Virus record (IMG/VR): IMGVR_UViG_3300018080_000082
Coordinates: 1 to 35,756 of that record
DNA length: 35,756 nt
DNA from: a virus
Strand: one strand, 5' to 3'
Positions 1 through 35,756 of the stretch are shown piece after piece (within the stretch, counting starts at the first letter, position 1; every line of letters starts with the position of its first letter). The position numbers and the translations under genes were made by a program. Under the pieces are notes generated by a model. That model made no database searches, was not told the DNA's origin, and saw nothing but the letters and a program-made list of their open reading frames with translations.

Positions 1-123
1 AACGTAATATCAGCCGGTTGATGGAGCTACTTTTGGAGTCACTTTCCGGTGATTCCGGCCCAAATCGGAACTCCCGGCGGGCAAAGTGACTCCAAAAGTG
101 ACTCCAAACCAGGACCTTTTTCG
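1..123. repeat. Terminal direct repeat, left copy
   Basis: These 123 bases are identical to the last 123 bases of the window. They contain the arm-type integrase sites of the attachment region. An exact repeat at both contig ends, placed in the middle of attP DNA, is best read as the join of a circular molecule, giving a unit of about 35,633 bp. A real packaged terminal repeat is possible but less likely. Confidence 0.95.
29..106. promoter_or_regulatory. Integrase arm-type sites, side away from int
   Basis: The nonamer AGTGACTCC occurs at 85-93 and 96-104 (direct, 11 bp apart) and inverted at 35-43. The 17 bases at 29-45 are the exact reverse complement of 83-99. The same 11-bp-spaced pair recurs inside the end of int (35475-35499), so the two sets lie on either side of the tRNA-like core when the molecule is circular. 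This is the layout of arm-type binding sites of lambda-like tyrosine integrases. The function is inferred from layout. Confidence 0.7.
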
Positions 124-183
124 TGACGCCGCGTAAATGGTCAGGCAACTGTTAAATAATCCTTAATAGTTCAAATAGGAAGG

Positions 184-216
184 CCGCCGCCCCCAGCCCG
201 GGCCCAGGGACGACGG
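184..216 (-). terminator. GC-rich hairpin ending the late leftward transcript
   Basis: Read on the - strand, bases 216 to 184 can form a stem of about 13 pairs (including four G-U type pairs) with a 7-nt loop. It lies just after the last leftward gene and is followed by a short pyrimidine-rich stretch (CCTTCCTATTT) rather than a strong U run. It is probably the transcription end of the late operon. The rest of 124-240 shows no gene. Confidence 0.45.
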
Positions 217-240
217 CAGTGGTGGGCGGGGTGCGCCCGG

Positions 241-309
241 TTAGCACTTGCCGAGGCCGTGGCATAGAAACGCCAAGAGGCCCCAGCCAACCGCATAGAA
301 AAATCCCAT
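241..309 (-). CDS. 22-aa membrane peptide at the end of the lysis cassette
   Basis: An ATG at 309-307 is preceded by a strong ribosome binding site (GGAGG, 5 nt before the ATG) and begins 10 nt after the stop of the lipoprotein gene. The peptide starts MGFFYAVGWGLLAFLCHGLG and ends in KC, so it is almost entirely one hydrophobic segment with a basic, cysteine-containing tail. It is the last gene before the likely terminator. I do not recognise a family. Its place after endolysin and lipoprotein suggests a lysis accessory or small holin-like peptide, but that is inference only. Support is the ribosome binding site, spacing and coherent composition. Confidence 0.5.
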   Translation of the reverse strand: MGFFYAVGWGLLAFLCHGLGKC

Positions 310-319
310 GATTTCCTCC

Positions 320-787
320 CTACTCCAGGGGTACCGGCATCACCGAAGTGGCGGCGCTTGTTTCACCAGCCCCCAGGTTCAGGCCCCCGGCACCGTTGCC
401 GGAGACCTCTTGGTCAACCCGTGTCGTATCGCCTGCGTTTTTGACCGACTGAGTGAACATCCCATACATGGCCGCCCACATGGGCAGGCTGGGGATCATC
501 TTGCCCAGGCCCTGTTCAATGGGGCTGGGCCGGGCCTGCTCCAGCACCACCGGGCGGTGCCGGGCCAGCCAAAAGGCCAGGCCCATGGCCGCTGCGGTGC
601 GCGCCCCCGGCTCGGGTGATTTGAGGGCCTCGCCCAATGCGGCCAGCACCTGACCGTTGGTCTTTGCGGCGGCGCGGGCGGCGGCCGCCTGGCCCCGCGC
701 ATAGTCGGGGTAATATTGGGTAGCGCAGCCGCTAGCCGCGATCATCAAGGTCATCATCAGGATAGCGATAGCCGGTTTCACCGCCAT
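320..787 (-). CDS. Putative lipoprotein of the lysis cassette (outer-membrane spanin candidate)
   Basis: The chosen start gives a 155-aa protein with a lipoprotein signal: basic MAVK, a hydrophobic run, then AASGC with Cys21 as the likely lipidated residue. An upstream TTG-started extension is open but would bury the signal sequence. The mature part is Ala-rich with amphipathic or hydrophobic patches around residues 60-110 and a Gly/Ser-rich tail. It follows endolysin and a 64-aa protein in a lysis cassette, so an o-spanin-type role in outer-membrane disruption is plausible. It is longer than typical Rz1 proteins and lacks their proline-rich character, so it could instead be a surface or exclusion lipoprotein. 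Confidence 0.65.
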   Translation of the reverse strand: MAVKPAIAILMMTLMIAASGCATQYYPDYARGQAAAARAAAKTNGQVLAALGEALKSPEPGARTAAAMGLAFWLARHRPVVLEQARPSPIEQGLGKMIPSLPMWAAMYGMFTQSVKNAGDTTRVDQEVSGNGAGGLNLGAGETSAATSVMPVPLE

Positions 788-891
788 AAACTCCATCCAA
801 TCTGTCGGCCCCCGAACCGTCCTGGTCCGGGAGCATGGCCATCGAACCATGGAAATGGTCTCCAAGCCATTGGGTCAGCCTAGCCAGCCAG

Positions 892-1086
892 CTACTCAAG
901 GTCCGGCTCGGGCGCGGTTCCCAGGTCCACGCCCACGAACTCGGCCAGAAACTCGCAAGCAACGTTGTCCCAGGGGTTGGGGGTGGCTTCGGCCTTGGCG
1001 TACCACTCCCGTAAAAGGTTTTCGAGTAGGTCTTTGATCATGGGGCTTACCCGCCCCAAAATCATTTTGACAAAGAACTCTTTCAT
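892..1086 (-). CDS. Small conserved-type phage protein next to endolysin
   Basis: This 64-aa protein begins MKEFFVKMILGRVSPMIKDL and ends in an acidic tail (GTAPEPDLE). Its ATG overlaps the endolysin stop as ATGA, which fixes the start and implies translational coupling. The N-terminal half is amphipathic helix, followed by a more polar helix with several acidic residues. Similar short proteins beside phage lysins are often left unnamed. I see no clear transmembrane segment, so a holin role is not supported. Function unknown; reality supported by coupling and operon position. Confidence 0.65.
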   Translation of the reverse strand: MKEFFVKMILGRVSPMIKDLLENLLREWYAKAEATPNPWDNVACEFLAEFVGVDLGTAPEPDLE

Positions 1087-1634
1087 TTCGCACCATCCTT
1101 GTTGGGGGTTTTGGTAACCAGGGAATACAAAGCCATTGCGCGGGCAATCCAGCCGCGCAAGAAAACCCGTTTTTCTTTTTGCCGCGCAAGGACGGAATAC
1201 CGCTTGACGCGCAACAGAATAAGTTCCTGTGCCATCATCCAAGCCGGGTGGGCCTCGCACCACCCCGTGATTGCCCGGCGCGTCAGCGGGCCTAAACGTC
1301 CGTCAACGGCCAAGTGCCCGCCGTCCGGCAGTTGATTAAAGGCTTGTTGGATAAACTGAACCGCCCGCCGCCGCCCCATGTTCACGGCGGTATCAAATAC
1401 GATGGTGGCCACCACCGCCGGGAAATGATCCAGGTTCAACCGGTCCCAATAATCGAGTCGGTAAATTTGCTTGGCCTTGTAGGGGGTCAAGCCCGCGACA
1501 TCGACGTTGGGATAAGCCCGGCGGGAAATGCCAAAGTTGGTTTCACCGCCGGGGTCATTCGGGTGGTTCACGTATCCGCCCTCATGGTGCAAGACGAATT
1601 CAACCGCCGCCGGAAATGCGCTTTCAGCCATCAC
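1083..1634 (-). CDS. Endolysin, glycoside hydrolase 108 family
   Basis: This 183-aa muramidase-type endolysin cleaves the peptidoglycan glycan backbone for host lysis. The N-terminus carries the family signature HHEGGYVNHPNDPGGETNFG (about residues 16-35), with Glu18 in EGGY as the expected catalytic acid. The C-terminal half contains a peptidoglycan-binding-like stretch (AVDGRLGPLTRRAI). There is no signal peptide, so it needs a holin or pinholin to reach the wall. The start overlaps the preceding gene's stop (ATGA). Length is normal for GH108 phage lysins. Confidence 0.93.
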   Translation of the reverse strand: MMAESAFPAAVEFVLHHEGGYVNHPNDPGGETNFGISRRAYPNVDVAGLTPYKAKQIYRLDYWDRLNLDHFPAVVATIVFDTAVNMGRRRAVQFIQQAFNQLPDGGHLAVDGRLGPLTRRAITGWCEAHPAWMMAQELILLRVKRYSVLARQKEKRVFLRGWIARAMALYSLVTKTPNKDGAK

Positions 1635-1882
1635 CCGCCCCCGTGCCCGTTCACGCGGCCTTTAAGGTGGGAAGTTTGCTCGACAAGTGCGGTCACCCGT
1701 GAATGTAATTCGTTCTCGTTTTCTTCGCGCTTTTGCTGGCACCTATTGTGATCATCCCGCAACCCGGCCAAGCCCTCTTTTAGGTACTTCAGGTCTTTAC
1801 GGAGAAGAACTACCCCAAGCAGCAATGTCACCACGGCAGGCCCGCCGGAAGTAGCCAGTTGAATTAAATTTGTTTCGCTCAT
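1631..1882 (-). CDS. TM plus coiled-coil protein (i-spanin or holin candidate)
   Basis: This 83-aa protein has one membrane segment at about residues 12-28 (GGPAVVTLLLGVVLL) and then a charged, coiled-coil-like domain (residues 29-75). That is the shape of an Rz-type inner-membrane spanin, which would pair with the downstream lipoprotein. It could also be a single-TM holin, because no multi-TM holin is visible nearby. A Shine-Dalgarno AGGTGA lies before the ATG, and the stop overlaps the endolysin start. The role is inferred from topology and neighbours. Confidence 0.6.
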   Translation of the reverse strand: MSETNLIQLATSGGPAVVTLLLGVVLLRKDLKYLKEGLAGLRDDHNRCQQKREENENELHSRVTALVEQTSHLKGRVNGHGGG

Positions 1883-1927
1883 TTGTTCACCTGTAATTAT
1901 TTTTCAACCGCCACCGCACCCGCTTTG

Positions 1928-2161
1928 TCATAATCCGCCTTGGCCGCGCTGGGACAGGATGTAATCCCGCATGAGGCATATCATCGTCCAGTACCCCTTC
2001 AGCACGGTCCTAGCCGAGTCCAAGTCCACGACAGTGGCGTCGATAAAATCGTGGCCTTGGGCCTCGGTCCAGGTTGCGTATAAGGGAACTTCTCCCAAGG
2101 CGGTCTTGGCCGCCCGCGCCGGGTCCCCTGCCTTGATTGCCCCACCCTCGATATCCGCCAT
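1928..2161 (-). CDS. Unknown 77-aa protein between tail fibre and lysis genes
   Basis: The protein begins MADIEGGAIKAGDPARAAKT and contains WTEAQGHDFIDATVVDLDSA followed by a more hydrophobic segment (YWTMICLMRDYIL). It starts 2 nt after the stop of the preceding 144-aa gene, so it is co-translated with the tail genes. No signal peptide or known motif is apparent. It may be a small virion or tail-associated protein. Function unknown. Confidence 0.6.
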   Translation of the reverse strand: MADIEGGAIKAGDPARAAKTALGEVPLYATWTEAQGHDFIDATVVDLDSARTVLKGYWTMICLMRDYILSQRGQGGL

Positions 2162-2163
2162 TG

Positions 2164-2598
2164 TTATGCCTCCACAGCGGTGATTTCGATGCCGCCCGCA
2201 TCGTTGTACGTAACTTGATCATTGACTCGGATCGTCAATGTTGTCGGCTCGCTGGCCGTTACCGGGTATGCCTGGCTTTGACCATCGGACAGCGGGATTG
2301 CGTGGGTCGAAGATCCTGCCCCGTCGGTCAATTCAACATCGATTGAGGCCGGCAGGGGCTCAACCCCGCTCACCTCCACTTGAGCAATGGCCTGGTCCAC
2401 GCCGTCAGCGGTGATGGCCAGCTTGTCGGCGCTCAGGGTGGCGCGGGGAATCTCGGTGACCACCTCCCCATCGACCGCACGCAGCAGTGAGGCGTAAATC
2501 CCGGACTTGGGGTTGATGGGGATCACTGCCGACCGGCCGTCGATTTCAACGAGGTAATAATCTTCTCCATAAATCTTTCGGATATTTGTGATTTTCAT
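2164..2598 (-). CDS. Tail-fibre-associated beta-rich protein
   Basis: This 144-aa protein follows the tail fibre with no spacer: the fibre stop is at 2599-2601 and this ATG at 2598. The sequence alternates short hydrophobic and polar segments typical of beta-structure, with an Ig-like feel in the second half (SIDVELTDGAG, TTLTIRVNDQVTYND). No signal peptide or membrane segment is present. The position directly after the fibre suggests a fibre tip protein, fibre chaperone or second receptor-binding subunit. I do not recognise the family. Confidence 0.6.
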   Translation of the reverse strand: MKITNIRKIYGEDYYLVEIDGRSAVIPINPKSGIYASLLRAVDGEVVTEIPRATLSADKLAITADGVDQAIAQVEVSGVEPLPASIDVELTDGAGSSTHAIPLSDGQSQAYPVTASEPTTLTIRVNDQVTYNDAGGIEITAVEA

Positions 2599-4287
2599 TT
2601 ACAGCCTCGCATCTAGAGAGAAAATGCCGTTTTGGGCTGACACGCATCCGTTGCCCGCGCTCAATCCACTAAATCCGTCAATCGCGATGCGGCATCCGGC
2701 CGACGTGAGCGTTGACGAGATAATCGCGCTCCCCGATCCGTAACTGCTCCCCGGCGCATAAATGCGGGGTGTCGTGTCTAGTAGGGTTGCAACAGGAGTG
2801 GAATACATATCGATCAATCCGGTATTTAGATATATGGTATCGGCGGCGGTCACGATCCCGGCAACAAACCCGATTTCTCGATAGAACAGGAGGCAACGGG
2901 CAAGCTCACGCTGATAATCACAAACATAATCAGCGGCCAGGTCGCCCGACACGAGGGTAAGGTCGGAAACCCTAAAATCCGTGGCGGCCGGGATATCAGC
3001 GCCCACATCAAAGATGATTTGAACCTCAAGACCCTGGGCGGCCTCGGTCGGCAGTGCCGTCAGTGTTCCCTCAAGCGTGTCATAGGTGGAGGCGGCAAGG
3101 GCCGTGATGGAATCCCAGGTGGCTATTTCGGTGACCGATGAAAAATCATCGACTGAGTTGGCATAAAACAGTTTTGCAGTTACACCAACGGCGCTGGCGA
3201 ACGTGTGGATCGCCTTCGCTTTCAGGGAAACATTCAGCCCTCTCAGGTCTTTACAGAACTCAGAAGGCACTCGTGACTTGAAGATGATTTGCTGAGTGCC
3301 GCCACTGGCCTGTACGCCATCGGCCTCAGCAGCAAAGCCGCCCCGAGGGGTGCCGGTGCTCGACCTGGATGCCGTCCCGGCCGTTACGGTCCCGAAATCG
3401 GCGTTTATGATCCATGAGTCTGCGGACGAATAAACATCTGTCCCGGCGGCCAAGTTGCCAGCCGCCCCCTGTGCGATGACGGCCCCTCCGTTGATCACTC
3501 GCGATCCGTTTGCGAGGTCGAGAACGGTTCCATCAACGTAGCTTTTCGGGGTGGCCTCGGCATCGGCAGAGGGGGTGGCGATACTTAAGGTAGCGCCGGT
3601 CAAGTTCTGCACCCCCGTGACCGTGTTGCCGCCGGTCAGGGCCGCCGCGCCCAGGGTTGTCAGGGCTGCAGCGGCGTCGGCGTCATCGAGCAAGGTCTGG
3701 ATGAAGGCCGACACCCCCAAGGTGGCCAGGAAGGTCGCAGCGTCGGCGTCATCGAGGAGGGTCTCGACAAAGGCGGTCACGGTAGCCAGATCGAGATCCG
3801 CCGGCGTTTTGTTCTCCAGTTCATCACCGGCCGCGTTCCATCCAAGGAGTCTGCCGGCCACTGGCGCCGGGATCTCCGTGGAGGCTCCAGACTCATCGGA
3901 GACCGCCAGGCGCAGGGTGCGGTCGGAGGCCTCCTTCAGCTGCAGGACGTTCTGGGCCACCTTGTCAAAGGTTTCTTCCAGGGCCTCCATGTTCAGCTGG
4001 CCCTGTTGCTTGTAGTCATCAAGCTGGGTATAGGGACGGTCGGAGACAATAGTAAGCGTCTTGCCCACGGCCGGCGCGGTGGCCATGGTCACCGTGAACT
4101 GGCTCTGCCCCACCCCGCTGATGGTGTAGTCGCTGTTAAGGACCTGGTCGGTCTCAACCCCGGTGGCGTCATCGGTGATGATCACCCTGGGGTCGGAGTC
4201 GGCATGGGCGGTCCAGGTGCCGGTGAAGCCGGTCTGGACGCCGTCCCCGCTGTAGTGAACCTTGATGGTCTCGCTAGGCACGGTCAT
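2599..4287 (-). CDS. Tail fibre protein
   Basis: This 562-aa protein attaches to the podovirus tail and recognises the host surface. Residues 1-130 resemble the N-terminal virion-attachment domain common in T7-like and BPP-1-like fibres: a beta-rich part with TDDATG, NSDYTISG and TLTIVSDRPYTQ, then a helical LNMEALEETFDKVAQ region. Residues 173-216 hold two 22-residue repeats around LLDDADAA..LATLG, probably a shaft element. The C-terminal 270 residues, rich in Ser, Thr, Gly and Ala, would form the receptor-binding part. It lies after the ejection proteins and before lysis, as in T7-like genomes. Confidence 0.85.
   Translation of the reverse strand: MTVPSETIKVHYSGDGVQTGFTGTWTAHADSDPRVIITDDATGVETDQVLNSDYTISGVGQSQFTVTMATAPAVGKTLTIVSDRPYTQLDDYKQQGQLNMEALEETFDKVAQNVLQLKEASDRTLRLAVSDESGASTEIPAPVAGRLLGWNAAGDELENKTPADLDLATVTAFVETLLDDADAATFLATLGVSAFIQTLLDDADAAAALTTLGAAALTGGNTVTGVQNLTGATLSIATPSADAEATPKSYVDGTVLDLANGSRVINGGAVIAQGAAGNLAAGTDVYSSADSWIINADFGTVTAGTASRSSTGTPRGGFAAEADGVQASGGTQQIIFKSRVPSEFCKDLRGLNVSLKAKAIHTFASAVGVTAKLFYANSVDDFSSVTEIATWDSITALAASTYDTLEGTLTALPTEAAQGLEVQIIFDVGADIPAATDFRVSDLTLVSGDLAADYVCDYQRELARCLLFYREIGFVAGIVTAADTIYLNTGLIDMYSTPVATLLDTTPRIYAPGSSYGSGSAIISSTLTSAGCRIAIDGFSGLSAGNGCVSAQNGIFSLDARL
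3640..3771 (-). repeat. 22-residue tandem repeat in tail fibre
   Basis: Two 66-bp units encode FVETLLDDADAATFLATLG and FIQTLLDDADAAAALTTLG, each with about three following residues. The 17 bases at 3674-3690 recur exactly at 3740-3756. Such units in fibres form repeated trimeric shaft segments and can change in number by recombination. Confidence 0.8.
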
Positions 4288-4299
4288 GGATTCACCTCT

Positions 4300-7014
4300 C
4301 TATCTGAACCCTCCGCCCCGCTGGATCACTTCGGTGGGCGGCAGGATATAGGTCTGGTTGTTCTCCCTCTTGAGCCGGCGCTCCCTGCGGCGCAGGGTGC
4401 CGGGCGACATCATCTCCTCCAGGTGATAGAGCACCATGTAGTCCATGGCGGCCTTGGTGTACCAAAGGTTGACCATCGGCGTGTTGTACCAGGCGGTGCG
4501 GAAGACCTTGGCGGCGGAGAGCTTGCCTTGGATGATGCCGGCCCAGATGGCGGCCACGTCCCCGATGGGCCCGCTGACCACCGGCCCGGCCACGGTCTCG
4601 GCCAGGCTCCCGCCGAAGCGGTTGTACTGGCCAAAGAGGAAATCGCCGTATATCCCCCCGCCGCCGCCCTGGGTGAAGGCCGCTATCCAGGTGGACAACG
4701 CGGCGGGGTCACGCGGGGACTTGCCCTTGGTGAAGTCCTTGGCGGTCATGGCCATGTACCCGAAGGCGGTGGTGGCCGCGATCATGAAGGCGATGTCCCG
4801 GAGGGTGTCCGGGTTGGTCCGGGCCTGCCGGAAGGTCCGGTTTTGGTCGAAGAGCGCCCGGCCCCAGACCCGCTCCATGTAGTTCACGGGGAAGCTCTTG
4901 AACTGCCAGATGAGGCGCAGGATCTCGCCGGCCGCGGTGCCCGGGGCCTTGCCTCGGAGCATCATGGCCCGGCTGCGGTCGCTGGAGGTGATCACCGCAT
5001 ACTCGGCCTCGTCGGCGAAGTACATCATCAGGTCGGTTTCCAGCGACTGGCGGGCCTCGGCCACCATGCGCTCCCGCCGGCGCACAAAGCGGTCTTCCAT
5101 GGCCTCGGTCCACTGCTTGGCCTTGCCCCTGATCCGTTGTTTGGCGCGGGCCAACTCGGGCCTGAGATAGCCTTCAAACACCGGGTCGGGCATCTCTCGG
5201 ACCAGTTCGGGCATAACATAGGCCTTGCCGTCGATCTCTGTGACGGCCCGCCGGAAGATCTTCCATTTGGCCCCGTCGATGCCGTGCACCTCAAGCGCGT
5301 GCTTCAACCCGTCGGACAGCTCGTGCCAGGCCTTTCCCGCGTTCTGCCCCAGGTAGTGGGAGTGCATCTGGGTCACGCCGGCCTTGAGGTTGTCGGTCCA
5401 CTGGGTGAGAAAGGTCATGCGGTGAAACATGTTCTGCATGGTGGAGAGCGCACCCGGGAGGCCGTCGGCGATGTCGAACCGGCCATGGGCCGAGCCCAGA
5501 ATACCCTCGCAGAAGGCCCCGACCAGGGAGGCGTCCCGCTTTTTCTTGGTGCCCAGCATGGCCTTGAAGGCGTCCCTCCAGGCCTCGGTGGCCGAGCGGC
5601 CCTGAAAACGCAGGTTCCGGGCGGCGATGGGCAGGTCGGCTAGGGCGCTGATGGTGGCCGAGCCCAGTTTGGTCATGGCGATCCAGGCCCGGGCCCCGCC
5701 CATCACCTTGGCCACGGTGAGGTTGTGGGGCGTCAGGGTGTCCCCGCGCACCTCGGCCAGGGCGTGCACGATTTTGCCGCTGCGGGCCCGCCAGTCGGCC
5801 TTCATCTTGCGCAGTGCATTGCGCTTGGCCACCGGGTCCATGTCGGCCTTGTTGATCTCCTCGATCATCTGGGCATGCTTGGACTTGATCATCACCTCGG
5901 GGTTGGTGCCGAACTGCTCGATGAGGGCCAGGGCCCGGGTCTCGCGCTCGATGTGGTTCATCACCCCAGCCACCACGTCGCCCCGGCCGAACTCGGCATG
6001 GTAGGATAGCCAATCGTCGGCTGATCGGAAGTGCAGCACCCGGTGATGGGTCAGCTTGTTGGAGAGGTTTCCGGGCCCGGTGAACTGCCCGGTGCGGGCG
6101 GCCATGGGAGCATGCACCCGGCCGGTGGTGATGTTTTCGTACACCTCGCCCAACACCCTGCGCATGACCGCATCCTTGGCCCCGGAGAGGGGCATGTCGG
6201 CGAAGTCCGGACCCCACGCCCCGGGGTCGAAGTCCAGGTCGTTGAGATAGGGGAAGGTGCGATCCAGATCCAGGCGGGGGAGGACCTGGTCTATCCACTG
6301 GTCCCGGCCCACCCGGAGGACCTTTTCGGAGTGGTGGGACTGGGGCGACCAGCCGTGAACCTTGCCGATCCCTACCCCGTGCCTGTTGAGCCTGGTGCGG
6401 ATCTCTTCCACCGAGGCGAAGAGCAGGTCGGCCAGCTGCTTGGCGTCCTCGTTGCCGGTGATGCCCGGCATGCCATCCGGCCGGTTCTGGTACATCTCGC
6501 GTACGATGTCATCGTTGAACCGCTTGGCGGCCGCCCTGCCCTCCCTGGTGGTCAGGGCCTTCACCCCGAACAGCAGGCGGCGCAGATCCTTGCGCTGGGC
6601 AAAGAACTGGTGGATGGGGGCCAGGTACTGGGCGGCCAGGGCCACCCGCTTGGAGCTGGCGCTCACCCTTCCGCCGGCCACCCCGTGGGCCGTGCCCACA
6701 ACGTCGGACAGGAGGGCCTCATCGGGCCGCAAGCCGGCCTGGATCTTCTCGGCCACCGAGGCGTCGAGCCGGCGCCGGGCGATGATGTTGTCGGCGGTGC
6801 GCACCTTCTGCCGGACAGCGTCGGCCATCTCCTTGTCGGCCTGTTCCTGAGCGGCGGCCATGAGCAGCTCGGCATCATCAAGGGAGCGCTCCGCCCCCCG
6901 AAGCCGGGCATCCTTGCGCCGGGCCTCGATGCGCTCCAGCATGGCCTGGGCCTCCTCGCGGGAGAGGCCGGCGGCCCTGCGCACCGATTCAACACATGCC
7001 TTGATGCTCATCAC
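4300..7014 (-). CDS. Large internal virion / DNA-ejection protein (gp16-like position)
   Basis: This 904-aa protein occupies the slot of the largest T7-like core protein, between another internal protein and the tail fibre. Its N-terminal 150 residues are strongly helical and charged (MLERIEARRKDARLRGAERS), and the middle is long and helical. About residues 735-860 hold hydrophobic stretches (DIAFMIAATTAFGYMAM; GPIGDVAAIWAGII) that could help cross the cell envelope. The segment FKSFPVNYMERVWGR near residue 700 resembles the C-terminal part of other podovirus ejection proteins. No transglycosylase motif is evident. The start overlaps the upstream stop (ATGA). The role follows from position and architecture. 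Confidence 0.7.
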   Translation of the reverse strand: MMSIKACVESVRRAAGLSREEAQAMLERIEARRKDARLRGAERSLDDAELLMAAAQEQADKEMADAVRQKVRTADNIIARRRLDASVAEKIQAGLRPDEALLSDVVGTAHGVAGGRVSASSKRVALAAQYLAPIHQFFAQRKDLRRLLFGVKALTTREGRAAAKRFNDDIVREMYQNRPDGMPGITGNEDAKQLADLLFASVEEIRTRLNRHGVGIGKVHGWSPQSHHSEKVLRVGRDQWIDQVLPRLDLDRTFPYLNDLDFDPGAWGPDFADMPLSGAKDAVMRRVLGEVYENITTGRVHAPMAARTGQFTGPGNLSNKLTHHRVLHFRSADDWLSYHAEFGRGDVVAGVMNHIERETRALALIEQFGTNPEVMIKSKHAQMIEEINKADMDPVAKRNALRKMKADWRARSGKIVHALAEVRGDTLTPHNLTVAKVMGGARAWIAMTKLGSATISALADLPIAARNLRFQGRSATEAWRDAFKAMLGTKKKRDASLVGAFCEGILGSAHGRFDIADGLPGALSTMQNMFHRMTFLTQWTDNLKAGVTQMHSHYLGQNAGKAWHELSDGLKHALEVHGIDGAKWKIFRRAVTEIDGKAYVMPELVREMPDPVFEGYLRPELARAKQRIRGKAKQWTEAMEDRFVRRRERMVAEARQSLETDLMMYFADEAEYAVITSSDRSRAMMLRGKAPGTAAGEILRLIWQFKSFPVNYMERVWGRALFDQNRTFRQARTNPDTLRDIAFMIAATTAFGYMAMTAKDFTKGKSPRDPAALSTWIAAFTQGGGGGIYGDFLFGQYNRFGGSLAETVAGPVVSGPIGDVAAIWAGIIQGKLSAAKVFRTAWYNTPMVNLWYTKAAMDYMVLYHLEEMMSPGTLRRRERRLKRENNQTYILPPTEVIQRGGGFR

Positions 7015-9293
7015 TCACCCTTCACGGTCAAGCACTGGGCGGCCGCCTTCCAGGCCTCGGAGCGCTTCTCCGCTTCCTCAACAGCCCGGTTGGCGGTGTC
7101 CCATTCCTCGGCCTCGTCCAGCCAGACCCGGTTGCCCGATGCGTCCTCGATCTGGACGGATTCCAATTGATCCGTGGTTTTAAGGTCTTCCACGACCTCA
7201 AAGTTGAAGGAGTTGCCGTCGGGGTCCACCCCCATCTCGGCCAGGTTGTCTTCCAGGTTGGGGGTGCGCCGCATGGCCTCCAGGTCCGGGGCCTTGGGCA
7301 TGGGGACCTCCTCGAGGGGCAGGGTCCGGAAGTCCAGTTCGTCGGACAAGGTGGTTGCCGGCTTGACAACGCTCCAATTCCGCCCTAACCTATACTCGTG
7401 AGGAGAAAAAGCCATGTCCGAGTCGGATAGATTCATTGAAGAGGGCGGCTTCCCGTACGTCTGGGCATCAGACGGGCGGATCTTCTTGATCCAGGACGGC
7501 AAGAGGGTCGAGATCTCCGATCCCGACTCCCGAACCAAGATCAAGTCCAAGTCGCGCCTGATCTCAGAGACCACCGCCTTGAAGCTGTCGGCCGAGAGGG
7601 CAAGGTCCGCCGCCATAATCGCCGCGTCATAGCCCTTCCTCGCAAGCCCCATCAGCTCTGTCTGCAGTGCGTTGAGCCGTCCCCGTAGGTTTGCGGGTGC
7701 ACGGTCCAAAACCTCGTCTATCTTTCTGGTGACCTCGTAAATCTTGTGGCCCACCGTCTCCTTGAAGGCCATGACCTGAGGCAGGTTTACCTGCAGTTCC
7801 ACCACGTGGCCGGCCGGGGTGAGGAAGTTCACGCTCAGGTCCCGGTAGCCGTCCATGGCCGGAGAGGTGAACCTGTCATCCACCAGTGAAGTGCGCCAGG
7901 GATGGTTGGCCAGGGCCTCCTGGTAGGCCCGCACCTGACCCATGTTCTCGGCCACGATGGTGCCGGCGGCATAGTCGGTGATGCCTTCCGGGCCGATGCC
8001 GCGCCGCGCCATTTTCTCCCGGGCGCTGCCCATGGTCTTCACGCGGGGGTGACCCAGCAACTTGCCGCCAAGCCGGCCGGTCAGCTTCTTCATGGCTCGG
8101 GCCAGATCGTCGGCCGCCTCGGTGGCCTCGATGAGCAGCTGCCCCACATGGCGGGCTCCCCGGGGCTGGTAGAGATCCACCACCAGCACCGAGGCCCCTT
8201 CCGCCCCCTCGGCCCGGAGCGCGGCCAGGCGCTTGTTGCCGTCCAGCACCCGGAGGGAGCCGTCGCCCAGGTCCACCGCCCGGAGGGGCGGCATGCTCTC
8301 CACGAGCACGGCCTCGCCGGCGTCGGCCGGCTGAAGGGGCTTGGCGTCTTCCCTGCCGATCAGGTCATCGAGGAGGACCGTCTTTGCCCCGTCCACCGGC
8401 TCGAAGCGGGACCAGACCTCGGCATTAACGCGGCCCAGGGGCATCTGCACCACCCCACGCAAGACAGGCCCCACATCGACCGGGTCACCCCCCAGGTGGT
8501 CGTCAACCGCCTTGATGTGGGCCTGGGCGGCCACCCCTCGCCGCCGGGCCACCAGGCCGGCCCCGGCCCCGAACAGGGCGCCGATGGCCCCGGAGAGCAT
8601 CAGGTCCCAGGCCGAGTCCTCCCAGGTGGGGTCAAGGCCCAGCTCGGCCTGGCGGGAAAAGACCAGGGGTTGAACAACGGCTGTGGCCGCCACGTTCTCG
8701 GCCGCCCCCAGCAGGGCCCGGGTTACCACCGGCCGCCGAGCCACGGCGGCGGCGATCTTGGGGATCTTGCTGGCCGGGCCGGCCAGGGGCACGAAGTTGA
8801 TGGGATCCGGCAGGGAGCCGAGCATGCCGGCGGCAAAACCCAGGGCCCCCCGGAACACACCCCCGGGGCTGCGGGCTATGAGGCTTTGGCGGTAGACCGT
8901 GCGGACATGCTCCTCGGCCCGGATCTGGGCCACCCGCCGGGTGAGCTTGGGATCATATTTCATGCCCTCCCGGAACCAGGGGCTGGCCCGCCATTCGTCC
9001 TCGCTCAGGGGGCGGTCCTCCGGTTCACTGATGCCGGGGTAGAAGGTCAGGCCGGTCTGCTGCCGGTACAGGTAGCGGCGAAAGCCCACGGCCGGGCTGT
9101 CCGGCCGGTCCACCCAGGTGCGGGCGTAATCCTCCCGCTTCTTGGCCATGATCGGCTGCAACATGGTGTAGGCGAAGCCCTCGCCGAGCTGCGCACCGAG
9201 CAGTTCCCCCAGCGAGGTCTTGCGCTCGGTCACGGCGGTGGCGTAGTCATCCTCGTTCATCATCTGCACGTCGGGGGCCAGCAGCTCGTTCAT
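7011..9293 (-). CDS. Internal virion protein with ParB-like and RelA/SpoT-like domains
   Basis: This 760-aa protein lies among the ejection proteins. Residues 145-250 contain hydrophobic stretches (GALGFAAGMLGSLPDP; LMLSGAIGALFGAGAGLVA). About 320-375 resemble the ParB/Srx N-terminal fold (SLRVLDGNKRLAALRAEGAE). About 415-530 resemble a RelA/SpoT-type nucleotidyltransferase domain: GYRDLSVNFLTPAGHVVELQ followed by K..VGHKIYE. The last 200 residues look like low-complexity linker. Such domains in injected virion proteins suggest an effector acting in the new host early in infection, but catalysis is unproven. The start overlaps the upstream stop. Confidence 0.72.
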   Translation of the reverse strand: MNELLAPDVQMMNEDDYATAVTERKTSLGELLGAQLGEGFAYTMLQPIMAKKREDYARTWVDRPDSPAVGFRRYLYRQQTGLTFYPGISEPEDRPLSEDEWRASPWFREGMKYDPKLTRRVAQIRAEEHVRTVYRQSLIARSPGGVFRGALGFAAGMLGSLPDPINFVPLAGPASKIPKIAAAVARRPVVTRALLGAAENVAATAVVQPLVFSRQAELGLDPTWEDSAWDLMLSGAIGALFGAGAGLVARRRGVAAQAHIKAVDDHLGGDPVDVGPVLRGVVQMPLGRVNAEVWSRFEPVDGAKTVLLDDLIGREDAKPLQPADAGEAVLVESMPPLRAVDLGDGSLRVLDGNKRLAALRAEGAEGASVLVVDLYQPRGARHVGQLLIEATEAADDLARAMKKLTGRLGGKLLGHPRVKTMGSAREKMARRGIGPEGITDYAAGTIVAENMGQVRAYQEALANHPWRTSLVDDRFTSPAMDGYRDLSVNFLTPAGHVVELQVNLPQVMAFKETVGHKIYEVTRKIDEVLDRAPANLRGRLNALQTELMGLARKGYDAAIMAADLALSADSFKAVVSEIRRDLDLILVRESGSEISTLLPSWIKKIRPSDAQTYGKPPSSMNLSDSDMAFSPHEYRLGRNWSVVKPATTLSDELDFRTLPLEEVPMPKAPDLEAMRRTPNLEDNLAEMGVDPDGNSFNFEVVEDLKTTDQLESVQIEDASGNRVWLDEAEEWDTANRAVEEAEKRSEAWKAAAQCLTVKGE
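7363..7391 (+). promoter_or_regulatory. Promoter-like sequence antisense to a virion gene
   Basis: A perfect -35 TTGACA (7363-7368), a 17-bp spacer and TAACCT (7386-7391, three of six consensus bases) lie antisense to the 760-aa gene. TATACT (7391-7396) follows directly. An AGGAG (7401-7405) and ATG (7414) come next. The arrangement is more complete than expected by chance within a GC-rich coding region, but it is untested. Confidence 0.35.
7414..7632 (+). CDS. Possible antisense-encoded 72-aa protein
   Basis: An open frame of 72 codons runs opposite to codons about 555-627 of the 760-aa gene. It begins MSESDRFIEEGGFPYVWASD and reads as a balanced protein (DGRIFLIQDGKRVEISDPDS) with a helical C-terminus. 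AGGAG lies 8 nt before the ATG and a promoter-like sequence lies upstream. The opposite-strand protein is a low-complexity linker here, so the region could tolerate overprinting. Antisense frames are common in GC-rich genes, so this remains a candidate. Confidence 0.3.
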   Translation: MSESDRFIEEGGFPYVWASDGRIFLIQDGKRVEISDPDSRTKIKSKSRLISETTALKLSAERARSAAIIAAS

Positions 9294-11611
9294 GGCATCA
9301 CCCCCAGCAGATAGGGGTCATCGGCGCTGGCCGGCCCGCCCGTTTGGGCGGCCATGGCCTCGAGCTGGTCCTTGGTGATGGTGAACGGGCGGCCCTGGGC
9401 GTCGGTATAGGCCTTGCCGTACTGGTGGTGGACCAGGACGAACCGGTCCCCGTAGTTGACCCAGACCCCCTGCTCCACGGCCATCTGGATGAGCTCCTGG
9501 AGGTGGCTGGAAACCGGGGCGGCGCTCACCGGCTGGCCGTAGCGCTTGCGGTAGGCCGCCTTCCAGTCCTTCACGTCGGGCCCCACCACGCCCCGGAGCT
9601 CGGCCTCGTGGCGGGTCATCAAATGTTCCTTGACCTTGTACCGGGCCGACCGGAACCCGGTCTCGGCCACATCGGGATCCACCTTGGACGGCAGGATCAC
9701 CACGGCCAGGTCCTCGTCAACCAGGGTGTTGCGCGAGTTGCCAACCACTGCGGCGGCCCTCTCCGCTGCTTCACCCTCGCCGGCGCCGGCGGCGGCAAAG
9801 GCCAGGGCCGACTTGTAGATGAGATCCTGCCAGGCGTTGAGCTGCTGAAGGGCCTCCGGGCCTCCCAGGGTCGCACTCGCCTGCAGGTACGAGCCGTAGG
9901 GCGTCTCGCCGAAGGCCTCGGCCACCTTTGCCTTCACCCCGGACTTGACCGACGGCTCCACCTTGAACTGGGCCTCGCTCATCCCCGCCAGCAGGACCAG
10001 CCTCTGGGCGGTCTGCCGCTGGTGGGGGGTGTCCAGGAGGCTGGCGGCCAGTCCATACTGCACCGGCAGCTTCAGCTCCTTGAGCACCCCCAGGAAGTAG
10101 TCTCCATAGCGCTGCTGGGCCTGCACCAGCCACTGGAAGCTTTCCTGGGGCTTGGCCTTCAGGAACGATTCCCGTAGCTCCATGGCCTCTTCCTTGGGCA
10201 GGTGGCGGCGCAGGCCCGGGGCGATGCCCAGGCGGTCCTGCTCGGCCAGGCTGGCCTTGATCATGGCCTGGGTCTGGGCGTTCTTATCGTCCGGGGGCAC
10301 CAGGCCCTCGGCCACCGAGGCGGCCAGTTCCAGCTTGGCGGCCGGCATGGCGGCCAGGGCGGGATCCTCGCGGGCGGCGGTGATCTGCCGCTGCACCTCC
10401 ACCAGGGCCTTCTGGTATATGGCCTGCTTGTCCTTGAAGTCGTCGTCATCGGCCTTGGGCTTGAGGATGCGCTCAACGGCCAGGGCCCGCTCCTGCAGGG
10501 GAAGCTCCCCTACCTCCTCCATCACCGCCCACACCTGGGCCGCCTGCTTGCTGGTCTTGTTGAACTCCTCCAGGGCCTCGGGCTTGCCGGCCAACAGGGC
10601 GCGGATCTTGTCCCCGTCCCGCTCCTGGCCGGTGGCGGTGATCCGGGCCAGCTCGTCGGGGATCATCCCGGCCGCCCGGCGGATCCGGCCGTTCACCACC
10701 CTTTCGGCCTCTGCCCTCCGGCTCCTGGACTCGGCCAGGGCCCTGCGGTCCATCATCCCCTGCGCCGTGGGGGAGAGGTACTTGTACAGGGAGTTGACCC
10801 CGTTGGCGGCCTGTGGATCCTTGCGGGCCTTCAGCACCGAGTCGGGCGATACCTGGATCATGCGGTCCAGGCGGCCGGCGGCAACCTCGGCATAGGCCTC
10901 GCGCAGGGTGGCCGCCCCGGTGGCGGCGCTGATGGTGTTGGAGGCCACCGCGGCCTGGACCCGGGCCTTCATCTCCCCCAGCAGCTGGGTAAAGTGGCCC
11001 AGGCTGGCAGCGTTCACCGCCGCCCCCTGCAGGTCGGCCATCTGGTCGCCCAGGGCGGCCCGGTGCTCGTCGGCCTGGATGCGCCGGCTGCGCTCGGCCA
11101 CCGCGGTGTAGCCGTGAATGGCCGAACGCTGGAACCGTTCCCGGAATCGGTCGGCGGCGATGGGGCCCAGCCCCTGAACTCCCCGCTCCTCGATCTCCCT
11201 GACCAGCTTCTCCCACTCGGGCATGAACTGCTGGTAGTCGCGGCGGCCGGCGAACTCCTGGCGCTTCTTGGCCATGACCGCCTCGGCCGTGGACAGGGCC
11301 CGGCCCAGCTTGGTCACCTCCTCGCGCTCGACCATCTCCATGCCGAAGTTGTGCACCTTTTCAGCCTGCCTGGAGATCTCCCCCCAGGCCGCGGCCGTGC
11401 GGCCCACGGAGCGGTTGATGTCCGCGTAGGTCTCCCGGGCTGCCGACAGGCCGGCCTGGACACCCTCCACCGCCCGCAGTGCACTCTTGGCCCCGGCCGC
11501 CGCCTGGTCGGGATCCACCCGCACCCCGGGTGCACCGGGGTTGTTGGCCAGCGGCAGGCTGGACCTACCGGAGAGGGTGGCCTGGTGGGTCACTTGGGGA
11601 ACGCGCGGCAT
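9290..11611 (-). CDS. Internal virion / ejection protein (gp15-like position)
   Basis: This 773-aa, almost wholly alpha-helical protein is rich in Ala, Glu, Lys and Arg. It lies directly after a gp14-like protein and before the ParB/RelA-like one, matching the gp14-gp15-gp16 order of T7-like ejection genes. Segments such as AAWGEISRQAEKVHNFGMEM and the repeated helices of residues 140-350 resemble long core-protein helices. No enzyme motif or membrane segment is apparent. It is expected to form part of the internal core and the tube through which DNA enters the cell. Stop and start overlap neighbours by a few bases. Confidence 0.65.
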   Translation of the reverse strand: MPRVPQVTHQATLSGRSSLPLANNPGAPGVRVDPDQAAAGAKSALRAVEGVQAGLSAARETYADINRSVGRTAAAWGEISRQAEKVHNFGMEMVEREEVTKLGRALSTAEAVMAKKRQEFAGRRDYQQFMPEWEKLVREIEERGVQGLGPIAADRFRERFQRSAIHGYTAVAERSRRIQADEHRAALGDQMADLQGAAVNAASLGHFTQLLGEMKARVQAAVASNTISAATGAATLREAYAEVAAGRLDRMIQVSPDSVLKARKDPQAANGVNSLYKYLSPTAQGMMDRRALAESRSRRAEAERVVNGRIRRAAGMIPDELARITATGQERDGDKIRALLAGKPEALEEFNKTSKQAAQVWAVMEEVGELPLQERALAVERILKPKADDDDFKDKQAIYQKALVEVQRQITAAREDPALAAMPAAKLELAASVAEGLVPPDDKNAQTQAMIKASLAEQDRLGIAPGLRRHLPKEEAMELRESFLKAKPQESFQWLVQAQQRYGDYFLGVLKELKLPVQYGLAASLLDTPHQRQTAQRLVLLAGMSEAQFKVEPSVKSGVKAKVAEAFGETPYGSYLQASATLGGPEALQQLNAWQDLIYKSALAFAAAGAGEGEAAERAAAVVGNSRNTLVDEDLAVVILPSKVDPDVAETGFRSARYKVKEHLMTRHEAELRGVVGPDVKDWKAAYRKRYGQPVSAAPVSSHLQELIQMAVEQGVWVNYGDRFVLVHHQYGKAYTDAQGRPFTITKDQLEAMAAQTGGPASADDPYLLGVMP

Positions 11612-11614
11612 GTC

Positions 11615-12439
11615 TTACCCCCTCAGCATGGAATAGCGGCCGATGCCGGTGAGCAGGGAGGCCCCGGCCGTGAACAGGCTGGCCACCCCCTGCATGGACT
11701 GGGCCGTGGCGGAATAGCTCATGGCCGAGGACTGCAGGCTGAACAGGTCGGACTGGATCTCGGCCATGAGGGCGGAGACCTCCCCCGAAAACAGGTAGGT
11801 CTGGGCCGCGTTGGTGTCGAGCACCGACTGGGCCATGGCCTTGGCCGCCCCCACCTCCCCGGACCAGCGGCTGAATTCGGCCATATTCAGCAGCTTGGTG
11901 GTCTTAACCAGGCCCTCGTACTCCATGGCCGCGGCCTCGAGGGCCAGGTCGTGCTCCGTGTCCGCGTACACGTCCAGGGCGCTGCCGGTCCTCGGGTTGA
12001 CTCCGGCGTGGGAGAAGGTCATGAACTGCCGGTCCAGGATCTGGCCGCCGGCCTCCTCCAGCTTGAACACCTCCCAGGCCGTGGCCACCTCGACCGCCTC
12101 GGCGTCCGCCTCGTAGACCTGGGCGTTGTACTCGCCGATCTGCTCGGACAGCTCGGCCTCCCACTCGGCCATCTTGGCGTTGTACTCCATGGCCTTGGCC
12201 TGAAGGCCGGCCATGGCCTGGGCGTATTCCCCCTGCAGCTTGGCGGCCGAGGCCTGCTGCTCCAGGAGGGCCTGCTGGGCGTAGATGGACTGCATGCCCG
12301 GGCCGAAAAGGAGGCTGGCCTGGGTCAGCAGCCCCAGGGTGCCGAGGACGGTGCCGCCCAGGGCCCAGAGGGATCCGCTGGAGGCGGTGTTGGCTCCCGC
12401 AGTGGTTGCCAGCTTGGCGATATTGCTGATATCAGCCAT
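11615..12439 (-). CDS. Internal virion protein, gp14-like
   Basis: This 274-aa protein has an N-terminal hydrophobic segment (residues 23-47, LWALGGTVLGTLGLLTQASL), a long Ala/Glu-rich helical middle and a second hydrophobic patch near the C-terminus (GVASLFTAGASLLTGIG). The pattern fits the T7 gp14 class, small ejected proteins thought to form an outer-membrane pore. It starts within the stop of the tail tube B gene (sharing base 12439), so the two are translationally coupled. Assigned by topology and gene order. Confidence 0.65.
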   Translation of the reverse strand: MADISNIAKLATTAGANTASSGSLWALGGTVLGTLGLLTQASLLFGPGMQSIYAQQALLEQQASAAKLQGEYAQAMAGLQAKAMEYNAKMAEWEAELSEQIGEYNAQVYEADAEAVEVATAWEVFKLEEAGGQILDRQFMTFSHAGVNPRTGSALDVYADTEHDLALEAAAMEYEGLVKTTKLLNMAEFSRWSGEVGAAKAMAQSVLDTNAAQTYLFSGEVSALMAEIQSDLFSLQSSAMSYSATAQSMQGVASLFTAGASLLTGIGRYSMLRG

Positions 12440-14913
12440 TATCCGATCTCCGTGATCTGGTCGAAGGAGATGGAGGTGATGGTCAAGGGCAAGGGGTCAG
12501 GCTGTTTGAATATGATCGTGGTCCCCCTCTCGTAGGCCCCCTCGATGCTCACCTGGTAGAACCCGCTCATCGGCTGCAGGGGGCCGTCCACCGGGCTGGT
12601 CTCGTCCCGCATGACCAGGTCCTCCGGATGCTCGTCGTCGTCAGAGGTCCAGACCTGGCAGCCCACCGTGTCCTGGAACTGCACGGTGGCCGAGTTGATG
12701 CGCTGGATGAGGCCCAGGGTGTCACCCCGGGGGTTGCCCTTGCCCAGGGGAAGGGTCTCGGCCAGGGGGGTGAAGGGCAGGCCCACCTGCGCCTTGGCGG
12801 TGGGGTAGTCCATGGCGATGGTCCCGGAGCTCACCACCCGCTGGGAAAGGGGCGAACCGTCCGCCAGCACGGCCACGGTCTGGCCCTCGAGGTGATCCAG
12901 GCCTGACAGTTGGGTGGTGGCCAGGGCCTCGGCCAGGCCGTCGCTGGTGTAGGGGGTGAAGCCGGTACCGTCGATGCTCTGGTGGAGGAATCCGCCGGCA
13001 GTGTAGGGGGTGAAGCCGGTCCCATCGACGCCCGAAAGCTCGAAGGTGTCATCGGTTTTGTTGGCCACCGTGTAGACGTTGCCGTTGAGCTCGGTCATGC
13101 CGGCCACGTCCTCGATGTAGACCGAGTCTCCGTCGGCCAGGCCATGGGCCGGCGCGGTTATCACCACAGGATCGGCCTGGGTGGCCCCGGTCATGGCGAT
13201 GGTGTCGGTATCGAACAAAGAGAAGTAATCGGTGGCCACATCGCCGATGAGATAGTCATTTATGTTGAGATCGGTCATGCCTTCGACCTGGGAGGTGCGC
13301 ACCCAATCGCCGTCGCTGAAGCCGTGCGCGGTGGCGGTGACCACCACCGGGTTGGCGGCCGTGGCCCCGCTGATGTCGGCCGGGTCATGGTAGGTGAGCC
13401 CGGAATCCACGTAGAAGGCATCCTCGATGTCGTCGGAGACCTCGCCGTATTGGGCCTCGATGAACTCCACGAACCGGCCGTTCAGGCGGTTGACCACCAG
13501 CCAGACCTCGTCCTGGTAGGTCCCGGGGATGACGCAGACGCTCTCCACCGTGCCCTCGGTCTCGTGCAGGGACCAGCCGATGACATCTTCGTCCCGGTAA
13601 TAGGTGCAGGTGAGGAGATCTCCCTCGTCGGTCTGGAGCCAGATGAGCCGGTCGGGGTAGGCCTGGAAGGCAAACTCCCCCAGGCCCACCTTGGTGAGGT
13701 GCGGGGCCAGCCGGGACAGGTCGGCCGGATTGTAGGCCTCATTGGCCCAGTCATAGCCATAGTCCATCATCCGCTTGCCGTGCCGGCGGACAAAGACCAC
13801 CGCCCGGTCGATCAGCTCGGCCCGCTGGTTCTCCGAGCCCTCGGAGGAGTGCCGGCGATGCAGCTGCGGGTTATTGGGGGAGAGGGACGACTCCAGGCTG
13901 GGAGATCCCACCACCCACTCGCCGCCCAGGGTGCCGAACACCAGGTTGCGCGAGGGGCATACCCACTGGATGGGGTTGGCCTTCTGGTCGGCCAGTTCGT
14001 AGGAGAGGGCGTCGGTGTCGGCGACATTGCCCTGGGAGTCGGAAGGGGCCATGTTCTCGTAGTCGGCGGTCACCGACCCCCAATATTTCATGGGGTCCTC
14101 GTCGGTGTAGCCCAGGATGAGCCGCTGGTCGAAGAAGGCCACCTTGGCCGGCCAGCCGCGGTGCTCCCCCCATGCCCCGATGCGGAAGGGCCCGCTCTTG
14201 GTGTGGTCGGCCAGGTCGCCGTAGTCCAGCCCGGCCTCCCCCATCACGTCGGCGGTGACCACCGTGGAGCTGCTGTAGGCCGTGATCTTGAACCAGTACC
14301 AATCCCCGGAGGTGTCGTTCCACCGCACCAGGGCCCCGACCATGTCGGAGGTGAAGACGGCCGAGTCGGCCGTGAGGGTCACAGATCCGGTGATCCCCGA
14401 GGGGTCCAGCTCGTTGGTGTCGGGCTCCGGGTCCAGGTAGGGCCCGTCTATCCAGTCCACCACCGACAGGGTCCAGGAGGTGTGGCCGGTCCTGCTGAGC
14501 TTGCGAGGGGCATAGTCCGGATGGGTGAAGTACATGACATCGGCCGACTGGGCGAAGTCCAGCTCCCAGATCTCGTCCTCGTCCCAGGGGGTGGCGATCT
14601 CGTAGGGTGAGGCCCCGTTGACGATGATCCCCTGGTCCTTGTAGAACCGCATGGTGTAGTGCCCCAGCTCCAGGATGTAGGCCTGGATGTTGGAGAACTC
14701 GAAGCCGATGAGGCGGTGCCGCCGGGAGGAGGCCTTCACCTCGTAGACCATGCGGGAGCCGGCCCGGGCGGTGATGCCTCCGTGCGGGAAGGGGTAAATA
14801 TTCCTTAACCGTTTGAAACCGTTGTAATAATTCTGGAAGTCCACCCGGCCATACATGCGCGGGGACAGCTCCCCGGCCGTCCCGTTGGTCTGTATGAGGT
14901 TGGCCCGCGGCAT
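12439..14913 (-). CDS. Tail tubular protein B (nozzle), gp12-like
   Basis: This 824-aa protein forms the podovirus tail nozzle. The N-terminus has the family hallmark NGTAGELSPRMYGRVD, with YPFPHGGITARAGSRMVYEV and a beta-propeller-like body (FSNIQAYILELGHYTMRFYK; DVMYFTHPDYAPRKL). Residues about 505-655 contain an inserted duplicated domain (GATQADPVVITAPAHGLADG; ELNGNVYTV), the FCCH-like module often inserted in phage tail proteins, followed by a repeated DGTGFTPYT. It is coupled to the tail tube A gene upstream and the gp14-like gene downstream. Confidence 0.88.
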   Translation of the reverse strand: MPRANLIQTNGTAGELSPRMYGRVDFQNYYNGFKRLRNIYPFPHGGITARAGSRMVYEVKASSRRHRLIGFEFSNIQAYILELGHYTMRFYKDQGIIVNGASPYEIATPWDEDEIWELDFAQSADVMYFTHPDYAPRKLSRTGHTSWTLSVVDWIDGPYLDPEPDTNELDPSGITGSVTLTADSAVFTSDMVGALVRWNDTSGDWYWFKITAYSSSTVVTADVMGEAGLDYGDLADHTKSGPFRIGAWGEHRGWPAKVAFFDQRLILGYTDEDPMKYWGSVTADYENMAPSDSQGNVADTDALSYELADQKANPIQWVCPSRNLVFGTLGGEWVVGSPSLESSLSPNNPQLHRRHSSEGSENQRAELIDRAVVFVRRHGKRMMDYGYDWANEAYNPADLSRLAPHLTKVGLGEFAFQAYPDRLIWLQTDEGDLLTCTYYRDEDVIGWSLHETEGTVESVCVIPGTYQDEVWLVVNRLNGRFVEFIEAQYGEVSDDIEDAFYVDSGLTYHDPADISGATAANPVVVTATAHGFSDGDWVRTSQVEGMTDLNINDYLIGDVATDYFSLFDTDTIAMTGATQADPVVITAPAHGLADGDSVYIEDVAGMTELNGNVYTVANKTDDTFELSGVDGTGFTPYTAGGFLHQSIDGTGFTPYTSDGLAEALATTQLSGLDHLEGQTVAVLADGSPLSQRVVSSGTIAMDYPTAKAQVGLPFTPLAETLPLGKGNPRGDTLGLIQRINSATVQFQDTVGCQVWTSDDDEHPEDLVMRDETSPVDGPLQPMSGFYQVSIEGAYERGTTIIFKQPDPLPLTITSISFDQITEIG

Positions 14914-15509
14914 CAGGAGGTCTCCGCATAACGGACCGTGCCCGAGGTTCGCCGGGAATTGAGCCAGTCGTCCTCATGCTCCAGCCGCTCGGGGTAACCC
15001 TCCTGCGCGTCCATGGCGCGGGCCCGGGCAAGCTTCAGCTCCCGTTCCTTGATGAGCCCTTCCACGAAGCTGGCCGAGGGTTTGAGGGCATAGGCCAGTT
15101 CCACGGCCAGTGCCAGGCCAAGAGCATCGACGAAGTAGGGGGGCATGAGGGTGGTGTCGGTGATCTTGGCCAGGTACAGGGCGTAGACCTCGCTCAGGTC
15201 GGTAACCACGGTGCGCCCTTCCACCCGCCAGTCGGAGATGGTGTCGTCTATGCCGATCACCCGGAGGCAGTCGGCCGGCAGCTGGTAGGCGTAGCTGTAG
15301 TCGAAGGTGGGGGCGGCGGAGAGCCGGGCCAGGCGGTCCCGCTTTTGGGCGAAATTCCAGGGGTGGGCGCTTACCAGGGCATCGCGCACCATGGGATAAC
15401 GCAGAAAGCAGAGCCGGGCCTCCCGGTTGCCGGAGGCCGACAAGGCGCTGATGGTCTTGTCTCCTACGCGGATCAAAGCGGCATTGCAGATATCAACCTC
15501 GCTGGCCAT
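14913..15509 (-). CDS. Tail tubular protein A, gp11-like
   Basis: This 198-aa adaptor ring protein connects portal and nozzle. The N-terminus (EVDICNAALIRVGDKTISAL) and ALVSAHPWNFAQKRDRLARL are typical of the T7 gp11 family. The middle YSYAYQLPADCLRVIGI is also characteristic. It precedes the nozzle gene and shares one base with it. Length matches the family. Confidence 0.9.
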   Translation of the reverse strand: MASEVDICNAALIRVGDKTISALSASGNREARLCFLRYPMVRDALVSAHPWNFAQKRDRLARLSAAPTFDYSYAYQLPADCLRVIGIDDTISDWRVEGRTVVTDLSEVYALYLAKITDTTLMPPYFVDALGLALAVELAYALKPSASFVEGLIKERELKLARARAMDAQEGYPERLEHEDDWLNSRRTSGTVRYAETS

Positions 15510-15531
15510 GGCGGCTCACCCCTTTTGGTTT

Positions 15532-15571
15532 GGCGCCGGGGGGTGGAGTGACGGCCCCGCCTCCCGGCGCC
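15532..15571 (-). other. Intergenic hairpin after the capsid module
   Basis: A perfect 9-bp stem (GGCGCCGGG with CCCGGCGCC) closes a 22-nt loop in the gap between the 148-aa gene and tail tube A. There is no U run, so it is more likely an RNA stability or processing element, or a partial terminator that lowers tail expression relative to capsid. The same GGCGCCGG word appears twice in the capsid leader. Confidence 0.5.
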
Positions 15572-15590
15572 GATGGCAAAGAAGGGGGCG

Positions 15591-16037
15591 TTAGCCCCAG
15601 GTAAACGCGATAAAGGCCTTGATGGTGCCGGTGATGGCGGCGCCGGCCGTGGTCAGGACGAGGGCGCACTCCTCGCTGGTCTTGTAGGGCATGTTGTCGA
15701 TGACGCCTCCCTGCCCCAGAACGATGTCGCCGGCGGCCGCGGTGCTCTCGGCGGCCGCGTAGCGGTCATCGTCCTCGTCGGCCGAGTCGTTGTCGCCCAC
15801 CTTGATGGTGCTGCTGGCTCCCAGGGCGTCGTGCACGATGCGCGACCCCGGCAGGACCACCGCGCCTTTGGGCAGCGGCCCCAGATGGATCACCGTGCCG
15901 ATGGCCGCGGCTGCGGCCTCGTAGGTGTCGTAGAGGAAGTGCACCTGGCCCTTGTGGTAGACCCGGTCCAGCTGGTCGGACCCCTCGATCTGGCTGTTGA
16001 CCAGCGCGTTGTAGTTGGTTCCGTAAACATCAGCCAT
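15591..16037 (-). CDS. Capsid-associated protein (decoration candidate)
   Basis: This 148-aa protein lies directly after the capsid gene. It is Ala/Gly/Val-rich and beta-like (AIGTVIHLGPLPKGAVVLPG), with an acidic loop (DNDSADEDDD) and a hydrophobic end. Proteins of this kind follow the capsid gene in many podoviruses and may decorate or stabilise the shell. An AGGAG lies about 9 nt before the ATG. Function inferred from position. Confidence 0.65.
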   Translation of the reverse strand: MADVYGTNYNALVNSQIEGSDQLDRVYHKGQVHFLYDTYEAAAAAIGTVIHLGPLPKGAVVLPGSRIVHDALGASSTIKVGDNDSADEDDDRYAAAESTAAAGDIVLGQGGVIDNMPYKTSEECALVLTTAGAAITGTIKAFIAFTWG

Positions 16038-16081
16038 GGTTAACTGCTCCTGTTCCGGAGGGCTAGATAGCCGTCAGGCTC

Positions 16082-16954
16082 CTAGGCCTCGCTGCAAAGA
16101 ATCTCCACCACGTCGGTCTCGGCCATGCGGGTGGCGCCGATGGTCATGTCGTAGCTCACCTGCTTGGGCACGCCGGCCAGGTCGGCCCGGCTGGTCACCT
16201 GGCCGGCGGCGTCCTGGCCGAGGGCCAACAGGATGCCGTTCTTCTGCCAGGCGATGACCCGACGGTAGCTGGACGAGTCAACCCCCAACCGCTCGGAGCG
16301 GTGGAAGGTGAAGCCCAGGAACTCGTTCACCTTGCCCTGGACCAGGGCCTTGACGGTGTTGTAGTCGCTGCTGGTCACCTGGGTGGTGGAAAGCAGGTCG
16401 GTGAACTGCTTGGAGGCCATGCAGATATGGCGGTCCTCCTCGTCCACCTCGTGGCCGTCCAGGATCTCCTTGGCCGCCAAAAGCTTGGCGATGGTCATGC
16501 CGTCCGGGCCACTGCCCACGGCCACCTGGTTGCTGGAGGTGTCGAAGCTGGTGGAGGTGCCGCCGCTCTTGCCGGTGAAGGCGGTGGCAAAGGCCGCGCG
16601 GATGATCTCGTCATCCATGGCCCGGCCCATGGCCCAGGCCGCGCCCTTGGCGTACTTGGAGGTGGGGTCGGTGAGAACCTTGTTCAGGTCCTGCTTGTCC
16701 ACCAATTCGGCCCAGTCGTAGTCCTCGCCGAGGACCATGCGCCGGGAATGCGGCACGTTGGCCAGCGGCATGGACGCATAGCGGGAAGTCCGCTTCTGGG
16801 CGCTGGTGGCGCCGATCTGGTCAAAGAAGCCGTTTTCACCCTTCAGCGGCTCTACCCGCACCACGGAGCGCAGGCGGGAGCCCTTCTGCTGGGCGAGCAT
16901 CTGGACGTTGGCGGAATACTGCTTCACCATCGCGGTGGTAATGTTTACTGACAT
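16082..16954 (-). CDS. Major capsid protein
   Basis: This 290-aa protein has the layout of the short phage capsid family found in BPP-1-like podoviruses: an N-terminal VKQYSANVQMLAQQKGSRLR helix, PHSRRMVLGEDYDWAELVDK, and AMGRAMDDEIIRAAFATAF around residues 105-125, followed by the C-terminal HK97-like beta region. It is preceded by scaffold genes and followed by a decoration candidate. GAGGAGAGG before the ATG gives a strong start, and a long structured leader precedes it. Confidence 0.88.
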   Translation of the reverse strand: MSVNITTAMVKQYSANVQMLAQQKGSRLRSVVRVEPLKGENGFFDQIGATSAQKRTSRYASMPLANVPHSRRMVLGEDYDWAELVDKQDLNKVLTDPTSKYAKGAAWAMGRAMDDEIIRAAFATAFTGKSGGTSTSFDTSSNQVAVGSGPDGMTIAKLLAAKEILDGHEVDEEDRHICMASKQFTDLLSTTQVTSSDYNTVKALVQGKVNEFLGFTFHRSERLGVDSSSYRRVIAWQKNGILLALGQDAAGQVTSRADLAGVPKQVSYDMTIGATRMAETDVVEILCSEA

Positions 16955-17117
16955 TTGAGCCTCTCCTCAAAAAGACGTTGTCTCTCTTCGGGAAGGCTCC
17001 CCGGCTTATCCCATTCACCGGACCCGCGTTGGTTTTTGGCGCCGGACCTGCTATGGCTACCCGGCAGGAAGGTTGTTGAGGCGCCGGACCCCCTGGGCGG
17101 GGGCTGCCCGGCTTTGA
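16955..17117 (-). promoter_or_regulatory. Structured leader of the capsid gene
   Basis: This 163-bp gap is unusual in a tightly packed operon. GGCGCCGGACC occurs at 17038-17048 and 17080-17090, 42 bp apart, and ACCGGACC again at 17017-17024. On the - strand a CCCCC/GGGGG hairpin lies near 17088-17103 (CCCCC-GCCCA-GGGGG). I see no gene. It may be an RNA processing or stability element that raises capsid translation. Confidence 0.4.
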
Positions 17118-17558
17118 TTAACGGCTGAGAACCTTTCTCCGGACCGCTTCCACCTTTTCAGGGGTGAGGTCCAGCTCCTCGGCGATCTCCTGGTCCTGGG
17201 CCACCACGTGTTTGATGGCCAGCAGGCCCTGGTTCAGTGCATCGCGGCGCATCATGGCGTTGATCTGCTCCAGGCGGCGGGAGGTCTTGTTCTCCACGCG
17301 CTTCTCCTGGGCCGCCTGGCGCATGGTCTGCCCGGCCTCTTCCGGCTCCTCGGCCGGAGGGGTGTCCTGCTCCGGCGGCTCCCCGCCGATGGCCGTCGGG
17401 GGAGGGCTGGGCAAGGGGTGACCCTTGAGCAGCTGCAGGAGCTGGGCCTTGGTCCGGGCGGACGAGGGAGGGTTCACCCCGTTGCGCCGGCGGTACTCCT
17501 GGACCAGCTCCGCGTTGGTCATCTCGTCGATGCTCTTGGGCAGATCCTCATCAGGCAT
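17118..17558 (-). CDS. Unknown protein between scaffold and capsid
   Basis: This 146-aa protein starts within the end of the scaffold gene. Residues 10-50 form a small helical domain (EMTNAELVQEYRRRNG; KAQLLQLLKG) reminiscent of SAP/HeH-like helix-extension-helix nucleic-acid-binding units. A Pro/Glu-rich linker follows, then a helical C-terminus (EIAEELDLTPEKVEAVRRKV). It is probably a head-assembly accessory. Family not recognised. Confidence 0.55.
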   Translation of the reverse strand: MPDEDLPKSIDEMTNAELVQEYRRRNGVNPPSSARTKAQLLQLLKGHPLPSPPPTAIGGEPPEQDTPPAEEPEEAGQTMRQAAQEKRVENKTSRRLEQINAMMRRDALNQGLLAIKHVVAQDQEIAEELDLTPEKVEAVRRKVLSR

Positions 17559-18528
17559 TGGCCGCCTCCGATGTTACCTCCGCCACCTCGGCCGGACGGT
17601 CGCCGTAGGCGTCCTTGTACAGCTGCTGCATGTACGCCACCGCGTCGTCGTGGCCGACCTTGTCGGAGTGGTGATAGGGATGGTCCCTGTCGTTGGAGAT
17701 CCGCGCGATCTCCCGCCTGGCCTCGTCGGCGCTCTTGCCTGGGGCCTTGCGCGTGGCCGGGGTGAGCAGGCCGGAGTCTTCCGACAGGCCGTTGTGCCAT
17801 TCGACCAGGCGCTGGATGAAGGGGGCGCTGTTGCCCAGGGTGGCCACCACCATGCCCTGGGTCTGCTTGTCCAGGGGCTTGAGGAAGGAGGCGAAGACCT
17901 TGTTGGCCGCCTCCAGGTTCTTCTGGGTGTCCGGGCCCCAGGCCTGCTCCAGGTTGGTCATGCACTCCTGGTGCGCGGCGGCCGACTGCTCCATCCCGCG
18001 CTGGTAGCGCTCCATCTGGCCGTTGATCATGGCCTTGGACAGGACTTCCACCTGGTGGTTGGAGAGCCGGGCGTCGTTGAAGGCCGGCTTCATCATGTCG
18101 AAGACCTCGTGGTCGGTGGACATGCCCTCCGGCCATTCGACCTTTTCCAGGAAGCCCATGTCGTAGCCGTCGGCCTCGCCGGGCCAGCCCAGGGCCTTGT
18201 AGGCCTCGTCGAATACCTCGGGCGGGCTGTCGGCCGTAGGGCGGGGCATCTTGTCCACCCCGATGAGCTTCTGGGCGCCCTTGTGGCTCTTGAGCAGGTT
18301 TTTGAACCCATCGGCCCCCTCCTCGTAGGGGGCGAAGGTGGGGTCGGTCTGGAACTCCTCGGGCATGGCCGCCCGCCAGTTGAAATCACCATCCCCCTCG
18401 GGAGGGGCGGGCGGCGGATCACCGCCGGGCGGATCCGCGACCGGAGGAGGATCTGCCACCGGCGGGTCGGCCGGGGGCGGGTCACCGGTTACTGCGGCGG
18501 GGACAACGGGATCATCAGACATGGTCAC
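17551..18528 (-). CDS. Scaffolding / capsid assembly protein
   Basis: This 325-aa protein lies between portal and capsid genes. It begins with a long Pro/Asp-rich segment (PPPADPPVADPPPVADPPGG) and continues into a helical domain (FNWRAAMPEEFQTDPTFAPY; LLKSHKGAQKLIGVDKM) typical of podovirus scaffolds. The C-terminus has YHHSDKVGHDDAVAYMQQLY, as in other capsid assembly proteins. It would nucleate procapsid formation and be lost at maturation. Confidence 0.82.
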   Translation of the reverse strand: MTMSDDPVVPAAVTGDPPPADPPVADPPPVADPPGGDPPPAPPEGDGDFNWRAAMPEEFQTDPTFAPYEEGADGFKNLLKSHKGAQKLIGVDKMPRPTADSPPEVFDEAYKALGWPGEADGYDMGFLEKVEWPEGMSTDHEVFDMMKPAFNDARLSNHQVEVLSKAMINGQMERYQRGMEQSAAAHQECMTNLEQAWGPDTQKNLEAANKVFASFLKPLDKQTQGMVVATLGNSAPFIQRLVEWHNGLSEDSGLLTPATRKAPGKSADEARREIARISNDRDHPYHHSDKVGHDDAVAYMQQLYKDAYGDRPAEVAEVTSEAANA

Positions 18529-18531
18529 TCC

Positions 18532-18774
18532 TTATTCCGCGAACCTTGGCAGGGGACGCGGGTGTTGGGCCGCCTTGATCCGGCTGATGATGTGGTTGAT
18601 CACATCCAGCTGGGCGGCCTGGTAAATGGTGTGCTCCACATCCCCCCGAACATAGACCGGCTGGTCCTTGTGGCACTTTTTGCAGAGGTCTTTCAATACC
18701 ATTTCCCCCTCCTCTGACAGAAAAGTGGCCGCATAGGCTCTGTTTAGCGCATTATGTGCTCCTTCTTCACTCAT
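18532..18774 (-). CDS. Bbp19-like phage protein
   Basis: With the ATG start the protein has 80 residues: ALNRAYAATFLSEEGEMVLK, CKKCHKDQPVYVRGDVEH, then YQAAQLDVINHIISRI. This matches the small Bbp19-like family found between portal and scaffold in BPP-1-like podoviruses. A GTG at 18825 is in frame, but the extra residues MFHVKQ are the translation of a parS-like site, so the ATG is preferred. GGAG is about 11 nt upstream, within a hairpin loop. Role unknown; likely head assembly. Confidence 0.75.
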   Translation of the reverse strand: MSEEGAHNALNRAYAATFLSEEGEMVLKDLCKKCHKDQPVYVRGDVEHTIYQAAQLDVINHIISRIKAAQHPRPLPRFAE

Positions 18775-18779
18775 TCTTC

Positions 18780-18796
18780 GATTATCTCCGATAATC
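18780..18796. promoter_or_regulatory. 17-bp palindrome before the Bbp19-like gene
   Basis: GATTATC-TCC-GATAATC is a perfect 7-bp inverted repeat. In the mRNA the GGA of the ribosome binding site is the loop, so it may modulate translation, or it may be a protein site. It lies beside the parS-like site in the same 61-bp gap. Confidence 0.5.
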
Positions 18797-18808
18797 TCCA
18801 ATTTTGTC

Positions 18809-18824
18809 TGTTTTACGTGAAACA
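18809..18824. promoter_or_regulatory. parS-like: parS-like ParB binding site
   Basis: TGTTTTACGTGAAACA matches the chromosomal parS consensus TGTTTCACGTGAAACA at 15 of 16 positions, with one half-site (CGTGAAACA) perfect. It lies in the small gap between portal and the Bbp19-like gene. No ParB CTP-clamp gene is present in the phage, so host ParB would be the expected binder. The mismatch is in the inner half-site, which may weaken binding. Confidence 0.55.
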
Positions 18825-18835
18825 CCCCATATCTG

Positions 18836-20479
18836 TCAAGCGGCCAGCATGTTCATGTCAATGCCCTGCTGCTGCTGGGCGGACACGATGTCCTTGGCCG
18901 CGGCTCCGGCGGTCCTGGCCAGCTCGGCCTGCTGCTGGTGCTCCTGGGCCTGCAGCTCGCGGGCTTGACCCTCGGCCCGCACCTTGCGCATCTGGTCGCG
19001 CTCCTCTTCCGAGCGCAGGAGGTGCTCGACGTTGTACTGCTCGGCCGGTTCACGGGAGACCTTGTCCAGGTCGTAGTTGTCCAGGAGGGCCTGGTTCAGC
19101 TGGGCCAGGGGCAGGACCGACTGCAGGGCCCGCTGGGTGTTGGCCGCGTGGATCATCTTCTGGGCCTGGGTGATGGGGCTGGTGAACTCGGCCAGGATCA
19201 TCTGGCCTTCAGCCTCGGGCGGCGGCTGCGGGATCTTGCCCTGCCGCCAGAGGAGGCCAAAGGCACGGTTCACCGTGGGAGCCAGGTACTCCACCGTCTG
19301 GCGGCCCAGCATGGGGCCCAGCACCCGGCGTTGCCGGTCATCCCGCAGGGAGGACTCGAAGGCGGTCATCTGGCGCTCACCGGGCAGGTCCAGGACGTCC
19401 CGGTAAAAGGCGCTGTTGATCTTGGACTCCAGCCACTGAACCATGTCCAGGCCAATCTTGGGCTGGCCGCCGGGCATCTGCTGGACCTTCAGGTCCGGCC
19501 GGGAAGCGTCGTAGTAGTTCAGCCGGTTGGATCCCGTCTTCACCGGCCGGAGCACCCCATCATCGGGGATCAGCAGGGAGGGATCCACCGTCTTCTCGGC
19601 CCCCCGGATGGTGGAGGTCATCACCCGCATGAGCATGCGGATGTCCGGCAGGGCGAACATGGCCGGGGAGCGGCCGTAGATCTCGCCGGATGCCTTTATC
19701 CAGCGAGGGGTGGCCCAGGGCCACTCCTCATACCCGCCCTCGTGCACCAGCCGGCGGTCGGTGGAATCCCACACCACCGAGGCGATGGGCATGTTCAACT
19801 TGTCCATCCGGCCAATGGAGCGCTCGGTGCGCGGGAAGAAGGCATGGAAGAAGGTGTGGAGCGACTCCGGCTCGTGCACCGAGGCCTTTTTGATGGCCTC
19901 CGGGACCTTGTCGAACCCGAACATGGACACCGCATTGCGGGCTGAGATCTCCATCTCGTAGAAGAGCATGTCGATCACCCCGTGCTCGTTCTCCACCAGG
20001 TACACCTCGCTGATGTGCCGGGCGTAGAAGCGCAGGCCCTCCCCGTCCTCGCCGTCGGTGGTGAACTGGCAGCCGGTGCCCACCGAGCCCTCGTCCAGCA
20101 CGATCTCATGGAACTGGGTCTCGTGGTTGGAGTCGTTGAACTCCCCGAACATCACCTCGCCCACCTCGCGGAGCCAGATCTTCATGCGGTGCTCCTCGCT
20201 ACGCCGGCGGTCGGCCACCTTGAGGCGCAGCCAGTCCACCTGGGGGTTGATGAGCAGCCCCTGCAGGTTGCCGGCCAGGTGGATGTTGGCCTGGGCCGGG
20301 GTGGAGTTGAGCACCTCGTCCATGTTGAGGGTGCCGGGCGTCATGCCCTTGAGGCGGTGGGCCTTGTGGGGCTGCAGGTAGTCCAGCAGCTCCTGCCACA
20401 GCGGCTCCCAATAAGCCCGCCGGGTCTTCTCGGCCTCTACCCGGGCATGCAGGCGGTCCAAATCTTCCCGGCTGATCAT
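18836..20479 (-). CDS. Portal (head-tail connector) protein
   Basis: This 547-aa protein is a T7-like portal. The N-terminus (YWEPLWQELLDYLQPHKAHR) and NIHLAGNLQGLLINPQVDWL are typical of the bacteriophage head-to-tail connector family. The middle holds WLREVGEVMFGEFNDSNHET, and the C-terminal tail is Gln-rich and helical. Twelve copies would form the DNA channel at one capsid vertex and bind terminase and tail. Length agrees with the family. Confidence 0.93.
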   Translation of the reverse strand: MISREDLDRLHARVEAEKTRRAYWEPLWQELLDYLQPHKAHRLKGMTPGTLNMDEVLNSTPAQANIHLAGNLQGLLINPQVDWLRLKVADRRRSEEHRMKIWLREVGEVMFGEFNDSNHETQFHEIVLDEGSVGTGCQFTTDGEDGEGLRFYARHISEVYLVENEHGVIDMLFYEMEISARNAVSMFGFDKVPEAIKKASVHEPESLHTFFHAFFPRTERSIGRMDKLNMPIASVVWDSTDRRLVHEGGYEEWPWATPRWIKASGEIYGRSPAMFALPDIRMLMRVMTSTIRGAEKTVDPSLLIPDDGVLRPVKTGSNRLNYYDASRPDLKVQQMPGGQPKIGLDMVQWLESKINSAFYRDVLDLPGERQMTAFESSLRDDRQRRVLGPMLGRQTVEYLAPTVNRAFGLLWRQGKIPQPPPEAEGQMILAEFTSPITQAQKMIHAANTQRALQSVLPLAQLNQALLDNYDLDKVSREPAEQYNVEHLLRSEEERDQMRKVRAEGQARELQAQEHQQQAELARTAGAAAKDIVSAQQQQGIDMNMLAA

Positions 20480-20488
20480 GGCTATCTC

Positions 20489-21019
20489 CTAACTCCCCAG
20501 CACGGTCTTGAGGGTGGACGCCGGCTGGGGGATCCCCAGCGACCCGGTGAGGACCGTGCTCTGGGCCGGCCGCTTCTTGGTGGTCTGGGCCTTGGTCTTG
20601 GTCTCGCCCTGGGCCTGTGAGCTGACCTGGGCCGCCGGCTGCTGGACCTGGGCCGTGGCGGGCATGGCGGACGTAGTGGTTGCCTTGGTGGTTGCCTTGG
20701 CGGTGGAGGCCTGCACCCCCATGATCTGGTCGTAGAGGTCGGGGCGGTGCTGCTTGACAAAGAGCAAAACGTCCTCGTTGGACGCCCCCTCCTTGGAGAC
20801 CTGGATAAAGGGCAGGTGCTTGTTGATGTCGGCCGAGTAGAAGTCCGTGGGGTCGTACTGGTCGTTGGGCATCTGCAGATGGGTGTAGAAGACGGCCTGG
20901 CCGTCCTGGTTCAGGCCGTTGTAGGTGATCACCCGGCCAGGCTGGTCTCCGGTGCCCGGAATGTACGTTTTGGGGGCCCGCTCGGCCCCTCCGGTGAACA
21001 TCGACAGCATGTTATGCAC
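20489..21019 (-). CDS. Small virion-module protein with C-terminal TVL/LG motif
   Basis: This 176-aa protein precedes portal. Residues 1-100 include a domain with PGRVITYNGLNQDGQAVFYT and NEDVLLFVKQHRPDLYDQIM. A Thr/Ala/Gln-rich linker follows. The C-terminus ends in STVLTGSLG and STLKTVLGS, a double motif also found at the end of the preceding gene product. It may be a head-assembly or portal-binding protein. The start overlaps the upstream gene by 8 bases. Confidence 0.6.
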   Translation of the reverse strand: MHNMLSMFTGGAERAPKTYIPGTGDQPGRVITYNGLNQDGQAVFYTHLQMPNDQYDPTDFYSADINKHLPFIQVSKEGASNEDVLLFVKQHRPDLYDQIMGVQASTAKATTKATTTSAMPATAQVQQPAAQVSSQAQGETKTKAQTTKKRPAQSTVLTGSLGIPQPASTLKTVLGS

Positions 21020-21488
21020 CTCCCAGCTTGGTTTTCAGCACCGTGGCCGGGCTGTCATCGCCCAAGGGGCTGGACAGGACCGTCTTGGTGCCCTCCAGGG
21101 CCCGGAGCTTGCGCCGCTTGTCCTTGGCCTCGATGGCGGCCAGGCGCTCGGGCGACAGCTCCTCGGGTACCTCGGCCTCCTGCACCGTCGGGAAGTTGAT
21201 GTCCGGGAACTCCGGGAAGGTGATCTCCGGCATGGAGATGCTGGAGCCGCTCTGCTGGTACTTGCTCCAGTCGATCTCCGGGGTCTTGGGCATGAGGCCC
21301 AGGTCGTTGCCGAGCACCGGGACCCCGATGGAGTCCGCGCCCATGCCAATCAGGGTTCCGGCAGTGGCTCCGACCGCCGTGGCGGTGCCGGTCGTGGCTA
21401 TGGCGGCCGGCAGCATCTCAGGGGCGAATACTGCCATCGCCCCCATGGTCAGGGCGCCCAGCATGGTCCCTACGTTGCACATGATCAA
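21012..21488 (-). CDS. Small virion-module protein, hydrophobic N-terminus
   Basis: This 158-aa protein has a hydrophobic Ala/Gly-rich first third (MLGALTMGAMAVFAPEMLPA; TAVGATAGTLIGMGA), which could insert in a membrane, then a Pro-rich acidic part and a basic helix. The C-terminus (TKTVLSSPLG; ATVLKTKLGG) repeats the motif of the next gene. The location between the gp13-like and portal genes suggests an internal or ejected virion protein. Unknown family. Confidence 0.6.
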   Translation of the reverse strand: MIMCNVGTMLGALTMGAMAVFAPEMLPAAIATTGTATAVGATAGTLIGMGADSIGVPVLGNDLGLMPKTPEIDWSKYQQSGSSISMPEITFPEFPDINFPTVQEAEVPEELSPERLAAIEAKDKRRKLRALEGTKTVLSSPLGDDSPATVLKTKLGGA

Positions 21489-21946
21489 CCTCCCCTATTC
21501 GGCAGGTACTTGAATAGCCACATATCGCCATCCGGGGCGCAGGCCTCCAGGGTGGCCTCGAGATCGAAGCCCAGGGCCTCCATCCAGCCCTTGACCTTGG
21601 GTCCTTCGGAGACCGGAACGAAGGAGTGCACCCGGCGGATGTCCAGGTTGTCGGCCTGCTCCACCAACCACTCCCGGATGACCGGGGTGAGGCCGTTGCC
21701 GCCTTCGGCCAGGCGGGCCTTGTCCAGCAGGAACCAGGTGGAGAGCACCCCATCGAAGTGGGGGACCAGGCCGCCGGCCGCAACCGGCCGTCCGTCGATC
21801 ATCCCCACCGCGAAGGGGCCGTGCAGGCTCAGCTGGGTGTAGAGCTTTTCCGCATTGGCCGCCTGTAGATGGTCCCCCTTGGTGATGATCTCGATGAGTT
21901 CGATCAGTTCGGGCGTGGCCCCGAAACGCACCTCAACCTTGCTCAT
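21485..21946 (-). CDS. GNAT-like / T7 gp13-like protein
   Basis: This 153-aa protein has the N-acetyltransferase-like pattern: GPFAVGMIDGRPVAAGGLVP as central strands, TWFLLDKARLAEGGNGLTPV, and a C-terminal KVKGWMEALGFDLEATLEAC. In T7-like phages a protein of this fold (gp13 family) is needed for internal core assembly. Whether it binds acetyl-CoA is not clear: the pyrophosphate loop is not obvious. The start overlaps the end of the terminase gene. Confidence 0.75.
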   Translation of the reverse strand: MSKVEVRFGATPELIELIEIITKGDHLQAANAEKLYTQLSLHGPFAVGMIDGRPVAAGGLVPHFDGVLSTWFLLDKARLAEGGNGLTPVIREWLVEQADNLDIRRVHSFVPVSEGPKVKGWMEALGFDLEATLEACAPDGDMWLFKYLPNRGG

Positions 21947-23445
21947 GCCGCCGCCTCTCTCGGCAGATCGGGCGGGAACGCATGCCCGCCGTCAGCCGTC
22001 CATTTGTGGGTGACCGCCCCGACCATGAAGGCGTCGGCCGGGTGGGAGGCCCAGTCGTGGGCCGGGGTGGCCATGTAGCTGCCTATGGCCTGGTTCCACT
22101 GCTTGCGGTAGTTGTCCAGGGCCACCACCCCGCGCTCGGTATGCTCCTCGTCGAACCAGGACCTGGCCAGAATCTTGCGGGCCGCCTCGATCTGGTCGTG
22201 CTTGGGGGTGTTGGGCATGATGGTGATGGGGTAGATCCCCAGCTCGGCCGCGGTGTCCTTCAGCCTCTTTCCGGTGGCCAGGTTGCGGTTGCGGCCGTCA
22301 TGAGGCCAGAAATGCTTGCCGTAGTTGAAGCCCCGATCGCGGGCCTTGTCCCTCAACACATCGGCGTAGTGGGAGAGCCCCACGTCCTTGGCCTCGTAGT
22401 AGTCCACCCAGTGCACCGACCGGCCGAGGGTCTGGTAGAACCAAATGGCGGTGTGATCGTCTATGCCCAGGTCCCAGTTGGTGTGCACCGGCGCCCCGGG
22501 CTCGGGCGGCAGCTTGCAGATCCGGCCGGACTCCCGGACCTGGGCCATCTCAAAGGCGAAGTAGGCGCCCTTGATGGCGGCGGTGAAGGCCTCCTCGGGG
22601 ATGGAAGGGTGCTCCTTGAACATGCGGGAGCCCAGGGTCCGCTCCATGGCCGTGTACCAGGCCTTTTGAGCGTCATCCAGCTCGATGCCTTGCTTCTTGA
22701 GCTTGTTGAAATACTGGTGCAGCCGGGCCGGGATCACCACCGCGTCTGGGTTCAGGCGGTAGGCCGGCTTCTGCCACCAGGCCCGGAAGAAGAACTTGAA
22801 GGCCAAGGGGTTGAGCTTTATTCCCCGCCGGTGGTCATCCATGGCCGCTTTCGCCAGGTCGTAGAACTGGCCGGCCGAGCCCTCGGCTGTTGACTCCACG
22901 AATATTTTGCCAGTGGCCGGCACGGTGGGGAAGGCTCCGTCCACCACCTCCCGCGCCTTGGCCGGGTACATCATGGCCAGCTTGCCCATCTCGGAGACGT
23001 GGAGGAACTGCAGGGTGCCGCTGCGGAATGAGGTGCTGACGTAGATTATCGAGCCGTTGGAGAACTCCAGCTCACCCTTGCGCTCGGTGCGGCCCTTGAG
23101 CAGCTTGCGCAGCTCGATGGGCAGCCGGTCATAGGCGTAGCGTATCTTGCGCTCGAAGATCTTGGTGGCATCTTCCTTGGTGTGGGCGATGATGCCCACG
23201 GTCTGGTTTGAGTTGAACGTGGCCCAGTCCAGCCCATCAATGTCAATTCCGGTGGTGTAGCCGATCTGCCGGGCCTTCAGGACCAGCTTGCGGGGGTGGG
23301 GATCACGGAACAACTCGGCTTGTGCGGCGTTGGGCTTGTAGGTGACCTCGTGGCCGTCCTCGTCTACGATCTTGTACAGGTGATTGAGCCGGAGCCACCT
23401 ATCGGAGAGGAACTCCTTCAGCCGGCGGGGATCCAGGTCAGCCAT
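21943..23445 (-). CDS. Terminase large subunit
   Basis: This 500-aa ATPase and nuclease packages DNA into the head. Deviant Walker A KARQIGYTT at residues 57-65, Walker B-like LQFLHVSE at 146-152, and coupling motif FVESTAEG at 182-189 are visible. The RNase H-like nuclease domain shows NWDLGIDDHT (Asp325) and HDWASHPADAF (Asp464, Asp471). The family resembles terminases of other small temperate podoviruses. It overlaps the small subunit gene by 8 bases. Confidence 0.94.
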   Translation of the reverse strand: MADLDPRRLKEFLSDRWLRLNHLYKIVDEDGHEVTYKPNAAQAELFRDPHPRKLVLKARQIGYTTGIDIDGLDWATFNSNQTVGIIAHTKEDATKIFERKIRYAYDRLPIELRKLLKGRTERKGELEFSNGSIIYVSTSFRSGTLQFLHVSEMGKLAMMYPAKAREVVDGAFPTVPATGKIFVESTAEGSAGQFYDLAKAAMDDHRRGIKLNPLAFKFFFRAWWQKPAYRLNPDAVVIPARLHQYFNKLKKQGIELDDAQKAWYTAMERTLGSRMFKEHPSIPEEAFTAAIKGAYFAFEMAQVRESGRICKLPPEPGAPVHTNWDLGIDDHTAIWFYQTLGRSVHWVDYYEAKDVGLSHYADVLRDKARDRGFNYGKHFWPHDGRNRNLATGKRLKDTAAELGIYPITIMPNTPKHDQIEAARKILARSWFDEEHTERGVVALDNYRKQWNQAIGSYMATPAHDWASHPADAFMVGAVTHKWTADGGHAFPPDLPREAAA

Positions 23446-23851
23446 CGGACTTGCCCCCGTCGATCTGGGCCAGGATGCCGGCCAGGGTGTTGAGGGTGGT
23501 GTCCTCCACCGAGTGCTCGGCCCGGTCGCGCCACTTGGCTATGTTCTTGAGGGCGAAGATAGCGCCGGCGGTCTGTAAATCTCCGTTGAGCATGCCCAGG
23601 ACGATCTTGCACTCCAGGGCCTCCTTGGCAAAGGCGTGGGCCTCGGCAAACTCGGGGTTGGTGTAGGTGCCGTCGTCTTCCAGGGCGGTGGCCCACTCGT
23701 GGCAGCGCTGATAGGTGTATCCGCGCTCAATGGCGAACTGCTTGATATACAGGCGTTTCTGGGCGGATTTGCCCTTGGTGGTGACCCACTTGGTGAGCGC
23801 GACGGCTTCGGCCTTGACAAAGGCCTCGGTATATTTCTTTGGCCGGCCCAT
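23438..23851 (-). CDS. Terminase small subunit
   Basis: This 137-aa protein lies immediately before the large terminase. It starts MGRPKKYTEAF and has a likely helix-turn-helix region (YIKQFAIERGYTYQRCHEWA) for recognition of packaging-site DNA. The central oligomerisation region ends in GAIFALKNIAKWRDRAEHSV, typical of small terminases. GGAGG lies 5 nt before the ATG, and a promoter-like sequence precedes it. Confidence 0.85.
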   Translation of the reverse strand: MGRPKKYTEAFVKAEAVALTKWVTTKGKSAQKRLYIKQFAIERGYTYQRCHEWATALEDDGTYTNPEFAEAHAFAKEALECKIVLGMLNGDLQTAGAIFALKNIAKWRDRAEHSVEDTTLNTLAGILAQIDGGKSDG

Positions 23852-23868
23852 GCCACCTCCAGTGTCCG

Positions 23869-23919
23869 GTTTCGAGACACTTTCAGGTCAATAGTGTCGA
23901 AAACCAACCAGATTGTCAA
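23869..23919 (-). promoter_or_regulatory. Candidate late promoter with inverted-repeat operator
   Basis: On the - strand a perfect TTGACA (23919-23914) is followed by a 17-bp spacer and CACTAT (23896-23891). An imperfect inverted repeat (GTTTCGAGACAC at 23869-23880 and GTGTCGAAAAC at 23894-23904) overlaps the -10 and start region. It sits just before the terminase genes, between the early small genes and the late operon. A regulator binding the repeat would control packaging and structure genes. Confidence 0.5.
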
Positions 23920-23947
23920 GTCGGTGGCTTTTAAGGGGTCCGGATAA

Positions 23948-24055
23948 TCATTTGCGATAACGCCTAATCAGCCCGATCACGACGCCTGCCACGGCGGCCA
24001 GGCCGAAGCCCCAGGCGTACTCCTTGCCGTTTACGATGAGGTCGAAGAGGTTCAT
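23948..24055 (-). CDS. 35-aa single-TM peptide
   Basis: An ATG overlapping the preceding stop (ATGA) begins a 35-aa protein starting MNLFDLIVNGKEYAWGFGLA. Residues 14-29 form a hydrophobic segment, followed by basic RRYRK, giving a one-pass membrane peptide with a positive tail. It is the last gene before the late promoter. Function unknown; small membrane peptides of phages include holin regulators and exclusion proteins. Confidence 0.55.
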   Translation of the reverse strand: MNLFDLIVNGKEYAWGFGLAAVAGVVIGLIRRYRK

Positions 24056-24225
24056 GGTGCCGCCTTGGCCTTGCCTTTGAGGTCTGCGTTCTCAGCCCCC
24101 AGCTTGTTGATGAGCTCGGCCTGGTCGAGCATATTGGCCTCGCGCCAGGCGCACTCTCGCCGGAGCTCCTTGATCAGACGCCACGGGTTGAGCAGGTGTT
24201 TAATCTTCAACGGTCGGTAGGTCAT
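24052..24225 (-). CDS. 57-aa basic helical protein
   Basis: The ATG overlaps the ASCH gene stop, and the stop overlaps the next start, so both ends are coupled. It begins MTYRPLKIKHLLNPWRLIKE and continues as a charged helix (ANMLDQAELINKLGAENADL) ending in a Lys/Ala-rich tail. The pattern suggests an amphipathic N-terminal segment plus a short coiled coil. Family not recognised. Confidence 0.55.
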   Translation of the reverse strand: MTYRPLKIKHLLNPWRLIKELRRECAWREANMLDQAELINKLGAENADLKGKAKAAP

Positions 24226-24842
24226 CGGGTTAACTCCTTTGGTTCAAAAGCGATGTTCCAGGCCCACGGGTTTGGATCCCAGCCGTAGCCGCGCTTGGCG
24301 TTGATGGAGTCCCAGAGGTCCCGGAACGCTTCAACGGGGGACGGGTGATCCTCTACGGCGGGTGCATAGGCGGCCAGGTCGATACCCTCCGACCATGCGT
24401 CTTGTGGGCTGATCTCCTGGATCCGCCCGGGGTAGGGGTCCTTGGTCATGGCGGGCTGGGCCCGGGACCAGACGCGGGGCATGTAGCGCGGCGGCAACGC
24501 CTTGACCTTGTAGGGCTGGCCGTCCGCCTTGGCCCAAGCCACATGCCGACCGTCCACCAACACGGGGTGATCGTCGGCCCTGAAGTAGGCCAGGCCGTCC
24601 TCGCCTCGGTAGGTCGGCTCGGTGATGACCAGCCGGATCCCGGCCCGGCGGCCGTAGGGGCAGTCTCCACCCCACCCGCAGTTCCACCCGTCGGCGTCAA
24701 AGGCCTCCCACCAGGCGGTCACCCCCTTGCGGATCTCCACGGTGGAGGCCGGTGGCTGGGGTATGATCACCCGGCGGGTCTGGCTCTTGATGCCGTCGAG
24801 GTAGGCCTTCATCATGGCCAAGCTGAAAGGTAGAGCTCTCAT
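24222..24842 (-). CDS. ASCH-domain protein
   Basis: With the ATG at 24842 the protein has 206 residues and begins MRALPFSLAMMKAYLDGIKS, followed by QTRRVIIPQP. This is the standard start of phage ASCH (PUA-like) proteins. Later hallmarks are RYMPRVWSRA, IQEISPQDAWSEGI and LWDSINAKRGYGWDPNPWAW. ASCH proteins are thought to bind RNA or modified nucleosides; the phage role is unclear. The longer frame upstream lies inside the previous gene and is not favoured. Confidence 0.88.
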   Translation of the reverse strand: MRALPFSLAMMKAYLDGIKSQTRRVIIPQPPASTVEIRKGVTAWWEAFDADGWNCGWGGDCPYGRRAGIRLVITEPTYRGEDGLAYFRADDHPVLVDGRHVAWAKADGQPYKVKALPPRYMPRVWSRAQPAMTKDPYPGRIQEISPQDAWSEGIDLAAYAPAVEDHPSPVEAFRDLWDSINAKRGYGWDPNPWAWNIAFEPKELTR

Positions 24843-24847
24843 CAGCC

Positions 24848-25546
24848 CTACTCCCACCCGGGGATGAGCCCGGCCTCGCCCATGGTGGTGGCCACCCGGA
24901 TGAAGCCCTTGAGGTGGGTCTTGATCTGGCACTCGTCATCCAGGTCCAGGGCGGTCTTGATATCCTCAACTTCTCCCTGGAGCAGCCGTCCGAACACGGT
25001 GGCGGTGTCCACCGGTGCGGGCATGGGCTCCACGTTGCCCGGTTTCGCGTTTACCTTGGTCCCTGCCATCTCTTCCGTTCCCTTCCTGGCGGCGGCTTTC
25101 TTCGCCGCGTTCCTCATCCTGGTTTCCGCTGCCTTGCGGCCGCTGTCGGTCATGCAGGCCCTGCACTTGCCCATGTAGTAGCCGGCCTTGGTCTTTACCT
25201 GGGGGCCTCGTCCGCACTTGCAAGGCGGGGCCTCTTCCTTGGGCTCGACGGCATACTTTTCATGGTCGAGCTCGTGCTTGGGTTCCGGATTCGGCTGAAC
25301 CGGAGGTGGAGCAGGTGCCTTGCGGCCGTGGTTGGGGTTCGCCCGAGGCGGTAGGCCCTCATCAAGGGGCACAGCGTCCTCGCAGCCGATGCAGGCCCGG
25401 AGCGCGTACTCCGCTCCCCACTTGCCCGATTTCTCTCTCTTGAGTGCCCGCCGCTGCCTGTCTACACACCCGGCCCGGGTCATCTTCACCGCGCCCGGGC
25501 CCTGCCGGGTACATATGAAATCTGCCCTGTCCATGAGATCGTCCAT
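24848..25546 (-). CDS. Cys-rich protein of the early region
   Basis: This 232-aa protein has an N-terminal CysX-rich part (DFICTRQGPG, ALRACIGCEDAVP), a Pro-rich linker, a likely zinc-binding segment (CKCGRGPQVKTK..GKCRACM, about residues 109-131), a basic Ala/Lys helix and a C-terminal domain (VFGRLLQGEVEDIKTALDLD). Similar mixed-module proteins occur in early regions of Desulfo-type prophages, but I cannot name a family. It is co-transcribed with SSB and the ASCH gene. Confidence 0.6.
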   Translation of the reverse strand: MDDLMDRADFICTRQGPGAVKMTRAGCVDRQRRALKREKSGKWGAEYALRACIGCEDAVPLDEGLPPRANPNHGRKAPAPPPVQPNPEPKHELDHEKYAVEPKEEAPPCKCGRGPQVKTKAGYYMGKCRACMTDSGRKAAETRMRNAAKKAAARKGTEEMAGTKVNAKPGNVEPMPAPVDTATVFGRLLQGEVEDIKTALDLDDECQIKTHLKGFIRVATTMGEAGLIPGWE

Positions 25547-25566
25547 GTGTAGATCCTCCTCTCGGG

Positions 25567-25980
25567 TTAGAACGGCAGATCGTCATCCGGCGGGGCCGAG
25601 GCCGGGGCCTGCTGCCCATAGCCTCCTTGCTGCGCCGGCGGGGCGTAGCCGCCCTGTCCGCCCTGGTTCTTCTTGCTGGGCCAGATCCGGGCCACGTCGA
25701 ACACCACCTCGGTGATGTAGTGGTCCTGGCCGTCCTTCTGGTATTTCCGGGTGCGGATCTCGCCCCAGAGTTTGATCAAATCCCCGGTTTGAGCCTTGGC
25801 GATGTACTCGGCCATGGTTCCCCAAACGGTGACGTTGTGGCCCTGGGTGTATTCTTGGCCGTTCGCCCCCTTTTTCGAGGTCAGAACCCGGCAGTTGCAG
25901 ACGGCGCTGTTGTTGACGGCTTTCAGTTCCGGATCCTTGGCCAGCCGGCCGCAGAGGAGGGCGATGTTGGTGTCAGCCAT
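25567..25980 (-). CDS. ssb: Single-stranded DNA-binding protein
   Basis: This 137-aa SSB has an N-terminal OB fold (NIALLCGRLAKDPELKAVNN; VTVWGTMAEYIAKAQTGDLI; EIRTRKYQKDGQDHYITEVV), a Gly/Gln/Pro-rich flexible linker and the acidic tip DDDLPF, which in bacterial SSBs recruits replication and repair partners. It would protect ssDNA in phage replication and recombination. It is slightly short, as in many phage SSBs. Confidence 0.95.
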   Translation of the reverse strand: MADTNIALLCGRLAKDPELKAVNNSAVCNCRVLTSKKGANGQEYTQGHNVTVWGTMAEYIAKAQTGDLIKLWGEIRTRKYQKDGQDHYITEVVFDVARIWPSKKNQGGQGGYAPPAQQGGYGQQAPASAPPDDDLPF

Positions 25981-26383
25981 TGGTACCTCCGTCGATGGGC
26001 ATGGGGAGCTGTCCGCCGGGGAACACCCACAGCCAGTAAAAATTAAATTGATCGATTAGCTGGTCCTCGGCCGGGAAGTATTGCACCGCCCAGGTGTTGG
26101 GACCGAAGACCTCGTTCTTGACCCGCTGAAGGGTAGCCCAGGAGATGGGGGTATCGTCCCACTTTTGGACCATGGCCCGGATCGCCAGGCCGGCGTCCGT
26201 CAAGGCCTCGTCTGCCACCTGGACTACGACCTTGTTGTTGGCATAAATCCGGGTGCACCACGGCGGCTGGGCCATCCTCTGCTCTGCGGTCATCTCCTCA
26301 AAACGCAGGAGTTTGATCGGCTCCCAAGGGCCTTTCATCCGGCGCCGGGCTGCGCTTTTTCTGATCGCGTTCTGCCTAGCCAT
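25973..26383 (-). CDS. DUF7694-like phage protein
   Basis: The ATG at 26383, with AAGGGGG 5 nt upstream, gives 136 residues; a GTG five codons earlier is less likely. After a basic start (MARQNAIRKSAARRRMKGPW), the protein has YANNKVVVQV, LAIRAMVQKWDDTPISWATL and QRVKNEVFGPNTWAVQYFPA, a pattern of phage proteins often found near ssb. The function of the family is unknown. It overlaps ssb by 8 bases. Confidence 0.65.
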   Translation of the reverse strand: MARQNAIRKSAARRRMKGPWEPIKLLRFEEMTAEQRMAQPPWCTRIYANNKVVVQVADEALTDAGLAIRAMVQKWDDTPISWATLQRVKNEVFGPNTWAVQYFPAEDQLIDQFNFYWLWVFPGGQLPMPIDGGTNG

Positions 26384-26394
26384 TCGATCCCCCT

Positions 26395-26928
26395 TCACAT
26401 GTCAAAGCTGCCGGCCACGCGGCCGACCATCTCGTCGATCGGTACAAGCTTCTTCATCGCCCGCTCGGCGTACATGCCGGCCGGCAAGGTGAAGCCCTTG
26501 TCAAGAAACCCCTTCAGGTTGCCCAGGGCCGGGTGGTCACCGGCGCACAGCCGGCGGGTCGCGGCGCAACGGTCGCAGAAGGCTATGGCCTCGTAGGGCG
26601 GGAAGCCCTCCCGCTCCACCGGCTTGACCAGGAACAGGTAGCCGTTGAGGCATCCAGGAGCGTCGCACTGGATCTTCTCCTCACGGGCCCGGCGGTTGGG
26701 GTTGGCATCCAGCCATTGGCCCCACCAAAACCTGGTTGCCTTGGGCACGTTCCGAGGCATGCTGTCCTGCTTTTCCATGATCTTGTCGCGGATCCAGTCC
26801 AGGGCCTCGGCCGGAACCCAGTGGACCATGCGGTACCAGAGCTCGATCCGCCGCTCGGAAAAGGTACGGGTCATGCCGAAGTAGTCGGCCAGGTCCTGGC
26901 AGTAGTCGGCCCATTCGATCATGGTCAT
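26395..26928 (-). CDS. Early-region protein with zinc-type motif, possible helicase loader partner
   Basis: This 177-aa protein starts in an ATGA overlap with the replication initiator gene. The first 80 residues are helical (EWADYCQDLADYFGMTRTFS; YRMVHWVPAEALDWIRDKIM). Residues about 90-130 contain CDAPGC...CDRCAATRRLC, a likely zinc site. It is placed like a P-type helicase loader after an O-type initiator, but no ATPase motif is visible. Function inferred from order only. Confidence 0.6.
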   Translation of the reverse strand: MTMIEWADYCQDLADYFGMTRTFSERRIELWYRMVHWVPAEALDWIRDKIMEKQDSMPRNVPKATRFWWGQWLDANPNRRAREEKIQCDAPGCLNGYLFLVKPVEREGFPPYEAIAFCDRCAATRRLCAGDHPALGNLKGFLDKGFTLPAGMYAERAMKKLVPIDEMVGRVAGSFDM

Positions 26929-27743
26929 GACTCAGCCCTCCCTTTTCTCCTGAAGGCCTCGAAGGGATCCGCCGCGTCCTCCACTTCGTCCTCCCACCTC
27001 CGTTGATTCAGCCAGGTAGCTGGATGGGGCCGATACCTCCCCTCGTCGCGCTGCCAGTCGTCGGACGCAGCCTGTCGCTTTGTCGCCTCGATCATCGTGG
27101 CGAGAAGCCGCTCGTCCGGGTCGATCGCCCTGAAAGCCTTCTCTGCGGCCCCCTTGCCCACCCGCTTGGGGTAGGCGCTCCAAAACCGGTCGAACCTGTC
27201 GCGCTGGGCCTTGGTCAGGGGGTCTTTGGTTTTGGCCTTTGAAGGCGATGCTTTTGTGGCAGTCACACCCCCCCCGCAGGGGGGGCTAGGGGGGGTCTTA
27301 GAGGGTACTTTAGTACCCGAAGATGAAGATGAAGATGAAGAAGGGACCGTTACTTCAGCGTTACGCGCCTCTTCTGCTGCCTTTTTCTCGCGGTATCTTT
27401 GCACCCTTTTATTTGTGTTTTCGCGCTCTTGCTGTTCTCGGTACATCCGCCGATTCCTGACCGTTACTTCGCTGTTACAATCCGTTACATTTGCGTTACA
27501 TGTAACGCTGGCGAACCCTAATGACTGCGCTTCGGAAATGAACAAATCGAACTCCTTCGGAGTCGCATTTAGAAGCCGGGCAAGGGCCCCAACCGAGGCT
27601 TTCAGTTCCCCCCGCACGGGGGCCTCCCACATGTAGCAAAGGGCGTTGATCCAGATGCCCCGGCTGCTGGCGCTGGCCGCCTGCAATGCCGGATCGCTCA
27701 GCCAGTCGCGGACGTAAAACTGAAATGCAGGCTGCTTACCCAT
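26925..27743 (-). CDS. Replication initiator (lambda O-like organisation)
   Basis: This 272-aa protein has an N-terminal winged-helix-like domain (FQFYVRDWLSDPALQAASAS; GIWINALCYMWEAPV), a basic helix and low-complexity Ser and Pro linker (residues 125-180), and a C-terminal domain with RFWSAYPKRVGKGAAEKAFR and RYRPHPATWLNQRRWEDEV, common in phage replication proteins. Phased GTTAC repeats lie inside the gene, as lambda ori lies in O. It would bind these repeats and load the host helicase. Confidence 0.8.
   Translation of the reverse strand: MGKQPAFQFYVRDWLSDPALQAASASSRGIWINALCYMWEAPVRGELKASVGALARLLNATPKEFDLFISEAQSLGFASVTCNANVTDCNSEVTVRNRRMYREQQERENTNKRVQRYREKKAAEEARNAEVTVPSSSSSSSSGTKVPSKTPPSPPCGGGVTATKASPSKAKTKDPLTKAQRDRFDRFWSAYPKRVGKGAAEKAFRAIDPDERLLATMIEATKRQAASDDWQRDEGRYRPHPATWLNQRRWEDEVEDAADPFEAFRRKGRAES
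27268..27507. other. Candidate replication origin with GTTAC iterons
   Basis: GTTAC occurs at 27463, 27474, 27484 and 27495 (steps of 11, 10 and 11), with an inverted copy at 27502-27506 forming the palindrome CGTTACATGTAACG (27494-27507). A second cluster is at 27349 and 27360 (step 11). GACCGTTACTTC is identical at 27345-27356 and 27459-27470. Between lies a less GC-rich stretch with T runs. A palindrome (27303-27318) and C8/G7 runs (27268-27285) flank it. The pattern matches an iteron origin inside an initiator gene. Confidence 0.6.
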
Positions 27744-27746
27744 GGC

Positions 27747-28643
27747 CTAATACAGTGCTCCCGGGCCGGCCTTGATCTGGCCGTCCTCGGCCGGCGGCTC
27801 GAACCGATCCTTCAGCCCCAGATAGCACTCCAGATGCCCCCGCAGTATCCAGTGCCAGCCATCCCAGGCACAAATTTCATCTGCCTCATCCCGGGTAGGA
27901 AGCTCTTTGAGATCATCCCAGCACCGATCACCCAAAATGGCCTCGCGCCACTTTTTTAGAGGCGGCATCGCCGCCCAGTATTGCCGCCAAAACGGCAGCA
28001 ACCCAGTGGATATCCACTCACCCGAGATGGCGAATTGGAACGAAAAAACGTACTCGCCGGCCCCGATAAACCCGCCGGCCTCGATGGACCAGCCGGCCTC
28101 GATGAACCCGCCGGCCTTGATGAACCCGCCGGCCTCGATGAACCCGCCGGCCTTGATGGACCCGCCGGCCTTGATGGACCAGCCGGCCTTGATGGACCAG
28201 CCGGCCTTGATGAACTCGCCGGCCTTGATGAACTCGCCGGCCTTGATGGACCCGCCGCCCTTGATGGACCAGCCCGCCTCGATGAACCCACCGGCCTCGA
28301 TGAACCGGCCGGCCTTCATGAACCCGCCGGCCTCGATGAACCCGCCGGCCTTGATGGCCCCGCCGGCCTTGATGGACCAGCCGGCCTCGATGAACCCGCC
28401 GGCCTCGATGAACCCGCCGGCCCCGATAAACCCGCCGGCCTTGATGGACCCGCCGGCCTCGATGAACCCGCCGGCCTCGATGAACTCGCCGGCCTCGATG
28501 GACAGGGAGCCCTTCACAGTCAAGGACGTTTTTATGTTGAAAGAACACCCAATTTCCAGGTGCCCGTCGATTACATATCGCCCCTCATCCTCGCGATAAT
28601 ATTTGTCCAGGTCTTCTGGTTTGTTTATTTGAACCTTTTCCAT
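27747..28643 (-). CDS. Hexapeptide-repeat protein (predicted beta-helix)
   Basis: This 298-aa protein begins with a polar region (VQINKPEDLDKYYREDEGRY), then degenerate repeats, then 25 hexapeptides at residues 48-197 of the form [S/F]-I-[K/E]-A-G-[G/W/E], as in SIKAGG and FIEAGW. Such repeats should wind into a left-handed or similar parallel beta-helix. The C-terminal 100 residues are a separate Trp-rich domain (WISTGLLPFWRQYWAAMPPL; CAWDGWHWILRGHLECYLGL). AAGGGG lies 7 nt before the ATG. It sits between the initiator and DUF1937 genes. Function unknown. Confidence 0.8.
   Translation of the reverse strand: MEKVQINKPEDLDKYYREDEGRYVIDGHLEIGCSFNIKTSLTVKGSLSIEAGEFIEAGGFIEAGGSIKAGGFIGAGGFIEAGGFIEAGWSIKAGGAIKAGGFIEAGGFMKAGRFIEAGGFIEAGWSIKGGGSIKAGEFIKAGEFIKAGWSIKAGWSIKAGGSIKAGGFIEAGGFIKAGGFIEAGWSIEAGGFIGAGEYVFSFQFAISGEWISTGLLPFWRQYWAAMPPLKKWREAILGDRCWDDLKELPTRDEADEICAWDGWHWILRGHLECYLGLKDRFEPPAEDGQIKAGPGALY
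28053..28502 (-). repeat. 18-bp tandem repeat array, 25 units
   Basis: The 450-bp block consists of 25 in-frame 18-bp units resembling gatgaacccgccggcctc (+ strand) with few substitutions. Because the period is a multiple of three, long open frames appear in other frames and on the opposite strand; these are shadows. The array could expand or contract without a frameshift. Confidence 0.95.
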
Positions 28644-28844
28644 CGTCGTTCCCCTTCAGTTTGTGGAGCACAAAACCCGGTTTCATGCGACACAAACGTT
28701 TTTGCTTATCGTCCGTGCTACTCAAAAGTTGGCAGCGGGCCGGTCCCTTCCCGGCCAGGAGATCAGCCGGCAATTATGTAGTCCGGCAATATACTCAGGG
28801 ACTTCTCCCCGCCAGCCCTCTAACTGGTCCAGCGCTGCCGAGGT
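28644..28844. other. Gene-free gap upstream of the hexapeptide-repeat gene
   Basis: This 201-bp gap is larger than others in the early array. It has a perfect hairpin GGCCGG-7 nt-CCGGCC at 28738-28756 without an adjacent U run, and CCGGCAAT twice, 16 bp apart (about 28768-28791). The sequence is richer in A/T than its neighbours. No convincing promoter was found. It may hold regulation specific to the repeat-protein gene. Confidence 0.35.
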
Positions 28845-29234
28845 TCATGCGGCCATCTCCTTGACCACCTGCCGCCAGAGGGTCTCGACCTCTTCCATGG
28901 TGATGAACTTGGTGGTTAGGCCGATATGCTTGGCGTAGGCGATCTCGGCCAGGACGCCCTCGCTCTTGTCCCAGCCGTCGATCTGCAGGATCATCAACCC
29001 GCACGAGCCCTTGATCTTGGCCTTGTTGGTCTGCCACCAGGTCGCGTGGTCGGTCCGGATCCCTAACACCACCTTGCTGAGAGCATGGCCCTCGACTATT
29101 GGGCTATGGGTGGGGGTGCCGCTGAGGCAGAGAGCCGCAGCCGCCAGGGCCGCGCACCTGAACCGTTCCTCCCGCTCCCTGGGCCAGCGGCTGGTGTACG
29201 GGCTGGCCAGGTACCAGTAACCTTGCTTATCCAC
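28845..29234 (-). CDS. DUF1937 protein
   Basis: The GTG at 29234, preceded by AGGAGG at good spacing and overlapping the previous stop, gives 129 residues. The pattern YWYLASPYTSRW, SPIVEGHALS and CGLMILQIDGWDKSEGVLAE is that of DUF1937, a fold related to nucleoside 2-deoxyribosyltransferases. Phage copies are common near recombination genes. A nucleotide-processing role is inferred from the fold relation. The longer upstream frame is Arg/Pro-rich shadow coding. Confidence 0.85.
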   Translation of the reverse strand: MDKQGYWYLASPYTSRWPREREERFRCAALAAAALCLSGTPTHSPIVEGHALSKVVLGIRTDHATWWQTNKAKIKGSCGLMILQIDGWDKSEGVLAEIAYAKHIGLTTKFITMEEVETLWRQVVKEMAA

Positions 29235-29751
29235 CGGCCGCCTCCTTCCCGCGCAAAGGGACCACCTTGTCGCTCTTGGCCTCGAGCTCGGCCTCCCAGG
29301 CCTTGTCGGGATCCTCGCCGGCCTCCTCGGCCTCGGCCCGGATCCACTCTTCCCACTCCGCCTCAAGCCGCTCCTGGTTGAGCTCGGCCAGGGTCTTGGT
29401 GGGCTCGAACTCTAGTCCCTGTTGGCGCTCGTTTGGGGTCATGGGCCGGGAGGAGATCACCTCGGCGGTGTCCAGTCGAACGATGTAGACTATGCCCTCG
29501 TTGTAGTTGAAGACCTGCTCACACTTGACCTCGCGGGGAAGCGTGCCGCGCCTTAGAACCTTTCGGCACTCGATCATAATGTCGTTCTGCTCGGAGATGC
29601 TGCCCGCGATCTGCTTGGATACGGCCTTCTTCTCTTCCTCGAGCTCGTTGACGCGATCCATGGCCTTGAGCAGATTTTGAAGATGTTCATGCCGCTCCTT
29701 GTCGGTCAGGACGACCGGGAGCTCCTTGAAAAGTTCATGCCTGGTTATCAT
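29227..29751 (-). CDS. Coiled-coil early protein
   Basis: This 174-aa protein has an N-terminal helical region (LQNLLKAMDRVNELEEEKKA; VSKQIAGSISEQNDIMIECR) of coiled-coil type, a central beta part (QVFNYNEGIVYIVRLDTAEV; SSRPMTPNERQ) and an acidic helical C-terminus. It lies between the RusA and DUF1937 genes. Similar proteins occur in phage recombination cassettes without assigned function. I do not recognise a named family. Confidence 0.65.
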   Translation of the reverse strand: MITRHELFKELPVVLTDKERHEHLQNLLKAMDRVNELEEEKKAVSKQIAGSISEQNDIMIECRKVLRRGTLPREVKCEQVFNYNEGIVYIVRLDTAEVISSRPMTPNERQQGLEFEPTKTLAELNQERLEAEWEEWIRAEAEEAGEDPDKAWEAELEAKSDKVVPLRGKEAAGG

Positions 29752-29766
29752 TCCTTGGCCTCCCGG

Positions 29767-30423
29767 CTAACCGAGATCACGGTGTCCGGCACTGGAGCCC
29801 AGACCAGCCGCCGCGCGGGTTCCCGCCTTGGGGGGGATTACAATATCTTGTGGCCCTGTGAGCTCGGGCGGCCACAACATGTTGGGGTTCGCCATCATTG
29901 AGCGGCCCTGGCGGCATCGAACTCGGCCATGTGGATCCTCGGCGTAGAATTTGTTGGCAAAGATCTGGACAACCCGGCTGTCGTCTACATAGACAAGCTC
30001 GTTGCAAACGTCCTTGATGAACTTCACCAGGTTGTCCAGGTCGGGTTTCTTGGTGTGGTGGATCTCACCGGCCAGCATGGCCGCCCGGGCCTTCTTCGAC
30101 GTGCTCTTGGGGATCGGCATGCCAAAGCGAAGGGCCAGCATTACCGGGCAGTCCAGAGGCTTCCAAAGCCATTGCTCCTTAAGGTCGTGAAGGAGCCGGC
30201 CCTCCTCGGTCTCCTGGGTGTTGATCGAGGCGATGTAGGTCTTGCCCCCCTTGCCCGGGCGCCGTGCGAACTTCGGCCGCTTTTTGGCTATGGGCTTGCC
30301 CCACACGGTCATGTTGACGGTGGAAAGGGCGGACCCCGGCCCTTTGACGGCGCAAGGGGGGGCGCACCGCTCCGGGCCGGGATCCGCAAGGTTGAGAGGG
30401 TGGTTGGGGGGATTAGGACTCAT
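29767..30423 (-). CDS. RusA-family Holliday junction resolvase
   Basis: This protein would cut four-way DNA junctions formed during phage recombination. The RusA core is visible: MTVWGKPIAKKRPKFARRPG, then KKPDLDNLVKFIKDVCNELV and YVDDSRVVQIFANKFYAEDP, with conserved Asp residues in DLDN and VDD. The chosen ATG overlaps the upstream stop; an internal ATG at about codon 38 matches the domain start better but lacks a ribosome binding site. A roughly 50-residue C-terminal extension is atypical. Confidence 0.87.
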   Translation of the reverse strand: MSPNPPNHPLNLADPGPERCAPPCAVKGPGSALSTVNMTVWGKPIAKKRPKFARRPGKGGKTYIASINTQETEEGRLLHDLKEQWLWKPLDCPVMLALRFGMPIPKSTSKKARAAMLAGEIHHTKKPDLDNLVKFIKDVCNELVYVDDSRVVQIFANKFYAEDPHGRVRCRQGRSMMANPNMLWPPELTGPQDIVIPPKAGTRAAAGLGSSAGHRDLG

Positions 30424-31336
30424 CGGACGCACCGTCCAGGGGGAGGCTGCCGTCCGTCTTTTTCTTGCCGCCGGCCTTGGGCTTCGCCGATTCCTGCTTG
30501 GCCTTCAGGTCCTGCTTGAGCTTCTCGGCCTGGTCCTTGGTGGCCGAGCCGGTCACGTCAAACCAGTCATCGCGCTTTGACATGCCGTCACGCAGGGAGT
30601 TGTAGATCTTCCGAAGATCCACGAGCTCGGACCCGGAGAGGGCCTGTAGGTTGTGGCCCAGGCGCTCCTCGATCATGCCCGTGTCCACACCGTAGGTCTT
30701 GAAGGCCTCCACGATCTTGAGGGCCCGGTCGGCCAAGGGCTCATCAGAGGCGCCGGCCAGGGTTTGGTCGATCTGCTCCATGGCCTTGTCAACAACGTGG
30801 CCGGGAATAACGGCCAGGATGCATGCCCGGAGCCGTCGGCTACCCTGGTTGGCGGTGAGCTCGTAGATATCGCGTGGATCTCCGCCGCTCAGGTCGGTGT
30901 TGCCGTGCTGCTTGCTGTAGCGCACATGGGGAACCTGGAAAGTGCGGGTGATCCGGGTGTTGGTCTCCAGGTCCCATGCGTATGCCATCATCTCGGAGTA
31001 GCCGCGGGCCCGGGTGAGCTCGATGATCCCGGCGTCGATGTTCCCCCATTTCTGGGCCAGGACCTCGGCCAGCCGGATAGAGGGCCCCTGGATCCTGGTG
31101 CCGCCCCGCGGGTAAGAGTAAATGGCCGACTCCGCTAGGCGTCGGCGTTGGCATTCGTTGATGATCGCGGACATTGCCGCTGTCTCGTGCCGTGGGAATT
31201 GCTTGGCCATGACCATAGAGGCCTGGACCTCGGTCATGGCCCGGGACTGCTCAACGGCAACATTGGCGGCCGGGGGTTGGTGACCACTCTCGGCCGGCAT
31301 GATTTCCCCGTTCTGGGGCACCGGAACGTTACTCAT
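30413..31336 (-). CDS. Putative single-strand annealing / recombination protein
   Basis: This 307-aa protein belongs to a widespread phage family: ARQFPR-like AKQFPRHETAAMSAIINECQ, SYPRGGTRIQGPSIRLAEVL, YAWDLETNTRITRTFQVPHV, and NQGSRRLRACILAVIPGHVV. The C-terminus is Lys-rich and disordered. It overlaps a YqaJ exonuclease gene, the usual partner of an annealing protein, so a Red-beta or RecT-like role is likely. I rely on gene pairing for function. Confidence 0.75.
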   Translation of the reverse strand: MSNVPVPQNGEIMPAESGHQPPAANVAVEQSRAMTEVQASMVMAKQFPRHETAAMSAIINECQRRRLAESAIYSYPRGGTRIQGPSIRLAEVLAQKWGNIDAGIIELTRARGYSEMMAYAWDLETNTRITRTFQVPHVRYSKQHGNTDLSGGDPRDIYELTANQGSRRLRACILAVIPGHVVDKAMEQIDQTLAGASDEPLADRALKIVEAFKTYGVDTGMIEERLGHNLQALSGSELVDLRKIYNSLRDGMSKRDDWFDVTGSATKDQAEKLKQDLKAKQESAKPKAGGKKKTDGSLPLDGASDES

Positions 31337-32306
31337 CGGACCCTCCCTTCAGGACAAAGGGGCGGAAGCTCTTGAAGGGCTTGCCCTGCTTCATGAACTG
31401 GTTCAGGTTGATCTCGGGGTGGGCGGCCTGGAGGGCCTTCTTGTCCAGGGACTTCCGGCCGGCCTGCTCCTTCCAGTGGATCCGCAGCCCGGCGCCCTCG
31501 GCCACCTGGGCCCCGGCCTGGTCCATGAGGTCCTGAAGCGAGGCCTTGCCCTGGTCCTCCAGGGCCTTGCCGCCCTCGATGATCTGACGGGCGTCCACCA
31601 GGAGCTCGGCGGCCTCGGCCCACTCCGGGCTGTCCATGGTGATGATCTCGCCGATCTTTGCCGGGGGGAGATCCGGCAGGGCGGGGGGGCGGTCGATCTC
31701 AGGAGGCCGGCCGGCCTTGATGTTGTTCTCCCAGAAGTTGTGGCCGGCCTCCTGGATCATTTCGATGATGTCGGGGTCGCGTTCCACCGTGACCTCGAGG
31801 AACTCCCACCGCTCGGCGTTGAAGATGATGAAGAGGACAGCATCCAGGCCGGTCACGAAAAGGTAATGCTGGCCCTGGATCTGATAGGTGGGCGAGACTC
31901 CCTGGGTCTTGATCTTGGAAAATGCCGAGAGGCCAGGGACCTTGATCTCGGCCAGGGTCTTGGTTCCCATTACCACCCGGTCCAGGTTGGCCTGGGCCCA
32001 GGGGTGCTCACTGTGCCGCAGGATCCCCACCGGCAGCCCGGCGTGTCCGCGCTGTAGCTTCTTGCCGGTGGCCCGCTGGTACTCATCGGCCGCGATGGGC
32101 TCGAGCACCGTGCCGCGCCGCATGGCCGGGGTCTCGGTCTCGGCCGGAAGGTCCTGGGTCTTTTCAAGGTAAACATCAAGGGCGGTTTTCCACGGGCTCA
32201 CGCCCATGATGGCCGGCATATCCGATCCGCCCAGGCCGCTCTTGCGGGCCTTCAACCATTCCTCTCTGTTCGACTCACTGGTGATCTTGTATGCAAGTTC
32301 TGCCAT
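31329..32306 (-). CDS. YqaJ-type viral exonuclease
   Basis: This 325-aa protein resembles lambda exonuclease-type recombinases. It has EEWLKARKSGLGGSDMPAIM near the N-terminus, Glu69 in VLEP, then Asp109 in WAQANLDRVV and Glu120-x-Lys122 in TLAEIKVPG as catalytic residues, and YQIQGQHYLFVTGLD. It would resect double-stranded ends to give the annealing protein its single strand. It is coupled to that gene by an 8-base overlap. Confidence 0.93.
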   Translation of the reverse strand: MAELAYKITSESNREEWLKARKSGLGGSDMPAIMGVSPWKTALDVYLEKTQDLPAETETPAMRRGTVLEPIAADEYQRATGKKLQRGHAGLPVGILRHSEHPWAQANLDRVVMGTKTLAEIKVPGLSAFSKIKTQGVSPTYQIQGQHYLFVTGLDAVLFIIFNAERWEFLEVTVERDPDIIEMIQEAGHNFWENNIKAGRPPEIDRPPALPDLPPAKIGEIITMDSPEWAEAAELLVDARQIIEGGKALEDQGKASLQDLMDQAGAQVAEGAGLRIHWKEQAGRKSLDKKALQAAHPEINLNQFMKQGKPFKSFRPFVLKGGSDE

Positions 32307-32711
32307 TTATAAGCTCCCTTGCCCGACTGCCATCGGAAGGTCCACCTTCCGCTGCTTGGGCTTTACATGCCGCTGGGCTTCCTCGAGGAGGGCCAGGTCG
32401 TCGAGCAGATCCTGCCCAACTCCATCCCGGTCCCCTCCCTTGGCCCGCCGCAGTTCATCCATCACCGTCTTGTCCCACTCGGAGAGCTGGCGCTCGGTGA
32501 GAAGAACGTGAACGCTGAAGCCGATCACCGGGCAGGTGTCCATGACGCTGCACCCTTCGGGGCATTTAACGTCTTCGTGGTTTTGGTGATAGCCGCACCT
32601 GGTGTCGCAGGTCCCGCCAGGAAACGGCAGGCCGTGACTCATCCGATGCTCACGGCAGATCGAGAAAACGGCGCCATCTTCGGCTACCGAAACGGCACTT
32701 TCTTGGTCCAT
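32307..32711 (-). CDS. Cys/His-rich early protein
   Basis: This 134-aa protein is the second gene of the leftward operon. Its N-terminal half has many Cys and His residues (CREHRMSH, GGTCDTRCGYHQNHE, KCPEGCSVMDTC), suggesting zinc binding. The C-terminal half is helical and charged (LTERQLSEWDKTVMDELRRA). GGGAGGG lies about 3 nt from the ATG. The leader before it can form a long hairpin containing one copy of a 30-bp repeat. Function unknown. Confidence 0.65.
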   Translation of the reverse strand: MDQESAVSVAEDGAVFSICREHRMSHGLPFPGGTCDTRCGYHQNHEDVKCPEGCSVMDTCPVIGFSVHVLLTERQLSEWDKTVMDELRRAKGGDRDGVGQDLLDDLALLEEAQRHVKPKQRKVDLPMAVGQGSL

Positions 32712-32722
32712 GCTTCCCTCCC

Positions 32723-32772
32723 GGGTCGGGCGGGGTGAGGTGCGCCAACACAGCTCGGTTCCCGCAAGACCC
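32723..32772 (-). promoter_or_regulatory. Leader hairpin before the Cys/His-rich gene
   Basis: In the leftward RNA, GGGTCTTGCGGG (32772-32761) can pair with CCCGCCCGACCC (32734-32723): ten pairs with a two-base internal mismatch. The downstream arm abuts the ribosome binding site, and the upstream arm is part of the 30-bp repeat. Pairing of another RNA to the repeat could therefore change access to the start. The structure is inferred. Confidence 0.45.
32743..32772 (+). repeat. Immunity-flanking direct repeat, copy 1
   Basis: These 30 bases match 33771-33800 at 28 positions, in the same orientation; the two differences are G/A transitions. The copy lies between the HTH gene and the next early gene. 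Together the copies enclose exactly the two divergent regulators. Confidence 0.9.
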
Positions 32773-32785
32773 TTTGGTTAATAAA

Positions 32786-33013
32786 TCAAACCCCTACTGC
32801 ACGTGCAGTTGTTTCTCCGATTAAAAAAAAATCAAGGCTCAAGCCAAACCCATTCGCAATCCTGAGAACTGTCCGCAGGTTGGGATATCCTTCATGCTTT
32901 TCCAGTTGTTGGACTTGCTGAGGCTTCATCCCCACTATCTCACCGAATTCCTTATGTGATAGGCCCCGTTCGGTCCGCAGACGCTTGATAGCGTGTCTGT
33001 CGAATTCCAGCAT
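32786..33013 (-). CDS. Cro-like HTH regulator
   Basis: This 75-aa protein is a single XRE-type helix-turn-helix domain: AIKRLRTERGLSHKEFGEIV, GMKPQQVQQLEKHEGYPNLR, TVLRIANGFGLSLDFFLIG. It is first in the leftward lytic transcript, with GGAGGGAG before the ATG, so it corresponds to Cro rather than to the prophage repressor. A promoter with an operator in its spacer lies upstream, and a perfect 12-bp palindrome of the same type lies in its 3' end (32797-32808). It probably represses the divergent gene and itself. Confidence 0.87.
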   Translation of the reverse strand: MLEFDRHAIKRLRTERGLSHKEFGEIVGMKPQQVQQLEKHEGYPNLRTVLRIANGFGLSLDFFLIGETTARAVGV

Positions 33014-33037
33014 TGGGTCTCCCTCCTCGTTGAAGGC

Positions 33038-33066
33038 AGTCTATTTGCAACCGCACGTGCAGTCAA
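33038..33066 (-). promoter_or_regulatory. Leftward early promoter with spacer operator
   Basis: On the - strand TTGACT (33066-33061), a 17-bp spacer and TAGACT (33043-33038) precede the HTH gene. The spacer contains GCACGTGCAG (33053-33062), part of the TGCAnnTGCA operator pattern. This is the likely lytic promoter. Confidence 0.6.
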
Positions 33067-33078
33067 CAAAAAAATTCA

Positions 33079-33108
33079 TTGCAATTGCAGGAAACTTGTT
33101 TTTATAAT
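33079..33108 (+). promoter_or_regulatory. Rightward repressor promoter with operator
   Basis: TTGCAA (33079-33084), an 18-bp spacer and a perfect TATAAT (33103-33108) point toward the gene at 33138. The palindrome TGCAATTGCA (33080-33089) overlaps the -35 element and so could block this promoter. Confidence 0.6.
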
Positions 33109-33137
33109 TAAATCACTCCCATAAAAGGATATGAATC

Positions 33138-33734
33138 GTGGGCTATGATTTGAGATGGGTGCCGGGGTGTCTCGCGGCACTAAAAAGAGAGGTGGGGTCC
33201 TGGGCTGCTCTCGGCCGCAGGGTGGGAACTACGGGATATGCTCTCAGCAGGAATGCACGAGGCGAGGTTGAGATGTCGGCGGACACGTGGGAAAAGCTCT
33301 TTACTGCTTTTCCTAACTATGTCCCCAAACCCCCGTGGGTGAATCTCGCCGATGGATCTAAAACCGCTAATGGTACACATCGTGCAGGTGTTTCCCCCGA
33401 AGCGACAACGGAACCAGTTGGGTCTTTGCAAGAGGTGGTCGTTTTTGACGCCAATTGCGGGGAAGGGGGAATTATGTGGACAGATGGCGGCAACGCCTGC
33501 ACCGGATGCGTGGTCCTGAAGCTGAAGGCCGACGGCACGGGGACGGGCACCGACAAATATGGATATTTCACCGGCCAGGCAGGAACCTACAGGGGGACAT
33601 GGGAATATGCGGGCGGAAAACTCTACCTGCAGATGACCAATTTTTACGACGTGACGACAGCCAGGATGCCCTCCTTCGATATCCTTAATCTCATAGGCGA
33701 CGGGGGCAACATCAATGTCTACGTCAGGCAATAG
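33138..33734 (+). CDS. Putative lysogeny repressor with novel C-terminal domain
   Basis: This 198-aa protein is transcribed divergently from the Cro-like gene. The GTG start is supported by AAAGGA 8 nt upstream. Residues 12-50 look like a helix-turn-helix (REVGSWAALGRRVGTTGYAL; GEVEMSADTWEKLFTAFP). After a linker, residues 95-198 form a beta-rich, Gly-rich domain with three Cys (DANCGEGGIMWTDGGNACTG; GTYRGTWEYAGGKLYLQM). No LexA-type Ser/Lys peptidase motif is visible, so induction would not be by classical self-cleavage. Position suggests a CI analogue; the C-terminal family is unknown. Confidence 0.6.
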   Translation: MGYDLRWVPGCLAALKREVGSWAALGRRVGTTGYALSRNARGEVEMSADTWEKLFTAFPNYVPKPPWVNLADGSKTANGTHRAGVSPEATTEPVGSLQEVVVFDANCGEGGIMWTDGGNACTGCVVLKLKADGTGTGTDKYGYFTGQAGTYRGTWEYAGGKLYLQMTNFYDVTTARMPSFDILNLIGDGGNINVYVRQ

Positions 33735-33770
33735 CTTGACTCGCCTACAAACATGTAGTAGTTTTTAATT

Positions 33771-33800
33771 CGCCAACACAACTCGGTTCCCGCAAGGCCC
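33771..33800 (+). repeat. Immunity-flanking direct repeat, copy 2
   Basis: Matches 32743-32772 at 28 of 30 positions. It is directly followed by a terminator hairpin (33798-33828) and preceded by a promoter-like TTGACT (33736-33741) with a weak -10, so it could form the 5' part of a short RNA of about 58 nt. Confidence 0.9.
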
Positions 33801-33828
33801 AATCCCCTCTTTTGGGAGATTGGGTTTT
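33798..33828 (+). terminator. Intrinsic terminator after the repressor gene
   Basis: CCCAATC and CCC pair with GGG and GATTGGG (one bulged A) around a 6-nt loop, followed by TTTT. It lies 64 nt after the repressor stop and before the excision/integration cassette, separating the two. Confidence 0.8.
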
Positions 33829-33830
33829 GC

Positions 33831-34205
33831 ATGCCTGGACCGAGCACCCCCCTCAAGGCGATTAGATCCGACTGCGTTGCCTGTATGGGTGGCAACGTCC
33901 AGCTGCCCGCCGAGTGCACCGCCAGGGGTTGCGCCCTCTGGCCTTACCGGATGGGCAAGCGGCCGGCCACTGGCGCCCACCGCCCATTGGGAGCTGTTCA
34001 TGCGCACTGCATCTCTTGCGTCGGATCCGCGCAGGAGGCCCGCAGCTGCACCGGCGAGATGATCGACGGGACCACCTGTGTGCTGCACCCCTACCGCAAT
34101 GGGACCAATCCCCGGCGTCGTGGCGTGGGCAGGGCTGGAGGAAACCCCAATCTCACGGGGCAAGCAGGACGCAAGAAGGCCCCCGAACCGGCCAGGGGGG
34201 TATGA
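33831..34205 (+). CDS. Duplicated Cys-motif (zinc-type) protein
   Basis: This 124-aa protein has two copies of one motif: Cys15, Cys18, Cys29 and Cys34 followed by ALWPYRMGKRP; and Cys60, Cys63, Cys73 and Cys83 followed by VLHPYRNGTNP. Single-copy versions (CxxC...C...C-PYR-G) are frequent small phage proteins. It probably binds zinc. The stop overlaps the next gene's ATG. It begins just after a terminator, so it may need read-through or an unseen promoter. Confidence 0.75.
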   Translation: MPGPSTPLKAIRSDCVACMGGNVQLPAECTARGCALWPYRMGKRPATGAHRPLGAVHAHCISCVGSAQEARSCTGEMIDGTTCVLHPYRNGTNPRRRGVGRAGGNPNLTGQAGRKKAPEPARGV

Positions 34206-34537
34206 TGGTACCCCCCGCACCCGAAACGGAGGTCTTGACTCCCAAGGAGGTGGCTTCTATCCTGAAGCTGCATCCCGACACAATTACGAAGTTGATGAGG
34301 GCCGGCCAGCTGCCGGCGGCCAGGATTGGTGGCTCGTGGAGAACCACCAGGGGGGCCATTGATGAGTACCTGGAAAACCAAATACGGGTGGCGCACAAAA
34401 TTCCAACACAACCAGGAGTGGGTGTACGGCCCGGGCTACTTCACGAGCAAGCGGGCGGCCAACGCATGGAAGAAGGACGAAAAGGCCCGGCTGAAGGAAG
34501 CCGACCAGGCCGAGCCCACTTCCCCCGGCCTGTATGA
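34202..34537 (+). CDS. Excisionase-like HTH protein
   Basis: This protein starts in an ATGA overlap. Residues 8-60 form a MerR-type winged HTH typical of excisionases (LTPKEVASILKLHPDTITKL; MRAGQLPAARIGGSWRTTRG; AIDEYLENQI). It would bend attachment-site DNA and direct excision. The frame runs on for about 50 more codons over the integrase start; that tail (Gly/Arg/Pro-rich) looks like a shadow of int. Confidence 0.75.
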   Translation: MMVPPAPETEVLTPKEVASILKLHPDTITKLMRAGQLPAARIGGSWRTTRGAIDEYLENQIRVAHKIPTQPGVGVRPGLLHEQAGGQRMEEGRKGPAEGSRPGRAHFPRPV

Positions 34538-35531
34538 CCTGGCCCAGCTCTACCTGGACGAGGCCCAGGTCCGCTATTCTCACAACACCTATGTTGAGAA
34601 ATGCTCCTGCCTCGAGCGATTGAGCGCCGCAGTTGGCGACGTTAAGCCGGCAGAAGTTACCCCAGCCGACATCACCGCCCTGCTGGTGTCCCGGGCCCGG
34701 GAGGCATCCCCCAACGTCAGCAACCGCGACCGCAAGAACCTGAAGGCCTTCTTCCGGTGGATGCATCGCACCCACGGCCTGGCCCACGACCCCACCGCCC
34801 TGATAGACAAGCTGCCCCATGAGAAGAAGACCCGCCGGGTGGTCCCTATCCAGGACATCCTGTCGGTGATCATGGCCGCGCCCATGCCCGAGCGGGCCCT
34901 GATCGCTGCATACTGGCACACAGGGGCTCGGCGGGGGGAGGTGTTGCGCTGGACCTGGGCCGACGACGTATCCCTCGAGGGACGATGGGTGCGGCTCGGC
35001 ACCAGGAAGAAGGCGGACGGGTCAATGAGCTATGAGAAGCTCTGGATGAACCAGGACCTCTTCAACCTCTTGACCGATCTCTGGCGCAACCACCGCGACC
35101 CCGTCAGCCCCTACCTCTTCCCCGACTACTACCAACCCAACACCCGCGGCCAAAACCTGAGGGGTGAGCAGCGGGCACACCGCCTCTTGGTCGGCTACAC
35201 CAAACACTGGAAGACCAAGAAAGGTGAGGAGCGCGAGAAGCGCCACCCGGGCCTCTGCGAGAAGGCCGGGGTTCCGATCTTCGGCTATCACGACATTCGC
35301 CACACCGTGGCCGCCTACTTGAACGATGTCCACAAGGTGGGGATCAAGAAGGTCCAGCGGGTGCTGAGGCACCGCCGGCAGACCACCACGGAGATCTACC
35401 TGGAAGGCGACTACACCACCACCCAGAGCGCCCTGGAGCTGCTCGAGGCCCAAAACTTGGGCACCTTGGACGAAAAAGTGACTCCAAAAGTGACTCCAAG
35501 CAATAAAAAAGGGCTAACCATAATCGGTTAA
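34362..35531 (+). CDS. int: Tyrosine integrase
   Basis: The ATG at 34362, after GGGGGG, gives 389 residues. The N-terminal arm-binding domain (TKYGWRTKFQHNQEWVYGPG) and SAM-like core-binding domain precede the catalytic domain: TGARRGEVLRW (Arg190/191), HDIRHTVAAYL (His310, Arg313), LRHRRQTTTEIYLEGD (His337, nucleophile Tyr346). It recombines attP with a host tRNA-Glu gene. The last codons (KVTPKVTP) also form arm-type binding sites, so the gene end doubles as attachment DNA. Confidence 0.95.
   Translation: MSTWKTKYGWRTKFQHNQEWVYGPGYFTSKRAANAWKKDEKARLKEADQAEPTSPGLYDLAQLYLDEAQVRYSHNTYVEKCSCLERLSAAVGDVKPAEVTPADITALLVSRAREASPNVSNRDRKNLKAFFRWMHRTHGLAHDPTALIDKLPHEKKTRRVVPIQDILSVIMAAPMPERALIAAYWHTGARRGEVLRWTWADDVSLEGRWVRLGTRKKADGSMSYEKLWMNQDLFNLLTDLWRNHRDPVSPYLFPDYYQPNTRGQNLRGEQRAHRLLVGYTKHWKTKKGEEREKRHPGLCEKAGVPIFGYHDIRHTVAAYLNDVHKVGIKKVQRVLRHRRQTTTEIYLEGDYTTTQSALELLEAQNLGTLDEKVTPKVTPSNKKGLTIIG
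35475..35499. promoter_or_regulatory. Integrase arm-type sites inside int
   Basis: Two AGTGACTCC copies, 11 bp apart (35477-35485 and 35488-35496), match the pair at 85-104. They encode KVTPKVT of the integrase, so coding and site function overlap. Confidence 0.7.
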
Positions 35532-35537
35532 CCCTTT
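35508..35537 (-). terminator. Hairpin at the end of int, stronger as a leftward terminator
   Basis: AAAGGGCTAACC and GGTTAACCCTTT pair (one mismatch) around ATAATC. On the - strand the stem is followed by a T run, so it would stop transcripts entering from attP or the host side. On the + strand only three T follow. Confidence 0.6.
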
Positions 35538-35546
35538 GAATATACT

Positions 35547-35590
35547 TGGCGTCCCCAACGGGATTTGAACCCGTGTCGCTGGCGTGAAAG
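35547..35590 (-). other. attP: attP core: 3' half of tRNA-Glu(TTC)
   Basis: On the - strand these 44 bases read from the anticodon loop CTTTCAC through the T arm (ACGGG-TTCAAAT-CCCGT), acceptor TGGGGAC, G and CCA. The 5' half of the tRNA is missing and the 5' anticodon stem does not pair, so this is not a full tRNA gene but the identity block by which integration would restore a host tRNA-Glu gene. Confidence 0.85.
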
Positions 35591-35602
35591 GCTGCCGTCC
35601 TG

Positions 35603-35624
35603 GATTCCCTAACCTGCGGGAATC
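35603..35624. promoter_or_regulatory. 7-bp hairpin beside attP
   Basis: GATTCCC-8 nt-GGGAATC is a perfect inverted repeat between the attP core and the arm sites. It may be an accessory protein site such as for Xis or a DNA-bending protein. Confidence 0.4.
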
Positions 35625-35633
35625 ACTCCAACC

Positions 35634-35756
35634 AACGTAATATCAGCCGGTTGATGGAGCTACTTTTGGAGTCACTTTCCGGTGATTCCGGCCCAAATCG
35701 GAACTCCCGGCGGGCAAAGTGACTCCAAAAGTGACTCCAAACCAGGACCTTTTTCG
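35634..35756. repeat. Terminal direct repeat, right copy
   Basis: Exact copy of bases 1-123; marks circular closure. In the circle the attP core is followed by this segment, which carries the arm-type sites. Confidence 0.95.

Follow-up and report, generated by a model that had tools for sequence, protein, structure and literature searches.

The immunity region and its genome

The temperate phage sequence recorded among the viruses of IMG/VR as IMGVR_UViG_3300018080_000082, referred to as the window in its whole length of 35,756 nt, contains a divergent pair of genes for a Cro-like and a repressor-like protein, with one copy of a 30-bp direct repeat on either side (Table 1). Leftward transcripts from 33066 would cover, in order, the HTH gene, copy 1 of the repeat, gene 32307-32711, yqaJ and recT; rightward ones from 33079 would cover the repressor-like gene, copy 2 and a hairpin with a T4 tail.

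Table 1. Features in and around the immunity region (window coordinates).
Feature	Position	Strand	Remarks
RecT-like single-strand annealing protein	30413..31336	-	name inferred from position and resemblance
YqaJ-like recombination exonuclease	31329..32306	-	PF09588, E 7e-29
Cys-rich protein, 134 aa	32307..32711	-	function unassigned; leftward operon's first gene past copy 1
Shine-Dalgarno GGGAGGG of gene 32307-32711	32716..32722	-	
Competing hairpin H2, CCCGCCCG-ACC-CGGGAGGG	32716..32734	-	-10.3 kcal/mol; predicted to sequester the Shine-Dalgarno
Leader hairpin H1, GGGUC/GACCC, GCGGG/CCCGC, GAG/CUC	32723..32772	-	-25.5 kcal/mol; predicted to keep the Shine-Dalgarno open
Repeat copy 1	32743..32772	+	on the - strand, complete 5' arm and apical loop of H1
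HTH_3 protein, 75 aa, Cro-like	32786..33013	-	leads leftward operon; PF01381, E 3e-12
Second operator-like site ACTGCACGTGCAGT	32796..32809	.	3' end of HTH gene
Leftward promoter TTGACT-17-TAGACT (predicted)	33038..33066	-	weight-matrix rank 6 of 71,452
Operator-like palindrome ACCGCACGTGCAGT	33050..33063	.	inside leftward promoter
Rightward promoter TTGCAA-18-TATAAT of repressor-like gene (predicted)	33079..33108	+	weight-matrix rank 1 of 71,452
Repressor-like protein, 198 aa	33138..33734	+	N-terminal part resembles S24 repressor
Promoter-like site TTGACT-17-TAGTTT	33736..33764	+	sigma-70-like; rank 13 of 71,452
Repeat copy 2	33771..33800	+	matches copy 1 at 28/30; predicted to form the antisense RNA's 5' portion
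Predicted ~58-nt antisense RNA or repressor-like mRNA 3' UTR	33771..33828	+	~23 nt single-stranded, then terminator hairpin
Intrinsic-terminator-like hairpin GCAAGGCCCAATCCCC/GGGAGATTGGG, then TTTT	33792..33828	+	fold prediction

The divergent HTH and repressor genes, with promoters and a palindrome between them, have the layout of a lambda-like module. In the distantly syntenic locus L050, HTH_3 and S24 repressor genes occur in matching order; the 75-aa HTH_3 protein matches the HTH protein in the Cro position of L050 at 38% over 53 aa, and the repressor-like protein matches the S24 repressor of L050 at 30% over 124 aa. Owing to these ordered counterparts, the module is read as a Cro-like and a repressor-like gene. 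A domain search gave no S24 match in the repressor-like protein that would indicate an S24-type autocleaving C-terminal domain. Its C-terminal part is weakly lipocalin-like (Lipocalin_4, E 0.039, below the cut-off), and the protein appears to combine an S24-type N-terminal part with a C-terminal part that is not S24 and is possibly lipocalin-like. The AlphaFold model from the single sequence (pLDDT 42) was too poor for use. The palindrome ACNGCACGTGCAGT is present in two copies, at 33050 and 32796. The latter falls within the last codons of the Cro-like gene, where it could support looping or roadblock control.

On the leftward side, the stop codon TAA of gene 32307-32711 abuts the ATG of yqaJ (TAAATG), and the ATG of recT overlaps the yqaJ stop (ATGAGTAA), suggesting that the three genes are translationally coupled. 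Because the downstream genes abut or overlap in this way, closing the Shine-Dalgarno of the first could lower the whole recombination operon.

The two ends of the record form a perfect 123-bp direct repeat (1-123 = 35634-35756), so the genome is most likely complete at 35,633 bp and maps as a circle. In the order to which a Desulfarculaceae metagenome-assembled genome (MAG) belongs, genomes encode integrases that share 55-59% identity with that of the phage, which suggests a host within that order. ARAGORN reported no complete tRNA, and the stretch 35540-35604 resembles the 3' part of a tRNA and is 84-91% conserved beside related integrases in several host chromosomes; it is likely to be the attachment core. 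Around it, at 35475-35499 and 35716-35740, AAAGTGACTCCAA elements are repeated that could serve as integrase arm sites. Elsewhere, the gene at 27747-28643 (- strand) consists of about 25 in-frame 18-bp repeats encoding GGFIEA-type hexapeptides, and because of this 18-bp repeat several other frames are open there too. The gene at 33831-34205, to the right of copy 2, encodes a 124-aa Cys-rich protein in which a 36-aa stretch is 58% identical to a segment of proteins from Pseudomonas aeruginosa phages, SM1 and PaMx31 among them. PADLOC returned generic HTH matches only, leaving a defence system unsupported. In L053, positions 7-1187 hold 17 direct repeats with a period of about 71 nt, a CRISPR-like array, close to an HTH protein distantly similar to the N-terminus of the repressor-like protein.

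The repeat pair and its distribution

The first-pass annotation described a 30-bp direct repeat enclosing just the Cro-like and repressor-like genes. Both copies lie where it placed them, agree at 28 of 30 positions, and occupy the sole two intergenic gaps flanking that gene pair. Copy 1 lies 13 nt 3' of the HTH gene stop and copy 2 lies 36 nt 3' of the repressor-like gene stop. Both copies should be non-coding, since the ORF list takes every frame from its earliest possible start codon and shows no in-frame start within either gap from which the following gene could begin. The edges of the similarity are sharp: gapped local alignment of the 230-nt regions stops exactly at 30 nt. With up to three mismatches allowed, the repeat core occurs twice in the window and not once in 100 dinucleotide shuffles, and the next-best 30-mer anywhere in the window reaches 18/30; the chance expectation of such a pair is nil. 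Pairs of this kind are also rare in comparable DNA: about 163 kb of it held a single non-array-like pair of at least 28/30 at a spacing of 200-3000 bp, in L035. A dif-like site or a transposon duplication was set aside, as the repeat is G+C-rich, 30 bp long and devoid of arm symmetry.

The repeat was sought by exact scans of IMG/VR and GTDB contigs, and relatives of the phage through the HTH, repressor-like, 134-aa, YqaJ, integrase and RecT proteins, three alignments and genome searches. Further copies were found neither in IMG/VR and the GTDB contigs nor in 21 host-order genomes. Relatives sharing the integrase, YqaJ or RecT were recovered, and none of them carries the repeat; their immunity regions differ or lack the Cro-like and repressor-like genes. 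The RecT sequence has 80 relatives in IMG/VR. In the 5 kb upstream of these, a dispersed repeat of at least 22/24 occurs at five loci, none of them resembling the present pair. L048, the same phage as L036, has an unrelated immunity region, and the distant syntenic locus L050/L052 contains no such repeat pair.

This variety among phages with related integrases or RecT is in keeping with the main rival to the antisense switch favoured below, namely that the duplication is a recombination scar at the edges of an acquired or exchanged immunity cassette and has no present function. The direct orientation of the copies, the absence of similarity beyond 30 nt and the enclosure of exactly two genes fit such an origin as well. 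The G+C content of the cassette (50.8%, against 63.8% for the window) points the same way, although immunity regions are usually low in G+C. A useless repeat should, moreover, be short-lived, because two 30-bp direct copies about 1 kb apart in a genome with RecT and YqaJ would invite deletion of the cassette. A scar is accordingly regarded as unlikely, also in view of the positions of the two copies discussed below.

Each flanking operon has one copy ahead of it (leftward from 32711, rightward from 33831), which could instead mean that the repeats are sites for a phage or host protein, as an operator pair, a looping pair or nut-like elements, controlling the left and right early operons. The repeat itself has no clear dyad (best reverse-complement match 18/30), whereas the evident operators are the separate palindromes at 33050 and 32796. 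In nutL and nutR, each copy reads identically within its own transcript. The direct-repeat copies here point opposite ways relative to their two transcripts, and the nut-site reading was rejected on this orientation. With obvious operators elsewhere and an orientation wrong for a transcript-tracking site, control through a protein bound to the repeats is considered improbable.

Predicted complementary RNAs and the leader hairpin

Since the repeats are direct and the transcripts opposite, any RNA carrying copy 2 could base-pair with the copy 1 stretch of the leftward mRNA. Such complementarity to the leftward early leader had been proposed in the first-pass annotation; it spans 30 nt, broken by a single A-C mismatch and including a single G-U wobble. 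These are the two differences between the copies: the wobble keeps the pairing and the mismatch does not, and together they are neutral evidence on antisense pairing. At position 27, where the copies differ, U-A pairing in H1 depends on the copy 1 base and would be lost with that of copy 2. The pairing of copy 2 RNA with the leader is calculated at -59.8 kcal/mol, compared with a background mean of -21.2 (sd 4.9) and -38.4 for the next-best unrelated site; the cofold reaches -87.8, against -21.1 and -34.1 for the two RNAs apart.

The same annotation had pointed to a TTGACT element ahead of copy 2 and a terminator behind it; the element is present, as is a terminator-like hairpin. The element occupies 33736-33741, and the predicted +1, 7 nt past the second hexamer, is 33771, the first base of the repeat. 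A strict consensus scan omits this promoter-like site because it has 8 of 12 consensus matches, with 3 of 6 in the second hexamer. The intrinsic-terminator-like hairpin has a short T4 tail and is omitted by a 5-T rule, as the tail reads only TTTTGC; its 5' side is the last 9 nt of copy 2. Folding z-scores are -2.48 for 33771-33828 and -4.62 for 33760-33832. A separate transcription start at 33771 is plausible from these motifs. Copy 2 may also simply form the 3' UTR of the repressor-like mRNA, in which case a promoter of its own would not be needed.

The share of copy 2 in the terminator stem raises the possibility that only copy 2 has a function, namely to supply the 5' side of the terminator that ends the repressor-like mRNA, and that copy 1 is an incidental transplant. 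The remaining 21 nt are single-stranded in that structure, and their conservation would not be needed; copy 1, for its part, has no terminator. This is the least probable of the readings considered, and we hold it to be very unlikely.

Copy 1 also has a structural setting of its own. That the repeat is one arm of a hairpin next to a ribosome binding site, as proposed beforehand, is borne out by the predicted leader fold: the repeat edge coincides with the base of H1, and the 3' arm of H1 ends immediately before the Shine-Dalgarno. The stability of H1 is usual for this G+C content and does not exceed that of shuffles (z -0.35). In a masking test devised after the sequence had been inspected, blocking copy 1 in the fold of 32790-32690 lowered the predicted openness of the Shine-Dalgarno from 0.67 to 0.15, as the 3' arm of H1 now paired with the Shine-Dalgarno to give H2. 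The effect needed no more than the stem half of copy 1 to be masked; masking only the loop half did not produce it. Of 500 shuffles of the 20-nt linker, 5 reached the openness change; the window's 35 other gene starts all failed to show it, and no repeat shuffle (0/500) kept the Shine-Dalgarno equally open. Fragments of 100-180 nt, and also 33031-32500, show the exchange of H1 for H2 clearly. In the fold of 32900-32600, H2 dominates even before masking, and in 33031-32300 masking fails to induce it, other pairings competing with it. The switch is thus not robust to folding context.

A recombination scar does not predict that copy 1 should be exactly a hairpin arm beside a Shine-Dalgarno, nor that copy 2 should start at a promoter +1 and run into a terminator. 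These positions argue for an antisense switch, in which the two repeats are a matched antisense pair backing up protein immunity; this is our favoured reading, held tentatively and somewhat short of probable. In a lysogen, copy 2 RNA would arise either from its own start at 33771, with a length of ~58 nt, or within the repressor-like mRNA, as its 3' UTR. Its target would be copy 1 in the leftward early mRNA, and the 30-nt duplex would lie in the stretch that separates the Cro-like gene from the recombination operon. As long as the leader is unpaired, H1, with copy 1 as its 5' arm, would hold the Shine-Dalgarno of gene 32307-32711 open. Pairing would take away this 5' arm, so that the freed CCC-rich arm could pair with GGGAGGG to form H2. 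H2 would in turn block translation of gene 32307-32711 and of the coupled yqaJ and recT, and the repression could be deepened by Rho-dependent polarity or by cleavage of the duplex. The sequence itself gives the geometry, complementarity, reading frames and gene order of the locus; the promoter, the terminator and the exchange of H1 for H2 are computational predictions, and we infer the expression and timing of the RNA, its effect on translation and any role in immunity or superinfection.

In its fullest form, the proposal is an RNA-level second lock on the Cro/repressor switch: a duplicate of the leader-hairpin arm at the end of the repressor gene would act as an antisense RNA that switches the leader from one hairpin to the other and shuts the ribosome binding site serving the recombination operon. 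This more specific claim is doubtful. If it holds, a single transcript would tie transcription of the repressor to silencing of the early operon, and antisense immunity RNAs would be seen to be able to arise in one step. The locus would then be a working example of an antisense immunity RNA in a phage of a Desulfarculales-type host, with a hairpin-arm duplicate laid over a protein repressor. It would also provide a search signature, namely a direct repeat flanking a divergent repressor/Cro pair, with one copy forming a leader hairpin arm and the other running from a promoter +1 to a terminator.

Comparison with known phage antisense RNAs

Antisense immunity RNAs are known mostly from a few enterobacterial phages, and c4 and its target lie on one transcript. 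An antisense role had been suggested for the present locus together with a kinship to P4 CI RNA and P1 c4 RNA. The antisense interpretation is supported as far as the opposite-sense copies, the placement at +1, the hairpin arm and the local effect of masking are concerned, and the class membership is not: regulator and target are on separate, opposite transcripts, and no Rfam 15 family matched at its gathering score in the window.

The P4 CI RNA has two pairing partners, seqA and seqC, which flank it on the upstream and the downstream side (PMC4825925). The candidate would resemble it as an antisense RNA of an immunity region directed at an early leader, by which early expression is stopped in the lysogen (PMC4825925). 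CI RNA, however, is processed from the same untranslated leader transcript as its targets, whereas the candidate would be read in the opposite direction from a site some 1 kb distant; the present locus also has a Cro/repressor protein pair and palindromic operators. With c4 of P1 and P7 it would share the blocking of a ribosome binding region of an early mRNA (PMC12197685), but the c4 target is an antirepressor gene and the target here would be a recombination operon.

Short antisense RNAs against phage early mRNAs also include the P22 sar RNA, which is 68-69 nt long and listed as trans-acting (PMC12197685). Sar regulates antirepressor synthesis, whereas the complementarity here stems from a duplicated 30-nt segment. 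The OOP RNA of lambda (77 nt) lies beside the immunity region, as the candidate does, and lowers expression of an early regulator (PMC12197685, PMC7067206); it overlaps cII in cis and depends on RNase III, while pairing here would take place between two separate copies. In prophage BTP1, the antisense RNA STnc6030 acts on the same phage during superinfection (PMC7067206), and the candidate would likewise be a prophage-encoded antisense RNA directed at the same phage. Unlike the candidate, STnc6030 is ~500-786 nt long, is antisense to late genes and is not repeat-based. Set beside these systems, the locus is possibly a novel variant of phage antisense control.
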